Shown here one piece after another: positions 1 to 62,027 of a DNA stretch of 62,027 nt. Numbering within the stretch: position 1 is the first letter of the stretch; each line of letters starts with the position of its first letter. The notes below the pieces were generated by a model, which saw only the letters and a program-made list of their open reading frames with translations, was not told the origin of the DNA and did not search any database. The position numbers and the translations under genes are program-made. Source of the stretch: Candidatus Poseidoniales archaeon (GTDB lineage: Archaea; Thermoplasmatota; Poseidoniia; Poseidoniales; Poseidoniaceae); the NCBI GenBank assembly GCA_009887095.1, contig QXYC01000009.1, positions 1-62,027 of the forward strand, read 5' to 3'.

Positions 1-95
1 AATGTTGTCACATTGGCCGCACCTGCGAAGGGCGCTAATACCATCAATGCGACAAGGAACAATGGGGCTCTCAAGTTTCGGTTCTCGTGTGTCAT
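1..95 (-). CDS. N-terminus of a secreted protein (partial, runs off the window)
   Basis: Only the first 31 codons lie in the window. Read on the minus strand from the ATG at 95, they begin MTHENRNLRAPLFLVALMVL and continue to APFAGAANVTT. This is a short polar N-region, a hydrophobic core and an Ala-rich cleavage region, as expected for a Sec signal peptide. The start is supported by an AGGTGAG ribosome-binding site ending a few bases upstream, the same form used by other genes in this window. The mature protein is outside the window, so no function can be given. It follows the ThiI-like gene on the same strand after a gap of about 100 bases. Confidence 0.7.
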   Translation of the reverse strand, partial: MTHENRNLRAPLFLVALMVLAPFAGAANVTT

Positions 96-197
96 GGACT
101 CACCTGCTCTTCACGCGAGGTTTCATTCACCTAAAACCGCATCGGACTCACGCCTCCAAATTAACGCCTGAAACAGGTCGGTGCGTACCACAACTGT

Positions 198-869
198 TCA
201 GAGGGGGACTTCCCTTCTGTTGCTCCAAGCAGCTTGGCAAATTTCGTGCAACCCTCCGGCTCGCTGTTCGCTTTTTTCCAACCATTCTTGATTTGCGATT
301 GTAACAGGTGTTGTCGGGCCAAGTGCATCGCACACTTCTGGACCAAGGCTCATTTCAAACACACCCAAAACCCTCGACATTCGTATGATTGTGTTCTTAT
401 CAAATCCAAGCAGTGGACGCAGAGGTTTCAGAGAGGAGGCTTGTTCGATGCTGCCAAGGTTTCCAAGGGTTTGAGACGACACCTGCCCGAGGTTTTCGCC
501 CGTAAGAAGATGGGTTGCACCAACATCTGCTGCTTTGAAATCTGCGAGACGATGATACATTCGCTTCATGTGAATGAAGTATTCCGTGTGGGCCCATTTC
601 TCTGTAAAAAGTGCGAGATGTTCTGCAACGGGCACCACTGTAAGCGATGGGTTGATCTGTGCTCTCGCCGCCTCACCAATTGGCCCATCTGCCGTCAGAA
701 AGTGCCGCAGTGCTGCGATTGTCTTCTGTTCCGCTTCTGGCCCTACCACAGGTTCTTGACTGCAATGAACCGGGTAAATGCTCCATCCTTGCTTGAGAGC
801 CCTCGCAATCGCAACAGGTGAATCAAGTCCTCCGGAGACCAACGCGATGCACACCTTGCCCTCCACCAT
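198..869 (-). CDS. Stand-alone ThiI-type PP-loop sulfurtransferase domain
   Basis: The 223-residue protein opens with the PP-loop motif SGGLDSPVA (residues about 12-20), which in ThiI binds ATP and adenylates the substrate. Later segments such as LLTGENLGQVSSQTLGNL are typical of the ThiI catalytic domain, and GPEVCDALGPTTP holds the position where ThiI carries a catalytic cysteine. Full ThiI (about 390 residues or more) makes 4-thiouridine in tRNA and has N-terminal ferredoxin-like and THUMP domains. Here both are absent, as is a rhodanese domain. A role in tRNA thiolation or another sulfur transfer is inferred; how it would bind tRNA is unclear. It is divergent from the thioesterase gene with only 21 bases between starts and no obvious ribosome-binding site, so a leaderless transcript is possible. 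Confidence 0.8.
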   Translation of the reverse strand: MVEGKVCIALVSGGLDSPVAIARALKQGWSIYPVHCSQEPVVGPEAEQKTIAALRHFLTADGPIGEAARAQINPSLTVVPVAEHLALFTEKWAHTEYFIHMKRMYHRLADFKAADVGATHLLTGENLGQVSSQTLGNLGSIEQASSLKPLRPLLGFDKNTIIRMSRVLGVFEMSLGPEVCDALGPTTPVTIANQEWLEKSEQRAGGLHEICQAAWSNRREVPL

Positions 870-890
870 GCCGGTGGGTCAGGTGGTGAG

Positions 891-1421
891 ATGATGAAAC
901 CACCCTATGGACGGTTTAACCTTCCCAGAGTTCATGAGGGGGAAGGCGTTGCGAAACACATGGAACATTACTCGAAGGAACCCGTGACGCTCATTGAACA
1001 CATTTTTCCTGGCGACACAAACGACCACGACACCTTGTTTGGTGGTCGGTTGCTTTCAATAATGGACAAAGCAGGTGGTATTGCATGCTCGAAGTTTGCC
1101 CACCGAGAATTTGTCACTATCTCGATTGATACACTGAAATTTATCGCCCCAGCGCGCCAAGGTGACCTGTTGGAAGTGACGGGAAAAGTAGTGTTTACAA
1201 GCACCCACACAGCCTGCACCAAGGTTACTGCAATGGCTGTGGACAAAGCCACCTGGAAGAAAAAGAAGATCTGTGAAGGTTACTTCTTCTTCGTAGCCAT
1301 CGATTCCATGATGCGCCCAATTCCAATCCCGCAATTGGTTGCTGAAAGTGACGACGAAAAGGAAGATTGGGCACACGCATTGCGTATACGCGAACAGATG
1401 CGCAGCGACAAAGCCGAGTGA
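891..1421 (+). CDS. Hotdog-fold acyl-CoA thioesterase (YciA/ACOT type)
   Basis: A single hotdog domain is visible. THE segment GDTNDHDTLFGGRLLSIMDKAGG (spanning residues about 42-64) carries the conserved Asn/Asp-x-x-GG and helix of acyl-CoA hydrolases, followed by DTLKFIAPARQGDLLEVTG. Family members hydrolyse acyl-CoA thioesters to free acid and CoA in the cytoplasm; chain-length preference cannot be read from sequence. The start is uncertain. ATG 891 or 894 follows GGTGGTGAG, whereas ATG 960 (MEHYSKEP) sits closer to where the domain begins. The SelB-like gene follows 41 bases downstream on the same strand, so the two are probably cotranscribed although no functional link is obvious. Confidence 0.82.
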   Translation: MMKPPYGRFNLPRVHEGEGVAKHMEHYSKEPVTLIEHIFPGDTNDHDTLFGGRLLSIMDKAGGIACSKFAHREFVTISIDTLKFIAPARQGDLLEVTGKVVFTSTHTACTKVTAMAVDKATWKKKKICEGYFFFVAIDSMMRPIPIPQLVAESDDEKEDWAHALRIREQMRSDKAE

Positions 1422-1462
1422 AGCACCCCTACATTGATGTGGACCACTCCGGTGGGCGAGTC

Positions 1463-2485
1463 ATGCCAGTGCTCAACATAGCCATGGTCGGAAGCGACGA
1501 CTTAGCACGTGAGATTGCGAAGCCGACGGATCAGAGAGATGTTCACACCTATGTGCACAAGGAATCTGATGCCGATGGACCGCGTATTCTCTCCATTATT
1601 CGACCTGCAAAGTATCCTGAGCGACTGCGCCCGTTCCTCAACGCCCTTTCCGCTGCCCGTGTTGGGATCATCGAAATCGAACGAATCGATGCAACATTGG
1701 GAGAGGCATTGGTCGCCTTTGCAAGTTCAAACCTCACGAAAGGCATGGCGATTATCAACGCGCCTGATGGCGAATGGGTCGATGAAGACCAAGCGAAGAT
1801 GCTGTTCAAACAAGCTGGCCTCGGAGATTGGACCTTTGTCAAAGGCGACGGTATCGAATTGCGCACCATCTTGTACGGATTCATGGATTCGATTGCAGAC
1901 GAGTTGAAAGCAAACGCTGAGGCACCTCTCGTGATTCCAGTGGACCAACATTTCAACGTCAAAGGCATCGGGCTGGTGGCCATCGGGTATGTCCAATCAG
2001 GTACAGTGAATGTGCACGATGAGTTGGTGCTTCTACCGGCGAATGGTACTGGAAACGCAAAATCACTGCAGGTGATGGATGATGATGTTCCCGCTGCACG
2101 AGCAGGGGACCGAGTCGGGCTCGCCCTTCGCAACGCAAAAGAGGACCACCTCGGCAGTGGGACACTGCTTGTTCGCCCAGCGATTGAAGACAAGAAAACC
2201 AACACCAGCGTACCACTTGCGGTTGTGGCTCATGAGCGATCAACGATTCATCTTCAACGCTCACCCTTTCAAAAGAGAACCCTCGCAGAAGGCGACGTGG
2301 TTCATGCAAGCGTCGATCTTCAGTTTGTTGTTGGTCGCGTGACCTCAGCAGACGGAGACACCGCCGTTGTAGCGTGGGAAAACCCCCTCTTCATCCGAAG
2401 AGAACATCCAGAACCAACCCTCATTGCTCAATTGGATTCAAAACCAAGAATCATGGGCAGCGCCCGCCTTGAGCGAATCGAATGA
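1463..2485 (+). CDS. SelB/EF-Tu-like protein with degenerate G domain (aSelBL candidate)
   Basis: The 340-residue protein resembles translational GTPases in its central and C-terminal parts. VKGIGLVAIGYVQSGTVNVHDELVLLP reads as the EF-Tu/SelB domain II barrel (ordinarily v-x-G-x-G-V-x-x-G-x-V-x-x-G). A domain-III-like segment follows. The N-terminal about 190 residues occupy the place of the G domain but contain no GxxxxGK[ST] P-loop and no NKxD, so GTP hydrolysis is unlikely. Archaeal SelB-like proteins lacking GTPase motifs (aSelBL) are a known family and this is the best match I can offer. I chose ATG 1463 (MPVLNIAMVGSDD) because GGTGGGCGAG lies just upstream; an in-frame extension to 1367 would overlap the thioesterase gene. 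Confidence 0.7.
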   Translation: MPVLNIAMVGSDDLAREIAKPTDQRDVHTYVHKESDADGPRILSIIRPAKYPERLRPFLNALSAARVGIIEIERIDATLGEALVAFASSNLTKGMAIINAPDGEWVDEDQAKMLFKQAGLGDWTFVKGDGIELRTILYGFMDSIADELKANAEAPLVIPVDQHFNVKGIGLVAIGYVQSGTVNVHDELVLLPANGTGNAKSLQVMDDDVPAARAGDRVGLALRNAKEDHLGSGTLLVRPAIEDKKTNTSVPLAVVAHERSTIHLQRSPFQKRTLAEGDVVHASVDLQFVVGRVTSADGDTAVVAWENPLFIRREHPEPTLIAQLDSKPRIMGSARLERIE

Positions 2486-2489
2486 GGGT

Positions 2490-2654
2490 TCACAAGAACC
2501 AGTAGTAGTAGACGCCGACGGCGATGAATGGCCCAACAAGAATGAGGTAGCGAAGCGGTTTCCACCACCAGCGGTCGCTCCACGCTTCGGTTTTTTCCCC
2601 AACCGCTTCAAGGACATTCTCAACAAGAGCGGGTTCTGTAATCAGCTCAATCAT
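2490..2654 (-). CDS. Small single-pass membrane protein, unknown function
   Basis: This 54-residue reading frame encodes a charged N-terminal half (MIELITEPALVENVLEAVGE) followed by a Trp-rich stretch, DRWWWKPLRY, and one hydrophobic segment, LILVGPFIAVGVYYY, ending in WFL. It has AGGAAG about 8 bases before the ATG at 2654. Its stop lies 4 bases from the stop of the convergent SelB-like gene, which fits the tight packing of this chromosome. No family is recognised. A GTG start at 2678 would add eight residues but lacks the ribosome-binding site. The ribosome-binding site and packing support a real gene; its shortness keeps confidence moderate. Confidence 0.5.
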   Translation of the reverse strand: MIELITEPALVENVLEAVGEKTEAWSDRWWWKPLRYLILVGPFIAVGVYYYWFL

Positions 2655-2749
2655 GATTCTTACTTCCTGCTGTGACACATAAACGATTCCCCGGCCGAAT
2701 CCGTCGTGATTGCCCGAGGCTGTTGTGGCTTTCGGCGGAAAAAAAGAGG

Positions 2750-2765
2750 TCCCCTTTTGAGGGGA
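2750..2765 (+). promoter_or_regulatory. Stem-loop upstream of the membrane-protein gene
   Basis: TCCCCT-TTTG-AGGGGA forms a perfect 6-bp stem with a four-base loop, followed by an A-rich run. It lies about 60 bases before the likely start at 2824. It could be a leader hairpin of that gene; it is too far from the small gene on the other strand (start 2654) to cover its ribosome-binding site. Confidence 0.4.
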
Positions 2766-2823
2766 AAAATCCCTTCAATGGTCGGTGGATTGATAACCCA
2801 CATGACGCCCTTTGCGCGATGGG

Positions 2824-4476
2824 ATGCGCATTACTGGACACCGAGAGAGTCCACAAGGTGCAGAAGACTTCGAAGTCTTCGATCGACTGCACCAGAGTGG
2901 AACACCCGGAAGGGTTGTCGTCACTGTCACTGAGCGCAAGCTTTCAATCGAACAAAGAAAGGGCCACTGCGTTGAAATTGACAACGATTTCATCATGAAA
3001 ATGGATCACGCGAACAAACCCTTTTTGCCCTTTGGCTACGCATTCTTCGGCGCCCTTTTGCTGTGGGTTGCGTCACGAGGCATGGTGTTGGGAACGATGC
3101 CTCAATTGTTGACTTTTGGATTTGGATTGTTCCTCATGGGCGCACACTTCGGATTAAGGCGGCCAACCTTAACCATAGAAACGCAATCGGAATGGTACAC
3201 ACTCCACGGCAACGATGCACGTCTCATGCGACTGGCTGAACTGCATCGAAGGCTTGCTAGGGGCCAATCAATGGAACAGGCACGCCTCGGGCTGGATGAA
3301 TTGCAGCGCGACGTCGACTTCCCTCGAACGCAGGCATCCCAGATAATTCCCGCAGAACCGGTTCGCCTTGAACCGTCAATGGCACTGACCACCCTCCTCG
3401 TTGAACATGGCGACCATGAACAGATACCTGCAACGGTCGAGGCGCTTCGATTCCTTGGTTCAACCGAACCGGTTGATTTGGACCTTGATGAGCCTCAAAC
3501 CGAAGGGTGGATGTTTGGTGAACCTGAACCGTTGCAGCCCGAACACGGGGTCATCGGAAGGGGCAGAGCGAACGCAACCAGTCGAAGGAATGCCCATTTC
3601 CCTCGAAACAATCTCACACACAGCACACGTTTAGTTCACCATCCTGCTCACCCATACCCTCCCCCTCAAACACAAGAGGCGGGACGTTCGTATGGGCGCA
3701 TCGCTGAATCAACGCCAACCCTGCCCGAGCCTCGCCATCTTGCCCACCACACTCAATCACCTCAGGAGTTCTTGCCTAGTTTTCTCGGTCCTGACGGGGC
3801 CCATGTTCCAACACAAGCACAGCCACCAATGCATGATGATGAATTCAGCATGTTGGAAGAGGATTTGTCCATCATCGATGAGGAACCTGATTCTTTAGTT
3901 GCCGCAGCACGGGTTGACGATGAACCTATGGAAGCGGAACTGCTCCCGGATGAACCACAGATGAAACGTATCAAAAACACCCAATACGTCGTCAAGAAAC
4001 GAGTGCCTTACGAAACCGGGCGATACACCATCGAGCGGACACGAAGCACGACCATGTCTCGGGTTGGCGGCTTTATGAACAACCTAACGAAAGGCTTGAC
4101 CAACAGCCTTAGCGAAGGCGCATCGCTTGCTGGTCAACTGCTTGCAGGCACCCCTCCAACAGACGAACAAGCCCGGCAGAGCACAGATTCGGGACGCGAA
4201 CTTCGAGAGCGTTCATCGAGAAGCCACATTCAAGAAATGGAGGACAGTGTGGCCAACCTTTCTCAGCAACACGGTGGCGTGCTTCCCGAAGAAGAAGCGA
4301 ACCGACTCAAACAACATGTCAGTCGAAGGCATACCATTGTCGAGCAGCTGGAACAGGAAAAAGAAACATTGCCGCCGATGATCGATCTGGATGAACTCAG
4401 CTTTGACGAACTCACTGAGGTGACGCAAACTGGCGCTGGCGACAAGGCAACTGGTCTGTCGAGAATCGACTTTTGA
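2824..4476 (+). CDS. Two-helix membrane protein with long disordered tail, unknown function
   Basis: About 550 residues. The N-terminal about 60 residues (RVVVTVTERKLSIEQRKGHCVE) look like a small beta-rich domain, reminiscent of bacterial PH-like domains preceding two membrane helices, though this is only resemblance. Two hydrophobic segments follow, FGYAFFGALLLWVASRGMVL and LLTFGFGLFLMGAHFGL. A helical region (LMRLAELHRRLARGQSMEQA) leads into a Pro/Glu/His-rich low-complexity stretch of about 250 residues, then a basic patch (VVKKRVPYETGRYTIERTRS) and a charged C-terminal helix. The start is uncertain: ATG 2824 is used here, TTG 2812 and ATG 2995 are alternatives and none has a good ribosome-binding site. 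Its stop abuts that of the PfkB gene at TGATCA. Confidence 0.6.
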   Translation: MRITGHRESPQGAEDFEVFDRLHQSGTPGRVVVTVTERKLSIEQRKGHCVEIDNDFIMKMDHANKPFLPFGYAFFGALLLWVASRGMVLGTMPQLLTFGFGLFLMGAHFGLRRPTLTIETQSEWYTLHGNDARLMRLAELHRRLARGQSMEQARLGLDELQRDVDFPRTQASQIIPAEPVRLEPSMALTTLLVEHGDHEQIPATVEALRFLGSTEPVDLDLDEPQTEGWMFGEPEPLQPEHGVIGRGRANATSRRNAHFPRNNLTHSTRLVHHPAHPYPPPQTQEAGRSYGRIAESTPTLPEPRHLAHHTQSPQEFLPSFLGPDGAHVPTQAQPPMHDDEFSMLEEDLSIIDEEPDSLVAAARVDDEPMEAELLPDEPQMKRIKNTQYVVKKRVPYETGRYTIERTRSTTMSRVGGFMNNLTKGLTNSLSEGASLAGQLLAGTPPTDEQARQSTDSGRELRERSSRSHIQEMEDSVANLSQQHGGVLPEEEANRLKQHVSRRHTIVEQLEQEKETLPPMIDLDELSFDELTEVTQTGAGDKATGLSRIDF

Positions 4477-5397
4477 TCAGCCAAGGATGCGTTCAAACTC
4501 GGCGATTCGTGCATCAAATGCATTCTCGCTCATACCTTGCAACGCTTCCACACCGAAGGATTCCAATGTGAAACTCGCAGAAACGGTTGAAGCAACGAGC
4601 GCTGCACGAAGTTCATCGCGGTCGATTGGGCCTTCGCCCAAAGCGAGGTATGCAGCAAGCGTGCCTGCAAAGGTGTCACCGCATCCGGTGGGGTCACAGA
4701 CCTTCGCTGTTGGGAATGCTGGCAAAGCAATGATGTCTTGACCGTGGAAAGCAAGAACACCATGTTCGCCCCGCTTCACAACAAGCGTGGAAACTTCAGT
4801 CATTGACTTGACCGTTTGTGCGGCACGAATGAGGTTCTCGTCATTGGCCAACATTCTGACTTCTCCATCGTTAATGATGATGAGGTCAACCCTCTTCATG
4901 ACATCAAGCAATTCCTCCCGTGCGATGTTAATCCACAAATTCATCGAATCGAGCATGGTCAAGCGCTGTGCCTTTGTTTGATCAAGAACACTGGCTTGGA
5001 GTGCCGGGTGGAGGTTTGCACAAAGGGTGATTTTCGGTGTTTGGGCGTGAGAAGGGACGTTTGGTTGAAAGTGCTCGAAGACATTCAAATGCGTGGCTTT
5101 CGTTTCTGCTTCAGCCATCGAACCGTGGTAGGCGCCTTCCCAGCGGAATGTTTCTCCGTCTGCTGTTTCGATCCCCGAAACATCAGCTCCGTTGCTGACA
5201 AGGACCATGCGGTCTTCGTCACGAAAATCTGTCCCAACGACGCCAACCAAGCCAACCGTACCCAGGCCAAGGCGATTGCAGTGAAAGGAACTGGCGAGGC
5301 CGCCATATGTAGCCGAACCACCGAGCATGTTCGCAACTTCTCCTTCAGGTGAAGCAACCGAGTCATATGCAATGCTTCCAACCAAAACGACGTCCAT
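4477..5397 (-). CDS. PfkB-family carbohydrate or nucleoside kinase
   Basis: A complete 306-residue ribokinase-fold protein. The N-terminal signature is LGGSATYGGLASS (residues about 25-37, the glycine pair at the substrate side). The C-terminal signature is DPTGCGDTFAGTLAAYLA, which supplies the anion hole and the catalytic aspartate. PfkB enzymes phosphorylate sugars, nucleosides or related alcohols with ATP; the substrate cannot be assigned here. It starts with GGAGAGGGC directly before the ATG, and that ribosome-binding site lies in a palindrome. It is 131 bases downstream of the biotin carboxylase gene on the same strand. Its stop shares the hexamer TGATCA with the convergent membrane-protein gene. 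Confidence 0.88.
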   Translation of the reverse strand: MDVVLVGSIAYDSVASPEGEVANMLGGSATYGGLASSFHCNRLGLGTVGLVGVVGTDFRDEDRMVLVSNGADVSGIETADGETFRWEGAYHGSMAEAETKATHLNVFEHFQPNVPSHAQTPKITLCANLHPALQASVLDQTKAQRLTMLDSMNLWINIAREELLDVMKRVDLIIINDGEVRMLANDENLIRAAQTVKSMTEVSTLVVKRGEHGVLAFHGQDIIALPAFPTAKVCDPTGCGDTFAGTLAAYLALGEGPIDRDELRAALVASTVSASFTLESFGVEALQGMSENAFDARIAEFERILG

Positions 5398-5398
5398 G

Positions 5399-5418
5399 CC
5401 CTCTCCAATTGGAGGGGC
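5399..5418 (-). promoter_or_regulatory. Palindrome covering the ribosome-binding site of the PfkB kinase
   Basis: CTCCAATTGGAG (5403-5414) is a perfect 12-base palindrome immediately upstream of the PfkB start codon at 5397, with two more C-G pairs outside one mismatch. In the transcript the 3' half contains the GGAG of the ribosome-binding site, so folding would hide it. It could equally be a protein operator. The symmetry is seen directly; the function is inferred. Confidence 0.4.
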
Positions 5419-5502
5419 TACTTCAACATGACAGATGAGACCTCACAGACTTCAATTTCGGCCCTAAGAACACAAAAGGCGGTGAGAAAAATCGTCCCTA
5501 AA

Positions 5503-5523
5503 CAACACTCGAAAGGCGTGTTG
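5503..5523 (-). terminator. Candidate terminator hairpin after the biotin carboxylase gene
   Basis: CAACAC and GTGTTG form a 6-bp stem around a 9-base loop. The hairpin begins about six bases downstream of the biotin carboxylase stop, read on the minus strand, and is followed on that strand by GTTTAGGGACGATTTTTC, which contains a T-run. Either a terminator or a processing site is possible. Confidence 0.35.
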
Positions 5524-5528
5524 AGGCA

Positions 5529-6869
5529 TCAACCAAGCAGTTCTTCATGCATGTCAATGTATTGAATTGTGATGTTCCTGTCAAGAAAATCTTGTTCATC
5601 CATAATTCTGCGATGAAGTGGGATGAGGTGTTCAACCCCTGTAATCATCGTCTCATCAAGAGCAGTGCGCATTCTGCGGATGGCGTCTTCTCTGTCGCGC
5701 CCCCAAACCAGTAACTTGGCAAGCAGTGAATCAAAGCAACCGGGCATATCGTAGCCGGGATGAGCGTGTGTGTCAACTCGAACACCGTAGCCTGAAGGGA
5801 AATGGCACTCCCACAGTCGACCGGGACTTGGAATGAACTTGCGAGGATCTTCTGCATTCAATCTGCACTGAATGGCGTGCCCGTTCCACACGACGTCTTC
5901 TTGCGTCAATGGAAGGTCTTCACCTTGAGCGACGCGAATGCCGAGTTCAACGAGGTTGTAGCCTGTGATGAGTTCGGTAACGGTGTGCTCAACTTGGACA
6001 CGAGGGTTGACTTCGAGGAAGTAGAAATCTCCATTTGCGTCTCGTAGGAATTCAAATGTTGCAAGACCTTTGTACCCAACAGACTCCGCACCACGGCAAA
6101 CCAAATCGCCGATTTCTTGGCGCTTTGCATCATCCAGCCAAGGGCCTTCTTCGACAAGTTTCTGGTGACGGCGTTGAATCGAGCAAAATCGTTCTCCGAA
6201 ATGAATGGCTTTCTTTCCATCCCCAAGAACCTGAAATTCAACGTGCTGGGCGCCTTGTATGTACTTTTCAACGAACACACGTTCATCGCCGAAGGCTGAT
6301 TTTGCTCGGGACTGGCAAAGCTTGAGAGCGCTTTCAAATTCTGAGGCCTGCTCAACGATTTGCATACCAATGCCGCCGCCACCTGCTGCAGCCTTGATGA
6401 TGACTGGGTAACCAATTTCATCGGCCAGTGTCGAAGCGACGCCCGCATCTGAAATTGGTTCTGAGGAACCTTTGGCAGTGGGCAGGCCAGCGGCTTCCAT
6501 GGCTGCTCGTGCCTCAATTTTGTCACCTAACAAAGTGATGACGTCCGCAGAGGGGCCAATGAAGGTGATGCCTTCTTCCTGAAGTCGACGAACAAATGTG
6601 GCGTTTTCTGCCAAGAACCCGTAGCCCGGGTGAACAGCGTCACATCCCATTTCTTTTGCAGCGGCGATCACTGATTCAATGTCGAGGTAGGTGTCCAAAG
6701 GGTTTGGTTTGTTATTTGCATACGCCACATCAGCAAGTCGGACAGGAAGGGAGAGCCGGTCTTCTCGACCGTGGATAATGGCTGCTTCGATGCCCATGTC
6801 TCGAAGGGTACGAAGAATACGCAATGCGATTTCTCCGCGGTTTGCAATCAGCACTCGCTTGAACGCCAT
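5529..6869 (-). CDS. Biotin carboxylase subunit of an acyl-CoA or pyruvate carboxylase
   Basis: The 446-residue protein has the full biotin carboxylase layout. It opens with MAFKRVLIANRGEIALRILR, carries the ATP-grasp glycine loop AAAGGGGIGMQIVE, the FCSIQRRHQKLVEEGP segment and the catalytic EVNPRVQVEHTVTE. It ends with the C-terminal barrel (CRLNAEDPRKFIPSPG). It carboxylates biotin using ATP and bicarbonate. No biotin carrier or carboxyltransferase gene is beside it, so the acceptor (acetyl/propionyl-CoA or pyruvate) cannot be decided; partners must be elsewhere. I chose ATG 6869 because the family begins at MAFKRVLIANRGE; an upstream in-frame extension to 6911 adds 14 residues unlike the family. 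It is distinct from the methylcrotonyl-CoA carboxylase subunit at 44282. Confidence 0.9.
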   Translation of the reverse strand: MAFKRVLIANRGEIALRILRTLRDMGIEAAIIHGREDRLSLPVRLADVAYANNKPNPLDTYLDIESVIAAAKEMGCDAVHPGYGFLAENATFVRRLQEEGITFIGPSADVITLLGDKIEARAAMEAAGLPTAKGSSEPISDAGVASTLADEIGYPVIIKAAAGGGGIGMQIVEQASEFESALKLCQSRAKSAFGDERVFVEKYIQGAQHVEFQVLGDGKKAIHFGERFCSIQRRHQKLVEEGPWLDDAKRQEIGDLVCRGAESVGYKGLATFEFLRDANGDFYFLEVNPRVQVEHTVTELITGYNLVELGIRVAQGEDLPLTQEDVVWNGHAIQCRLNAEDPRKFIPSPGRLWECHFPSGYGVRVDTHAHPGYDMPGCFDSLLAKLLVWGRDREDAIRRMRTALDETMITGVEHLIPLHRRIMDEQDFLDRNITIQYIDMHEELLG

Positions 6870-7072
6870 GGATGAACGAAGAGCAATTACCCTATGATGC
6901 CAACGGTCCATGGGGGTCCTGAAAGGGCGATTTGCAAACGTGCTAAAAAGGAACGCCCCGCATTGATAAAACCTGCTTTTGCGTCGTTTTCTGTCGCCAA
7001 AAGGAGTCTTTTATTACAGATTCTAGTAAAATTGGCAGAAGGATTCATTAGATTGGATAGTGTTGGACAAAC

Positions 7073-7534
7073 ATGACGCCGACACCCCAAACTGGAGCCG
7101 AAGCCCTCGACCGCTTGGCAGGTCGAGATCTCAACAACGATGGACGAATTGTCAACCTTGTAATTTGTGGAAACTCAAGATTCTATGATTATGCTTGGCT
7201 TGAGAATGCAATCGAAGAATGGGTTCAGGACAATGACTACCCCGATCTCATAATCCTTGGTGGCGCAAGCGGCGTGGATTACCTCGCCGAACGTTGGGCA
7301 GACAACAACAATGTCCCACTTGCCGTTTTCACTGAAGCATGGACAGTACCTCGTCCAAACGCCGCAACCGACAGTGGACGACCAGAAGCTGCAGCGAGCC
7401 TTGTTGATCGAATGCTTGGGCGGGCCACGCACATGCTTGCGTTCCCAGGCCCCGATTCGGTATGGACCAAGCGAATGGAAGATGCTGCTTCGAGCCGCGG
7501 TATCCCAGTCATTAGCAGAGCCTTGCCTGCTTGA
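7073..7534 (+). CDS. DUF2493/YspA-like SLOG-fold protein
   Basis: A 153-residue protein with the SLOG (SMF/DprA-LOG) nucleotide-binding pattern. VICGNSRFYDYAWLENAIEE opens the fold and LIILGGASGVDYLAERWADN carries the GGAxGxDxLAxxWA signature of DUF2493. It continues to a C-terminal strand, THMLAFPGPDSVWTKRMEDA. SLOG proteins bind or process nucleotides or their derivatives and some act in stress or defence signalling; no specific ligand can be named here. The gene is preceded by a gap of about 200 bases facing the biotin carboxylase start. It converges on the CysJ-like gene, their stops being about 40 bases apart. No neighbour points to a defence system. Confidence 0.78.
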   Translation: MTPTPQTGAEALDRLAGRDLNNDGRIVNLVICGNSRFYDYAWLENAIEEWVQDNDYPDLIILGGASGVDYLAERWADNNNVPLAVFTEAWTVPRPNAATDSGRPEAAASLVDRMLGRATHMLAFPGPDSVWTKRMEDAASSRGIPVISRALPA

Positions 7535-7572
7535 CCCCGTTGACTGCGCCTTGCGAAAAAAGCGAGGTGAAG

Positions 7573-8823
7573 TCAGTAGACGTCACGCAGGTAGCGCTTC
7601 TGTTCACGCATCATCGTTTTCTCGATGAAATGGGTTGCGTCATCATGAGACATGCCGCCATGTTCCTCTGCGATCGTGATGAGCGCTCTGTGGACGTCCT
7701 TTGCCATGTATTGCTTGTCACCACAGATGTAGAAGTAGGCGCCGTTCTCAAACCATTCCCAGATTTCTGCACCGTGTTCAATCAAGCGATGCTGAACATA
7801 GATTTTCTCGGCTTGGTCACGAGACCATGCAGTTGTGAACCTGTACAGGTGACCATTGTCCATCCATTCTTCGATGGTTTCTTTGTAGTAGAATTCGGTC
7901 TTGGCGGATTGATCGCCAAAGAACAGCCAATTTCGGCCCTCGCCACCATCGAACACACGCTGCTCCATGAAGGCACGGAACGGTGCGATGCCAGTGCCTG
8001 GCCCGACCATAATGATGTCCGTGCTCTTGTCTTCAGGCAGAATAAATGATTTGGTAGGGGACATGAACACACCGATTGGAGCGCCTGTTGTATCGATTTC
8101 ATCAGCCATGAATTGAGTGCACAAGCCGCCACGAGGTCGTCCGTTGTATTCGAATCGGACGATACCAACAGTGAGTTCAACGAAGCCAGGATGTGCGTCG
8201 TGCGAGGAAGCGATTGAGTAGAGACGAGGCTTCAATCGATCTGCAAGTTCGAGGAATTCTTCGGGCGAATACTTGACATCAAATTCTCGCATGATGTCAA
8301 TATAGTCTCGTGTCCAAAGATAGTCTTCGATTGCTTTTGCATCTTCGACCAAGGCCTCGACTTTGGAGACTGGGTCGTCCGATGGTTGGTTTGGGACAAG
8401 ACCTGGTGGCGTTTCACCTGAAGTGTTGGCTGACCATTCTTCGCCGTTGCGGGTTCGGGAAACGATCGAAAGGGAAATTCGCATGCCGCTTGAGACAACC
8501 TTGTTGGTAAGAGAGTTGACAAATTTCTTGTTCGCCATGTGGACTTCGAAGTCCTTCTTGAGAGCGGTGTAAAGGTCACGTTCACCGTTGTGGGTTTCAA
8601 CAAGAGCGGTTCGGTCCCATCCCTGTGCTTCAATCAATTCCTCAACGATGTGAGGTGGGTTTTCAGCAAGAACGCCGAGTGCGTCACCGACTTTGTAGTC
8701 CAGTCCGGAGTCGCCTAATGCGAACACAATGTGTCGAGTTTCTTTTTTCGAGCCCTCGCCGTTGAGAATGTAATTCTCTGTGATTTCGGACATGTATGGA
8801 TTCTTTGAACTCCAGTCGCTCAT
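7573..8823 (-). CDS. CysJ-like FAD/NADPH reductase lacking the flavodoxin domain
   Basis: About 416 residues corresponding to the ferredoxin-reductase half of sulfite reductase flavoprotein (CysJ) or cytochrome P450 reductase. RLYSIASSHDAHPGFVELTV is the RxYS FAD motif, RGGLCTQFMAD binds the FAD phosphates, and IIMVGPGTGIAPFRAFMEQR is the NADPH site. GRNWLFFGDQ and a C-terminal aromatic end (RDVY) follow. The FMN-binding flavodoxin domain of CysJ (about 150 residues) is missing, so electrons would pass to a separate carrier or directly to a partner such as CysI; no partner is in the window. The ATG at 8823 has GGTGAT three bases upstream. An ATG at 8865 with AAGGAGG only two bases before it is the alternative and would add 14 residues. 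The promoter region is shared with divergent crtI. Confidence 0.82.
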   Translation of the reverse strand: MSDWSSKNPYMSEITENYILNGEGSKKETRHIVFALGDSGLDYKVGDALGVLAENPPHIVEELIEAQGWDRTALVETHNGERDLYTALKKDFEVHMANKKFVNSLTNKVVSSGMRISLSIVSRTRNGEEWSANTSGETPPGLVPNQPSDDPVSKVEALVEDAKAIEDYLWTRDYIDIMREFDVKYSPEEFLELADRLKPRLYSIASSHDAHPGFVELTVGIVRFEYNGRPRGGLCTQFMADEIDTTGAPIGVFMSPTKSFILPEDKSTDIIMVGPGTGIAPFRAFMEQRVFDGGEGRNWLFFGDQSAKTEFYYKETIEEWMDNGHLYRFTTAWSRDQAEKIYVQHRLIEHGAEIWEWFENGAYFYICGDKQYMAKDVHRALITIAEEHGGMSHDDATHFIEKTMMREQKRYLRDVY

Positions 8824-8964
8824 GGTATCACCGTACAACCCAAGGCTGTAATTTGCCCCAATCATAGCCTCCTTAAGATGCTTATCACCGCAAGCCATGC
8901 CGTGGTGAATCCTGCTTTTTGTGTGCCTCGATTCTACCCATTGAGGCAAGGGCGGATACGGTCC

Positions 8965-8971
8965 TTTATAT
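8965..8971 (+). promoter_or_regulatory. TATA box of crtI
   Basis: TTTATAT is centred about 27 bases upstream of the crtI ATG at 8995, which would place transcription start at or very near the start codon. A GAGGGAG ribosome-binding-like stretch at 8981-8987 lies between them, so it is open whether the transcript is leaderless. Confidence 0.5.
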
Positions 8972-8994
8972 GGTCAATCAGAGGGAGACAAACC

Positions 8995-10605
8995 ATGACG
9001 AACACAAACGCTCCAACCGCCATCATCGTGGGCTCCGGACCAGGCGGTCTCGCCTCCGCTCTCTTGCTTGCCCATTCGGGCGTGAAAGTGACTGTCCTCG
9101 AGAAAGCCGATGCAGTTGGAGGACGAACCCGACTCTTCAAGAAAGACGGTTACACATTTGACCGTGGACCTACCTTTTTCCACTATCCTGAAGTCATCGA
9201 AGAAATTTTCAAAGCCATTGGCCGTGATGCTCACAAAGAACTTGGGCTCATGCCACTCGATCCAATGTACCGACTCGTTTTCGGTGCAGGAGGTCACATC
9301 GACGCAACCAGCAACCTCGACCAGATGACAGAACGCATTCGTGAACTCGCTGGCGATAAGAATGCTGACGGATTCAAAAATTACGTCAAGCAGAACCGAA
9401 AGAAGCTCGACTTCTCAAAGCAATGCCTCCAAACTCCGTGGTCCAGCCCACTCGACGTATTCTCAAAGCGAGCCCTTCGAGTTGCGACCATTCTCAAGCC
9501 ATGGGCCAGCGTTGCTGGTGATCTCGGCAAGCACTTCGATGACGAGCGTGTTCGACTCGCAATGTCATTCCAAACCAAGTACCTCGGCATGAGTCCATTC
9601 CATGCCCCGTCGTTGTTCACCATTCTCGCTTTCCTTGAGTACGAACACGGTATTTTCCACGCCAAAGGCGGCCTTGGAAGCATCACCGCTCGCATGGGAG
9701 AGATCGCAGAGGAAATGGGTGTTGACATCCGCCTCAGCACTCCAGTCAAGTCCCTCATCTATGAAGGAAAAACCGTGACCGGCGTTCGAATCGAAGGTTC
9801 TGAAATGTTGGCTGACAAGGTTGTTGTCAACGCAGATTTCGCGCACGCCATGACGACCCTCGTTCCTGATGAAAAACGAAAGAAGTGGTCCAATAAGAAA
9901 TTGGAAAAGAAAGGCTATTCTTGCTCGACGTTCATGCTCTACCTCGGTGTTGACAGAGAGTACGATTTACCTCACCACCAAATCTACGCTTCGTCTGAAT
10001 ACGAAAACAACCTCAAGGACATCACGAACCACCGATTGACGTGGGAGGATCCATCCGTTTACGTTCAAAACGCCTCCATCACCGATGACTCCCTCGCACC
10101 TGAAGGCCACTCCACAATCTACGTCCTCGTGCCGGTGCCAAACCAGCACGAAAGCATCGTTTGGGATGACATCAAGGGCGACTTCAGAGAAACCATCGTC
10201 AAGCAACTTTCGAAGCTTGGCTACGATGGCATCGAAGACCACATCGTTTCTGAAACAATCATCACCCCTGACGACTGGGGTGCATCGGATATTTACCGTG
10301 GCGCTGTGTTCAACTTGACGCACGACCTCAAGCAAATGCTCTGGCGACGTCCACACAACCGATTCGAAGAGGCAAACAACCTCTACATCGTTGGTGGCGG
10401 CACGCACCCAGGCAGCGGCCTTCCTACCATCTTTGAAAGCGCCCGTATCAGCAGCAAACTTGTCCTCGCTGATCTCGGCATGCGCCCTGATTGGAACGGT
10501 GTCGACTCCTGGTTCAAGGACGTCAAGCGCCCGAAAGTCGCCGCTCGACCCACCGCCCAACCAAAGGCACGTGGAACGAAGAACGGTGAAGGCCATGCTG
10601 CATAA
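8995..10605 (+). CDS. crtI: Phytoene desaturase (CrtI family)
   Basis: The 536-residue amine-oxidase-type flavoprotein begins with the FAD-binding motif IIVGSGPGGLASALLLAHSG and the second dinucleotide contact VLEKADAVGGRTRLFKKDGY. FDRGPTFFHYPEV is typical of CrtI. It ends with the carotenoid desaturase signature YIVGGGTHPGSGLPTIFESA, then a Pro/Lys/Arg-rich tail of about 45 residues. CrtI enzymes desaturate phytoene toward lycopene at the membrane, feeding carotenoid and, in rhodopsin-bearing plankton, retinal synthesis. No other crt or rhodopsin gene is in the window, so another polyene substrate cannot be excluded. The downstream lipoprotein gene overlaps the last 11 bases, suggesting coupled translation. 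Confidence 0.85.
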   Translation: MTNTNAPTAIIVGSGPGGLASALLLAHSGVKVTVLEKADAVGGRTRLFKKDGYTFDRGPTFFHYPEVIEEIFKAIGRDAHKELGLMPLDPMYRLVFGAGGHIDATSNLDQMTERIRELAGDKNADGFKNYVKQNRKKLDFSKQCLQTPWSSPLDVFSKRALRVATILKPWASVAGDLGKHFDDERVRLAMSFQTKYLGMSPFHAPSLFTILAFLEYEHGIFHAKGGLGSITARMGEIAEEMGVDIRLSTPVKSLIYEGKTVTGVRIEGSEMLADKVVVNADFAHAMTTLVPDEKRKKWSNKKLEKKGYSCSTFMLYLGVDREYDLPHHQIYASSEYENNLKDITNHRLTWEDPSVYVQNASITDDSLAPEGHSTIYVLVPVPNQHESIVWDDIKGDFRETIVKQLSKLGYDGIEDHIVSETIITPDDWGASDIYRGAVFNLTHDLKQMLWRRPHNRFEEANNLYIVGGGTHPGSGLPTIFESARISSKLVLADLGMRPDWNGVDSWFKDVKRPKVAARPTAQPKARGTKNGEGHAA

Positions 10606-11191
10606 GCACGCTGTGATTGCATGCGTTTGCCTGTGCATCCTCTCCGGATGCATTGCACCTGAGTCTCTGAACGACGAACGGGCTTCGACACCACCGATTC
10701 ACATGAGTTTTGAGGCACCCACCCTCGACCGAATCGAAGATGGCGGTGCTACATTCAATCTCCAAGAACGCCTCGCAGAAGGCCCAGTGCTCATGCTTTG
10801 GATCGGCGCAAGTTGCTCTGGTTGTCACGACTGGACCAAGCTCATCAAAACAGCAGTGGACGAAGGCGCCTTCAACAATTCCACGATGAGTGTCGTCAGC
10901 GTCCACCGTTGGGCACAATACGAATCTCTCGAAGATGTCCACGAAACATTTGCCGTTGACTCAAATGAAACCCATTACACGCCTTGGACCGTCGTCACAC
11001 CTTCAACGACGACACCGACGTTCGAATTTGGCACGGATGACGACACTGGCTACCCGGTGTACGAAGCCTACGGAAACCCCGGCACACCAACATTGCAAGT
11101 CATCGACCAAGCTGGAGCTCTCGTGTGGCAATCGAAAACCTATTGGGCAAATGAGACCCTCCTCGGAGAGGCAATTTCCTTTTTCGATTGA
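10595..11191 (+). CDS. Thioredoxin-fold lipoprotein
   Basis: 198 residues. The N-terminus MLHKHAVIACVCLCILSGC is a lipoprotein signal with lipobox LSGC, so the mature protein should be tethered outside the membrane. The segment VLMLWIGASCSGCHDWTKLI has a thioredoxin-like CxxC (CSGC) after a beta strand, and NPGTPTLQVIDQAG carries the cis-proline region of the fold. An extracytoplasmic disulfide oxidoreductase or cytochrome-c-type thiol reductant is likely. The ATG at 10595 overlaps the end of crtI and has GGTGAAGG just before it; in-frame upstream extension into crtI is not credible. The sdh genes follow after a gap of about 120 bases that holds a GTCTCA/TGAGAC inverted repeat. Confidence 0.75.
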   Translation: MLHKHAVIACVCLCILSGCIAPESLNDERASTPPIHMSFEAPTLDRIEDGGATFNLQERLAEGPVLMLWIGASCSGCHDWTKLIKTAVDEGAFNNSTMSVVSVHRWAQYESLEDVHETFAVDSNETHYTPWTVVTPSTTTPTFEFGTDDDTGYPVYEAYGNPGTPTLQVIDQAGALVWQSKTYWANETLLGEAISFFD

Positions 11192-11204
11192 AGCCCGCTA
11201 AAAT

Positions 11205-11226
11205 GTCTCAAACGAGGCACTGAGAC
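11205..11226 (+). terminator. Inverted repeat between the lipoprotein gene and sdhC
   Basis: GTCTCA and TGAGAC pair as a 6-bp stem around ten bases, beginning 13 bases after the lipoprotein stop codon. It has no following T-run. The placement suggests a termination or processing site, but it is weak. Confidence 0.3.
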
Positions 11227-11286
11227 CATCCAATCCATCAAGGCGAATGGTGAACCTCAAAGACCCCAGCGTGTTGGAAGATAATA

Positions 11287-11302
11287 ACCGCCTCTCGGCG
11301 GT
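11287..11302 (+). promoter_or_regulatory. Hairpin next to the sdhC ribosome-binding site
   Basis: ACCGCC-TCTC-GGCGGT is a perfect 6-bp stem with a four-base loop. Its 3' arm runs into GGTGGGTGAT, the presumed ribosome-binding site of sdhC (ATG 11314). Folding could limit access to the first gene of the sdh operon. The pairing is seen in the sequence; regulation is inferred. Confidence 0.42.
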
Positions 11303-11313
11303 GGGTGATACAG

Positions 11314-12132
11314 ATGGGCGAAGGCATCAAACTTCCAGTCCTCAATGGATTGGGTCGCACAAATCGAATCGATAACTGGCTCAAGCAGCCATTGGCTATG
11401 GGCATCGCCCTCACTGCGGCCATGATTTACACCGCAGTCCGTCTTTTCCTGTACCCTGATACGATTCACTACGACGTGAATGGCGCCACCGTCATGTCAC
11501 CGATCTTTTCTCCCGACGTCCTCGAATGGGAACTCTTTGGGCTCAAGGACTGGGACCACCCAGGTTGGGTCAACGCTGCCATTCTCGTGCTGTGGATTCC
11601 ATTTGGTTTTAGAGGCACATGTTACTACATGCGCCGAGTGTACTACCGTACCTTCTTTGCAAGCCCTGTCGCTTGCTGGGTTGACGAACCAGAAATCAAC
11701 AAGAAGATTGGGTATAAGGGCGAAAAGCGCTTGTTCATCTTCAACAACTTGCACCGTTACTTCCTCTATGCTGCCATGATTATTCTGGCGATCAAGTGGT
11801 GGGATGTCACCCACACTTTGCACTTCACCGAAGGCGCAGCACAAGGATGGGGCATCTGCATCGGAACACTCGTGATGGGCTTCGAAGCATTCCTGCTCAC
11901 AATGTACGTCACTTCATGCCACGCTCTCCGCCACCTCGCCGGTGGCGTGTTGGATCGATGGACCTCCCCAATCGCAAAGCTTCGTGGAAAGTTGTTTGGA
12001 CGCATTAGCGTGTTGAACCGTTCCCATGGTTTCTGGTTCTGGACGTCGTTAACATTCGTGTTCTTGGGCGACCTATGGGTCTTGGCAGTTGATGCTGAAA
12101 TGGTGAGCGACATGGTGCTCTTTGCACTTTGA
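11314..12132 (+). CDS. sdhC: Succinate dehydrogenase membrane anchor, cytochrome b subunit
   Basis: 272 residues with about five hydrophobic segments (for example LAMGIALTAAMIYTAVRLFL, YFLYAAMIILAIKWW, GICIGTLVMGFEAFLLTMYV and WFWTSLTFVFLGDLWVLAV). Histidines in NNLHRYFL and SCHALRHL are candidates for haem ligands. It lies directly before sdhA and sdhB, so it is the anchor that passes electrons to quinone. Its size, single-anchor arrangement and the phrase RGTCYYMRRVYYRTFFASP resemble the anchors of actinobacterial-type complex II more than two-subunit anchors; this is from memory of the families. ATG 11314 follows GGTGGGTGAT; a GTG at 11305 would add three residues and is less likely. Confidence 0.8.
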   Translation: MGEGIKLPVLNGLGRTNRIDNWLKQPLAMGIALTAAMIYTAVRLFLYPDTIHYDVNGATVMSPIFSPDVLEWELFGLKDWDHPGWVNAAILVLWIPFGFRGTCYYMRRVYYRTFFASPVACWVDEPEINKKIGYKGEKRLFIFNNLHRYFLYAAMIILAIKWWDVTHTLHFTEGAAQGWGICIGTLVMGFEAFLLTMYVTSCHALRHLAGGVLDRWTSPIAKLRGKLFGRISVLNRSHGFWFWTSLTFVFLGDLWVLAVDAEMVSDMVLFAL

Positions 12133-12143
12133 GGTGAGATGAG

Positions 12144-13997
12144 ATGACTGAAGATTACTCCAAATACGAATACGACGTTATTGTGATTGGCGCCGGAGGC
12201 GCAGGTCTACGAGCGGCAATCGAAGCAGCGCGCAGCGGTGCTAAAACCGCCATTATCACCAAGTCCTTGCTTGGCAAGGCACACACCGTCATGGCAGAAG
12301 GTGGCTGTGCAGCAGCCCTCCAAAATGCAGATCCTCGCGACGGTTGGAAAGTCCACTTCCACGACACCATGAAGGGAAGTAAGTGGCTCGCAGACTGGCG
12401 AATGGCTGAACTCCACGCGAAGGAAGCCCCAGACCGAGTCCGTGAACTCGAACAATGGGGTGCTGTGTTCGACCGAACACCAAACAACCTCATCAATCAA
12501 CGAAACTTTGGCGGCCACACCTTCCCAAGGTTGGCCCACGTTGGCGATGCGACGGGTCTCGAACTCATTCGGACCCTCCAAGAACGTGGTATCCACGAAG
12601 GTATTGACATCTTCATGGAATACACCGTTCGTCATTTGCTCAAGGAAGGCGACCGTGTCACTGGATGTGTCGCATACACCCGTGTTGACGGGGACTTCCA
12701 TGCATTCTCAGCTAAATCCGTCGTTCTTGCAACAGGTGGCATCACCCGATGCTGGTCGGTTTGTTCAGGTTCTTGGGAATACACAGGGGATGGTCATGCC
12801 CTTGCTCTTTGGGCAGGCGCTGAACTCCGTGACATGGAATTCGTTCAATTCCACCCGACAGGAATGGTTTGGCCGCCGTCCGTCCGAGGTATTCTCGTGA
12901 CCGAAGGTGTCCGTGGCGAAGGCGGACGACTCACCAACTCCGAAGGTGAGCGGTTTATGTTCAACTATGTTCCAGAAATGTTTGCTGGCGATCACGCTGA
13001 AACAATTGCAGAAAGCGACCAGTGGGTCGAAGAAGTGGTTTCAGGGAAATTGGCGACTGTTCGCCGCCCACCGGAATTGCTGACCCGTGACGTTGTTGCA
13101 AAGGCCATCAATTCTGAGGTTAAGGCAGGACGAGGTTCACCACACGGCGGTGCTTTCCTCAACATCTCACACCGTGGCGAAGAAGCCATTCTGAAGAAAC
13201 TCCCCTCGATGCACCACCAATTCAAGGAACTTGCTGGCGTCGACATCTCAAAGGAACCAATGGAAGTCGGTCCTACCGCTCACTACGTGATGGGTGGTGT
13301 TCGCGTGAACGCTGAAACCCAAGAGAGCAATGTCCCCGGATTGTATGCATGTGGCGAAGTCGCATCAGGACTCCACGGTGCCAACCGACTTGGTGGCAAT
13401 TCCCTCTCCGACCTCATCACCTTCGGAAAGCGTGCAGGAGAGCACGCAGCGAAGCGAGCCGAAACATTGGCTCAGCCTGGCATTGAAGACGCTCAAGTCC
13501 AATCGGCCATCGAAGAAATGCTCGCTCCACTCAATAGAGAAGATGGCGAAAACCCCGGCGTTATTTACGATGAAATGCGAGACATGATGCAAGCAAAGGT
13601 TGGCATCATTCGCACCAAGGAAGAAATGACCGAAGCCATGGAGGATCTTGCGGCCTTCAATAAGCGCCAGTCTGCTTGCTTCCCCGGTCGTTCCCGCAAG
13701 TACAACTCTGGATGGCATCAGGCCCTCGACCTGAAGAACATGGTCGATGTTTCAACTGCTGCAACACTCGCTGCACTCACTCGAGAAGAAAGCCGTGGTG
13801 GACACACCCGAGATGACTTCCCCGGGGAAACCGAAGCGTGGGGCAAAATCATCAACATCATCTACATGAAAGACGGAGAAATCAAGGTCCGACAAGAAGA
13901 GGTCGAGCCAATGCGAGATGACCTTGATGACGCCATCAAGGAAGTTAAGAGCATGATTGCAGAACGCGCTGCAGAACAAGCCGGAGGTGGCAACTGA
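12144..13997 (+). CDS. sdhA: Succinate dehydrogenase/fumarate reductase flavoprotein subunit
   Basis: 617 residues. [20 protein letters not shown] is the FAD-binding Rossmann motif and [15 protein letters not shown] contains the histidine that carries covalent FAD in this family. [25 protein letters not shown] lines the dicarboxylate site, and [20 protein letters not shown] is the conserved C-terminal capping signature. It oxidises succinate to fumarate in the TCA cycle on the cytoplasmic side of the membrane. The ATG lies just after GAGGTGAGAT and 11 bases after sdhC. The stop overlaps the sdhB start (TGATG), so the subunits are translated together. Confidence 0.95.
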
Positions 13998-14764
13998 TGG
14001 GACTCAAGGGAAAGAAGCAATCGTTCAACATTCTGAAAGGTGAAGGCGAAGACGCCGAACTCCAATCCTTCGATATCGAACTGGATGAAGGCATGGTCGT
14101 GCTCGATTGTGTCCACAGAATCCAACACGAGCAACAACCTGATCTCGCCGTTCGCTGGAACTGCAAGGCTGGTAAGTGCGGATCGTGCTCGGCTGAAATC
14201 AATGGACGCCCTCGTTTGATGTGCATGACTCGCATGAGCGATGTCGTCGCTGAGACACCTGAGGGACAGCCAATCGAAATCCGCCCGATGAAAGCATTCC
14301 CACACGTCAAGGACTTGGTCACGGATGTGTCCTGGAACTACGAGGTTGCTCAACGCATCAAGCCAATCAAGGGTCCAGAAACCATGGATTGGGAATTCAA
14401 CCAGATGGAAGCCGACCGTGTTCAGCAATTCAGAGAGTGCATCGAGTGCTTCCTCTGTGTGAACACATGTCACGTGCTCCGGGACCACGCATTGTTTGAC
14501 GACTTTGCAGGACCTCGAAACCTCGTACGACTCGCCCAATACGAGATGCACCCACTCGACACAGAGGACCGTGTCCCTGAAATCAAGAAAGAATTTGGTG
14601 TCGAGTATTGCAACATCACACGTTGCTGTACAGAAGTGTGCCCAGCTGGAATCCAGATTACTGACGATGCAATCATTCAACTCAAGGAACGAGTGGTCGA
14701 TCGATATTACGACCCACTGCAGCGTATCTGGCGCACCATTACACGGCAAAAGGTTCGATACTGA
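13997..14764 (+). CDS. sdhB: Succinate dehydrogenase iron-sulfur subunit
   Basis: 255 residues. An N-terminal [2Fe-2S] ferredoxin domain has its cysteines in CKAGKCGSCSAEINGRPRLMC (residues about 55-75). The C-terminal domain has CIECFLCVNTC and CNITRCCTEVCPAG, supplying the ligands of the second and third clusters. It relays electrons from SdhA to the membrane anchor and quinone. The N-terminal strand is slightly unusual (GKKQSFNILKGEGEDAELQS) but the length is normal for SdhB. The start overlaps the sdhA stop by one base. Confidence 0.94.
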   Translation: MGLKGKKQSFNILKGEGEDAELQSFDIELDEGMVVLDCVHRIQHEQQPDLAVRWNCKAGKCGSCSAEINGRPRLMCMTRMSDVVAETPEGQPIEIRPMKAFPHVKDLVTDVSWNYEVAQRIKPIKGPETMDWEFNQMEADRVQQFRECIECFLCVNTCHVLRDHALFDDFAGPRNLVRLAQYEMHPLDTEDRVPEIKKEFGVEYCNITRCCTEVCPAGIQITDDAIIQLKERVVDRYYDPLQRIWRTITRQKVRY

Positions 14765-14775
14765 GCGTGGTCTAG

Positions 14776-15192
14776 ATGGCGATTGACCGCCGCGTGGTCC
14801 AGTCTTTGTTCGCCCTCACACTCGGCCCTGCTTTTGTGTGGGTTGGCATCCAACATTTTGTTAATCCAGCGTTCTTTGAACCGATTGTGCCGGCAGTGCT
14901 TGGCAATCCACCCTTCTGGGTGTACGCCAGCGGCGTCGTCGAGATTGCCCTCGGTGCTGGAATGATTGTTCGATCCTCCAGGCGCATCGCAGGATATTCA
15001 ACGGCTGCGTTTCTTGTTGTCCTCTACTGGGCCAATCTCAACATGTGGCTGAACGAGATTCCATTGAGTGGCACGACCTTTAGCACGCCTGCGCACATCG
15101 CTCGGGCCATTGCACAACTGGTGATGATTGCAATGGCCGTATGGATCGCACAGCGATTTGACCACACTGAACAAGAAGAAAAGAAAGTTTGA
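14776..15192 (+). CDS. DoxX-like membrane protein
   Basis: 138 residues with four hydrophobic segments (LFALTLGPAFVWVGIQHFVN, FWVYASGVVEIALGAGMIV, GYSTAAFLVVLYWANLNMWL and IAQLVMIAMAVWIAQRF). The pattern G-x-x-H-F followed by an E-x-x-x-G in the second helix is that of the DoxX/MauE group. Family members include quinol-oxidase accessory and thiosulfate:quinone oxidoreductase subunits, but most are unassigned. It is 11 bases behind sdhB and is probably the last gene of that transcript, which ends at a strong hairpin. A role beside complex II in quinone or thiol redox is only suggested by position. Confidence 0.7.
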   Translation: MAIDRRVVQSLFALTLGPAFVWVGIQHFVNPAFFEPIVPAVLGNPPFWVYASGVVEIALGAGMIVRSSRRIAGYSTAAFLVVLYWANLNMWLNEIPLSGTTFSTPAHIARAIAQLVMIAMAVWIAQRFDHTEQEEKKV

Positions 15193-15193
15193 G

Positions 15194-15224
15194 GCCTTAC
15201 TCGCCTCCGAAGAGGCGGTAAGGC
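15194..15224 (+). terminator. Strong hairpin after the sdh-DoxX transcript
   Basis: GCCTTAC-T-CGCCTC, loop CGAA, GAGGCG-GTAAGGC: 13 base pairs with a single bulged T and a four-base loop, starting two bases after the DoxX stop codon. It is the most stable hairpin I found in the window. It lies between convergent genes, so it may serve both strands. No T-run follows. Confidence 0.6.
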
Positions 15225-15293
15225 GGCTACCCTTGCGGGAACGGATGAAGCTTCACTTCGTCCGAAAGGTCGGTCAGAATGACAGAATCGAAC

Positions 15294-15557
15294 TCAAAGG
15301 TGTTCGATGCCGGTCTTCTTGACGTTTGCCTTCTTGATCTTGTCAGGAAGCCAGTCAGGACCGTTCGCTGGCTTGTCAACCATAGCGATGCTGCCGGTGA
15401 AGCAGTGGACACGCTTGGTGCCACGCTCACGTAGGCGGATGGTCGTGTGTCCGCGGGTTGCTGCTTTTAGGGCTGCGCCACGGGGTTGTTTGCTTGCAAA
15501 AACCTGGCTCGTATCTTTTCCGTTCTCCATGAGAACAAAGTATTTTTTATCAGACAT
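15294..15557 (-). CDS. Archaeal non-histone chromatin protein MC1
   Basis: 87 residues matching the MC1 family along its whole length. KKYFVLMENGKDTSQVFASK, QPRGAALKAATRG, TIRLRERGTKRVHCFTGS and GPDWLPDKIKKANVKKTGIE correspond to the conserved strands, the QPRxAALKAA helix and the RLRERGTKKVH DNA-contacting stretch. MC1 binds and sharply bends DNA and compacts the chromosome. It was described first from Methanosarcina and haloarchaea. The gene is monocistronic with its own TATA box and a strong GGAGGTAA ribosome-binding site, as expected for an abundant protein. Confidence 0.9.
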   Translation of the reverse strand: MSDKKYFVLMENGKDTSQVFASKQPRGAALKAATRGHTTIRLRERGTKRVHCFTGSIAMVDKPANGPDWLPDKIKKANVKKTGIEHL

Positions 15558-15566
15558 TTTGGATTA

Positions 15567-15599
15567 CCTCCGATATGTTTGTAACCTGCTGAGTATATA
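15567..15599 (-). promoter_or_regulatory. Promoter and ribosome-binding site of the MC1 gene
   Basis: On the minus strand TATATAC (15593-15599) sits about 39 bases before the ATG at 15557, and GGAGG (15567-15571) lies nine bases before it. This predicts a short leader of about a dozen bases. It is the clearest TATA plus Shine-Dalgarno pair in the window. Confidence 0.55.
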
Positions 15600-15692
15600 G
15601 TATTTTACCCGATTAAAGGCAACACTGCGCCATATAGGGACCGCAGTACCTCATTCCGACGGCCGATTTTGGCATCTCGGCTCGCAGTACAG

Positions 15693-15704
15693 CGATTCGA
15701 ATCG
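15693..15704. promoter_or_regulatory. 12-base palindrome upstream of the MC1 promoter
   Basis: CGATTCGAATCG is perfectly symmetric and lies about 95 bases upstream of the MC1 TATA box, between it and the end of the Lrp-domain gene. It could be an operator. Nothing else in the sequence tests this. Confidence 0.25.
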
Positions 15705-15736
15705 AGGGAAAAATCGAGCACTGGTTTAACGTGCGA

Positions 15737-15970
15737 TCAGAGTTCAGCACCGGCGAGTGTTTTTGTATCAATAATGCCGGGAACTTGGCGAATGGCTTCG
15801 ACAACTGATTTCGCAATGGTGGCCAAACTTTCTGCCTCGAGTTTGACAATCAAATCATGATCGCCGAATAAGAGCGTTGCATCTGCAACATGCGCCATTT
15901 CCTTGACTGCAAGGTAGACTTCGTGTTCCTTTCCAGGTGCAACATTGATGAGGACATATCCAACTGCCAT
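15737..15970 (-). CDS. Stand-alone Lrp/AsnC-type ligand-binding (RAM) domain protein
   Basis: 77 residues starting MAVGYVLINVAPGKEHEVYL and containing DATLLFGDHDLIVKLEAES and VPGIIDTKTLAGAEL. This is the alpha-beta RAM domain that binds amino acids and mediates assembly in Lrp/AsnC regulators. There is no helix-turn-helix domain, so it cannot bind DNA alone. Such single-domain proteins are common in archaea and may sense amino acids by pairing with full-length Lrp proteins. ATG 15970 is chosen because the family begins there; extending to 16006 would overlap the upstream gene. It follows the giant secreted-protein gene on the same strand after 32 bases. Confidence 0.85.
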   Translation of the reverse strand: MAVGYVLINVAPGKEHEVYLAVKEMAHVADATLLFGDHDLIVKLEAESLATIAKSVVEAIRQVPGIIDTKTLAGAEL

Positions 15971-16002
15971 ACTGCTCAACCTTACCAAGGCGACAAAGGA
16001 CT

Positions 16003-19000
16003 TCAATCCTTCTCTACCACGGAAGCATCGTGTTCAAAGAATTGAAGTTGTTCTTCCGTGAAATCTGACCATTGGGCATCAGACCATCCATCGGGCATTG
16101 GGCCGTTCAACCATTCATGGTAAGCCTCTGTCGACCAGCCTCCCGGAATTCCTGAACCTTCATGGAGAATCAGCGATGAAGCCTGAAGAGGCTCTTCAAA
16201 TGACTCAGACGCTTCGACATCCCATTGAAGTGTGGCATCACCATTTGATTTTCTGCGAAGCATGAAGCCGATTGCAACCACACATACCAGTACCAACGCC
16301 ACCAATCCGAGAACGAGGGGCCACATGGCCTCGTTTGGCGACACATCCCCTGAGGTGTTTTGCGCCCCACTGCAGTCAGTACAGGGGGGTTCCGGTAGCA
16401 TTGAGATGTTTGAAGCAAAAATGGCCGTTTGACCCCAACTGTCCCGGCAGTTGTATTCAATTTCGAGCGTCGTGTTGCCCAAGGCTCCGGTTGTAGGGAA
16501 TGAAAACGTCATGCTTCCGTTCGTAGGTTCACCTGCACGTGGGCGTATTTCCAGCGAGACATTGGCAAGGACTGTTGTGTTCCGACTCACAACAGCATCG
16601 CAGGTCACATCATCAAGACCATCCAAGTCGACAACATAGGCGATCGGTTCGAGGCGATCTCCTGCAGTCGCATTGCCAATTGGCACAACCGAAAGGAACG
16701 GCGATGCGTGGAAAAAGTCAATCTTCATCGTCGAAGAGGTCGACAGTCCATCGAGGTCGCGTACAACGAGCATAACCTGCCCCTCGCCATCAATAAATGA
16801 ACCATCTAAACGAAGCCGGAAGGCTACGATGAATTGATTCGATGACAAGTTGCTTTGATTCGATTGAAGGCATGATGAACTCGGAGTTGCCATTTCGTCA
16901 TCTGGCTGCAACTGAGGGATGAGCACAGACCACCCCAACTGAGACATCGAGGCCTGTAAGACCTCCACTGGCCGCTCAGTATCGACGATTGCAAACAGAG
17001 TGATTGTCTCCCCGAATCGGAGCGATGATACCGGGCCATCGCCATTGCAGAGGCTTGTTTCAAGCACAAGCGGCGGTGTGAGTAAAAACGTGAATGCAGC
17101 CTCTCTTTGAATCGACGCACCGTGCCGGCCTGTCGCATCGATGGTGATCAAGAGATCCCCTGATTCGAGCGGTGAATCGACTGTCGTCAATTCAACAAGC
17201 AGTGGTACTTCGATTGAACCGACATCAATCGGCAATTGGAATTGAGACGCTCCAGGCCATTCAATTATGACGTCACCGGTTACAGATGATGCAGGATCGT
17301 CAGCGTCGAAGAATGCAATGCGAAGGTATTCGCCCCCTCCGCCACGAACTCGTTCGAGTGAATCACCAGCCGCATCAACCAATTCAATCGAAACCGTTGG
17401 CGCCACATCAGCCACCGGAACGAGGCGTGAACTCAGCAGGGCCCCTGCCGAGGAACGAACTTCAAACGAGACTTTGGACAGCGAATCGCCAGCTGGAAGG
17501 AGAATGGCTCCATTGTAACAATGATGATTGCCGTCCAACTGTGCTTCATGCGTAAAGGTGCTCAGGTTTCCACGCGAAGCCGTCACAAGTGGGTGTTCTA
17601 CCATCGGATCATGATCGGCATCGAGCACGCACACGCGAAGGGCGGTGGATTGTCCACGAACAAACCCACCGTTTGGGGCGTAGGAAAGAGCGGTCGCACC
17701 TGACCAAGCCGCTGAATCGACACCTGCCACATGTGGACCAAACCACTGGGCCTGTGCATCCACAACTTGCGCTACGTCCGTCACAAGGGTCGTGGCAGTC
17801 TGGTTGAGGCGGTCGGTTGCGACCGCTTCGATAACCAATGAACCCAACGTAAGTTGTGTTGGAAGGGTGATTGAAGTTTGCCAGCGAAGGCCATCGTTGG
17901 TCCCCAGAGCGTGTGGGACCCAAACAGATGAGGTCAAGTTTGACACATTCTCAGCCACCGTCCAAACGAGCTCAACACTGGTGACTTCCTCATCGTCGGT
18001 TGCTTCAACAGAACAAATGAACGTGTCACCTCGAGCGTACGTCGACGCGTCGCAATAGACCGCATCAATCACCGGAGGAGCGTTCACCCACAACCTCAAT
18101 GTCAGTTGATTGTTGTCGAGGATTCGTTCGCTTGCGTTTGGATTTGATGTGTACTTCACTCGTAAATCCATCCAACCCGTTTTCAAAGGAATCACTGAGA
18201 TGTTGAGCAAAAGCGAGGATCCTTCTGCATCTCCTTCAGGCAACGTCAGCGCGCCATTGTACAATTCCACGTTGCCCTGAATGTCTTGAATCAACAACGT
18301 CCCATGTGCCGCAGCCATCCCCATGTTCGCAAGTGCGATTTGAACGGTGGTGTTTTGCCCAAACGAGGCATTGCCAAGAATGCGTGAATCAATGAGCGAT
18401 ATGTCATGGAACACATCTGCATAGGGCGCCATTTTTGGGTCGCCAACGGTCACGCCCATCCAACTTGACTGAAGGTTGGCAGCAGCGTGTGCTTCGGCTA
18501 AATTGTACCCTGATGCGTAACTTGTCATCAAGACACTTGGCAAACCTACCGCCGTGAGGTACGGCTCGTACACGTAGCCCTTGAGCCCCGATGCACCATC
18601 ATCAAGCAGATCTGCGACCAAGGATTGGCCGTACGTCGTTCCTGAGGCAAACGAACGCGCACCGGTCGAAACCGCAGTTTCTGCGATGGAACCGTTCATC
18701 CATTCGTGGCTCGGACGAATCGGGTACATTTTGATGGTGTCGAGGTAGACCGAACCATAGGTTGACGTTGCGACCAAGTTGAGAGGAATGGTGATGCGCA
18801 GGTCCACTGCGTTCTGATGTGGCTCAAAGCGCATGGTGGTGGAGGCCCATGCTGTCCCGAATTCTTTTGCTGATGATGTGTTGGTCGAAAGAACGGTTCC
18901 CGATGCATCAAGGCCTTCAATAACCAGTTCGAACGTACCATAGACGTCGCCAGTTCTCATTCCATGGCCTGAGACAAGCCATGCGTGATCTTCGTACTCT

Positions 19001-21291
19001 GTAGGAAGCGAAAAGGTCTGTTGAACGCTGGCAGCAGCCTGCCCGTTCCCTGAATACGCTGCACAATCGAGGTAAATATCTCGGTTTAAGGTGGTCACCT
19101 CTCCGTCGCTTAGCGAGGTGTTCCAAATCATCACCTCATCGATCATACCCTCGAAGTACGTGCTTCCAGCGCGGTTCACACCAAGGCGGTATGAGTCAAT
19201 TTGGTCGACGCTTCCTTGAGGGAATTGGGTGCTCCGAACCAAGACCCCATCGAGGTATTGGTGAGCCAGACCATTGTCGAAAACGGTGACTAGATGTGTC
19301 CAATTTTGGGCATTAATTGCACCAAAGGTATGTGTCTGATTGTTGTGCAAGCGCCACTCTCCACTGAAGATTGCGTGTTGGAAGGATGCGTTTGACCCTG
19401 CTTGAGTTCCTGCTGCAAACACAGAGGCATAATTCGGCAGGGTGCTTGCATTCGCCCAAACCCATTGGCTGATCGTAAAATTACCACTCCAATCCTCAAC
19501 ATCAACCTCTAGATAATCATCGACGCCGTCGAACCAAAGACAGCCACCATCTACGCACGAACGCCAGTTGCTGCTGTCCATGTTATGTAAGGTGAAATTC
19601 GCAGCGCCTTGAGCTGAATCATTTGCAGTTGATCCAGATGAATCTTCAAACGACCAATGATGTTGAAGGTGGCTTTCCGACGGAACTGCATCGCTCGCAA
19701 CCGAGAAAGCCGAGGCGGGGATGAGGTCCTTGGTTTGATTTGGTCCTTCCCAATGAAGGGTGAGTCCGTGTGGGCCACCGCCCTGGAAAAATTCGATTCT
19801 GAAATCGTGAAAACCAGCGTCTAAGACAATGCTCGTTGAAACTTCGCGCATTCCATGGCTTCCGTAATTTTTCACGAGGCTCGCCCCGTCCAACCACATT
19901 TCCGACCCATCATCGCTGGTCAAAAAGAAGGTCCAATTGCCTGCATCAGGGACATCGATGAGGCCACTGAACCGAGCACCCCAATCCTCGCCAAACCGAT
20001 TGTCCAAGCCCGTGTAGGCGCCATAACTCGAGGTGAAATCAAACGCCGACTCGATTCGAGTATGATCCGGCACTCGGTCGATCAACAAAGGCATCGAAGC
20101 GGCATTGAAACTCACCGCGGCATTGTCGAAAAACTCCGCAAAGATTCCCGGCGTTCCAACGCCCGGCTCTGGCGCGCACTCCGCAGCAACCGAGGCTTCT
20201 AGCGCAGAACTGCCGCCGTGGGTAACGGTATTCTGACGGCTCCAATTGAACGAATCACCTGCCGACAGGGTTGGCAATGTAGCCTCCCAATGCTGCGCAC
20301 CGCTCGAGGAGGTGCTGCTCGAAGAATCAAATCCACCATTCGGCAACTTGTTGTTCGACCACCCGCCATCGTTGGAACCCCATGATGCATAGCCCATCAC
20401 GTTGGAAACATTGGTGAGGAAGGTGGAAGTTTCTTCGAACACCGTTGGCAACCCCATCGTTGCGTTCAGTGTGGTGTTGGCGGTGTACAAATCGTCGTTC
20501 CAAAATTTGTAGCCTGAGCCATTCCGATTGGTTGCCAAATCAAGGGCAAAGACGCCTCGTTCACCCAAACTGTTGTTGGCCTTTTCGATTAATCCAAGCG
20601 CTGTTTCAACCGTATACCCCGTTAATCGAGTTACCAAGTAGAAGCCCTGTTCTTCTCGGCTAAAGGCTTCCATGGTGCTACCGGCCAATGGACCATAGCC
20701 GTGGTTCACCCATCCGTTCCCCCCAACACTGCTGTTGAAAGAACCACCAACGAGTGCGATTTCTTGGTCAAAACTGGCTTTGTTGTTTCCTCCACTCACT
20801 CGAAGTGGGATTCCTTTCGTGGTGACAAGGTAGTTGATCTCGGAGGTGTTGGAGCGGTTCTGAATCATTTCAGTGAACGGCTCCGCAAAATACGTCGTGA
20901 ATTGGTCCCTGTTGATGGTCTCCTTTGTCGGAGCGCTTTGATTCTCAAAAATGAACACTCGCTCAGAACTGATGTTCCGTGCGGTTACAAACGCCCAACC
21001 AATGGTTCTGCTCTCCTCGGAATTATTGTTGATCAGCACGGCTACATCGCTGTAATCGTACACAGAAAGGAAATCAAACCCTTGAGGAACAGCGATCGAG
21101 GGAAAGGGCGTCTGGTTCCAAACCTCTTGAGAATCTCCGATCGAGAACCCTACAAAAGCATCCTCGAGAAAAATTTCATTAGCCTCGAAGGAGGGTATTT
21201 GGCCATCATTGGATGGGACGGCGATGCCCATCAATGAGGACGAAAGCATCAAGGCGACGAAGACAAAAGCAGTGTGCCTTTTGCCCATCAT
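16003..21291 (-). CDS. Giant secreted protein: TIGR03790-like domain interrupted by PA14 and LamG modules
   Basis: 1762 residues. It has an N-terminal signal peptide (KRHTAFVFVALMLSSSLMG). Residues about 60-310 hold TIGR03790 hallmarks (YLVTTKGIPLRV; GYASWGSNDGGWSNN), and about 875-960 hold its second half (GTTYGQSLVADLLDDGASGL; SWMGVTVGDPKMAPY). Between them lie a PA14 domain (about 385-535, with WTFFLTSDDGSEMWLDG), a LamG-type lectin domain (about 550-740, with WFDGVDDYLEV and YFEGMIDEVMIWN) and a jelly-roll-like stretch. After about 960 come several Ig/CARDB-like beta domains, one membrane helix (about 1650-1675, VLGLVALVLVCVVAIGFMLR) and a cytoplasmic tail with Trp-rich GGWSTEAYHEWLNGPMPDGW. 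It is likely a membrane-anchored glycan-binding surface protein; the TIGR03790 core is uncharacterised. Confidence 0.8.
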   Translation of the reverse strand: MMGKRHTAFVFVALMLSSSLMGIAVPSNDGQIPSFEANEIFLEDAFVGFSIGDSQEVWNQTPFPSIAVPQGFDFLSVYDYSDVAVLINNNSEESRTIGWAFVTARNISSERVFIFENQSAPTKETINRDQFTTYFAEPFTEMIQNRSNTSEINYLVTTKGIPLRVSGGNNKASFDQEIALVGGSFNSSVGGNGWVNHGYGPLAGSTMEAFSREEQGFYLVTRLTGYTVETALGLIEKANNSLGERGVFALDLATNRNGSGYKFWNDDLYTANTTLNATMGLPTVFEETSTFLTNVSNVMGYASWGSNDGGWSNNKLPNGGFDSSSSTSSSGAQHWEATLPTLSAGDSFNWSRQNTVTHGGSSALEASVAAECAPEPGVGTPGIFAEFFDNAAVSFNAASMPLLIDRVPDHTRIESAFDFTSSYGAYTGLDNRFGEDWGARFSGLIDVPDAGNWTFFLTSDDGSEMWLDGASLVKNYGSHGMREVSTSIVLDAGFHDFRIEFFQGGGPHGLTLHWEGPNQTKDLIPASAFSVASDAVPSESHLQHHWSFEDSSGSTANDSAQGAANFTLHNMDSSNWRSCVDGGCLWFDGVDDYLEVDVEDWSGNFTISQWVWANASTLPNYASVFAAGTQAGSNASFQHAIFSGEWRLHNNQTHTFGAINAQNWTHLVTVFDNGLAHQYLDGVLVRSTQFPQGSVDQIDSYRLGVNRAGSTYFEGMIDEVMIWNTSLSDGEVTTLNRDIYLDCAAYSGNGQAAASVQQTFSLPTEYEDHAWLVSGHGMRTGDVYGTFELVIEGLDASGTVLSTNTSSAKEFGTAWASTTMRFEPHQNAVDLRITIPLNLVATSTYGSVYLDTIKMYPIRPSHEWMNGSIAETAVSTGARSFASGTTYGQSLVADLLDDGASGLKGYVYEPYLTAVGLPSVLMTSYASGYNLAEAHAAANLQSSWMGVTVGDPKMAPYADVFHDISLIDSRILGNASFGQNTTVQIALANMGMAAAHGTLLIQDIQGNVELYNGALTLPEGDAEGSSLLLNISVIPLKTGWMDLRVKYTSNPNASERILDNNQLTLRLWVNAPPVIDAVYCDASTYARGDTFICSVEATDDEEVTSVELVWTVAENVSNLTSSVWVPHALGTNDGLRWQTSITLPTQLTLGSLVIEAVATDRLNQTATTLVTDVAQVVDAQAQWFGPHVAGVDSAAWSGATALSYAPNGGFVRGQSTALRVCVLDADHDPMVEHPLVTASRGNLSTFTHEAQLDGNHHCYNGAILLPAGDSLSKVSFEVRSSAGALLSSRLVPVADVAPTVSIELVDAAGDSLERVRGGGGEYLRIAFFDADDPASSVTGDVIIEWPGASQFQLPIDVGSIEVPLLVELTTVDSPLESGDLLITIDATGRHGASIQREAAFTFLLTPPLVLETSLCNGDGPVSSLRFGETITLFAIVDTERPVEVLQASMSQLGWSVLIPQLQPDDEMATPSSSCLQSNQSNLSSNQFIVAFRLRLDGSFIDGEGQVMLVVRDLDGLSTSSTMKIDFFHASPFLSVVPIGNATAGDRLEPIAYVVDLDGLDDVTCDAVVSRNTTVLANVSLEIRPRAGEPTNGSMTFSFPTTGALGNTTLEIEYNCRDSWGQTAIFASNISMLPEPPCTDCSGAQNTSGDVSPNEAMWPLVLGLVALVLVCVVAIGFMLRRKSNGDATLQWDVEASESFEEPLQASSLILHEGSGIPGGWSTEAYHEWLNGPMPDGWSDAQWSDFTEEQLQFFEHDASVVEKD

Positions 21292-21449
21292 CGACCTTGG
21301 CTGATGGAAGTATGGTTTAGCAGTACCGCTTCAAGGTCAAATCATATGGAATTCATCAAACCTTTTACGCTCTGTAGACAAACCTGAAAACATCAAAATT
21401 AGGGGTTTTCATGGATGGTTTGCGAACTTGATAAGTAAGGTGGCCTTTC

Positions 21450-22085
21450 ATGGTTGACATGATGGCGGAACTGTACATGGCGCGAACATGCAAGTGGGGC
21501 GTGCTACGAGTTGTTGGTGGCGATGTGTGGAATCACAGCGGTGATGTCCTCATCACACCAGCAAACAACCGACTCTCAGGACGAGAAGGTTTGGACGCCC
21601 AAATCCATGCAAAGGCTGGACAGGAACTTACCGACGTCACACGGAACATTTGTTTGGACATGCGAAAGATCAACGCACCACCCTGTGCTGTGACCAAGAA
21701 CGTGGTGACAGAACCTTTCAACTTGGCTTCGAACTTCAAGCACATCATTCACGCCGTCGGTCCAGATTGCCGCCGACCAAACCAAGACGAGGCCCGTCGA
21801 ACCCTCCTTCCCGAAACATACAGCAACTTGTTTGCCACCATTGCGGAATTGGATGTCCGCTCCGTTGTCTCACCACCATTGTCGATGGGCATCTTTGCCT
21901 ACCCTCACCGAGAGGGCGCACGCATGACCCTCGAAATCATTCTTGGCTTGCTCGACGGCGAAGAAGACCCAGGCATCAATGAATACACAATTGTGGTCAA
22001 AGAACGAAACTTCATTTCCAACATGCGAACAGTCTACAGGGAAACTGAAGACCAGCTCCCCGGCATTGACACCACATCAGCGTGA
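21450..22085 (+). CDS. Macro-domain protein
   Basis: 211 residues. The ADP-ribose-binding macro fold is shown by GVLRVVGGDVWNHSGDVLIT followed by PANNRLSGREGLDAQIHAKA, corresponding to the NAAN...GGVDxAIH signature. VVSPPLSMGIFAYPHREGAR is the second ligand loop. The Asn pair of NAAN is retained as PANN, but the usual GGGV is replaced by GREGL, so the diphosphate loop is atypical. Macro domains bind or hydrolyse ADP-ribose conjugates and derivatives. GGTGG seven bases before ATG 21450 supports that start, although MAELYMART slightly downstream is possible. It ends nine bases before the diadenylate cyclase gene, so the two appear to be one operon. Confidence 0.82.
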   Translation: MVDMMAELYMARTCKWGVLRVVGGDVWNHSGDVLITPANNRLSGREGLDAQIHAKAGQELTDVTRNICLDMRKINAPPCAVTKNVVTEPFNLASNFKHIIHAVGPDCRRPNQDEARRTLLPETYSNLFATIAELDVRSVVSPPLSMGIFAYPHREGARMTLEIILGLLDGEEDPGINEYTIVVKERNFISNMRTVYRETEDQLPGIDTTSA

Positions 22086-22094
22086 AGTGAAAAC

Positions 22095-22943
22095 ATGGTT
22101 GACCTTGCGGCCATGGTCAGCACAACCCTTGCTGCGGACCGGAAGCAATTCAATGCAGTTTTGATGATGGCAAGCAACGCGAGGAAAGTGAAATTAGTTG
22201 CCGATGTGCTCCCAAAGGAAATGCCCCTCACTGTCCTGACAAGTCAGAATCGAGTGGCTGAAAACCTCAAAGGGTCTGGCATCGAATGCACCCTCCTCGA
22301 TGAAAGCCTCACCTCCCAGGGCCTGAACGTCTTGACCCAAATGCACGACTTGGTTCTCCAAGCAATTGGCGAAGGGCGCCTTTCGAGGGGCGAGCGATTG
22401 CTTGTCGTGTTGGCCGAGCCTATTGATGGCGTGATGGTGATTGACACAACGATGCTCAACACCAACCGCTTTGCCAACCTCGCTCACGAATTCAGCATCG
22501 ATTTGGAAGTACTAACGGAACTGATGAAATTGGCAAGGCACCTCGGCGGTCGTGGAAGAGAAGGTCATGCTGTTGGTGCGTTGTTCGCCATCGGCGCGCT
22601 TCCGTCATTGAGAAAACACACGACAGCACTGGTGCTCAATCCGTTCAAAGGTCACACGTCAGAAAAACGAACCATCCTCGATGAAGCAAACCACGAGACA
22701 TTGGCTGAATTCGCATGGCTTGATGGTGCGATCTTGTTCAACAAGGACGGTGTTGCAAGCGATGCTGGGCGGTACATACAGGTCCCTCCGGGGGTGTCGC
22801 CAAAAGCCGGCGAAGGTGGACGGCACTTGGCAGCCAGAGCCATTTCACAGTTATCAGAAGGCATCGCCATCTGTGTTTCCTCTTCGGGAACCATCACCAT
22901 GTACGCTGGTGGAAGAGACCGATACAAGGTTCGTCTTGGATGA
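22095..22943 (+). CDS. dacZ: Diadenylate cyclase (c-di-AMP synthase, DacZ type)
   Basis: 282 residues. The C-terminal about 120 residues form a DisA_N/DAC domain: LDGAILFNKDGVASDAGRYI carries the DGA motif (Asp about 210), and GEGGRHLAARAISQLSEGIA carries the RH of the RHR motif (Arg about 243) but with Leu in the third place. CVSSSGTITMYAGGRD closes the domain. The N-terminal about 150 residues match the alpha/beta region of archaeal DacZ rather than the DNA-scanning part of DisA. The enzyme condenses two ATP to c-di-AMP, which controls potassium and osmotic balance in archaea and bacteria. It follows the macro-domain gene by nine bases. Its stop forms TGATCA with the convergent neighbour. 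Confidence 0.88.
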   Translation: MVDLAAMVSTTLAADRKQFNAVLMMASNARKVKLVADVLPKEMPLTVLTSQNRVAENLKGSGIECTLLDESLTSQGLNVLTQMHDLVLQAIGEGRLSRGERLLVVLAEPIDGVMVIDTTMLNTNRFANLAHEFSIDLEVLTELMKLARHLGGRGREGHAVGALFAIGALPSLRKHTTALVLNPFKGHTSEKRTILDEANHETLAEFAWLDGAILFNKDGVASDAGRYIQVPPGVSPKAGEGGRHLAARAISQLSEGIAICVSSSGTITMYAGGRDRYKVRLG

Positions 22944-23486
22944 TCATTCTTCTTCGGAGGACGTTCGCTTCGAGTCAAGACCACGTTCAGCAGAAACAAG
23001 TCGATCTTTGGCCAACTCGAGTTCTGATTGTGCGTGGGTAAGCCGTGCTTGGTTGAGGTTTCTTTCGATGCTTAATTTGCTTCGGTTGATGCTGCTCAAC
23101 CGCTGGCTGCGGTCTTTTGGCTTCAGTGCTTCTCCGCGTTGGTTCATCAACCACTCCTCAAGCAGTGCTTGACCCCACTCTGGTGCTCGCAAACGAGCAG
23201 AGAGAATAATTTCAGAGGAACGGTGACGGAAACGGACCCGCCCTTCGTTGGTCCGATGGGCTTGTATTGATCCAGGGTTCCATCGGTCTTGTGGAATATG
23301 CAAATGCTCCTCACAGGTCAGTTCACCGTCAGAATCCATAGCGAAATCAGCGATGAGCACCCCCCGGTTGAGTTTGATGAATACCTGCAACACATCGTCG
23401 TGAGCAGCCCATTCTGAAATATCAAGGGGAAGTTGGCCCCACATCGATTCACACCAAGTTTCGAGGGCAAGCCGATGGGACACCAT
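22944..23486 (-). CDS. Hypothetical protein with C-terminal coiled coil
   Basis: 180 residues, no family recognised. The N-terminal about 110 residues look like a small alpha/beta domain (GVLIADFAMDSDGELTCEEH; GRVRFRHRSSEIILSARLRA). The C-terminal about 65 residues are highly charged and helical (NLNQARLTHAQSELELAKDR), likely a coiled coil. The gene is convergent with dacZ and divergent from the site-2 protease gene. Its ATG at 23486 is about 95 bases from the likely start of that gene. Base composition matches the neighbours. Confidence 0.65.
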   Translation of the reverse strand: MVSHRLALETWCESMWGQLPLDISEWAAHDDVLQVFIKLNRGVLIADFAMDSDGELTCEEHLHIPQDRWNPGSIQAHRTNEGRVRFRHRSSEIILSARLRAPEWGQALLEEWLMNQRGEALKPKDRSQRLSSINRSKLSIERNLNQARLTHAQSELELAKDRLVSAERGLDSKRTSSEEE

Positions 23487-23580
23487 GACTTATGGTTCAA
23501 TCCAACCATCTTCAACTTTGTTCAATGGCCACCAAGCCAATTCGGTTAAGGTTGAAGGCAGAAGACATTTTGGAAGGTAC

Positions 23581-25038
23581 ATGGATGGCGCTTGGGGGTC
23601 GATTCAAGCGGACTGGAGGGTGCTCCTTCTGCTTGTCCTTCTATGGTACATCCTCCTGCGCATGTGGGAGCGAAACGGAACCCTCGACAAATGGAACGCA
23701 AGCCGTGTCTTCGGTTTCGTCCTCATGGTCCGAGCCAAATATGGCCTCAAAGCATTAGAAAAAGTGGCGAAGCCACGACGCTTTTGGCGAATCTACGGTG
23801 AAGTAGCATTGTGGATTTGTGTCGGAACCATGCTCTTAGTTGGCCTATTGATGGGTATCGCCTTCATCGGCGTGTTGCTTTCTCCGCCCTCAACCCCACC
23901 TCCATCTGCAAGCGAACTCGTCGCAATTCCTGGCATCAACCCGATGATTCCACTTGGTTGGGGTGTGATGGCATTTGTCGTTGCCCTCGTGATTCACGAA
24001 TTCGGCCACGGTTTGCTGGCGCGTGCCCACGGGATGCGAATCCGTGCTTTTGGACTGCTACAACTTGGGCCATTGCCTTTGGGCGCCTTTGCGGAGCCAC
24101 AGTATGAGGAACTGCATCGAGCACCTCGCCGGGAACGCATGCGGATGTTCGCAGCAGGCCCAGCAACGAACCTTTTCGCTGCCTTCGTGTGTTTGCTCAT
24201 GCTTGGTGGGCTCGCTGGACAAGTGGTCGCTGCGACCCCACACCCTCACGCCCGTGCCCTCGTAATCGACGGTGGTGCTGAATCAGCAGGTATGCAGCCG
24301 TGGGACATCATCCTCGCCATCAATGGAACTGAGGTGATTGGACTCGATGGATTCAGAGACGAATTGAATCGATACCAAGCCAATGACACCGTCTCGATGG
24401 AGGTGCAACACCAAAATGGGGAACTGGAAACCCTCTCGGTGGTGCTTGGTGACAAATATGCATACTACGAAGACTTGGGTTGGAGTGAAGAAACGCTTGA
24501 GGCCATGAACATCAAACCGAATGAACCGTTCCTTGGCGTCGAAGGACTTGGCGTCGGAACCGAGGGTGTGGACAGACTCGCTGGCCCATTCTCCCCACGG
24601 TTCGAAGGCGGTACGATTGTGAAAGCGATTTACACACCATTCCATTTGCTCAACATCATGATTGTTCCGTTCCAATTACAGGGTGTATCGATGTACCCAA
24701 TGGAAGAAAGCATGTTGAGTGCTGCGGATGATGGCCTAGGCGGTGTTCTTGGGATGAATGGAATCATGTTCATGATCAATTTCTTTTTCTGGTTGATGTG
24801 GGTGAACATCCTCCTCGGCTTTACCAACTTGATTCCAATGGTGCCGTTTGACGGTGGTCATTTGTTCAAGGACACCCTTCATGGCACGCTCACAACCATC
24901 AAAAAGATTGGAAAAAAGACTCGCTTGTGGAACATTCACCCAATGTGGGTTGATCACATCTCAAGCAAAGCCTCGCGGATGTCCTCGCTTGCCCTCCTGG
25001 TCATGCTGGTGTTTATGATCGCCGCACCGTTCTTCTGA
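23581..25038 (+). CDS. Site-2-type intramembrane metalloprotease (M50) with PDZ domain
   Basis: About 485 residues. VALVIHEFGHGLLARAHGMR contains the HExxH zinc motif within a membrane helix, and TNLIPMVPFDGGHLFKD contains the third zinc ligand (Asp of the DG motif). Between them lies a PDZ-like domain (HARALVIDGGAESAGMQPWD; ILAINGTEVIGLDGFRDELN) of about 90 residues. At least six hydrophobic segments are visible. S2P enzymes cut transmembrane segments of signalling proteins. ATG 23581 is preceded by GGAAGGT; an upstream ATG at 23485 would overlap the divergent gene's start and adds residues without family character. The substrate is unknown. Confidence 0.88.
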   Translation: MDGAWGSIQADWRVLLLLVLLWYILLRMWERNGTLDKWNASRVFGFVLMVRAKYGLKALEKVAKPRRFWRIYGEVALWICVGTMLLVGLLMGIAFIGVLLSPPSTPPPSASELVAIPGINPMIPLGWGVMAFVVALVIHEFGHGLLARAHGMRIRAFGLLQLGPLPLGAFAEPQYEELHRAPRRERMRMFAAGPATNLFAAFVCLLMLGGLAGQVVAATPHPHARALVIDGGAESAGMQPWDIILAINGTEVIGLDGFRDELNRYQANDTVSMEVQHQNGELETLSVVLGDKYAYYEDLGWSEETLEAMNIKPNEPFLGVEGLGVGTEGVDRLAGPFSPRFEGGTIVKAIYTPFHLLNIMIVPFQLQGVSMYPMEESMLSAADDGLGGVLGMNGIMFMINFFFWLMWVNILLGFTNLIPMVPFDGGHLFKDTLHGTLTTIKKIGKKTRLWNIHPMWVDHISSKASRMSSLALLVMLVFMIAAPFF

Positions 25039-25041
25039 ACT

Positions 25042-25737
25042 TTATGAAGAGCGTCGACGGGCTAACTCTGCAAGAACATTGGTCTGAGTTCTCGCTTTTA
25101 GTGCAGGTGTCAATGGCGCCTGCCCGGGAACATTTGCCGTGGTATCGGGCAAGGGGATTCTGTTCGAGGGTGGCGTTCTAGCCGTGAGACTGGAAAGCGT
25201 CGTAGGATCCAATCCAGCTTTTGAGCAGACCAACGAAATGAACTGATTGAGCGGCATTCCATCGCTCCAATTCAGATAATTCGAGCCAGTTCGAGTCTTT
25301 GGAAACGATGGAATCCACTTTTCTAATTGCCTCAGCCTTCCTGTGAGGTTCGATGTTTCAACACGAAAAATCCGCCACGAATCTCCTCGAACACCCTTGA
25401 GTCGATGCGCATACAGAGGCATGAGATTGCACCTTTCACCCTCATTGACCATCGCATCATACTGGTCCTTCGTCCTTCCGGAGAGGTAGAGTTTGTCTGC
25501 CTTGGTGCTCTTTACTTCGATGGGAAAACACAAGTCGCCTCGCAAAGCAAGAAGGTCGCCTGTCCCTTCCATGCCAGAACCAGCAGCTCGTACCACCAAA
25601 AATGGGCGATCAATCACTAGGCGCATGCGTTCCTTCTCAGGGACACTGCAGGAGCGTATGACTGCCTCAACGCCTGTTGGAACACCGGCAAGCACTTGCC
25701 TCAATTCACGTTCGTATTGGCTGGACACGCCATGCAA
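25042..25737 (-). CDS. Hjc-like Holliday junction resolvase with C-terminal extension
   Basis: 231 residues. RAAGSGMEGTGDLLALRGDL followed by FPIEVKSTKADKLYLSGRTK reproduces the archaeal Hjc/PD-(D/E)xK active site: the Gly-Ser loop, Asp in GDLL, and the E-x-K of IEVKSTK. YERELRQVLAG near the N-terminus contains the conserved first glutamate. Hjc dimers cleave four-way junctions during recombination and repair. Typical Hjc is about 130-150 residues. Here about 90 extra residues, Pro/Thr-rich and ending in a basic helix (LARRRSS), follow the nuclease core. The stop lies three bases from that of the convergent protease gene. Confidence 0.75.
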   Translation of the reverse strand: MHGVSSQYERELRQVLAGVPTGVEAVIRSCSVPEKERMRLVIDRPFLVVRAAGSGMEGTGDLLALRGDLCFPIEVKSTKADKLYLSGRTKDQYDAMVNEGERCNLMPLYAHRLKGVRGDSWRIFRVETSNLTGRLRQLEKWIPSFPKTRTGSNYLNWSDGMPLNQFISLVCSKAGLDPTTLSSLTARTPPSNRIPLPDTTANVPGQAPLTPALKARTQTNVLAELARRRSS

Positions 25738-25858
25738 TCAATGTCAATCGTTCTTGATAACTTCGGAACGTGAAACCAAAAATTCCGGTAAAACCTCATG
25801 CTTCTTGTTCAGCCATTCCACACAAACCTCCTTCAACCTCCCAGCGTTTTTGTCAACC

Positions 25859-26596
25859 GTGACGAGGCTGGTAGTCAAGACCATCGACTTTCGATTGGCC
25901 TACAGGCTGATGCAAGCGTTACGGACGAGGAAGATGAAATTTGACCTCTTAGAGCACGACGCTCCGCTTCCACATGCCGAGACGGTGTGGATCGCCGCAG
26001 AATTCGAAATTCTCGGGCATGAACACGAAGGGTACCCCGTTGCAGCAAACCTCAACGACATCGAAGGTGCGATTGAGCGCGCCATGCTTCACCTCCGTGG
26101 CGTTCATCAAATCCGTGAATTGACGTTCGGCCTTGATCCTGGACCGCGACCCGGTGTCGCATGGATGGGAGATGGTGTTCTCTTGGGCATGGCGCAACTC
26201 GAGAGCATCGAAGATGTCGTCGGCCATATTCGTAGCATTGAACGTGCGATAGAGCACCATGTCTGCAAGGTTCGAATTGGCAATGGAGCACCTCTGATTC
26301 GAGACCATATCATCAACAATTGCATCGCCGATAACATCTGGGTGGAAGAAGTCAACGAGGCGCGTACCTCCAAAGGCCTGCTTCGCCACAACCACGTCGT
26401 CTCAGCCGTGCGGATTGCAATGCTGCGCGGCAAACGCGTGTGGGAGCAACGAAGCATCACACCAACCGAAGGTCAGCTGAAAGAAATACAGCGGCAAAGT
26501 CGAAAATTAAGCAACGGTCGCAAAACCATCTCCACTGAGTTGGCCTTGGCCGTGGCAAGGGGCGAGATGCTCCTCGATGAGGCACTCGTGCTGTGA
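25859..26596 (+). CDS. RNase H-fold (RuvC/YqgF-like) protein
   Basis: About 245 residues from a GTG start (VTRLVVKTIDFRLAYRLMQA). An N-terminal alpha/beta part of about 80 residues precedes a segment with RNase H-like order. ELTFGLDPGPRPGVAWMGDG is the first strand, with Asp in DPGPRPG as in RuvC. CKVRIGNGAPLIRDHI follows, then IWVEEVNEARTS with the acidic residues. LRHNHVVSAVRIAMLRG is placed like the last catalytic helix. This suggests a nuclease or a relative binding branched or structured nucleic acid. It is divergent from the Hjc-like gene, 121 bases apart. GTG 25859 is chosen for the conserved look of its N-terminus; ATG 25909 or 25933 are alternatives. The stop shares TGATCA with the signal peptidase gene. 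Confidence 0.55.
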   Translation: MTRLVVKTIDFRLAYRLMQALRTRKMKFDLLEHDAPLPHAETVWIAAEFEILGHEHEGYPVAANLNDIEGAIERAMLHLRGVHQIRELTFGLDPGPRPGVAWMGDGVLLGMAQLESIEDVVGHIRSIERAIEHHVCKVRIGNGAPLIRDHIINNCIADNIWVEEVNEARTSKGLLRHNHVVSAVRIAMLRGKRVWEQRSITPTEGQLKEIQRQSRKLSNGRKTISTELALAVARGEMLLDEALVL

Positions 26597-27658
26597 TCAC
26601 TCTTCTTCTAATTCATCGTGAGCGAGTTTTAGTTCCGGCGCATTTTTGACAATGCGTTTGAGGAGAGGTTCGAGCACCATCGGTGCAATCAACACGCCTG
26701 CAACGACAAAGAAAAGAGCAAGGTAGGACGAATTTGGAACATAGATTGTACCCGGAGAGCCAGGATCGGTGTTGAGGGCCAACTTCACGGTACCAAGCCA
26801 AGGGATTTCCCCTCCAGCCACGCCGATGAGCCACGAATCACGGATTGGACGAACGATGCCCGATGCACTGTGAACGCCTGCCGATCCGTTGACGGCGCTT
26901 GGGCCTTGATCCACCGAGCAGTTGTTATTGTCACCTAGGGTCAAAATTCCAGCCTGTGAGGGCGTCCAATTCCAAACAACGAGGTACGGTTCCACGTTTG
27001 CATGAGCGGGGCGGTTGCAATCGTAGTAAGCAGCCTCAACTCCGTCAAACGCAATGGTGACCGTGGAGGCGTTGACAACATTCGTACCCGGGACATTCCA
27101 GGTCATGACGCACGCACCAAGCAGGCCATCGGCGGCGAGAATGATGTCATCATAAGTTCCCCCGTTGGGGCAATGAACTTCAGACAAGTCATCTGCTGAA
27201 GCGTTTCGATTTGGAACTTCAAGGAGGTTTGGTACCACTTCGAGGATGGCACGATGAATGATGGGAGTGCCGCCTTCTCCGTTTTTGTCGTAAATGATGA
27301 CATCTCCTGCCATTCCATGCTGTTCATAGCCAAATTGCGGATGGTTCGGGTTTGAGGCTTCTGCAAAGGTCGTCACTGTGTCCATAGGTTGGTTGTGAAC
27401 AAGCACCAAATCACCGGCATCAATGCTTCCGACTTCACCGTTTAATTCGTGAATCATCGAAGAAGATTCGACCACGACAAGTGGTGGCATTGAACCGGTG
27501 TGAGCAAACAACCCAAGCACAAGAAGACCAATCATGCCTGCTGCAAGAACCATCTCTCGGAGGAGGTTGAGCAGTGGGTCGTTGTCGCTCACCACTGTCC
27601 CCTCTGACTCATCGTCGAAGTCCCTTGCTTTCAAGGAATGCTGTCCATGACGCTTCAT
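26597..27658 (-). CDS. Signal peptidase I, archaeal S26B type, with large insertion
   Basis: 353 residues. After a charged N-terminus, LLREMVLAAGMIGLLVLGLF is a membrane segment, followed by the catalytic region PPLVVVESSSMIHELNG with its serine. GDVIIYDKNG and TPIIHRAILEVV carry the catalytic histidine that replaces the bacterial lysine in archaeal and ER enzymes. A region of about 130 residues rich in Asn/Asp/Cys lies between these and SGIVRPIRDSWLIGVAGGEI. A second membrane segment (YLALFFVVAGVLIAPMVLEP) closes the protein. It cleaves signal peptides on the outer face. ATG 27658 has AGGTG six bases upstream. The gene overlaps the end of the upstream membrane-protein gene by 50 bases. Confidence 0.8.
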   Translation of the reverse strand: MKRHGQHSLKARDFDDESEGTVVSDNDPLLNLLREMVLAAGMIGLLVLGLFAHTGSMPPLVVVESSSMIHELNGEVGSIDAGDLVLVHNQPMDTVTTFAEASNPNHPQFGYEQHGMAGDVIIYDKNGEGGTPIIHRAILEVVPNLLEVPNRNASADDLSEVHCPNGGTYDDIILAADGLLGACVMTWNVPGTNVVNASTVTIAFDGVEAAYYDCNRPAHANVEPYLVVWNWTPSQAGILTLGDNNNCSVDQGPSAVNGSAGVHSASGIVRPIRDSWLIGVAGGEIPWLGTVKLALNTDPGSPGTIYVPNSSYLALFFVVAGVLIAPMVLEPLLKRIVKNAPELKLAHDELEEE

Positions 27659-27995
27659 GGCCTGCACCTAACACGGTCGCTGATTCATTTCCTTCAGATT
27701 TTCTTCGGCGGATTTCGGATGTCGAGTCCAATTCCTTCAATTCTTCAAGGAGCAATGCGTGGCCCCGCAAGGTGAAAAATTCGGGCAAAACAACAAGCAA
27801 AGCAACGGCTGAGACAACACCTAAACCGATTGCACCACCAGTGAATTCACCCCAAGTATCGCTGTTTTGCAAGAATAAAATTTGGGCGAGTGATGACAAA
27901 AGGAGGATACCGATCCCACCTGAAGCCGCTGCAGCGTACCCAAGTTGACGTCCGTGTTGTGCTTCCCACCATTTTGAAAATAGACCAATAACCAT
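27609..27995 (-). CDS. Two-helix membrane protein upstream of the signal peptidase
   Basis: 128 residues, no family recognised. Two hydrophobic segments (LGYAAAASGGIGILLLSSLA and GGAIGLGVVSAVALLVVLPE) are followed by a charged region (ELKELDSTSEIRRRKSEGNE). Its 3' end overlaps the first 50 bases of the signal peptidase gene in another frame, so the two are probably translated from one message. Co-transcription suggests, without proving, an accessory role in protein export. Confidence 0.6.
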   Translation of the reverse strand: MVIGLFSKWWEAQHGRQLGYAAAASGGIGILLLSSLAQILFLQNSDTWGEFTGGAIGLGVVSAVALLVVLPEFFTLRGHALLLEELKELDSTSEIRRRKSEGNESATVLGAGHEASWTAFLESKGLRR

Positions 27996-28108
27996 GCTTC
28001 GCCCTGTTCCTAAGAAGCAGAACGCCTTCTTGAGACTTCCTTTCTCATGGCCCAGATATGTGTCAAATCACTGCACCACAAATCGAATATAACCTTGCAG
28101 TGAAGGAA

Positions 28109-28151
28109 AACCGTCTTACAATGGGCCACGGGGGCTTGGAGCCTGACGGTT
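28109..28151 (+). ncRNA. Structured leader candidate upstream of the 1708-residue surface protein
   Basis: AACCGTC (28109-28115) and GACGGTT (28145-28151) pair perfectly over seven bases and enclose a hairpin made by GGCT-TGG-AGCC. A further perfect hairpin lies at 28182-28196. A TATA-like GAATATAACC is at about 28085-28094, so these elements would fall in a 5' leader of about 100 bases. The leader is unusually long for this genome. It could be a cis-acting RNA; no known riboswitch class is recognised. Confidence 0.35.
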
Positions 28152-28166
28152 CGGGGTGAAGTTGAA

Positions 28167-28214
28167 ATGCTTTGGCCGCGGTGGGCCGAAGGCCCATTGA
28201 GGGACACACGGTGA
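28167..28214 (+). CDS. Possible 15-residue leader peptide
   Basis: ATG 28167 opens a 16-codon frame (MLWPRWAEGPLRDTR, stop TGA) preceded by GGGGTGAA at six bases. Its stop codon lies inside GGTGA, the ribosome-binding site of the downstream giant gene (ATG 28220), and the hairpin TGGGCC-GAA-GGCCCA falls within it. This arrangement would couple its translation to the main gene. It may also be chance in a GC-rich hairpin. Confidence 0.3.
   Translation: MLWPRWAEGPLRDTR
28182..28196 (+). promoter_or_regulatory. Hairpin in the leader of the giant surface-protein gene
   Basis: TGGGCC-GAA-GGCCCA is a perfect 6-bp stem with a three-base loop ending 23 bases before the start codon. It belongs to the same type of start-proximal hairpin seen before sdhC and the presenilin-like gene. 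Confidence 0.4.
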
Positions 28215-28219
28215 TTTTT

Positions 28220-31200
28220 ATGCGAAAAGCGATTTTTCTGACCCTCATATTCCTCTCATCGTTGATGGTCCCGTTTGCTTCTGGAGCGACCACTGAGACG
28301 CAATTCCAGAGTGGTACATCGTCCTATACTCAGACATTCATGGGCAGTGGAAATGGAACTGCCGGAGACCTCTCGATCCCGTTCGGTGCAGAAGTGACCG
28401 CCGCTGAATTCAAGCTGCGCGGCGATGCAAGCAGAACCTCTTACACCAATTTCACAACAAACGCTCACTTTGGTGGGTCTGGCGATGGAACTTGGTCGGG
28501 AACGCCCCCCTCTCCATTCACCAGCGGTAGCCGCTCGAATGTTGAGGTGGCAAACGGGGAAATGACCCTCAAGGGCAATCCGTCTCTTGCTGATATCGAT
28601 ATGGGGCGAACCCAGCAAATCCAATCAAAAGGATCGGCTGTGCAAAACACAACTGGGCAATTCGTAGCAAATGGGGACCAAGGCTACACTGGCCTCACAA
28701 AGAACTTCCCAGTTCGCAGCGTGAGCACCACAGCTGGTTGGAATTACATAGGCGTCGTTGTGCAAATCGGTGACGAATACCACGTCATGCGGTACACATC
28801 ATCAGGCATGTACCAGGCGCCGACCATCCTCAGAGTCAACGCAACAACAGGTGCATACCTTGGAACTGCAAGCGTGAACACCAATGGATGCAGCACAAGT
28901 CAATACTACAGAATGGTTGACGCAACCGTTGATGGTTCGACGGTGTACACAGCGCATGACTCGTACTACTATCTTACCAAATGGACCGTGACCTCCACAT
29001 CCACTTCCATGCAATGGAAGTGTGACCGTGCGTACTCATTTAGCCCAAATTATGTGACAGGAGTCGACATCGATGATGCAACGGGGAAGATGTGGGTGTC
29101 CACCTACAGTTATTCTGCACAAACCCACTACCTCAACGAAGTCGACAAGACATCACCCACCTCGGTCAACGGCACATGGACGCTTGGGGGCTCATCAACG
29201 CTCCCCACTCGGTACGGCGCCGGCCTGATTGTCAATTATCCAACCATCATCTACAATGAATACGATCAGAGTTACAAGAGTGGCGTTGGTTACAATTACG
29301 ACAGTTACCACCACTACCTCCGCTTCAATGGCAACTTCATTGAACACATGGGCGTCCTTCCAGTAAGTGAAGGTGGCCACTTTGGTTTGGTCGAAGCCGA
29401 TGGCGGCAAGGTAAGCTTTGCATGCGCCTATTACAGCACCGCATACTGCCCTTCCTCAAGCCGTCACAAGATCTACAGTCACGGCGATGGTGCTCTCTAC
29501 GATGCACGGACCCCAACCTCAACGAGCAACATGATCGTGGGCTCTGCGATTTCAATTTCCAAACCAATCGCTCAGTTCGACGTGACCAGCATCATTGGCT
29601 ACATCCCATCTGGAACGAGCATTGAAGTGGATTTGTCCAACGACGGGGGTGCAACATGGCGAAATGTCAATTCAGGCCAGACCGTCAACTTCGCCTCCGC
29701 TAGCACAAGTTTGCTCTGGAGAGCAACCCTCAACGGCACGACAACAGCCACGCCAATCCTCGACGGAATTGGCATTCAATACACCACCTCGTACGTATCC
29801 TCGTCCTACATGTATGTGAACCAATACATCGGAAGCGGTTCGACGACCACCGTCGCCGCCACCATCACTTGGGACGCAACCACACCTTCTGGAACCTCTG
29901 TTCGTGTCAACTACGGCTACGCATCCTCCTCAACCTGCAACACCGGAACATCCGGTGTGCTCTCTTGGACGACATCTCAATCTGGGCAAACCAAGGCATT
30001 GTCACCGACTGGCTACTACATGTGCCTGAGGGTGGAATTGAGTTCCTCGAACTCACAAAACACGCCTACAATTTCCAACATCAGCCTTGCACAACACGCA
30101 GATGCACCTGAGGAATCAGGCATTGAAATCGGTGGATTACTCGACCCCGATAAGCCAACAGAATGGACAACGCCAACCTGCTGGAAGCAACCAGCAAGCG
30201 ATGGAGCGTTGATGGGCCCAATCACGGTGACCCATATCACATCGTCTGCGGGCGTCAATAACCTGTTGAAGTGCCTCAACGACCGCATCCCAGACACGGG
30301 TGCAGGGATTGCAAATCTCTCGATTGGTCTTGTTTCGGCCAGTTCCGGTATTCTAAGCCTTGAATCCTTCTCAATCACCTACACGGTCAACACCATCAAC
30401 CTCGACATACAAATTCCTGCAGGGGAAGTGTTGCATGAGCGACTTCTTCCTTACGAAATCGTCACCCGTCACATCATCGGCGAAGACGCAACGAGCATGT
30501 CCGAAGCCACCCTCACGCTCCAAACGAACTCAATCGCAAAGAACCCAATCCTGACTTGGCAAAACGGCGATGTCTTCCCGAGTCCAAACGATCCAGAAGA
30601 TTACATCGAGCTGGATGCAAGTTCGTGGTCCGCTGAAAACAATGGCATATTGGAAATCCACTGGATATTCCATGTCACTGCAGAGTTCCCAGATCAAACC
30701 GGTGTCCGATTCAAGACTGGTTGCCTTGACAACAGCGGCGCATCAGGATACTCCCCGCTGGATTTGTTGAGCGACGAAACAATGGATGTCAACCGAAGCT
30801 TTGGCCTTGGATGGCTCAAAGTCCGCGATAACGACGGGCGATTGACCATGGACGATGTCCCTGATAATTCGTGGGTCGCTGCCGGTGAAACGCTGTACTT
30901 CCAAGGCGCTATGTGGTTCCAAAACACAGAAGATGCCCCCAAGGACAGCGCCTTTGATGTTCGTATCTCCCGCAATGGATGGGTTGAGAGCACCGCAAGA
31001 GACACCACCAACAACAATGGTACATTCTTCATTGGCATCGACTTGCCTGAAATCGATGTCCCCGATGGACTCACCTACGAAGTGCAAACCTACAATGAAC
31101 GCAACCCAACGCACGTGATGGCATCGAATGGCGACTGGCAGCGCACCTACAAGGTCGATGCAACTGCGCCTGAGCGAATCAATTTCGCTCCTGAAGATGA

Positions 31201-33346
31201 TGGTTACGAAGCAGCAAGCGTGCAACAGGAAGTCAAGATTCTGATCAACGACGATGTTGGTCACCCAATGAGCCTCGATTTGATGTATTGGGTTGAAGCC
31301 GACCACGATGCAAACCGCAATGGTGAGGCAGACCCAGAAGAATACGTCATGAAGACGGTTCACAACTCAACAGAAGCCGAGAATAAATGGTTCATCACCA
31401 CCATCGACCACTCTCGAAATCCAAACATGGGTCGTGTGTCTTACTTTTGGAAGGGTGGCGATCAAGCAGGCAACCCTCTCTTCTACTCCGTCATCGGTGA
31501 AGAAGATGAAGTGTTGATGTTCGAATCCGAGGCTGGGTTCATGCATGACGATGCAACCTTCCGAACGCGCAAGGACTCCTCTGCAGTGTTCACGGGGCTC
31601 GAATGGAATGGCCATGAAGACAATGGCGCCATCTATGCTGGCATGGAACAGACCATCACACTGGGCTTCATTGATGCAAACACAGCCATTGACTTTGAGC
31701 ACATTTCACTGGTGTTCGATTTCGAAGGACCAAACCCGCTTCGGGACGCACAACGAATCTCCTACTCTGGAATGAACGACACATTCTGGTCTGAAAGTGA
31801 GTTCATCGACCTCTTCTCAACCAGTTCCATGCACGAAACGACCAATGAATCTGGCCTCCCTTGGATCCAGTTGACGTTCCACTTTGAAATTGGATGGGAT
31901 TGGCCAGATGAAGAAATGGGCGATGTCGCCCTGATTTACAAGGAACGTGGATCGCCTTATGAAGACAGAATTTTGCTGTTAGAACACACCTTCCGCGTTG
32001 AGAACGACTTGATGCTTGCGCCAAGTGATTACCTCGTTGAAGACATCAGTGAGCCGCGCACTGGACAAGTCGCAGATGGCAGCAGGGTTCGCAAGGACGA
32101 CCGGCTCGCATTCACGGGAACGGTCGTTTACGAAGGCAGCAGCGTACCTGCGCCACGGGACGTCGGTATCCTCGTCGAAGTGTTTGATGGCGAAAAGATC
32201 TGGAGCGATGGCTCGCTCACCTCTGAAGGCCACTACTCAGTAGAGGTTCCACTTTCCGCAGCCTCAACGCTGCAATCTTCCCCAACACGGACGTGTTTGA
32301 TCTCCATCACCAACATTCCAGGTCGTGGTGAAGACATGACTGGAACGCTCGTTTCGACCACCCTGCAGGTGATTGTTGACGACGCAGCACCTCGTGTTGT
32401 GAAGCGCACAATGCCAATGAATGTCATTGACATTTCAGCTAACAATGATCTCACCAACGTACCGGTGGAATTCCACGGCACTGAGGACGCCGATTTGACC
32501 GGCTCGAAGCAGATGGTTCACTGGGTCATGCGAGATGCAACTCGAACGGTGACCATTGGAGCAGGTTCAACCCTCCTTGGCATGCAACAAGAAAATCAGA
32601 ACGTCATTTGGACTGGTTCTGTTGATTTGACAGACGGTGGGCGAATCACGCCTCAAGCAGGGGATTTCGTTGGGTTCTACATCAGTGGCTACGATGCTGC
32701 TGGAAACCAATTCCCAGTCGTTTCTAATTCGGAAGCAAGCCCAGTACCTGAACTGGCAGCAAACGATACTGACTTTGAGCGCCAATGGATTCGCCTTGGA
32801 GCTGTCGGACCAGAACTGAGGATTCTTTCCATCGACCTCTCAGACGACCACGTGTCACCAGGTGCTTCGATTGAAGTCAACGCCAAGGTCATCAACACGG
32901 GCGGCAGCAACTATGCCCCATTCAAGGTGAGTTTCTTCGCAGGCGACTCGGAAAAGCCGTTCGATGAAATTACGTTGACCGGAATTGAATCGAAGGAAGT
33001 CATCGAGGTCAGCACTGTGTGGAGCGCAGAAAATGTGGACCGCTTGCGAGTTGTTGTCGACCGTGACAACCTCATCATCGAAGTCAACGACGACGACAAC
33101 AGCGCTGAACACTCTGTTGAGATGGCCTATCCAAAGTACCTCGGATGGTTTGATTCACCGCGAGAAAACCCGCTTGCTTGGATTTTCATCGTCACTTCGA
33201 TCATTGTCTTGATCGGTGTTGCAACCATCGCAGCAAGAACATCCATCGACCACGGTGATGGCATGTTCGAAGACGATGAAGATTGGGACGAGGATGAGGA
33301 CGACGATTACGAAGATGACGATGACGACGATTACGACGATGACTGA
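28220..33346 (+). CDS. Giant secreted surface protein with CARDB domain, membrane anchor and Asp/Glu tail
   Basis: 1708 residues. A signal peptide (MRKAIFLTLIFLSSLMVPFA) precedes a long Ser/Thr/Tyr/Asn-rich extracellular region. Residues about 1-650 are low in charge and beta-rich (laminin-like or propeller-like strands such as TILRVNATTGAYLGTASVNT). Residues about 650-1500 form several Ig-like modules (for example KVDATAPERINFAPEDDGYE). A CARDB-type domain lies at about 1530-1640 (SPGASIEVNAKVINTGGSNY). A membrane helix (about 1650-1673, WIFIVTSIIVLIGVATIAAR) and about 30 cytoplasmic residues, almost all Asp, Glu or Tyr, end the protein. It resembles a surface-layer or adhesion protein. ATG 28220 follows GGTGATTTTT; in-frame extension to 28172 would only add leader sequence. 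Confidence 0.75.
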   Translation: MRKAIFLTLIFLSSLMVPFASGATTETQFQSGTSSYTQTFMGSGNGTAGDLSIPFGAEVTAAEFKLRGDASRTSYTNFTTNAHFGGSGDGTWSGTPPSPFTSGSRSNVEVANGEMTLKGNPSLADIDMGRTQQIQSKGSAVQNTTGQFVANGDQGYTGLTKNFPVRSVSTTAGWNYIGVVVQIGDEYHVMRYTSSGMYQAPTILRVNATTGAYLGTASVNTNGCSTSQYYRMVDATVDGSTVYTAHDSYYYLTKWTVTSTSTSMQWKCDRAYSFSPNYVTGVDIDDATGKMWVSTYSYSAQTHYLNEVDKTSPTSVNGTWTLGGSSTLPTRYGAGLIVNYPTIIYNEYDQSYKSGVGYNYDSYHHYLRFNGNFIEHMGVLPVSEGGHFGLVEADGGKVSFACAYYSTAYCPSSSRHKIYSHGDGALYDARTPTSTSNMIVGSAISISKPIAQFDVTSIIGYIPSGTSIEVDLSNDGGATWRNVNSGQTVNFASASTSLLWRATLNGTTTATPILDGIGIQYTTSYVSSSYMYVNQYIGSGSTTTVAATITWDATTPSGTSVRVNYGYASSSTCNTGTSGVLSWTTSQSGQTKALSPTGYYMCLRVELSSSNSQNTPTISNISLAQHADAPEESGIEIGGLLDPDKPTEWTTPTCWKQPASDGALMGPITVTHITSSAGVNNLLKCLNDRIPDTGAGIANLSIGLVSASSGILSLESFSITYTVNTINLDIQIPAGEVLHERLLPYEIVTRHIIGEDATSMSEATLTLQTNSIAKNPILTWQNGDVFPSPNDPEDYIELDASSWSAENNGILEIHWIFHVTAEFPDQTGVRFKTGCLDNSGASGYSPLDLLSDETMDVNRSFGLGWLKVRDNDGRLTMDDVPDNSWVAAGETLYFQGAMWFQNTEDAPKDSAFDVRISRNGWVESTARDTTNNNGTFFIGIDLPEIDVPDGLTYEVQTYNERNPTHVMASNGDWQRTYKVDATAPERINFAPEDDGYEAASVQQEVKILINDDVGHPMSLDLMYWVEADHDANRNGEADPEEYVMKTVHNSTEAENKWFITTIDHSRNPNMGRVSYFWKGGDQAGNPLFYSVIGEEDEVLMFESEAGFMHDDATFRTRKDSSAVFTGLEWNGHEDNGAIYAGMEQTITLGFIDANTAIDFEHISLVFDFEGPNPLRDAQRISYSGMNDTFWSESEFIDLFSTSSMHETTNESGLPWIQLTFHFEIGWDWPDEEMGDVALIYKERGSPYEDRILLLEHTFRVENDLMLAPSDYLVEDISEPRTGQVADGSRVRKDDRLAFTGTVVYEGSSVPAPRDVGILVEVFDGEKIWSDGSLTSEGHYSVEVPLSAASTLQSSPTRTCLISITNIPGRGEDMTGTLVSTTLQVIVDDAAPRVVKRTMPMNVIDISANNDLTNVPVEFHGTEDADLTGSKQMVHWVMRDATRTVTIGAGSTLLGMQQENQNVIWTGSVDLTDGGRITPQAGDFVGFYISGYDAAGNQFPVVSNSEASPVPELAANDTDFERQWIRLGAVGPELRILSIDLSDDHVSPGASIEVNAKVINTGGSNYAPFKVSFFAGDSEKPFDEITLTGIESKEVIEVSTVWSAENVDRLRVVVDRDNLIIEVNDDDNSAEHSVEMAYPKYLGWFDSPRENPLAWIFIVTSIIVLIGVATIAARTSIDHGDGMFEDDEDWDEDEDDDYEDDDDDDYDDD

Positions 33347-33446
33347 TACGCAGCACATCGTTTTCTCTTCATTCATCGAACCTTGCAAGACTGCAAATCC
33401 TCAAAAGAGGTCGCCATGAGGCTCACTCGAAGAGGGTGGGGAGAGT

Positions 33447-36400
33447 ATGTCAACCGTCTTTTCAATTCTCGATGAGCGACTTGCTTCATCGCTGGAGCGA
33501 AGAGGTTGGGAGCCAACCCCCGTGCAGACCGCCGCTCTCCCAGACCTTTGCGCTGGAGAAGACAGGATTATCATCGCACCAACCGGTTCAGGAAAGACAT
33601 TGAGCGCTGTTCTCCCAGTGTTGCACCGTTGCTTGAGTGAGCAATGGGACCCACTGGCCATTCTCTACATCACGCCATTGCGAGCACTGAACCGAGACGT
33701 CGACAGACGCCTCGAAGAAATCACCAGCGATGTTGGGCTCAAGGTTGGCTTGCGCCATGGTGACACCACTCAAAGTGAACGAGCACGCCAGACGAGAAAA
33801 CCACCTCACCTCTTAGTGACAACACCCGAAACATTCCAACTCATGTTCACGGGAAAGAACCTAAGGAGGCTTCTTGGATCTGTTCGCGCCGTTATTGTGG
33901 ATGAAGTCCACGACCTCGCTGCAAGTGAGCGTGGTTGGCAACTATCGCTTGGTTTGGCACGATTGGAAGCGCTCTCTGGCCACAAAGTACAGCGTATTGG
34001 CCTCTCTGCGACCGTTGGAAACCCAGATGCTGTTGCTGATTGGCTCTCTCCGAATCACGGCAAAGCCATCATTGCCATGGGTGAACGTGGTACTGAATTG
34101 ACTGTTGAATGCGCCCATCCACTTGCAGAAGACGAGGTCGGCGGCATTGAGATGGGCGTAACACCGCGCGTCCATGCCAGTTTTAGGCGACTCATTGAGG
34201 TGCTTCGCACCGAACCGCCTTGCTTGGTCTTCGTAAACAGCAGAAACGATGCCGAAACCATCGCCAATCGCTTGCAAAGCATGGCCCCAGATGTTCAGAT
34301 TGGTGTCCACCATGGTTCGTTGGCAGCAGACACACGGCAAGACATGGAAGACCGATTGCGTGCAGGTGAATTGTCTGGATTGGTGTGCACATCAAGCCTC
34401 GAATTAGGAATCGACGTTGGAAAAATCCGGCGGATTGTTCAGGTCAAAAGCCCTCGGTCCGTGGACAGAATGTTGCAACGAGTGGGTCGCGCTGATCACC
34501 GCCTTGGCGGGATTGGCAAGGGTCACCTCTTGGCGTGGGATGCTGATGAAATTGCAGAAGGTGCTGTTGTCGCAAGGCGCGCAATGTTCGGTGAAATTGA
34601 ACCCGTTGAATGGCGGGAGCGCCCCAAGGCAGTCGTTGCCAACCAACTTGTGCTCATGGCACATTCGCACAACGCCGTTCCGATTGACACGGCTACAGAG
34701 ATCATTGGGAACGCCAGCCAATTCAAGGGATGGAACAGGCAAGATACAGAGGCGATTCTCAAGGTACTGGCCGACAGCTGGATCATTCGTCACACGCCAG
34801 ATCCAAAGGAAATTCCGTGGTATCGATGGCCGGCGAAGGTCTATGCACACGCTCAAGCTGAGGCAAAGGCGAAAAAATTGGACCTTCCAGAAGAACGCCC
34901 GAAGTACAATGTTCCAGACGAAGAAATCTCAACAGGACTCAAAGAACTCAACGTTCCAGTCCCTACAGCTTTCGCAAAGGGATGGTTTTCAACGGCAGGA
35001 CGCACACGCCAGTGGGTTACCAATCACTTGTCGATGATTCCAGATAAGCAGTCCTATCGGGTCAGGGATGCCGTCACACGAAGGAGCCTCGGAAACGTCG
35101 ACGAAGCCTTTGTTCTCTCGCTCAATGACAGCGGTGAGGATGACGATGGCCATCGTAGGCAATTCGTAATGGCAGGCCGTACTTGGATGATCATCGATGC
35201 GGACCCCGAACAATCCGAGTTGCTTGTGACACCAGTTTCTGACCAAGCCAGCGCCCCCCAGTGGGTTGGTGAATTACCGCCTGTTCCAAAGGCCATTGCT
35301 AGGGACATTGGCCGGTTGCGTCACTTGATCGCAGAAGACATCGGTGCGTACGATGCACCTGTGGAACACAACGAAGATGCGCTCGATGTCAATGGGCTGT
35401 TCGCAGGTCGGAACTCATCGCTCAAAGAACATCCAATCGATGATGAAGCGCTTGGTGTCTTGGCAGAAACGATCACCAGCCATTTGGAAGTGACCGGCGT
35501 CATTGCCACCGACCGAAAAATCACCATCGAAGAGAGGGACGACGCCATCGTCATCAACTCCTGTCACGGTTCTCGAATCAATGAGGCGCTCGGCCATTTC
35601 CTTATGGCCATGGCATCGACAAAAACTGGTAAATGGGGCCGTTTGGTCAACGAACCAACACGGATTAGCCTTCAAACTGGATCGATTCATGCCGAGCACA
35701 TTGTAGGATGGTTGACTGAGACGCCGCCCGATGCGCTGCAAGGTTTGTTGAGCGTCACATTACCGAACTCAAGGCAGGTGCGTTGGCGCTTTGCACAGGT
35801 GGCGAAGACCTTCGGAATTCTCCGTCATGGCGTCGACCCTCGTAAGATCAATCTCCAAGCTTTATTGCGAAAATATCGAGGTACAGTGGTCATGGAAGAG
35901 GTGCTTGACAAGTTATTCCATGAACGCATGGATGTGCTTGGTGCTCGTGACGTGATGCATGCGATTCAAAGCGGATTGATTGAGATCGAAATTTCACCAA
36001 CAGGCCCGATGGGGGTATCAAACCGCTCGAGTCGGGACTTGCTGTTACCAAATTGGGACAACGCAGCAGTGCGTGAGAAGCTTCGAACGCGCCTTGTCAA
36101 CGAACGCGCTGTTTTGTGCTGCTTACGATGCAAGAACGTGCGCAGGTTCAGAGTTGCACGGTTCAATGAAATCCCAGGCATTAACAAATGCACGAAATGT
36201 TCCGGAACCATGCTCGCCTGTGCTCGAGAAGGCATGCAAACCATGCTCGAAGGCTGGGTTGCTTCAGAAGATGAGAAAGATCAAGCACGAATGATCAAGA
36301 ACGCTGACATTGTTCAAAGCAGGGGCTATGAAGCCGTTGTGTGCCTCATGGGACGAGGGGTGGGTGAGGCAACCGCACAGCGCTTGCTAAGGCGAACCCA

Positions 36401-36482
36401 GCGCAACAACATGGAAGGCTTGCTCGAAGCGATTCACAATGCAGAAATTGAGTACGCCCGAACGCGACGGTTCTGGGCTTAA
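33447..36482 (+). CDS. lhr: Lhr-type superfamily 2 helicase with zinc ribbon
   Basis: 1011 residues. All SF2 motifs are visible: IIIAPTGSGKTLSAVLPVL (Walker A), AVIVDEVHDLAAS (DEVH), IGLSATVGN, LVCTSSLELGIDVGKIRRIV and MLQRVGRADHRLG. After the helicase core comes the long Lhr-specific winged-helix and beta-barrel region. Near the C-terminus LCCLRCKNVRRFRVARF and NKCTKCSGTMLAC supply a CxxC-CxxC zinc ribbon, followed by a helical tail. Lhr helicases unwind DNA:RNA and branched DNA in repair. The core Lhr length is about 850-900, so the C-terminal module is an addition. The last four bases overlap the convergent PI-PLC gene (TTAA shared). Confidence 0.85.
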   Translation: MSTVFSILDERLASSLERRGWEPTPVQTAALPDLCAGEDRIIIAPTGSGKTLSAVLPVLHRCLSEQWDPLAILYITPLRALNRDVDRRLEEITSDVGLKVGLRHGDTTQSERARQTRKPPHLLVTTPETFQLMFTGKNLRRLLGSVRAVIVDEVHDLAASERGWQLSLGLARLEALSGHKVQRIGLSATVGNPDAVADWLSPNHGKAIIAMGERGTELTVECAHPLAEDEVGGIEMGVTPRVHASFRRLIEVLRTEPPCLVFVNSRNDAETIANRLQSMAPDVQIGVHHGSLAADTRQDMEDRLRAGELSGLVCTSSLELGIDVGKIRRIVQVKSPRSVDRMLQRVGRADHRLGGIGKGHLLAWDADEIAEGAVVARRAMFGEIEPVEWRERPKAVVANQLVLMAHSHNAVPIDTATEIIGNASQFKGWNRQDTEAILKVLADSWIIRHTPDPKEIPWYRWPAKVYAHAQAEAKAKKLDLPEERPKYNVPDEEISTGLKELNVPVPTAFAKGWFSTAGRTRQWVTNHLSMIPDKQSYRVRDAVTRRSLGNVDEAFVLSLNDSGEDDDGHRRQFVMAGRTWMIIDADPEQSELLVTPVSDQASAPQWVGELPPVPKAIARDIGRLRHLIAEDIGAYDAPVEHNEDALDVNGLFAGRNSSLKEHPIDDEALGVLAETITSHLEVTGVIATDRKITIEERDDAIVINSCHGSRINEALGHFLMAMASTKTGKWGRLVNEPTRISLQTGSIHAEHIVGWLTETPPDALQGLLSVTLPNSRQVRWRFAQVAKTFGILRHGVDPRKINLQALLRKYRGTVVMEEVLDKLFHERMDVLGARDVMHAIQSGLIEIEISPTGPMGVSNRSSRDLLLPNWDNAAVREKLRTRLVNERAVLCCLRCKNVRRFRVARFNEIPGINKCTKCSGTMLACAREGMQTMLEGWVASEDEKDQARMIKNADIVQSRGYEAVVCLMGRGVGEATAQRLLRRTQRNNMEGLLEAIHNAEIEYARTRRFWA

Positions 36483-37429
36483 ACGGGTGATTCCATCTTG
36501 TTGATGGCAAGGGATGCGGCGACAACATCACCGTCTTCCCACCAATCCACTGCAATGAATGTGGGGCGTTTGCCATGTTGAATCCAGCATTCAGTGGCTC
36601 GTTCAACCAAAAATTCGACGTTGTTTGCTTCCTCACCCCTCGAAGGGTCTGAAAGCCCAAGTGGACCGCGAAGCCAGTTGTTCATGTGAAACACTTCTTG
36701 TTCGGGATCACCACGCAGTGGGTCGCAATTCATGTCTTCAGTGTTCTCTTCAGCAAAATTAGTGGTCCAACTGTGGGTCAAGAAATCATGGATCCAAGGA
36801 TGGTTTGGGTCTGCGCCCTGCTCCCAAAACACAACCAATGGAGTCCCAGACTGAATCATCGATCCCAGCGTAGGCCATGGTTCATTCATTGAATGGAAGA
36901 ACACTTGCTCGTACATACCAGACGCCTCGAACACCGATTTTAGATGGTCTGGCTGGACATAATTTTCGACGAGCAGCGTCACCACATCACGGGGGGAACC
37001 CTCCATCAGCCCTTTCAATTGACTCAACCAAGATTCCGCATTCACATTGCCATAACTGCACGGGCTGAACCCTCGGTCATCGTCGCCATGGCACAACCTG
37101 ACGGTTTCAACTCGCTCATCGCCAAGGGTCTCGTAATGAGTGTCAATCATGAACGCCCTCATGCCTGCGTTCCATTGTGCTAAGAGGCCGGTTTGGTGGT
37201 TTGCTGCCGGGTAGTAAATTCCATCCTCATGCGTGGAAAAGGCATTGTGAGTTTCAGGGAACGTGACATCCGAATAACTGCGTTCACACAACACGACCAA
37301 TCCGTTGCACGCCTCGCCTGCTTCGGCATCCTCTTCGTTTTCGGTTTCGCTCATTGGGACGGTCGGAGTCACACATCCAGAAAGCATTAGCAGGGTGGTG
37401 AGAGCCAATGCCCCAAGAGAACCCCGCAT
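36479..37429 (-). CDS. PI-PLC X-domain lipoprotein
   Basis: 316 residues. MRGSLGALALTTLLMLSGC is a lipoprotein signal with lipobox LSGC, followed by a Thr/Glu-rich linker. The catalytic X-domain pattern is clear: FPETHNAFSTHEDG (first histidine), WNAGMRAFMIDTHYE (metal or substrate acidic residues), RLCHGDD (second histidine) and DVVTLLVENYVQPDHLKSVF. Members cleave phosphatidylinositol, or GPI or related phosphodiesters, outside the cell. It is the last of three genes in the order folC, dCMP deaminase, PI-PLC, though its function seems unrelated to theirs. Confidence 0.75.
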   Translation of the reverse strand: MRGSLGALALTTLLMLSGCVTPTVPMSETENEEDAEAGEACNGLVVLCERSYSDVTFPETHNAFSTHEDGIYYPAANHQTGLLAQWNAGMRAFMIDTHYETLGDERVETVRLCHGDDDRGFSPCSYGNVNAESWLSQLKGLMEGSPRDVVTLLVENYVQPDHLKSVFEASGMYEQVFFHSMNEPWPTLGSMIQSGTPLVVFWEQGADPNHPWIHDFLTHSWTTNFAEENTEDMNCDPLRGDPEQEVFHMNNWLRGPLGLSDPSRGEEANNVEFLVERATECWIQHGKRPTFIAVDWWEDGDVVAASLAINKMESPV

Positions 37430-37474
37430 GTGTCTGCGTTGAGGCTTCTGTGCATCAATGAGTCGGTTGATGTG

Positions 37475-37924
37475 TCAAGCCTTTGGGTCAACCGTACGGA
37501 CGAGCACACCTGCTTCGAGCAGCATGCCATTCGAGGTGTCAAAGTCTTCTTGCCATCGTTCTGGAATATTTTCAGGTGTCGGATAGACAACTTCGTGAAT
37601 GCCTGCTTGTATGAGCGAGCGAGCGCAACGGGAGCAAGGGGGCCAAGTCACAAACGCCGTGTTGCCTTTGAGAGAGACGCCGATGCGAGCTGCGTGCATG
37701 ATGGCGTTTTCCTCTGCATGGCAAATAAGCGGGTATTTTTTGTTGCGATCTGTGAGACGGTCGTTGTCATCACTGATGCCTCTTGGAAAGCCATTGAACC
37801 CTGTGGATCGAATCTCTCGGTCCTCACCAACGACAACACATCCAACTTTCGTCGAGGGATCCTTGCTCCATCCGGATATGTGAAATGCAAGGTCAAGAAA
37901 ACGTTCGTCCCACTTGTCACTCAT
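37475..37924 (-). CDS. dCMP deaminase
   Basis: 149 residues starting MSDKWDERFLDLAFHISGWS. CHAEENAIMHAARIG provides the zinc-binding His and catalytic Glu, and WPPCSRCARSLIQAG the two zinc-binding cysteines of the cytidine/deoxycytidylate deaminase fold. TKVGCVVVGEDREIRSTGFN and NGFPRGISD are typical of dCMP deaminases, which turn dCMP into dUMP for thymidylate synthesis. The start at 37924 is chosen because residues upstream are unrelated to the family and overlap folC. It lies 34 bases after folC and 45 bases before the PI-PLC gene. Coupling of dTMP synthesis and folate metabolism through folC makes biochemical sense. Confidence 0.87.
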   Translation of the reverse strand: MSDKWDERFLDLAFHISGWSKDPSTKVGCVVVGEDREIRSTGFNGFPRGISDDNDRLTDRNKKYPLICHAEENAIMHAARIGVSLKGNTAFVTWPPCSRCARSLIQAGIHEVVYPTPENIPERWQEDFDTSNGMLLEAGVLVRTVDPKA

Positions 37925-37958
37925 TGTCGCACCAACCCAAGCACACTGGTCGGTGCTA

Positions 37959-39248
37959 TCATTGCTTCGCCAAGAGGGAAAGGTCCTCATCATTGGAACG
38001 GCCGAGCGCCTCGAGGATGTTTCCTTGCAAATACAACGACCCGAGGCTGACCACCAAGCCGACCTCACGAGGCTGGCTTTCGGCAAGGTAGTGAATGGCT
38101 TCGAGCGGTTTGGGTTCGACACGAACAGATTTGCACGGCCAGGCGAGGCTTGCAATGACCGTTGCTGAAACTGCAGGGTACCTGCCGCCTTGTGGTTCAG
38201 TGAAGACGATTTGATGCGGTGGATGACGTTCGCAGAGTTCGATGAGAGGCTGACAGAACATTCCCAAGTCTTGCTGCGGTGATGTACCAAACACAAGCGT
38301 CCACCCGAAGGGTTTGGTTTGATTCGATGCTGCAATGACCTGTTCCAACTCGGGCAGCACTCGCAGCAAGCCGGAAGGGTTGTGGGCAGCATCGAGCACA
38401 AATGGATGCGCCGAATGGGTGCTTGGTTCGACGCGCTGCATACGAGCTGGCCAGCGCACTTGCTCGAATGCCTCCCTCATAGCAGATGTTGGAAGCCCTA
38501 CTTTTTTGAGAAGAGAAGTGGCTAAGATTCGACCCTCATCCCGAACAGATGTCCCCGGAGGAATCTCAATCAGCTTCGGAACGGCAGGCGCCTGATGTTC
38601 ACCGAGCGCCGTCTGGCCAGCGGATTGCACTTCGTCAAGCATGGCTTGTTCAACCTCCTCGGTCATCGGGTGGCGAATCAGAATTGGACAATTTGGACGG
38701 GAAATAGCCGCCTTCTCCTTTGCAATCAGAGGCAATGAATCACCAAGTATGTCGCTGTGTTCTGCGCTCACCGATGTGATCAAACAAGCGGTTGCAGGAC
38801 CTGAACGGGTTGCGTCCTTACGCCCACCCAACCCGGTTTCAAGAATCAAGACCTCGACGCCAGCATCGCTGGCGCATTTCATCGCAGCGAGGTAGGTGGC
38901 CTCGAAAAAGGTCAATGGAACAATGGGGTCTTGGGCCGCAGCATCTCGAACCGCACCCAAAGCAGCCTCGAAGGGGATGGATGAGATTGGAACACCGTTG
39001 ATTCGAATTCGCTCCTCAACCCGAATGAGGTGGGGTGATGAAAACAGGAGGTTCGAGACGCCATTGAGCGTCAGCGACCCGGCCATGAGCGCGCACGCAG
39101 TTCCCTTGCCATTGCTTCCGGCGACATGGAGTATGTGTTCGGGTGTGTGTGGAAGATGCAGTCGCTTGAGGACGGATTTGGTGTGGGCAAGACCAAGGGC
39201 CATTCCGCCCTTTTTGGTCGCCTCAAGCCAGGTTCGCACATCGTCCAC
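37959..39248 (-). CDS. folC: Folylpolyglutamate/dihydrofolate synthase (FolC)
   Basis: 429 residues from a GTG start (VDDVRTWLEATKKGGMALGL). ILHVAGSNGKGTACALMAGS is the P-loop, ILETGLGGRKDATR the Mg/omega loop region and FVLDAAHNPSGLLRVL the C-terminal Mur-ligase signature. The enzyme adds glutamate to dihydropteroate or folates using ATP. The GTG at 39248 is preceded by GCGAGGAAA, and the alternative start at 39515 would overlap the divergent membrane-protein gene, so the shorter form is preferred; its length matches FolC (about 420). It heads a three-gene group with the dCMP deaminase and PI-PLC genes. Confidence 0.85.
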   Translation of the reverse strand: MDDVRTWLEATKKGGMALGLAHTKSVLKRLHLPHTPEHILHVAGSNGKGTACALMAGSLTLNGVSNLLFSSPHLIRVEERIRINGVPISSIPFEAALGAVRDAAAQDPIVPLTFFEATYLAAMKCASDAGVEVLILETGLGGRKDATRSGPATACLITSVSAEHSDILGDSLPLIAKEKAAISRPNCPILIRHPMTEEVEQAMLDEVQSAGQTALGEHQAPAVPKLIEIPPGTSVRDEGRILATSLLKKVGLPTSAMREAFEQVRWPARMQRVEPSTHSAHPFVLDAAHNPSGLLRVLPELEQVIAASNQTKPFGWTLVFGTSPQQDLGMFCQPLIELCERHPPHQIVFTEPQGGRYPAVSATVIASLAWPCKSVRVEPKPLEAIHYLAESQPREVGLVVSLGSLYLQGNILEALGRSNDEDLSLLAKQ

Positions 39249-39321
39249 TTTCCTCGCCCCAGCCCCTCCGAGGGCCACCTTGGTGAAGAGCCTCTCGCAT
39301 TGCCCATGAACAATGGAAGGA

Positions 39322-39338
39322 CGCCCCCGTAGGGGGCG
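39322..39338 (+). promoter_or_regulatory. Hairpin upstream of the presenilin-like gene
   Basis: CGCCCCC-GTA-GGGGGCG is a perfect 7-bp stem with a three-base loop, about 45 bases before ATG 39383 and within the divergent region shared with folC. It may be a leader hairpin. Confidence 0.4.
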
Positions 39339-39382
39339 CTTAGATGCATCATGCTGATATGGGGACGCAACCTCCGAGAACC

Positions 39383-41599
39383 ATGACCAACGATGATTCG
39401 CCATCGACGCCAAAGCAAAAGGCTCAGGCTCAAACTTCGAAGGAATTCGAAGCAATGGAGGCTCAACTTCGTCAAGAAGACAGCCTTTGGTCGATGATGA
39501 AGGAGCAGATGACATCGATGCTCGGCATGGTTGGCATGTTCATCATCACAATCCTACTGGCGTTGTTTATTCGCCCATGGTACGACATTGGCGGCTTGCA
39601 TGCCTTTGGCGATGCTGGCGCAACCCAAGTCCGTTACATTGCTCTGGAATTGGTGATGATTTTTGTCTTCACTGCGTTTATCCTCATGCTTGCAAAATAC
39701 AAGAAAGACTGGGTCATCAAGTATGGGATTATGGGCGTTCTCGCGCTTGCATTGATGTATTCAACCGTACCGTTGGCCCACATGATCATGATGGATTTCG
39801 AATCTGATCCGTACGCTGTTGAGGAAGAAACATCTTTTGACAGCGTGCTCCTTACCCATTCAGGATTTGATGGCCATTTGATGTCCACATTAACGGGCAC
39901 CGCTGGCACTTGGGGCGACACGATCACCTACTATGAAGGGAACAACATGAGCGATAATACGTCAATGTGGACTAACAACCACGAGCGCCACCCCGCAGGA
40001 GACGGTGACCGAATCCAGGCATCGATTGGCGATGGGGTGTTTACGTTCGCAAACGGCGCGTGGGTGTGGTATGTTGACGCCTTGACCGGCGAAACGATTG
40101 ATTCCTATGAATGCCATGAGTTTGAGGTCAATGATGAGGGAGAGAATTATTCGCAATTCCTACCGAGCATCGGTTCGGCGTGCATGCTTGCTTTCCACAC
40201 AAACGATGCGATGTACATCGTTGATGAGGGTGGATTTATGCACCGTTTCAACACATTTGACGAAACCCCGGGTGCCATGATAATGCAAGCCACATGGCGC
40301 CTTCCTGTCGGTCTTGATGCCCACATCGAGACCGTCTATGCTGAATCTCTTGCTGACGACAAGGTCATGATTGTAACACCAAATATGGCGGTCGTCATTG
40401 AACTCGAAGAATTTTCGGAAGCCAACGACCCAACCACACCTGAAGCAAGCAATTTTGCTAAAGTAGTGTTCCAATACAACGCAACCAGCAGCATCACATC
40501 TGCAGATTTCGGACCATCGCCTTGGTCCCCAGCGGTTTACAACGGCCCAGATTCAAGTGAAGAAATCTTGATCCTTGGTGAGGAAAATGGTGACGTCGTT
40601 GGGTTTGAATGGAACGCCTCTGCCACCCCAGAATTCACCAAAGAAGAAGGAATGATGCTCGAAGGGTTTGGAGCCTCCATCCAATCCGTTCGATTGGTCG
40701 ACAAGGATGTCACTGGGTACACAGAACTCTTGGTCACCACCAACACTCAAGCGCATTGGCTCTATGGAGGCAACCTCATCCAGAAACTCAGCATCGACAT
40801 CGAGGAAGGCTTCTCAACAGGTTGGTTTTCAACAGACGCCGAAGGAGACGACCAATTCAATGCAATGTATTCCAATGCATCAACTGCAGTAGAAAGCGGT
40901 GTCGTCACCTCAGAGATGGAAGTCATCAGTGGCCTCCAGTTGTACGATGTACCGCTTGTCATCGGTGTTCTTGTTGCTCTTGTGCTGATGGTGTTGCTCT
41001 ACGTCCACAGCGAATGGTACGTGGTGAACACGGTTGGTGTCTTGGTTGGATCCGGTGTTGTCGTGATGTTGGGTGTGGCCTTTGTTCCAACGCTCATCAT
41101 TGTGTTCATGATCGCTGCGGCAATCTATGATGCATGGGCAGTGTACAAATCGAAGCACATGCTTGATTTGGCCGACACCATGATTGGTCTACGCCTTCCA
41201 ATATTGCTGGTTGCCCCTCAAGAGAAGGGGTACTCCTTTGTCGAAGAAACCACATCGATGAAACAGAAAAACCAACCAGCGGTCGCCTCACCATCTGTCG
41301 GCCAACCAAAAAAGAAGAAGAGCAAAGATGCCATGTTCATGGGTCTCGGTGATGTGATTTTCCCTGGAATGCTTGTTGTTTCTGCGGCGCAGTGGCTCGA
41401 CCACAGCGATGCAATCCTCGTTGCAATCTCCACCCTTATCGGCGGCCTTGTAGGCTACTTTGCACTCATGACCTATGTGGCACGAGGAAGGGCTCAAGCA
41501 GGCCTTCCTCTGCTTAACGGCGGATCGATTCTTGGCTATGTTGTTGGCGGGTTCATCTTCATCGGTTCTGCCATCTTCGATTTCGGAATATCATTTTGA
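39383..41599 (+). CDS. Archaeal presenilin/SPP-family intramembrane aspartyl protease with large extracytoplasmic insertion
   Basis: 738 residues. The three presenilin signatures are present and in order: IAAAIYDAWAVY (YD, catalytic Asp about 583), MGLGDVIFPGMLV (GLGD, Asp about 657) and LPLLNGGSILGYVV (PAL-like, about 708-711). Nine hydrophobic helices can be drawn: three at residues about 47-135 and six from about 520 on. Between the third and fourth helices lies a soluble stretch of about 380 residues (about 138-520) rich in Asp, Thr and aromatic residues with propeller-like repeats (VIELEEFSEAN; EEILILGEENGDVVGFEW). It should face outward. Archaeal homologues are about 300 residues without it. 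ATG 39383 is preferred; ATG 39344 adds 13 residues. It ends 11 bases before serS. Confidence 0.82.
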   Translation: MTNDDSPSTPKQKAQAQTSKEFEAMEAQLRQEDSLWSMMKEQMTSMLGMVGMFIITILLALFIRPWYDIGGLHAFGDAGATQVRYIALELVMIFVFTAFILMLAKYKKDWVIKYGIMGVLALALMYSTVPLAHMIMMDFESDPYAVEEETSFDSVLLTHSGFDGHLMSTLTGTAGTWGDTITYYEGNNMSDNTSMWTNNHERHPAGDGDRIQASIGDGVFTFANGAWVWYVDALTGETIDSYECHEFEVNDEGENYSQFLPSIGSACMLAFHTNDAMYIVDEGGFMHRFNTFDETPGAMIMQATWRLPVGLDAHIETVYAESLADDKVMIVTPNMAVVIELEEFSEANDPTTPEASNFAKVVFQYNATSSITSADFGPSPWSPAVYNGPDSSEEILILGEENGDVVGFEWNASATPEFTKEEGMMLEGFGASIQSVRLVDKDVTGYTELLVTTNTQAHWLYGGNLIQKLSIDIEEGFSTGWFSTDAEGDDQFNAMYSNASTAVESGVVTSEMEVISGLQLYDVPLVIGVLVALVLMVLLYVHSEWYVVNTVGVLVGSGVVVMLGVAFVPTLIIVFMIAAAIYDAWAVYKSKHMLDLADTMIGLRLPILLVAPQEKGYSFVEETTSMKQKNQPAVASPSVGQPKKKKSKDAMFMGLGDVIFPGMLVVSAAQWLDHSDAILVAISTLIGGLVGYFALMTYVARGRAQAGLPLLNGGSILGYVVGGFIFIGSAIFDFGISF

Positions 41600-41610
41600 G
41601 GTGATGCACG

Positions 41611-42903
41611 ATGCTTGAAATTAATCTGTTCAGAAACAACCCCGACATCATTCGCAAGGACCACGACAAGCGTGGCATCCCTCACGACAACATTGAGAAG
41701 GTCATCGAGTTGGACCAAGCTTGGGTGAATCTTCAACACCAAACAAATCAACTGAGAGCCACCAAAAACACAGCCGCTCGTGGAATCGGAGCAGCAAAGA
41801 AGGCCGGCGAGGAGGTTGAAGCAAAGCGAATCCTCGCCGAAGTCGCTGACCTTGGCGCTCAGATCAGTGAATTGGAAAAGAAGACCGATGATGCTCTCGC
41901 ACAACGGGACCAAATCAGAATGAGCATTCCAAACATCCTTCATGATGATGTGCCAAAGGGAGCGGACGAATCGGGGAACACCCTCCACAGCGTGCATGGG
42001 ACAAAGCCATCGTTCGACTTTGATGCACGAACTCACAACGAATTGATTGAAATGAACAAGTGGGTGGATTTGAAGCGAGCAGCAAAAATCGTTGGCAGTC
42101 GTTTCTTTTTCCTGAAAGGAGACCTTGCAAGAATGGAATTCGCATTGCAGCAATACGCTGTCAATTTCATTCGAGAGCGGGGCTATACCTTCGTTCAACC
42201 ACCTGTGATGATGAACAAAGACGCCTACGAAGGCGTGACTGATCTTTCTGATTTCGAGACGGTGATGTACGGCGTGGAACCCGACAAGTACTACATGATT
42301 GCAACCGCTGAACACCCCCTTACGGCCATGTTCATGGGCGAAACAATTCCAGAAGCAGACCTCCCACTCCGCATTGTCGGCGTTTCGCCTTGTTTCCGAC
42401 GTGAGGTTGGTTCCCACGGACAATCTGACTTAGGGATCTGGCGCGTGCACCAATTCACCAAGATTGAACAAATTATCATCGCAAGCCCTGACCAGTCGTG
42501 GGAACTGCAAGAAGAGTTGCTCCAAAACTGCGTTGATTTGTGGGATGCTTTGGGCATGCACTACGAAGTGGTCAACATTTGCACCGGTGACATGGGAACA
42601 GTCGCCGCAAAGAAGTACGATCTTGAGGCATGGATTCCGGGAGCAGATCAATACAAGGAAATCGTGTCTTGCTCAAATTGCACCGACTACCAGGCGAACC
42701 GCCTCCAAATCCGCTATGGCCAACCTGGCCACGCTGGCCAACCAATCGCCCACACGCTCAATTCCACAGCCGTGGCTACGTCTCGGGCACTTGTTGCCAT
42801 TATGGAACAAAACCAGATGGAAGACGGACGGGTGCGCATCCCTGAAGTGTTGCAACCGCTCATGGGTGGTCAAGAAGTGCTGGAACCATGCACCTGGGGC
42901 TAA
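41611..42903 (+). CDS. serS: Seryl-tRNA synthetase (common, bacterial-type)
   Basis: 430 residues with the class II synthetase plan. The N-terminal coiled-coil arm that binds the tRNA variable arm spans about residues 30-110 (ELDQAWVNLQHQTNQLRATK). Motif 1 lies near RERGYTFVQPPVMMNKDAYE, motif 2 at CFRREVGSHGQSDLGIWRVH, and motif 3 at HTLNSTAVATSRALVAIMEQ. It charges tRNA-Ser (and tRNA-Sec where present). It is the common form, not the rare methanogen type. GAGGTGAT lies 6 bases before the ATG, overlapping the stop of the presenilin-like gene, so the pair is probably cotranscribed. Confidence 0.95.
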   Translation: MLEINLFRNNPDIIRKDHDKRGIPHDNIEKVIELDQAWVNLQHQTNQLRATKNTAARGIGAAKKAGEEVEAKRILAEVADLGAQISELEKKTDDALAQRDQIRMSIPNILHDDVPKGADESGNTLHSVHGTKPSFDFDARTHNELIEMNKWVDLKRAAKIVGSRFFFLKGDLARMEFALQQYAVNFIRERGYTFVQPPVMMNKDAYEGVTDLSDFETVMYGVEPDKYYMIATAEHPLTAMFMGETIPEADLPLRIVGVSPCFRREVGSHGQSDLGIWRVHQFTKIEQIIIASPDQSWELQEELLQNCVDLWDALGMHYEVVNICTGDMGTVAAKKYDLEAWIPGADQYKEIVSCSNCTDYQANRLQIRYGQPGHAGQPIAHTLNSTAVATSRALVAIMEQNQMEDGRVRIPEVLQPLMGGQEVLEPCTWG

Positions 42904-42914
42904 TCAATCGATTT

Positions 42915-42922
42915 GATATATT
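42915..42922 (+). promoter_or_regulatory. TATA box giving a leaderless GGCT transcript
   Basis: GATATATT is centred about 24 bases upstream of ATG 42942. Archaeal TATA boxes lie about 25 bases before the transcription start, so the message would begin at or next to the start codon. No ribosome-binding site is present, in agreement. Confidence 0.55.
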
Positions 42923-42941
42923 GTCGAAATGATTGGCAGTC

Positions 42942-43823
42942 ATGGCTGAGGAAGCACGAACCCTCTATTTCGGCTACGGGTCAAACCTTGACCGCAACGA
43001 CTGGCTTGAATGGTGTGAAGAAAAGGGCGTGAACCCGGCTGGAATTGAAGAAATCACGCCATGCTGGCTCCCGGATTACCGATTGAAGTTTCATTACAGG
43101 TCCACACGAAGACGAGGCGGAGCAGCTGATGTGGTCCCTGCAGGATGCGGGCATGCGGTCCCAGGTGTTTTGTTTGCATTGACCAATCAGGCGCTTGCCA
43201 ACATGGATCGCAAGGAAGGGCATCCAAATTACTACGAACGATGCATCGTGAATGTTCTGTTGCCGAATGGGACATCGACCGAAGCGGTGACATACACGCT
43301 TGTCGAACATCGAAAGGGCGAGTATGTGGCGCCAACAATGCACTATGCTGGGTTGGTAAGAGCGGGACTGAAACGACGCAATCTTCCAATTGAAGATTTG
43401 AAAATGGCAATTGAAAACTCAGACGTATCTTTTCCTGTTCCTTACCTCTTTGTCTATGGCACCCTCATGGCTGGCGAGTCCAGAGGTGCAACCCTCGAAC
43501 AACATACATTCCAACCCGGCGTGACCGCTCAGGTAAAGGGAAAACTGTACAATTTAGGCAACTACCCCGGCATGCGGCCTTCAGAAGAAGATCGAGTGCT
43601 TGGCGAACTCTACCGACTCAACGATGTATTTCTTGGCCTCCAATCGCTGGACAGAGTTGAGGGGTTCTATGGGTTCAAGTCAGATGATTCGCTGTTTAAA
43701 CGTACACTCGTCGAGGTTGAAACAGAGGAAGGAAAGATCTGGGCGTGGACCTACATGTACGCCGTGAGCATCGATGAAGAACACAGGATTCAATCGGGAG
43801 ATTGGCGAGCGTTGGACTCATGA
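42942..43823 (+). CDS. Tandem gamma-glutamylcyclotransferase-like (GGCT/AIG2) protein
   Basis: 293 residues with two cyclotransferase-fold domains. The N-terminal domain begins RTLYFGYGSNLDRNDW and has the candidate catalytic Glu in LANMDRKEGHPNYYERCIV. The C-terminal domain begins PYLFVYGTLMAGESR and has LDRVEGFYGFKSDDSLFKRT. GGCT enzymes release 5-oxoproline from gamma-glutamyl peptides or amines. Both domains keep the YGS/YGT loop and a glutamate, so both may be active. Most GGCT proteins have one domain. The stop codons of this gene and the convergent BCCP gene are back to back, in the palindrome TCATGA. Confidence 0.8.
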   Translation: MAEEARTLYFGYGSNLDRNDWLEWCEEKGVNPAGIEEITPCWLPDYRLKFHYRSTRRRGGAADVVPAGCGHAVPGVLFALTNQALANMDRKEGHPNYYERCIVNVLLPNGTSTEAVTYTLVEHRKGEYVAPTMHYAGLVRAGLKRRNLPIEDLKMAIENSDVSFPVPYLFVYGTLMAGESRGATLEQHTFQPGVTAQVKGKLYNLGNYPGMRPSEEDRVLGELYRLNDVFLGLQSLDRVEGFYGFKSDDSLFKRTLVEVETEEGKIWAWTYMYAVSIDEEHRIQSGDWRALDS

Positions 43824-44282
43824 TTCGTCCAATGTGAGCAAGGCCACGCCTTGTTCCACTTGATCGCCCGCTGCAAAGTGAACGGCCATCACAACGCCGT
43901 CGGTCGCAGCCACAATTCGATGTTCCATTTTCATGGCCTCCAACACCATGAGGGTGGTGCCAGCTGAAACAACTTCACCTGCAGCGACGAGGACATCGAG
44001 CACCTTCCCGGGCATTGGCGCTGTGAGTCCGCCACCATCATCGGTATCCGATGCGCCGGGTTCAATCCGTTCAAGTTTGAACGTGTGGCCTTCGGCATGA
44101 ACCCACCACACATCGCCAACCTTGGCAACGTGACCAAACGAAATCCGTCCATCCGAAGATACAATCTTCAAGCGGCCGTCAGCCATGACACTTGTCGATA
44201 GGCCACCAAGCGACCATTCATCGCCTTGCTTTGCCACTGTAACCTCAATTGGGCCTTCTGGACTGCGGAACTGATGATGCAT
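43818..44282 (-). CDS. Biotin carboxyl carrier protein of methylcrotonyl-CoA carboxylase
   Basis: 154 residues. The C-terminal about 75 residues are a biotinyl domain (TAPMPGKVLDVLVAAGEVVS; VLEAMKMEHRIVAATDGVVM) in which the Lys of EAMKMEH is biotinylated. The N-terminal about 75 residues (MHHQFRSPEGPIEVTVAKQG) form a small beta domain such as the BT region seen in acyl-CoA carboxylase alpha chains. The start codon overlaps the stop of the biotin carboxylase gene (TGATG). In most organisms the methylcrotonyl-CoA carboxylase alpha chain carries both parts; here they are separate genes. It is the last gene of the operon. Confidence 0.9.
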   Translation of the reverse strand: MHHQFRSPEGPIEVTVAKQGDEWSLGGLSTSVMADGRLKIVSSDGRISFGHVAKVGDVWWVHAEGHTFKLERIEPGASDTDDGGGLTAPMPGKVLDVLVAAGEVVSAGTTLMVLEAMKMEHRIVAATDGVVMAVHFAAGDQVEQGVALLTLDES

Positions 44283-45805
44283 CAGGGAAACCTCCGTCCG
44301 ATGGTCTCGAATGGGCTTGGCGCACCTTGGCCGCCTGTGGACGCCATGGATTGCTTGCGGTGAAGACCGGCGCTTTCCGCAACTGCTGCTGCCATCAGTG
44401 CCATGTCTTCCACAGCACGAGGAACTGTTGGTTGCCAGCCATTTGGCCAAATCCGATCGATGGTGGTTGTATCCGTCGCTCCTGTGATCACCTCAGGCTC
44501 ATCGCAAAGTTCCCGCAAGAAGCGAATGTTCGTTGTGGTGCCCAGCACCACAAATTCGTCGAGTGCCCTGCGCATTCGCTGCAACGCTTCTGGACGTGAT
44601 GGAGCCCATACGATCAGTTTGGCGAGCATCGGGTCATAATTTGGTGTGACCTCATCGCCTTCGCGTACGCCTGTGTCAAGACGGACGCCCGGACCTTCCG
44701 GCGGTCGGAAGACGGCAAGTGGCCCAATTGCTGGCAAGAAGTTGTTTGCAGCATCTTCTGCATACAATCGAACCTCAATGGCATGGCCTCGCATCATCAG
44801 AGGGCCACATGACATTGGTTCTCCCGCAGCGATACGGAGTTGTTCACGCACCAAATCAACGCCTGTGACCAATTCGGTGACCGGATGTTCTACCTGAATT
44901 CTGGTGTTCATTTCTAAGAAAAAGAATTCTCCAGTCGGGGCTAAAAGGAATTCAACCGTTCCAGCACCTTCGTAGTCCACAGCTTCTGCCGCAGCGACTG
45001 CCGCTTGACCCATCGCTTCGCGCAGTTCAGGTGTCATCGTGGCGCATGGAGCCTCTTCGAACACTTTCTGGTGCCTTCGTTGGACGCTGCACTCCCGCTC
45101 ACCGAGGTGGATGGTTCGACCGTGTCGATCAGCCAACACTTGGATTTCTACGTGTTTTGAGCCAGTCAAAAGACGCTCAAGGTAAACACGCCCGTCGCCG
45201 AATGCAGCAATTGCTTCACGGCGAGCGCCTTTTGCAGATTCAATTAGATCCTCAGGAGCGTGAACCGCACGCATGCCTTTTCCACCACCACCAGAGGACG
45301 CTTTCAGCAGCATCGGATATCCAACGCGGTGCGAGGCTGCCTCAATCGCTGCAAGGGCATCGGCCTCATCCTCATGTTCAATTTCTTCACCAGGAATCAC
45401 AGGAACACCTGCTGCACGCATGGTGATCCGAGCAGTCATCTTGTCACCCATCTGCTCGATGGCTTCTGGACTCGGCCCGACCCATTGCAGACCCGCATGA
45501 CCAACCGCACGTGCAAAATCTGCTCGCTCGGAAAGAAAACCAAAGCCAGGGTGAATTGCGTCGGCTCCTGTGGATTTTGCAATCGCCAAAATCTGATCTT
45601 GGTCAAGGTAGGTTTCACCGATGGTGCCCCCGGTGAGGAGAACTGCTTCGTCAGCGAGTTCGACAAACATCGAGGATGCGTCGTTTTCAGCGTAAATCGC
45701 GACGCTGGGTAGGCCTGCTTCATTGCATGCCCGGAGGATTCGACAAGCGATTTCCCCGCGGTTAGCGACCAAGACCTTCCGAACCATTGAAACAACGCCC
45801 CTCAT
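44282..45805 (-). CDS. mccA: Methylcrotonyl-CoA carboxylase biotin carboxylase subunit
   Basis: 507 residues. VRKVLVANRGEIACRILRAC opens the fold, LKASSGGGGKGMRAVHAPED is the ATP-grasp loop, CSVQRRHQKVFEEAPCATM and EMNTRIQVEHPVTELVTGVD hold active-site residues, and RLYAEDAANNFLPAIG begins the C-terminal region. About 60 further residues follow. The place between an enoyl-CoA hydratase and a BCCP, with the MccB-type beta subunit upstream, supports the leucine-pathway enzyme rather than a propionyl-CoA carboxylase. ATG 45805 overlaps the preceding stop as ATGA; the family-typical start is ATG 45787 (MVRKVLVANRGE), so six residues are uncertain. Confidence 0.88.
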   Translation of the reverse strand: MRGVVSMVRKVLVANRGEIACRILRACNEAGLPSVAIYAENDASSMFVELADEAVLLTGGTIGETYLDQDQILAIAKSTGADAIHPGFGFLSERADFARAVGHAGLQWVGPSPEAIEQMGDKMTARITMRAAGVPVIPGEEIEHEDEADALAAIEAASHRVGYPMLLKASSGGGGKGMRAVHAPEDLIESAKGARREAIAAFGDGRVYLERLLTGSKHVEIQVLADRHGRTIHLGERECSVQRRHQKVFEEAPCATMTPELREAMGQAAVAAAEAVDYEGAGTVEFLLAPTGEFFFLEMNTRIQVEHPVTELVTGVDLVREQLRIAAGEPMSCGPLMMRGHAIEVRLYAEDAANNFLPAIGPLAVFRPPEGPGVRLDTGVREGDEVTPNYDPMLAKLIVWAPSRPEALQRMRRALDEFVVLGTTTNIRFLRELCDEPEVITGATDTTTIDRIWPNGWQPTVPRAVEDMALMAAAVAESAGLHRKQSMASTGGQGAPSPFETIGRRFP

Positions 45806-46659
45806 TCAGGTTTCCAATTTGCCGAACGCTTTTCCAAGAACGAAGAGAGGCCTTCTTGCCCCTCTTTCGAGCCTCGCATCTTGCTGGTGAAATCGAGGGT
45901 CCAGTCCCTCAAGGCCTCATCTGATTCGGTCCAACGATCGAAGTTGAGGGTGAGCTGTTTGGCCAATGTCACAGCGCAGGGACCCGTGGTGAGGACCTCA
46001 TCAAGCAAGGATTGAACTGCAGGCTCAAGCGAATCAATGTCTGTAACCACTTGTTCGATGAAGCCGGTTCGGAGCGCCTCTTCAGCGCCAACTCGACTGG
46101 CTTGCATGGCGAGCCTTCGGAAGCATGCTGAGCCAAGGCGACGGTAGACATAGGGGCCGATCACTGCGGGGAGGATGCCTAATTTCCCCTCAGAAAGAGC
46201 GAGTTTGATGTTCTGGGTGCCAATGACGTGGTCCAAGCAAGCAACAAGCCCTGCTCCTCCGCCGAGTGCCACGCCTTGAATGGCTCCAACAGTGAAACAC
46301 GGGTGAGCCCACAGGCTGTTGAACAGCCGATCGAGGCGCTTGGAGTCCGCTCGGTTTTCTTCCGGCGTGTTCGCTCCAGCATCACGCATCATGTTGATGT
46401 CAGCCCCAGCACAGAAGTGGCGGCCTGAGCCGGAGAGAACAATGCTTCTCAGGTAGGGTGCTCCGTTTTCGTCGCTCAATGCGTCGAGGGTACCTGCGCT
46501 GCGTGCCGCCGTCCAATCGAGTAGTTCGCACAGTTCAGTGATAAGTTGGACGTTGAGTGCGTTGAATTTGTCCTCTCGGTTCAATCGAAGGTTCGCCCTC
46601 GAACCATCGAGGGTCATGGTCACGAGTTCAGTTTGGGGCGGGTTCTCCATTGTCATCAT
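45802..46659 (-). CDS. Enoyl-CoA hydratase family, probable methylglutaconyl-CoA hydratase
   Basis: 285 residues of the crotonase family. NREDKFNALNVQLITELCEL and IVLSGSGRHFCAGADINMM form the oxyanion-hole region. AIQGVALGGGAGLVACLDHV contains the second oxyanion glycine, and LALSEGKLGILPAVIGPYVY has the catalytic-site glutamate with the KLGI/P-A-V-I signature seen in methylglutaconyl-CoA hydratases. Being between the beta and alpha subunits of the carboxylase, it would hydrate 3-methylglutaconyl-CoA to HMG-CoA, the next step of leucine breakdown. The specific substrate is inferred from context. Alternative starts are at 46656 and 46650. Confidence 0.85.
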   Translation of the reverse strand: MMTMENPPQTELVTMTLDGSRANLRLNREDKFNALNVQLITELCELLDWTAARSAGTLDALSDENGAPYLRSIVLSGSGRHFCAGADINMMRDAGANTPEENRADSKRLDRLFNSLWAHPCFTVGAIQGVALGGGAGLVACLDHVIGTQNIKLALSEGKLGILPAVIGPYVYRRLGSACFRRLAMQASRVGAEEALRTGFIEQVVTDIDSLEPAVQSLLDEVLTTGPCAVTLAKQLTLNFDRWTESDEALRDWTLDFTSKMRGSKEGQEGLSSFLEKRSANWKPE

Positions 46660-46702
46660 ACGAAAATCTCCAATTGCATTTTTGATTTTTCAATTGCACT
46701 TC

Positions 46703-48313
46703 TCACATCCGGAAGACGCCGAAGCGATCGGTTGGTAGCGTTGCGTTTCGAGCCGCCCGGATGCACAAACCAAGGACGTCACGAGTGTCCCTCGGGTCGA
46801 TGATGCCATCGTCCCACAGTCGAGCTGTCGAGTAGTATGGGCTTCCTTCCGTCTCGTATTGTTCGAGAATTGGGGCTCTGAACGCATCCAATTCATCGCC
46901 AACCATTGGCTCAAGGCCCTCCCGGGCGCGCTGGTCTTGCTTGACGGTGGTGAGCACGTCCGCAGCTTGCGGTCCGCCCATGACAGAGATTCGGCTGTTT
47001 GGCCACATGAAGAGGAAGCGAGGATCATAAGCACGTCCGCACATTCCGTAATTTCCAGCACCGTGGGAGCCACCGATGATCACGGTGAATTTTGGCACGT
47101 TCACACAAGAGACAGCCGTCACGAGTTTCGCACCATCCTTTGCAATACCGCCAGCCTCGTACGCTTTGCCAACCATGAATCCAGTGATGTTCTGAAGGAA
47201 CACCAAAGGAATGCCACGCTGACCGCACAATTCGACAAAGTGCGCACCTTTGAGCGAAGATTCTGAGAAAAGAATGCCGTTGTTGGCGACAATACCTACT
47301 TTTTGCCCATGGATGTGGGCAAAGCCACACACAAGGGTGGTCCCGTAACGAGCCTTGAATTCATGGAACCTTGAGCCATCGACGATTCGGGCAATGATTT
47401 CCTTGATGTCAACAGGTGTTCTGTTGTCGCTTGGAATAAGGCCGAGAAGGTCTTCAACATCGTGCGCTGGCGCCTCAACGGGGACGGTTGGCATTGGTGC
47501 GAGTTCTTGTGGCCCAATGTTCTCAACAACGTTTCGAACCATCCGCAACGCCTCTGGTTCATCTTCAGCGAAATGATCAGCAACACCTGATTGCACCGTG
47601 TGGACTTCTGCGCCTCCGAGGTCTTCAGCAGAGACCTCTTCACCTGTTGCTGCCTTCACCAGCGGAGGCCCTGCAAGGAAGATGGTCCCGTTTCCTTTGA
47701 CGATGATTGATTCGTCCGACATTGCAGGCACATAGGCGCCTCCAGCCGTGCACGAGCCAAGAACGGCTGCAATCTGAGGAATTTTATCGCCAGACATTCG
47801 GGCTTGGTTTCGGAAGATACGGCCAAAATGGCCGATGTCCGGGAATACTTCGTCTTGCATTGGCAGGAAGGCACCGCCGGAGTCGACCAAATAGATGCAT
47901 GGAAGGTTGTTTTCGTGAGCAATCGTTTGAGCACGAATGTGCTTCTTTACGGTCATTGGGTAATATGACCCACCTTTGACGGTAGCATCATTGGCGACAA
48001 AGAGGCATTCTCTTCCATGCACCATGCCGACACCGGTTACGATGCCCGCAGAGTGGGCACGCCCATCATACAGCTCGTAAGCTGCGAGGGGTGAAAATTC
48101 GAGAAATGCAGTCCCCGGATCGATGATTCGTTCAATGCGTTCCCGTGCGAGCATTTTGCCCCTGCTGCGGTGGCGTTCGACGTACTTTCCACCGCCACCC
48201 ATTGAAGCAACATTGAGACGTTCGCGCAATGTTTCAATCAACCCAAGGTTGAATGATTTACGTTCTGAAAACTCAGGGTCTGCTCGATTCACTCGTGTTG
48301 GTAATCGGTCCAT
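46703..48313 (-). CDS. mccB: Methylcrotonyl-CoA carboxylase carboxyltransferase (beta) subunit
   Basis: 536 residues. [20 protein letters not shown] and [20 protein letters not shown] belong to the acyl-CoA carboxylase N-domain. [20 protein letters not shown] and [20 protein letters not shown] are the MCC-type signatures, and [20 protein letters not shown] with [20 protein letters not shown] the C-domain. It transfers carboxyl from biotin to 3-methylcrotonyl-CoA. It is first of the operon mccB, hydratase, mccA, BCCP. ATG 48313 is preferred over an upstream start at 48349 because GAGGGGTG lies just before it. An isovaleryl-CoA dehydrogenase and HMG-CoA lyase are not in the window. Confidence 0.92.
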
Positions 48314-48379
48314 GCACACCCCTCGTTCGATGGCAGGTGGGGGCGACATTTAACCCTATTACAAGGTGCAAAAGCCCTG

Positions 48380-49765
48380 TCATACACCAAGCGTCAATCG
48401 TCCAATGTCACGAAGACCGGGCGCAAGGCCGACAATCAAGACTGCGAGCACGATTAAAACTCGGAGATGCCGTTGGCGTTGTTCGACCTTCATCTCGGAG
48501 AACAACCACACAATGGCCCCAATCAGTCCAGCCTTCACGAGTGTGAAGAGCCAGGCACCCTCGCCGTATTCAATTCCCCAGGAGTCATTCAAGCGGCCGC
48601 CGAATTGGATGACAGCGTCGCTGACAGGATGTTTTTCACCGTATCCAAAGGAGTCGATGCCAACCATGGTTGCGAACCCATCGCAGAGTTGACCAAACAC
48701 CATGGCGAGCACCATTGGCGTAGCAAGCAGCCCTTTCTTTGAAAGCAATTGAACGGGATGATTTTTTGTGAGATCGCCTGCATCTTCCCACGTGTCCAAA
48801 CGAACACCAACTGGAAGCACACCTGCCTCATGACCTGTAAGTTTCAGTTGATGCAAATCTTCGACACCGGCCCTGTACATGAAGAAACACACCACAGCGG
48901 GGATGCCAAGCACGACGAAGAGCGGCCATATTGGCGTTGATTCGAGAACCCGCCCACTCTCTTGTGCCCATGGCGTGGCCAAGAATTGAGCCCAGTGACC
49001 CAAACCAAGAACGACCGAGGCAGCTCCAAAGGTGAAGAGGCCGCGGGTGATGGCTGGCCAATGTCGAGTCTTGATGAACGACCATAAGAGCATCCCAAAG
49101 GCAGCTAACAAGCCACCCATGGCCCATGCCTGCCCCATTTCATCATGAACGATGTAGGCTGGCTGATACAAAAGACCCCAATGGAACATGAGGGCAATCA
49201 TCAGCGAGGGGAGGAGCGCCAACCTCACTTTTTGCTCATCTCGATCGGTTGTGGCCCCATCCCACTTACCTGCCAGCCATTGCGAAAGCATGGCGATTCC
49301 AATAAGCCAAGCGGCAAGATGGAGGTGAATCAATGGAGAGATGAAGAGCACATCCATCTCTGCCGAGAAGAAGTCTGCGTCTTCCAGCACGCGCATCACA
49401 GGGGCAAGGCAAACCCAGACAACAAGTGCGATGGTCATTCTGTCATCGCAGGGAACGTCAGCCTTTCGAAACAGTGCTTGGAGAATGATGACGCTCACAA
49501 GCATGGATGCTGTGTAGATGGTGGTGTTTTCTGGGGAATAACCTGCATCGCCGGCAGCGCCTGCGTCTTTCGTCACTGGATCCCAAACAATCGGCTTGAG
49601 CCCCTCGTCCCAAACGGCTTCATTTGCAAGAACAAGTCCACTCGCCACTGCAGCAATAAGCACAAGAACGGCCCAAAGAGCAATTTTTTCATAGACGGAG
49701 TACTCTGAATCGGGCAACGCTGGTTCGGCGTTTTCAAGATGTTCTTCCAACGCATTGGTCGACAT
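48380..49765 (-). CDS. DUF63 family archaeal membrane protein
   Basis: 461 residues with about 9-10 hydrophobic segments. APVMRVLEDADFFSAEMDVL and LAMVFGQLCDGFATMVGIDS with EKHPVSDAVIQFGG and VLIVGLAPGLRDIGRLTLGV match the DUF63 family, known essentially from archaea and uncharacterised. The histidine-, aspartate- and arginine-bearing motifs sit at helix ends, as in an enzyme or transporter site. It is upstream of mccB on the same strand by 66 bases; no functional link is obvious. Confidence 0.75.
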   Translation of the reverse strand: MSTNALEEHLENAEPALPDSEYSVYEKIALWAVLVLIAAVASGLVLANEAVWDEGLKPIVWDPVTKDAGAAGDAGYSPENTTIYTASMLVSVIILQALFRKADVPCDDRMTIALVVWVCLAPVMRVLEDADFFSAEMDVLFISPLIHLHLAAWLIGIAMLSQWLAGKWDGATTDRDEQKVRLALLPSLMIALMFHWGLLYQPAYIVHDEMGQAWAMGGLLAAFGMLLWSFIKTRHWPAITRGLFTFGAASVVLGLGHWAQFLATPWAQESGRVLESTPIWPLFVVLGIPAVVCFFMYRAGVEDLHQLKLTGHEAGVLPVGVRLDTWEDAGDLTKNHPVQLLSKKGLLATPMVLAMVFGQLCDGFATMVGIDSFGYGEKHPVSDAVIQFGGRLNDSWGIEYGEGAWLFTLVKAGLIGAIVWLFSEMKVEQRQRHLRVLIVLAVLIVGLAPGLRDIGRLTLGV

Positions 49766-49825
49766 AGGTGAGCCTCAGTGGTCGCTACGAATCGCCCTCA
49801 ATATGCTTTGGGATGAAGTAAATTC

Positions 49826-49838
49826 GGGCTCAAAGCCC
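49826..49838 (-). terminator. Candidate terminator of the FKBP-SAP gene
   Basis: GGGCT-CAA-AGCCC forms a 5-bp stem beginning six bases past the FKBP stop (read on the minus strand), flanked by a weaker GAAG/CTTC pairing. An AT-rich stretch (GAATTTACTTC) follows on that strand. It lies between FKBP and DUF63. Confidence 0.4.
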
Positions 49839-49844
49839 TTCGCT

Positions 49845-50681
49845 TCATTCTTCCTCTTGAGAGAGGCGAGCGACGAGGTCTGCTTTCTTTCCGCCAACAG
49901 GTAGGCCGGCAGCCTTGCATCGCTCTTTCAACTCAGCAACTGAGAGAGAGGAGAGGTCTTCTCCAACGTCTTGGACATCTTCTTCGTCGTCGGTAGCGCC
50001 GAATCCACGAGGTTCGTGAACTTCGATGAACGAAACCTTACCGCATTCAACAGCGTCACGGATGGTGGTCACCAAACGGAACTTGAGCATTGCAGCGTTG
50101 GTGTCGAAGAGCATTGTTTGTGGGAGGACGATCATCAAGTCCTCGCCATCGAAGCTGACTTCGAAGCCACTGTGACCGGTGTTTGCTTGGAGGAGGGCGA
50201 CAACTTGGTCTTCCTTTCCTTCGACCACGTCGACAACGTTGAACGAATACTTGAGCGACTTGCCAGCCATTGGATGGTTGTAGTCGATTCGAGCCCGTCC
50301 TGCTGCGAGGTAGGAGAGGTAGCCTTGTCGGTTACCGATGGTGACTGGTGCACCGATGTAGAGGGAGTTAGGGTCTTGAACAGCACGGATGAGTTTGTCA
50401 ATGCTGATGGTTTCGATTTGTGAGGCGTCTTTTTCGCCATAAGCGTCTGCAGGTGCGATGACGACTTCGGTTTCCTTGCCTTTCTTTGCTTCACCAAGTG
50501 CTTCTTCGAAGCCTGGAATGAGTTGACCGCCGCCAACAACGCACACCATTGGTTCGTAGGTGCGGTTCTCTTGGTGGGCATCGTGCTCTTTTGCGACTGC
50601 TTCACGGGTGGTCTCGATGAGGTCACCTGTTTCATTGTTGTAGAGTTCATAATCAACGTGGACAATTGTTCCATCTTCCAT
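49845..50681 (-). CDS. Long FKBP-type peptidyl-prolyl isomerase fused to a SAP domain
   Basis: 278 residues. The FKBP core is clear: MEDGTIVHVDYELYNNETGD, GGGQLIPGFEEALGEAKKGK and RARIDYNHPMAGKSLKYSFN, with a SlyD-like insert-in-flap between. Next comes the C-terminal domain of archaeal FKBP26-type proteins (ALLQANTGHSGFEVSFDGED; KVSFIEVHEPRGFGA). After an acidic linker, residues about 243-278 form a SAP motif (SSLSVAELKERCKAAGLPVG; GKKADLVARLSQ), which in other proteins binds DNA. The isomerase would assist folding of nascent proteins; the SAP suggests nucleic-acid tethering. ATG 50681 follows a strong GGGAGG and is preferred over extensions overlapping ccmF. Confidence 0.82.
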   Translation of the reverse strand: MEDGTIVHVDYELYNNETGDLIETTREAVAKEHDAHQENRTYEPMVCVVGGGQLIPGFEEALGEAKKGKETEVVIAPADAYGEKDASQIETISIDKLIRAVQDPNSLYIGAPVTIGNRQGYLSYLAAGRARIDYNHPMAGKSLKYSFNVVDVVEGKEDQVVALLQANTGHSGFEVSFDGEDLMIVLPQTMLFDTNAAMLKFRLVTTIRDAVECGKVSFIEVHEPRGFGATDDEEDVQDVGEDLSSLSVAELKERCKAAGLPVGGKKADLVARLSQEEE

Positions 50682-50688
50682 GGTATTA

Positions 50689-50703
50689 CCTCCCTTTCGG
50701 GTA
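50689..50703 (-). promoter_or_regulatory. Tetraloop hairpin overlapping the FKBP ribosome-binding site
   Basis: On the minus strand CCC-GAAA-GGG (50692-50701) has a GNRA-type tetraloop, and its 3' arm is part of the GGGAGG ribosome-binding site at 50689-50694. A second hairpin (GGCGA/TCGCC) lies at 50708-50720. Confidence 0.4.
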
Positions 50704-50751
50704 GTCCGGCGACCGTCGCCCCCTTGATAATTCCATTGGCGAGGCAAGCCG

Positions 50752-53364
50752 TCACTCTTCAGCCTCGATTTCGATTCCATGGGGGCGCAGGCTCTTGTTT
50801 TTGCTGACATCGCCAGTGACGACAATCGCCATGCCGATTAACATCGTTGCCCAGCCGAGCCACACTGTGTGGGATGCTGGAAGATCGTAAACCGTGACGC
50901 GAACCATTTCCACTGAGGAGAGGTCACCCCCAGTCGTCTGACTCATGAGACCTGAGGCCTGGCTGCCATCAAAGATGAACACAATATCGCCGCTCCATCT
51001 CGTCAGTGTGTCAACTTCCGAACGAGCGGTGCCTGTTGAATCAAACCTCAACATACCCGGTTCAACGATGCCAATGGCTTCACCCGGCGCACCGTTTTCG
51101 ATTTCGTAAACTGTGATTTGAACACCGATGTAGCCGTCGCCGACCTCCAAATCCTCCGACTGGGCCACTAAATCGTTGAATTCGTACCCATAGTTTCCAT
51201 CGATGATCACTTCATCCTTGATCATCGTGATTCGATGACTGGCATCGCCTCTGTCGACGAGAACTGTGGTGTACACGTGCCCAATCAGGAGCAAAATCAG
51301 ACCAAGATGGACAAGGTGAGCCCCAAATGGAATTCGTTGCATCAAATCCCGTACACTGCGACCTTTCCGTTGAACGACCAAAGCCTCTCGAGCAACTGGA
51401 AGAAGGACCAAAAAGAGCATTGGAAGCACGAGCCACGCTAATGTGCCGCGAACTATGAAAGAGGAGACTGTGGTGTTCGAATCCATACCAAACGCCTCTG
51501 GTTTCCACAACGCAAACAACAACGAGAGCGCAGCAGTTCCAATTACCAACCATGCGTTTCTGTTTGAGTCCCCTTTCCGACCGGTGTACATCACCATCGC
51601 TGCAGCGAACGCTAAGACAAAGGGAACACCGTAGACTTCGTGCGCATCAAAGTTCACCGCATCGATGCTCGCCAAAAGAAGGACAAGGGTGAGGACGAGG
51701 TAGAGCCCCACAAGGACGACTGAAGCCCAAAGAGCAATCTGAATCTGAGTTTTACGTTCAAACAGTGATGCACCGTTGGACTTGGATTCAGTCTCTGGAG
51801 CGAACAGCCAAGGCACCACGAACAACAGCATCGTGACACCTGCAGCGAGCACACTGACCAGTTCTGCCCATGCACCTGCGAGCGCCAACATAACGCCACC
51901 TGCTGCCCAAGGCCAAGCTTTTGTGGCATCCCGAGCGAAGAAGAGAGGCGCAAAGAACAACAACGCCAGTCCACCGTAAAATGCGTTTTCTGAGAGAAGT
52001 GCAATCCCAAGATAGAACAGGAAGAGGGTGAAAAATGGAGCATACTGACGAAGAGGCGACGTTTCGCCAAGTCGATCTAAAAACGACTGGTAACGCCATC
52101 CCTCATCTGAAGCATGGTTTGAGGTTGGGTTGGACAGCACTTCAATGGCCAACGGAAGGAGCATGAGCATCGGGAACACAGCATTCGGAACAATGGCGTA
52201 AACATCCGCCCCCGGCACCAAGCCCTCAAGACCATCAAGGCTGCCAAGCATGCCAATCAAGGCGCCGACGGTTGGAATCAGGAACCACCAAGCGCCGCCT
52301 GTGGAGGAAGATTCGTGAGATGAAGTTCGTTGATATTGTACCCAAAGGCCTACGAATAACAGGAGAAGAACGAGGTATGTCATGACCTCGACACCAGCGA
52401 ATCCATCTGATTTGAGCATCACCATCCGAGAGAAAGCATCCGTGGGGGCCTTTCCTTCATCAGCTGCAACAAAGGTGTGGACGGAGGAAGCCCAAACGCC
52501 GCCTGCTCGAGTGACAAGCGTGGCGAATAATGCCAAACCGCCCGCAGCAAGCCCCCCACCAATCCATGCGGCATCCTTAGCGGCGCCTGGACGGGTGCGC
52601 ATGTGGGAAAGAAACACGAGCGCAAGCCAAGGCAGGAACGACCCCGTTTCAACCGGGTCCCACGCCCAATAGCCGCCCCAATCAAGGATGAGGTACGCCC
52701 ACAACCCACCCAAGCCAATGCCAAGAGTTGCGACGAACAGACCGGGGCGAACCGTTGTCAGCATTCGATCTTTAATGCCAGAAGAGGATGCAAACATCGA
52801 AGAAAGAGCAACGGCAGCTGAATGCAAACAAAACGAATACGCCAAGAAAATCAATGGGGGGTGAATGACCATCAAATCTGTTTGAAGCAATTCATTGAGG
52901 CCCCGTCCCACAAAGTACGGCGAGGCTTCCTTGAACGGATCAAGGGTCTGCGCGTTGAGCAATAAAAGCAAACTGAATCCGTGAATAAGTCGCAATCGAA
53001 GTGCATGGGTATTGGAGGACTCACCCTGCATCGGAGCGCGCCATATGTATGCAAGCAAGGCCATCCACATCACCCAGAGCAGAAGAGGGCCCTCACGTGC
53101 AGCCCATGTGGCAGCAAATCGGTACTTGAGAGGAAGTGCAGCACCACCATACGCAACCACATGGTGAATGCTTGTGTCATTGACAAGGAAACGGCTTGCC
53201 AACGCAACGAACGGAAGAACCATCAGCGCATGAAGGCCGAAAGACGCGAGTTTCGACTGCTCATGCAATCGTGGACGGAAAAGAAGCACCGTCGCTGCGA
53301 GGAGGGCAAACCAGAGCGTCGCCCCCCACATGGTTGTTGACCAGCGCACATCCTTCAAGGACAT
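50752..53364 (-). CDS. ccmF: CcmF/CcsA-family cytochrome c haem lyase
   Basis: About 870 residues and some 15 hydrophobic segments. LPLKYRFAATWAAREGPLLL, DLMVIHPPLIFLAYSFCLHS, and WGGYWAWDPVETGSFLPWLA are the haem-handling motifs of CcmF; the last is the tryptophan-rich WWD region. The C-terminus has an extracytoplasmic domain of about 100 residues (MIKDEVIIDGNYGYEFNDLV) before a final helix. CcmF attaches haem to apocytochrome c in system I. It is longer than E. coli CcmF (about 650). ATG 53364 (MSLKDVRWSTTMW) is preferred; a TTG at 53418 would overlap the reductase gene. Other ccm genes are not in the window. Confidence 0.87.
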   Translation of the reverse strand: MSLKDVRWSTTMWGATLWFALLAATVLLFRPRLHEQSKLASFGLHALMVLPFVALASRFLVNDTSIHHVVAYGGAALPLKYRFAATWAAREGPLLLWVMWMALLAYIWRAPMQGESSNTHALRLRLIHGFSLLLLLNAQTLDPFKEASPYFVGRGLNELLQTDLMVIHPPLIFLAYSFCLHSAAVALSSMFASSSGIKDRMLTTVRPGLFVATLGIGLGGLWAYLILDWGGYWAWDPVETGSFLPWLALVFLSHMRTRPGAAKDAAWIGGGLAAGGLALFATLVTRAGGVWASSVHTFVAADEGKAPTDAFSRMVMLKSDGFAGVEVMTYLVLLLLFVGLWVQYQRTSSHESSSTGGAWWFLIPTVGALIGMLGSLDGLEGLVPGADVYAIVPNAVFPMLMLLPLAIEVLSNPTSNHASDEGWRYQSFLDRLGETSPLRQYAPFFTLFLFYLGIALLSENAFYGGLALLFFAPLFFARDATKAWPWAAGGVMLALAGAWAELVSVLAAGVTMLLFVVPWLFAPETESKSNGASLFERKTQIQIALWASVVLVGLYLVLTLVLLLASIDAVNFDAHEVYGVPFVLAFAAAMVMYTGRKGDSNRNAWLVIGTAALSLLFALWKPEAFGMDSNTTVSSFIVRGTLAWLVLPMLFLVLLPVAREALVVQRKGRSVRDLMQRIPFGAHLVHLGLILLLIGHVYTTVLVDRGDASHRITMIKDEVIIDGNYGYEFNDLVAQSEDLEVGDGYIGVQITVYEIENGAPGEAIGIVEPGMLRFDSTGTARSEVDTLTRWSGDIVFIFDGSQASGLMSQTTGGDLSSVEMVRVTVYDLPASHTVWLGWATMLIGMAIVVTGDVSKNKSLRPHGIEIEAEE

Positions 53365-53383
53365 TGCTGATTCTGGAAGTGCT

Positions 53384-54622
53384 TCACCAACCGAAATGCT
53401 TTGCTCGTGAATATCCAAACGAGAGCAAGATTGGGATGACTCGCTTGGTCAGAAGGATTGGTTTTCTTACGAGAATTTTCAGACCAATACCGAGTTTTTG
53501 GAACGGAGACATGTTGCCAAGTTCCTCAGGAAGGCACTTGGCCATGATCGACATCTCCTCATCGGTCAAGTCATACAAGGCTGTTTTTCCTTTGAGGATT
53601 TTATTGTAAGGCGGGAACCGCTTCTTCCAGGCTTTTTCGTACGCCTGAAGCCTTGCCTCTGACATGTTTCCTTCTGCGAGTGCTTTTGCGATGGTTTGTG
53701 CTGCTTCACGCCCGGACCAGAGAGCGAGATGAGAGCCGCCTTCGAACAACGGAGAGGTGAAACCAGCTGCATCGCCAACAAGGATGACGCCGTCGGCTAC
53801 AGTCCGTGTGCGTGGGCCGGAAATCGGTATGGTGCCACCAAAGGGTCGGACTTTGACTCCCTCGGCACGCCACGGAGGATTCACTGTTGGTTTTCCGTCA
53901 AGGTAGGTGTCTTGGATGAACGAGTTGAGGTACTTGATTGCGCCTTTTTTATCCGTGGTAACAAGACCTACGTTTGCCCGTCCCCCCTCCTTTGGAATCA
54001 TCCAAACATAGCCATGAGGGGAATACTTCGGCCACAAGTAAAAATCAAGATACCCATCATTTGGTACATCGAGCATCTCGTACTGGAATCCTGCGATCAC
54101 TTCGACCTCTGTACCCATGTCCAGGAGTTTCGAAGCTGCTCCGGTCACACCAGAGGCATCAATGACTGCTTTGCATTCGATTGGAAAACCGTCACCCTTG
54201 CCATCAATTTTCCAATAGGAAAATTCATTTTCGCTATTGTAAATTCGCTCCATTGAAGTGACTTTGTGGTGCAACAAAAGCGTTGCTCCTTCCTTTCCAG
54301 CTTCATCACAGAGCCATCGCTCAAACAGGTGCTTCTCCAGAACATATCCTTTCTCGGTGAGCAACTTCTCAGTCCCGTCGGGGAAAATCACTCGGATCCC
54401 CGTCACATCGAGGGCTTTGACATGGTCGGGAATTTCCAAATCGAGGTTTTCAACCGCTATGTGACTCAAGCATTCACCACAGTGTACAGGCGTGCCAACT
54501 TCAGGATCGGCCTCGACAATGATTGTTTTCAAACCGGCCCGAGAGGTATGCAATCCTGCTGAACCGCCACCGGGACCTGCGCCGATGATGAGGACATCAC
54601 ACTGCTGTGCTGCTTCGCCCAT
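53384..54622 (-). CDS. Geranylgeranyl reductase family flavoprotein
   Basis: 412 residues. CDVLIIGAGPGGGSAGLHTS binds FAD, VEADPEVGTPVHCGECLS carries the family's conserved cysteine stretch, VLEKHLFERWLCDEAGKEGA follows, and GVILVGDAAGFTSPLFEGGS is the second FAD motif. In archaea this family reduces the double bonds of geranylgeranyl chains in membrane lipids, or of quinone or carotenoid side chains. The surroundings (CcmF, cupredoxin, UbiA, UbiD nearby) make quinone side-chain reduction an alternative. ATG 54622 lies downstream of an in-frame extension (to 54664) that overlaps the cupredoxin gene. Confidence 0.87.
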   Translation of the reverse strand: MGEAAQQCDVLIIGAGPGGGSAGLHTSRAGLKTIIVEADPEVGTPVHCGECLSHIAVENLDLEIPDHVKALDVTGIRVIFPDGTEKLLTEKGYVLEKHLFERWLCDEAGKEGATLLLHHKVTSMERIYNSENEFSYWKIDGKGDGFPIECKAVIDASGVTGAASKLLDMGTEVEVIAGFQYEMLDVPNDGYLDFYLWPKYSPHGYVWMIPKEGGRANVGLVTTDKKGAIKYLNSFIQDTYLDGKPTVNPPWRAEGVKVRPFGGTIPISGPRTRTVADGVILVGDAAGFTSPLFEGGSHLALWSGREAAQTIAKALAEGNMSEARLQAYEKAWKKRFPPYNKILKGKTALYDLTDEEMSIMAKCLPEELGNMSPFQKLGIGLKILVRKPILLTKRVIPILLSFGYSRAKHFGW

Positions 54623-54660
54623 GGACAACTTCAATCGATGGAAGCACATGAAGCAAGCGG

Positions 54661-55149
54661 TCATTCCATTTGCTCATCATCAGCGTACCGAGCAACGAAT
54701 ACAGCAGCAAATGCGGTCATCAACAGGCTGCTAACGAGGGAAACTGCAGGGGTGTCTTCAGAGGCAACCTCCTCAGTCTCTTCTTCGACCTCTTCCACCG
54801 GAGCGGCCTCCACGGTCACGGTGCCAACCATGCCAACGCTGGCGTGCGGTTCGCAGACGAATGTGTGGGTTCCTGCTGTGCCGGGTTCAAAGACGAACCT
54901 GTAATCGACATCACGTTCAGGTTCACCGGAATCAAACAAGCCGTCGTCGGCCACGGCGTTGTGAGCAAGGGCTTGGCCTGCCCACATGAACCGAACTGCT
55001 TGACCTTCGGTGATCGTAATTTCTGAGGGGCTGAATCGTAGGCTTGTGCTGTCCACTGTCACGATGACATCGGAATCTTCAGCGGCAACGGTTTGGGATG
55101 AGAATGCAAAAAGCGCCGTTACTATGAGAAGCATCAGTGCTTTTTGCAT
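54661..55149 (-). CDS. Membrane-anchored cupredoxin (plastocyanin/azurin-like)
   Basis: 162 residues. A signal peptide (KALMLLIVTALFAFSSQTVA) is followed by one cupredoxin domain. The type 1 copper ligands are a His in QALAHNAVADDG, then Cys, His and Met in THTFVCEPHASVGMVGTVTV. An acidic linker (EEVEEETEEVASEDT) and a C-terminal membrane helix (SLVSSLLMTAFAAVFVARYA) hold it at the membrane surface. It would carry single electrons between respiratory complexes, such as to a terminal oxidase. It heads the minus-strand group cupredoxin, geranylgeranyl reductase, ccmF, FKBP. It is divergent from the UbiD gene by about 90 bases. Confidence 0.88.
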   Translation of the reverse strand: MQKALMLLIVTALFAFSSQTVAAEDSDVIVTVDSTSLRFSPSEITITEGQAVRFMWAGQALAHNAVADDGLFDSGEPERDVDYRFVFEPGTAGTHTFVCEPHASVGMVGTVTVEAAPVEEVEEETEEVASEDTPAVSLVSSLLMTAFAAVFVARYADDEQME

Positions 55150-55239
55150 GGCCTCAGGTGGGGCATACTCCCTTTCAATGCATGTATCGAGCCAACTGGA
55201 AAGAGGTGGTAAACAACACAGCAAAATACGACGGTTCAA

Positions 55240-57225
55240 ATGAAGGCCGCTCCAGCATCAATCGTGGCGTGGCGTACATCGAAGCGATGGCTCGAACATC
55301 TCGAGGACCGAAAAGAAGTGCTCCGCATCAAGCGGCCTGTTGACGTGCAGTTCGAAGCCGGTGCCATTGCTGACCTCCTTGTCAAGAACGACGGCCCGGC
55401 CGTTGTCTTTGAGCAGCCTCGCCTTCCCGACGGAACCATCTCCGACATACCACTCGCCATGAATCTCTTCGGCAACCAAGACAGAACCATGCGGGCGCTC
55501 GGCGCCACCCATGAAACAGAAATCGGCGATCGAATGGTTGCGATGATGAAGCCTGACATCGGATTGTACATGAGAAAGCCGTGGAAAGCCCTGCCTCTCC
55601 TTCGGGATGCACTTGCAATGCCGCCGAAAAAGAAGCGGAAAGGAAACTCCCAACGTGTCCGACTGCCGACCGATTTGACCCGTCTTCCGATACCAACCAC
55701 CTGGCCGAAGGATGGTGGACCGTTTGTCACCCTACCCCTCGTCGTGACGAAGAATCCCAAAAACGGAGAGCATAACCTTGGCATGTACCGTGCACAGGTG
55801 TTCGGCCCGAAAGAAATCGGACTCCATTGGCAGATTCACAAGCATGGCGCTGAACATGCCGAGGCGGCAAAGGCGTCTGGAAAAGAAGTCCGTATGCCCG
55901 TTGCAATCTGCATGGGCGGTCCACCAGAATTGATTTTCTCTGCAATATCCCCACTTCCAGACAACCTCAGCGAATACCAGTTCGCCGGCATCCTCGGTCG
56001 AAAGTCACTCCCAATCACCAAAGCGCTCACGCAGGATCTCATGGTCCCCGCTGAGGCCGATATTGTCATCGAAGGTTATTGTATTCCTGGCGAAACACGC
56101 CTTGAAGGACCGTTTGGCGACCACTTTGGGTTCTATTCGCTGACAGGACAGTACCCTGTCATGCACGTTACTGCCATCACCTGCAGAAAGGATGCAGTGC
56201 TTGCAGCCACCATCGTAGGTTTGCCGCCGATGGAAGACGGTCACCTCGGCGAAGCGATTGGCCGGCAATTCTCTCCCGTGCTCAACTTCCAACACCGCGA
56301 TGTGAACAGCGTCCACCTCCCGATGGAAACCGGATTCCACAACCTCGCTATCGTGGCCTCAAAGCAGCGCTACCCCCGTCAAGGAAGAAAAACAGCCATT
56401 GGTTTGTTGGGTGCAGGACAAATGATGTTCCTCAAAACAATGATTGCGGTCGACCCCGATCAAAACCCAAAGGACCTTGAACAACTTCTTGACGCTTTGA
56501 ATGACAAAGTCGACATCAAAACCGATGTCATCGTTCTCGAAGGGATGGTTGCGGACTCACTTGAAGCCGCAAGCCCGTACGAAAATGTGCACAGCAAGGT
56601 GCTCATCGATGCAACCACGCTGGCTGCTGCAGACCCCCGTTCCCCGAACCCGCCGCTCGAGGGCTCGTTTCGTCAAGAGGTCCCAGCTTGGCGGCAAGGT
56701 GAAGGCGAGGCTCCTTCATTTGATGGACTGGACCAAGTTTTGGCCCTTGATGAGGTCGTCGACGCCCGCATGCTCCGGGGCAGCATCATGGTGGTCACCA
56801 TCGATGTTGAGGGAACACCCACACCAGAAGACGGTTCCGAGACCTCGAATGACAAGGCTGAAGGAAATCGCCAAACGAAGATTAAGCAATTGAGAAATTC
56901 AATTTGGCAATTGGACAACGATTCTGCACTTCGATGGCTCTTCATCACCAACAACGACATGGATTTGCACTGTGAAAAAGCCCGTCGTCGCTTGTTGTGG
57001 CAACTCACATCCCGATTCGATGTCGGCCGCGGCCTCACCTTTGACGAGGAGAGGGCGAGGTTGTGTTGGGACGCAACAACACCGATTCCGTCTGAGGAAC
57101 ACGGCGTTCGAAGGTGGCCGTCAATCACGCTCCATAGCCAAGAAACACTGGAAAAGGTGGCGAAGCATCCGGAACTTGCTAAGTACCAATGGCCGCCCCA
57201 CCTTTCCTTTGGAGGCAAGGCTTGA
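55240..57225 (+). CDS. ubiD: UbiD-family decarboxylase
   Basis: 661 residues. LGMYRAQVFGPKEIGLHWQI and RMPVAICMGGPPELIFSAIS are UbiD core motifs that bind prenylated FMN and metal. DIVIEGYCIPGETRLEGPFG carries the catalytic-site glutamates, and KVLIDATTLAAADPRSPNPP is close to the C-terminal part. An extended C-terminal about 130 residues contains a low-complexity loop (TPTPEDGSETSNDKAEGNRQ) followed by conserved-looking WLFITNNDMDLHCEKARRRL. UbiD enzymes decarboxylate aromatic or unsaturated acids in quinone synthesis or catabolism; adjacency to ubiA favours quinone synthesis. A UbiX prenyltransferase for the cofactor is not in the window. The stop overlaps the ubiA start (TGATG). Confidence 0.88.
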   Translation: MKAAPASIVAWRTSKRWLEHLEDRKEVLRIKRPVDVQFEAGAIADLLVKNDGPAVVFEQPRLPDGTISDIPLAMNLFGNQDRTMRALGATHETEIGDRMVAMMKPDIGLYMRKPWKALPLLRDALAMPPKKKRKGNSQRVRLPTDLTRLPIPTTWPKDGGPFVTLPLVVTKNPKNGEHNLGMYRAQVFGPKEIGLHWQIHKHGAEHAEAAKASGKEVRMPVAICMGGPPELIFSAISPLPDNLSEYQFAGILGRKSLPITKALTQDLMVPAEADIVIEGYCIPGETRLEGPFGDHFGFYSLTGQYPVMHVTAITCRKDAVLAATIVGLPPMEDGHLGEAIGRQFSPVLNFQHRDVNSVHLPMETGFHNLAIVASKQRYPRQGRKTAIGLLGAGQMMFLKTMIAVDPDQNPKDLEQLLDALNDKVDIKTDVIVLEGMVADSLEAASPYENVHSKVLIDATTLAAADPRSPNPPLEGSFRQEVPAWRQGEGEAPSFDGLDQVLALDEVVDARMLRGSIMVVTIDVEGTPTPEDGSETSNDKAEGNRQTKIKQLRNSIWQLDNDSALRWLFITNNDMDLHCEKARRRLLWQLTSRFDVGRGLTFDEERARLCWDATTPIPSEEHGVRRWPSITLHSQETLEKVAKHPELAKYQWPPHLSFGGKA

Positions 57226-58133
57226 TGGATGTAAAACAAGTTCTTTCCTTCATCAAAATCGAGCATACATTGTTCTCCCTCCCGTTTGTACTCATCGGTT
57301 ACATTCTCGCCCACAATGAGTTCGTCGCCACAGATACAAGCGGTGTATTCTCGTGGATTGCAGTTGATTTACTATGGATTCTCCTTGCTGCTATCGGTGC
57401 AAGAGGACTCGCCATGGGTCTGAATCGAATCATTGATCGCAAGGTGGATGCGGACAATCCACGCACCGCAGGACGTCACTTGGCCTCAGGCGAGATGTCG
57501 ATTGGAACGGCTTGGTCGCTGTGTGGAGTGTTTCTTGTTATGCTCCTTGGCAGCGCTGCGATGCTCAACCAAGTCGCATTGCTCATGGCATGGCTTCCTG
57601 TATCTGTGTTCGTCGTCTATCCATTCCTCAAAAGGTACACATGGCTCTGCCATTTCTGGCTTGGTCTTTGCCTCGGGCTTGCGCCCGCAGGCGCATGGGT
57701 GGCAATCGCTGCAGACAGTTTGGGGTGGGCCTCCATCACAGACACAGGATGGTACCCTGGGATTTTCTTCATCGCTTTGGGGGTCGCTTTGTGGATTGCA
57801 GCTTTTGACCTTAATTACGCCCGCATGGACATGGAAAGCGACCGAGCGAACGGCATCAAGTCGTTCCCGTCTCGTTTCGGCGATGCCGTTACCACACGTA
57901 CGTCGGTTCAACTCACGCTTGCATGGTTCGCATGTTTTGCCATTTCCAATCCAATGTCTGAGGCCTACTTCTTAGCGGCAGCCGGTGCTATGGCGATTGT
58001 GAACATTGTTGTGATCCTCCGCATGGAACGATGGGCTGATTTTCAAACAACCCTGTTTCGGGCTTCGATGCTCACTGGATGGGTTCTATTGGCCGCTATC
58101 ATCGCCATGGACCCGTCACAAGCGGCCGCATGA
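57225..58133 (+). CDS. ubiA: UbiA-family prenyltransferase
   Basis: 302 residues with about nine membrane helices. MGLNRIIDRKVDADNPRTAG is the first NxxxDxxxD motif and AAFDLNYARMDMESDRANGI the second DxxxD motif, both binding the Mg-diphosphate of the isoprenyl donor. FIKIEHTLFSLPFVLIG is the conserved N-terminal stretch. The family attaches polyprenyl chains to aromatic acceptors, and also builds archaeal lipids (DGGGP synthase). The neighbouring ubiD favours 4-hydroxybenzoate or a related quinone precursor. The ATG overlaps the ubiD stop and has GGAGGCAAGG before it. Confidence 0.92.
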   Translation: MDVKQVLSFIKIEHTLFSLPFVLIGYILAHNEFVATDTSGVFSWIAVDLLWILLAAIGARGLAMGLNRIIDRKVDADNPRTAGRHLASGEMSIGTAWSLCGVFLVMLLGSAAMLNQVALLMAWLPVSVFVVYPFLKRYTWLCHFWLGLCLGLAPAGAWVAIAADSLGWASITDTGWYPGIFFIALGVALWIAAFDLNYARMDMESDRANGIKSFPSRFGDAVTTRTSVQLTLAWFACFAISNPMSEAYFLAAAGAMAIVNIVVILRMERWADFQTTLFRASMLTGWVLLAAIIAMDPSQAAA

Positions 58134-58188
58134 GTGCAGATGCTGAAAACATGCAATGTTCAAGGGCCGGGTGGCTTGAGAGAAATCC

Positions 58189-58569
58189 ATGAACCCAATG
58201 GTTGCATCCCTGCTTGAATTCAACGAAGCCTTCGAAATACCGAAACTTGACTCTCCAGGTCTAAGCCCTGAAGACATGATCGAGTTGCGAATCAAACTCC
58301 TTCGAGAAGAAGTTGAAGAATACGCTGAAGCGGCAAGAGCAGGCGACATGGTCGAAGTTCTTGACGCACTTGCAGACATCGGTTACATCCTTGCCGGGAC
58401 GATCATCAACCATGGCATGCAACACATCTACGATGATGCGTTTAACGAGGTTCACCGTTCAAACATGGCAAAATTGGTCGATGGAAAGGTCATCCGCAGA
58501 GAAGACGGAAAGGTGCTCAAGCCAGAAGGCTGGCAGGCACCACAACTCGCTCAGTTCCTCGAAGAGTGA
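58189..58569 (+). CDS. MazG/PRA-PH-like NTP pyrophosphohydrolase
   Basis: 126 residues. RIKLLREEVEEYAEAARAGD followed by EVLDALADIGYILAGTIINH is the EExxE...ExxDxxAD arrangement of all-alpha NTP pyrophosphatases. GKVIRREDGKVLKPEGWQAP near the end is typical of small family members with a C-terminal strand. They hydrolyse NTPs, often non-canonical ones, to the monophosphate and pyrophosphate. It follows ubiA by 55 bases on the same strand and could be cotranscribed, but no link to quinone synthesis is evident. Downstream is an inverted repeat. Confidence 0.8.
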   Translation: MNPMVASLLEFNEAFEIPKLDSPGLSPEDMIELRIKLLREEVEEYAEAARAGDMVEVLDALADIGYILAGTIINHGMQHIYDDAFNEVHRSNMAKLVDGKVIRREDGKVLKPEGWQAPQLAQFLEE

Positions 58570-58604
58570 ACTTCAGCCCATCGGCACTTCGTATCGAAAC
58601 CGGC

Positions 58605-58638
58605 GTACGTTGACCCTGCTTGCACAAGGCCAACGTAC
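58605..58638. terminator. Inverted repeat between convergent genes
   Basis: GTACGTTG (58605-58612) and CAACGTAC (58631-58638) are perfectly complementary over eight bases around an 18-base loop in which CC and GG can pair further. It sits in the 95-base gap between the MazG-like gene and the repeat protein, so it may serve as a terminator for both. Confidence 0.45.
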
Positions 58639-58664
58639 AGCGATGTGTTCACTGTCAAACAGGT

Positions 58665-61600
58665 TCACTCGTTCTTGCGAACAAGGAGGGCTGCACCGAG
58701 CATCGAGATGATACCGAGTGCTGCTGTGAATCCAGGAAGCACGACTTCAGGGTTCTCATCAGCGTAGGCCATGCCCTTTGCCAGTCGAACTGCGTTCCAG
58801 TCTTCCGTGGTTTCAAGGTCCTCTGAGATCATGAACATGTCCCCATTGGTGAGTGTACCGCTTTCATCAGCGTCAAAGAACTCAACGCCAACGACGTTAC
58901 CTGCTGCGATGTCAACAAACGACCAGCGTTCAACATCGTCGCCACAGCCTTCGGCAACGCTAAATTCGCCTTCAGTGCCCTCAATTGTGTTGAAGGAGTC
59001 GCACATCGAAAGAACGAGGTCCATACCGTCTCCACTTGTTGCGTCAGTGAGTGATCCTCCGTTCCATTCAATGAATTCGCCAGCAGCCATGCCGACTGCT
59101 CCAACCATGTAGTCGCCGTAGCCGTGACCTTCGCCGAGGCCTTCGTCTGATCCGTCACCACAATCGTCGTAGTCGTCATTGACCCATTCCATTGGAACAG
59201 AGTCCGAGCCATCATCACAATAGAACACATTCGTATCTTGTCCTTCTTGGTACTCGGGCTCATCTTCACCGTCTGCACAATCCATGTTGTCATCGCTCAC
59301 CATGTCGAGGGTGATTGATGTTCCATCATAGCAATCGAAGGTCGAGGTTAGAACTTCATCAGACCCATCTCCACAATCTGCGTATCCATCAGAGACCCAT
59401 GAGAGAGGAATTTCTTCCATCCCATCGGCGCACATCCAGTAGCTCACTTCTTCTTCCTCATAATCTGGTTCATCTTCTTCATCAGCACAGTCATAGGCGC
59501 CATCGTTGAGAAGAGAAAACTCGATGATTGTTCCATCGTTGCACTCAAAAGTAGCCTCTTGGATTGGCTCGCCATCAAATCCGACAGCGAATGGTGGTGC
59601 GGCTTCTTCGAGGGTCATATCCATTGCAAGGTCATGGCCGCCGGTTCCGGCAACATAGGAATAACTCTCAATCTCTCCATCCTCCGTTTCTTCGATATCA
59701 ATTGATGCAATCGACATATCAGAAGAAATTGTTACTGTGACAATCCCTCCATCTGTTTCATCCAACATGACAATCATGCCGCCATCCTCTTGCATCTCGC
59801 TTGACCAAGTACCTTCTGGCATTGCCTCGACACAAGCCCAGAATCCATCATCATCATAGACACAGTCTGTGTAGTCTGCATCCCAATCAATTTCATCAGA
59901 TCCATCGGAACAGTCTGCTTCGTCGTCAAGGTGGTAGCTGAGTGGGATTGTTTCACCATCAAAGCAGGTGAATTCACTCGATTCCTCAGCGTCGGATTCA
60001 TCGGATTCATCGGCGCAGAAGTAGTATCCATAGTTCACTGCAAGGAGTGGAACTGTATCGCTTCCATCTGCACACTCGTATGTGTATGATTCGTCTTCAC
60101 CGTCAGCGCAGTCGTTGTTGCCATTGTTCACCATCGAGAATGCCACTTCAGTTCCGTCATCGCAGGTAAAGACACTGACTTCTTCGCCCATGTCATACTG
60201 TGCTTCGTCTTCACCGCCTTGACAATCGTTGTAGTCATCGTTGAGCCAGCTCATGTAGATCTCTTCGCCATCGTCACAGGTGAACAACGAAGTTTCTTGA
60301 TCGCTCCCATAGGGTTCGTCTTCGCCATAATCGCAATCGTAATTTCCATCATTCACGAGCGAGAGAGCAATTGTTCCGCCAGAATACCAGCAGTCAAAGG
60401 TCGACAGTTCCTGTTGGGTGATTGGATCGTATGATGGCTCATCATCGCCGTCTCGGCAGTCTTCTGTGCCATCGTTGACCAAGGACAGTGCGATGGTTTC
60501 TCCATCAGCGCACTCAAAGGTGCTCGATTCGACGTATTCTTCAACTGGTTCGTCTTCACCATTGGCACAGTCTTCTGCGCCATCATTGGCAAGAGAGAAG
60601 TAGATTTGGCTGCCATCTTCACAATCAAACATTGAGGTTTCCGTCATTTCGTAGACTGGTTCATCTGAGGCGTCTTCACAGTCTTGGTAGTCATCGTTGA
60701 CTTCGGAGAGGTCGATGGTATCAGTACCATCTGCGCAATCGAAGGTTGAAGTCTCTTCTTCCCCAATGATCGGCTCGTCATCGCCGTAAGGGCAATCTTC
60801 CTCGCCGTCGTTCACGTATGAGAATGGTATGATGTCTCCAGTGTATTCGCACTCGAAGGTTGAAGTTTCGTCACCATTTTCGTCAAAGGTTGCCTCGTCT
60901 TCACCATTAGTACAGTCTTCTGTGCCGTCGTTGACTTGTGAAAGGTAAATGTATGAAATTCCATCGTCGCAGTCGAAGTAGGTTTGTTCAGTTTCTTCGT
61001 AGGTTGGCTCATCATCTGCATCCATGCAGTCTTCAACGCCGTCGTTGACTTGAGAGAGGTAAATTTCACTGCCATCCATGCAGTCAAAGGTTGAAAGTTC
61101 TGTCGTGTCATACATTGGCTCGTCTGATTCGTCGTTGCAGTCTGCGCCGCCATCGTTTGCATACAAGAAGTACACATAGGATCCGTCAGCGCACTGGAAA
61201 ATCTTGGTCTCGTCTGACCCATCAGCACAGTCATCCTCGCCGTCGTTGACATGCATGAGGCCGATTGTTTCGCCGCTCAAGCAAGTGTAAGAGTAGGTTT
61301 CTGAGTATTGTGGTTCGTCGGAACCATCTGCACAATCTTCGGTTCCATCATTAATTTCGCTGCTCATGACGGTTGTTCCATCAGCGCATGTGTACTGGTG
61401 GAGCGTTTCTGTGGCGCTGTCAGGGTTGCCTTCAGTGAAGTAGTCCGAGTCGGAGCAGACCCATGAGTTGTCGGCAAGTTGTTCGCAGTGCATCCATTCT
61501 GGTTGATCCATAAACGGGTTTGCCATGTACTGGTGGTAAATGAGAACTTGATCATCCATGACGAATTGTTCGCCGGTGTCTTCATCTTCTTCAACGACTA

Positions 61601-62027
61601 CATATTGGTCCAGTTGAATCGTTCCGCTTGAGTAAAGGTAGCTGATGTTGAGCATCTCTTCTCCATCAGCATCGGAAATCACTTGATTCACCAGAATGGA
61701 ATCTTGAACCGGGTCTACGACAACAAGCATCGACATGTACATGTCATCGACACCATCTCCATCCATGTCATCACTTGATGCGTCCAATGTGTGCCATGTC
61801 TCGTTTTCCATGAAGTTCATCATCATGCCAAAGACACCTTGGGCATCCAAGCATGATCCATCATCGAGGTTTGCTTCGGCATCAAAATTAAACGATGCGG
61901 TGTCGGTGCAGCCGGGGACATCTTCGTGCTTGCTTGGGTCACGTGGGTACATGTCGTCGGCGTTTGCAGTTCCGTCGCCATCCATGTCATCATCGAGGGC
62001 GTCACAGATTGTGTCGTTGTCGAGGTC
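58665..62027 (-). CDS. Giant surface protein with 18 LDL-receptor-A-like repeats and PGF-CTERM tail (5' end outside window)
   Basis: At least 1120 residues; the frame stays open to the window edge. The first part is a thrombospondin-type Ca-binding stretch (DDDMDGDGTANADDMYPRDP) and a GCTDTASFNFDAEANLDDGS module. About 160 residues of unclassified sequence follow. Then come 14 consecutive repeats of the kind TFECADGETIALSLVNDGTE followed by DCRDGDDE, a unique beta-rich stretch of about 110 residues, and four more repeats. Each repeat has two cysteines where true LDL-A repeats have six, and keeps the Ca-ligand pattern NDGxxDCxDGxDE. The C-terminus LPGFTAALGIISMLGAALLV ends in RKNE, a PGF-CTERM sorting signal for archaeosortase processing. 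It is likely a Ca-dependent binding or adhesion protein. Confidence 0.82.
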   Translation of the reverse strand, partial: DLDNDTICDALDDDMDGDGTANADDMYPRDPSKHEDVPGCTDTASFNFDAEANLDDGSCLDAQGVFGMMMNFMENETWHTLDASSDDMDGDGVDDMYMSMLVVVDPVQDSILVNQVISDADGEEMLNISYLYSSGTIQLDQYVVVEEDEDTGEQFVMDDQVLIYHQYMANPFMDQPEWMHCEQLADNSWVCSDSDYFTEGNPDSATETLHQYTCADGTTVMSSEINDGTEDCADGSDEPQYSETYSYTCLSGETIGLMHVNDGEDDCADGSDETKIFQCADGSYVYFLYANDGGADCNDESDEPMYDTTELSTFDCMDGSEIYLSQVNDGVEDCMDADDEPTYEETEQTYFDCDDGISYIYLSQVNDGTEDCTNGEDEATFDENGDETSTFECEYTGDIIPFSYVNDGEEDCPYGDDEPIIGEEETSTFDCADGTDTIDLSEVNDDYQDCEDASDEPVYEMTETSMFDCEDGSQIYFSLANDGAEDCANGEDEPVEEYVESSTFECADGETIALSLVNDGTEDCRDGDDEPSYDPITQQELSTFDCWYSGGTIALSLVNDGNYDCDYGEDEPYGSDQETSLFTCDDGEEIYMSWLNDDYNDCQGGEDEAQYDMGEEVSVFTCDDGTEVAFSMVNNGNNDCADGEDESYTYECADGSDTVPLLAVNYGYYFCADESDESDAEESSEFTCFDGETIPLSYHLDDEADCSDGSDEIDWDADYTDCVYDDDGFWACVEAMPEGTWSSEMQEDGGMIVMLDETDGGIVTVTISSDMSIASIDIEETEDGEIESYSYVAGTGGHDLAMDMTLEEAAPPFAVGFDGEPIQEATFECNDGTIIEFSLLNDGAYDCADEEDEPDYEEEEVSYWMCADGMEEIPLSWVSDGYADCGDGSDEVLTSTFDCYDGTSITLDMVSDDNMDCADGEDEPEYQEGQDTNVFYCDDGSDSVPMEWVNDDYDDCGDGSDEGLGEGHGYGDYMVGAVGMAAGEFIEWNGGSLTDATSGDGMDLVLSMCDSFNTIEGTEGEFSVAEGCGDDVERWSFVDIAAGNVVGVEFFDADESGTLTNGDMFMISEDLETTEDWNAVRLAKGMAYADENPEVVLPGFTAALGIISMLGAALLVRKNE
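59135..61394 (-). repeat. Coding repeats: 18 copies of a 32-40-residue LDL-A-like unit
   Basis: The copies are seen as recurring DNA such as GAxGACTGTGCxGATGGTGA on the minus strand, once per about 110 bases. Fourteen copies run from about 61394 to 59880, then a break of about 330 bases, then four copies to about 59135. Copies differ enough at the DNA level that recent duplication is not evident. The conserved core in protein is F-x-C-x-D-G, then S-x-V-N-D-G, then D-C-x-D-G-x-D-E. It is a protein repeat, not a CRISPR. Confidence 0.8.

Follow-up and report, generated by a model that had tools for sequence, protein, structure and literature searches.

The solved intramembrane aspartyl protease PSH of Methanoculleus marisnigri (PDB 4hyc, 4hyg and 4y6k) is only 301 residues long in total and thus has no room for a large outer domain; C99 is among its known model substrates (PMC9282858), and the table of one review lists the function of the PSH member of Haloferax as unknown (PMC9263693). 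In gamma-secretase, a large outer domain does lie above presenilin, the protease familiar from Alzheimer's disease, but it belongs to separate subunits, i.e., nicastrin and PEN-2. TM3 and TM4 of presenilin contact PEN-2, which is also contacted by the nicastrin ectodomain, in one structure class PEN-2 rotates away jointly with these two helices, and substrates whose outer parts are longer are hindered by nicastrin (PMC7248309). The eukaryotic SPPL2a/b/c carry an outward domain within the protease chain itself, and this PA domain, located N-terminally before TM1, takes part in substrate recognition; the question of how intramembrane aspartyl proteases select their substrates is described as still open (PMC12043953).

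Here, we describe a PSH-family intramembrane aspartyl protease of a Candidatus Poseidoniales archaeon in which a predicted beta-propeller of about 378 residues occupies the loop between TM3 and TM4, whereas only about 40 residues precede TM1. The literature searched (titles and starts of abstracts, with most subscription papers outside its scope) gave no description of a presenilin-type protease with a propeller insert. The gene lies in the window, i.e., the whole stretch of 62,027 nucleotides analysed (contig QXYC01000009.1, our C32), which comes from a genome of 1.48 Mb with an estimated completeness of 68%. It occupies positions 39383..41599 of the forward strand, which also holds all protein features given below, within an open frame at 39344-41599; the ATG at 39383 gives 738 residues, and an alternative upstream in-frame ATG is possible at 39344. 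The protein exceeds the cut-offs of two curated families, Pfam SPP (187.8 bits against 23.9, E 3.8e-55) and the NCBIfam PSH equivalog (230.5 bits against 125, E 2.7e-68), which places it among the presenilin/SPP GxGD proteases. Its sole convincing match by sequence to a solved structure is the Methanoculleus PSH 4hyc (E 7.7e-30), significant over residues 527-725 only, as expected if a large element separates the N-terminal helices. All three matches bear out the original prediction, made from the window's sequence, of a presenilin/SPP relative. The closest named record is a Candidatus Poseidoniaceae MAG (L031, 93% identity), which assigns the source to Marine Group II; the gene also occurs in records labelled Flavobacteriales (L075) and Rhodobiaceae (L078), which are probably mis-binned contigs.

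The membrane core is that of a complete protease of this family. The YD motif with the catalytic Asp583 (residues 582-583, 41126..41131) lies in TM6, the GLGD motif with the catalytic Asp657 (residues 654-657, 41342..41353) in TM7, and a PAL-like motif (residues 708-711, 41504-41515) in TM9, the last reading LPLL instead of PAL, the eukaryotic form (PMC12043953). None of the ten residues of the three motifs, both aspartates included, varies across alignment A1, whose 37 rows comprise the window protein and 36 of the 37 selected relatives (L107 was left out). The motifs and the numbering of both aspartates were correctly foreseen. Given these intact motifs, we take the protein to be an active protease. 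TM1-TM3 (residues about 43-136, 39509..39790) are placed by hydropathy, by the structure model and by its superposition on the solved PSH from residue 44; TM4-TM6 (residues about 522-589, 40946..41149) and TM8 with TM9 (41411..41560, including LPLL) come from the model, in which the TM6-TM7 loop (41150..41332), inside by topology and Lys-rich near its end, has low confidence. The model contains three membrane-length helices N-terminal to the insert and six C-terminal to it, in agreement with the nine expected, plus some shorter helices, and superposition shows that the helices flanking the insert on both sides jointly form the nine-helix fold of the solved PSH. A Foldseek search with the full model placed a PSH match within the alignment of the 1000 best structures; no presenilin was among the best 50, which by their descriptions are propeller-containing entries. 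The pTM of the full model is only 0.59, and thus the model does not fix the seating of the propeller on the membrane part.

The insert itself comprises about 378 residues (139-516, 39797..40930) and is predicted with high confidence to be folded. The model gives it 30 strands, and the structural matches and the strand count suggest a beta-propeller, with about seven four-stranded blades in a closed ring. A propeller-like domain of roughly 380 residues between helices 3 and 4 was therefore rightly anticipated, with two corrections: the limits of 130-530 proposed for it tighten to 139-516, and the loop between TM3 and TM4, although third when all loops are counted, is the second and not the third of those facing outward. 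The best TM-scores against single propellers are modest (0.5-0.6), so that no particular propeller family can be named; the structural matches include WD40-type and other propellers (Utp21, Elp2, BBS7, BamB), with sequence identities of about 7-14%. By sequence, the insert matched no solved structure at E 1 or better, and the 18 Pfam families to which at least one of the 37 inserts showed a match at E ≤1 include no WD40 repeat model. Propeller matches in Pfam stayed below threshold, i.e., WDR36/Utp21 in one of the 37 inserts (2.8e-4), WDR55 in one (0.16) and, weakly, FG-GAP in two (best 0.047). A PA domain was not matched by Pfam in the window protein or among the 37 inserts, and nicastrin, compared by sequence only, gave no match to the insert (Pfam and PDB sequences, E ≤1).

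The insert evolves faster than the core that surrounds it, with a mean pairwise identity of 0.26 against 0.63 for the C-terminal core. Only 23 positions within 137-521 are fixed at 90% in the 23 Poseidoniaceae-assigned rows; among the better conserved stretches is ITSADFGPSPW (40493..40525), where G377 and S379 are kept in at least 90% of these rows. Cys267 (40181..40183) is kept in 37 of 37 rows and its possible disulfide partner Cys244 (40112..40114) in 33; the inserts contain two cysteines in 26 rows, three in two rows and six in nine. In eight close pairs, hand-chosen and with the relatives' insert boundaries set approximately by offset from the YD motif, dN/dS was 0.06-0.16 for the insert, 0.02-0.10 for the C-terminal core and 0-0.07 for the N-terminal part, the insert dS of one pair (L038/L043) being near saturation at 1.84. 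The insert is under purifying selection, which is weaker than that on the C-terminal core in all eight pairs.

The side of the membrane on which the propeller lies can be read from the charges of the loops. Over the 37 rows, loops 2, 6 and 8 hold on average 3.0, 9.4 and 1.6 Lys and Arg residues, against 0.6, 0.0 and 0.0 in loops 1, 5 and 7, which points to the presenilin topology with the N-terminus inside and would thus put the TM3-TM4 loop outside. The signal is mixed in that the N-terminus and loop 6, both inside, are also acidic (6.4 and 9.3 acidic residues on average) and loop 4 is almost uncharged. The acidic/basic ratio of the insert is 6.4, compared with 1.0-1.4 in five presumed cytoplasmic proteins of the window (Lhr helicase, FolC, SerRS, a GGACT protein and AccC) and 3.1 in a window protein with a lipoprotein-like start. 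The paired cysteines, as a putative disulfide, would fit an oxidising outer side. The outward placement first proposed is thus supported by the loop charges, and the two outcomes that would have spoken against the original reading, an unfolded insert and a cytoplasmic topology, did not occur.

Within Poseidoniales, PSH was matched in 53 of 59 genomes, and the search for homologues proposed originally recovered both kinds, with one clade lacking the propeller. In family f1, which we take to be Poseidoniaceae, insert sequence is present in 29 of the 30 matched genomes (24 full length in one frame, four contig-edge pieces and one split gene), the thirtieth (G032) being a contig-edge fragment uninformative on the insert. 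The split gene (L027 on contig C15 of G030) is broken into two frames by an internal TGA, reflecting either a sequencing error or a decaying copy. In f2, presumably Thalassarchaeaceae, the insert is present in six of the 23 matched genomes and missing in 17. Homology links the inserts of the two families, as a profile built from the f1 inserts (23 rows) recovers all four rows of one group on the f2 side (2e-15 to 2e-19) and all nine of another (1e-9 to 1e-21). An insert profile, A2, matched 35 of the 59 genomes, always at the PSH gene; as it matched none of the 17 insert-less genomes at E 0.01, we rejected the idea that these carry the domain, in a form recognisable at that level, as a stand-alone partner gene.

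In all 26 Poseidoniales loci examined, 22 with and four without the insert, PSH lies between FolC upstream (37959..39515, reverse strand) and seryl-tRNA synthetase (SerRS) downstream (41611..42903, forward strand, starting 11 bases past the PSH stop), and this common neighbourhood identifies insert-bearing and insert-less PSH as the same gene. The FolC frame overlaps the PSH start on the opposite strand (39383-39515), and since the best match of this frame to a family starts at frame residue 110, the true FolC start is probably further in. A deaminase-like gene adjoins FolC in 20 of the 26 loci; for its frame in the window (37475-38401, reverse strand), ComEB and a model of an anti-phage dCTP deaminase were matched below cut-off. 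The frame at 36479-37429 (reverse strand) encodes an acidic protein of 316 residues, which starts like a lipoprotein (LSGC), matched nothing in Pfam or NCBIfam at E 1 and gave only chance-level PDB matches; it may resemble PI-PLC-like phosphodiesterases. In one locus each of f3, f18 and f26, neither FolC nor SerRS was found next to PSH.

A SerRS tree (39 rows; L225, whose SerRS is fragmentary, lies outside it) gathers ten insert-less genomes in one clade (100/97) within f2 (80/97), adjoining insert-bearing genomes (80/85). In a careful PSH tree, seven insert-less f2 rows likewise form a clade (99/95), and the order of the main branches is not settled by it. Most simply, the insert would have been lost once, in a Thalassarchaeaceae ancestor, and we favour this account because of the homology of the inserts across the families and the nesting of the insert-less genomes in the SerRS tree, with its node supports of 80/85 and 80/97. 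Both observations disfavour an insert-less ancestral state of Poseidoniales, on which the PSH tree alone is not decisive. In f3, which belongs to the same class, the 11 loci read, from 13 matched genomes, had no insert. Genomes of the insert-less Thalassarchaeaceae genera, at 0.9-1.7 Mb and mostly 1.2-1.5 Mb, are by tendency smaller than those of insert-bearing ones, at 1.3-2.1 Mb, uncorrected for completeness; the loss may be coupled to genome reduction. One insert-less genome (G046) has two PSH genes on different contigs, due to contamination (estimated at 3%) or duplication.

Long PSH genes are not confined to this order. SPP matches were found in 167 of 194 Thermoplasmatota genomes, and outside Poseidoniia at least 13 genomes from at least six family codes (f8, f11, f18, f26, f28 and f33) have a long PSH, nine complete and four ending at a contig edge. 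Among the genomes searched, f8 and f18 belong to one order and f11 and f28 to another, neither of which includes f26 or f33, and hence at least three further orders are involved. The nine complete proteins have three hydrophobic segments, a soluble stretch of 234-371 residues and then six segments (five in L170); the starts of the inserts share, by eye, an EW-like stretch. Nine of the 13 inserts were scanned with Pfam: that of L169 resembles propellers below cut-off (BBS7 1.2e-5, FG-GAP_3 8.5e-4), and the other eight gave nothing better than 0.018. With filters off, profile A2 matched short stretches of two of the 13, L170 (7.5e-5, 11.5 bits) and L168 (2.4e-4, 9.8 bits). A profile-profile comparison with A2 reached at best 32% probability (E 5e-4), and 0.1-5.6% with A2 split into groups, scores that are inflated by the repeats common to propellers. 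Judged by sequence, these inserts are not clearly related to that of Poseidoniales, and they could be either one old, drifted insert or several separate gains. A quick PSH tree (105 rows) requires three state changes; since two constrained trees proved likelier than this unconstrained one (p-AU 0.85 and 0.81), the tree search had been incomplete, and no scenario is rejected by these tests. In the careful tree, two changes suffice (bootstrap range 2-4), and the insert rows of the other orders group on a weak branch (66/27); the 58 rows of this tree were hand-picked from the 105 so as to reduce the number of close relatives and of some long branches, with the insert-bearing L179 dropped. The motif-pattern extraction missed 43 loci, 34 of which were covered elsewhere in the analysis, and L170 was re-added by hand.

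We hypothesize, with a probability of roughly 0.55, that the protein is a PSH in which the catalytic motifs are complete and the outward propeller between TM3 and TM4 acts in substrate selection. A closed propeller has neighbouring ends and should therefore fit into a short loop with the nine-helix core undisturbed. The propeller would be positioned over the substrate entry side and, by either binding the outward parts of membrane-anchored stubs or keeping them out, would decide which stubs gain access to the gate, as an in-chain counterpart, in role and not in descent, of nicastrin or the SPPL2 PA domain. By analogy with the gamma-secretase contacts and the role of the SPPL2 PA domain, a domain between TM3 and TM4 may be in a good position for selecting substrates or moving the gate; on these grounds the comparison with nicastrin is plausible, and substrate selection or gating appears the best-supported role, followed by those of ligand sensor and docking scaffold. 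As a whole clade lives without it, core PSH function does not depend on the insert.

The outward position would also suit a sensor: on binding an extracellular ligand or a signalling partner, the propeller would activate the protease, and release of a membrane-bound factor would then require the ligand. Propellers are common binding scaffolds, and a fast-evolving outer domain upon a conserved catalytic core is in line with such a role, but among the kept neighbours (FolC and SerRS in 26 of 26 loci, the deaminase-like gene in 20) none is an obvious regulator, and we regard a sensor as a rather unlikely, if serious, candidate. BamB among the structural matches could hint at BamB-like docking to an envelope complex, such as the translocon, the S-layer or a sheddase, without a direct part in substrate choice; differing partners might likewise account for same-loop inserts without clear sequence relation in other orders. 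The propeller fold is generic, however, and BamB is one among hundreds of similarly strong matches, which leaves docking improbable.

Loss of the insert in a clade that keeps the gene and its location, the weaker constraint on it than on the core, and the internal stop that splits the gene in G030 could all be taken to mean that it is a tolerated domain of marginal role. Such dispensability is at odds with the low insert dN/dS in eight of eight pairs, with the full-length, single-frame insert in 24 of 30 matched Poseidoniaceae genomes and contig-edge pieces in four more, and with the homology of the inserts in both families, and we consider it very unlikely. An erroneous fusion of two adjacent genes in assembly or gene calling is refuted by the recurrence of the same one-frame arrangement in many genomes from different studies and by the helices on either side of the insert, which jointly build the PSH fold.

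Besides the separate subunit of gamma-secretase and the N-terminal domain of SPPL2, a propeller acting in substrate selection would represent a third arrangement, in one chain and in a different loop. The natural relatives without the propeller at the same genomic place amount to a natural experiment: a pair of enzymes with and without it would allow a direct test of the effect of an outer domain without the four subunits of gamma-secretase, and would also offer a handle on the function of PSH. More tentatively, and with considerable doubt, we suggest that the TM3-TM4 loop may serve presenilin-type proteases as a permanent socket for outward domains, one that several archaeal orders filled separately, Poseidoniales with a propeller as a nicastrin in cis, and that at least one clade emptied again. 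If this is true, a gated, ectodomain-selecting presenilin would have arisen as a single chain outside eukaryotes.
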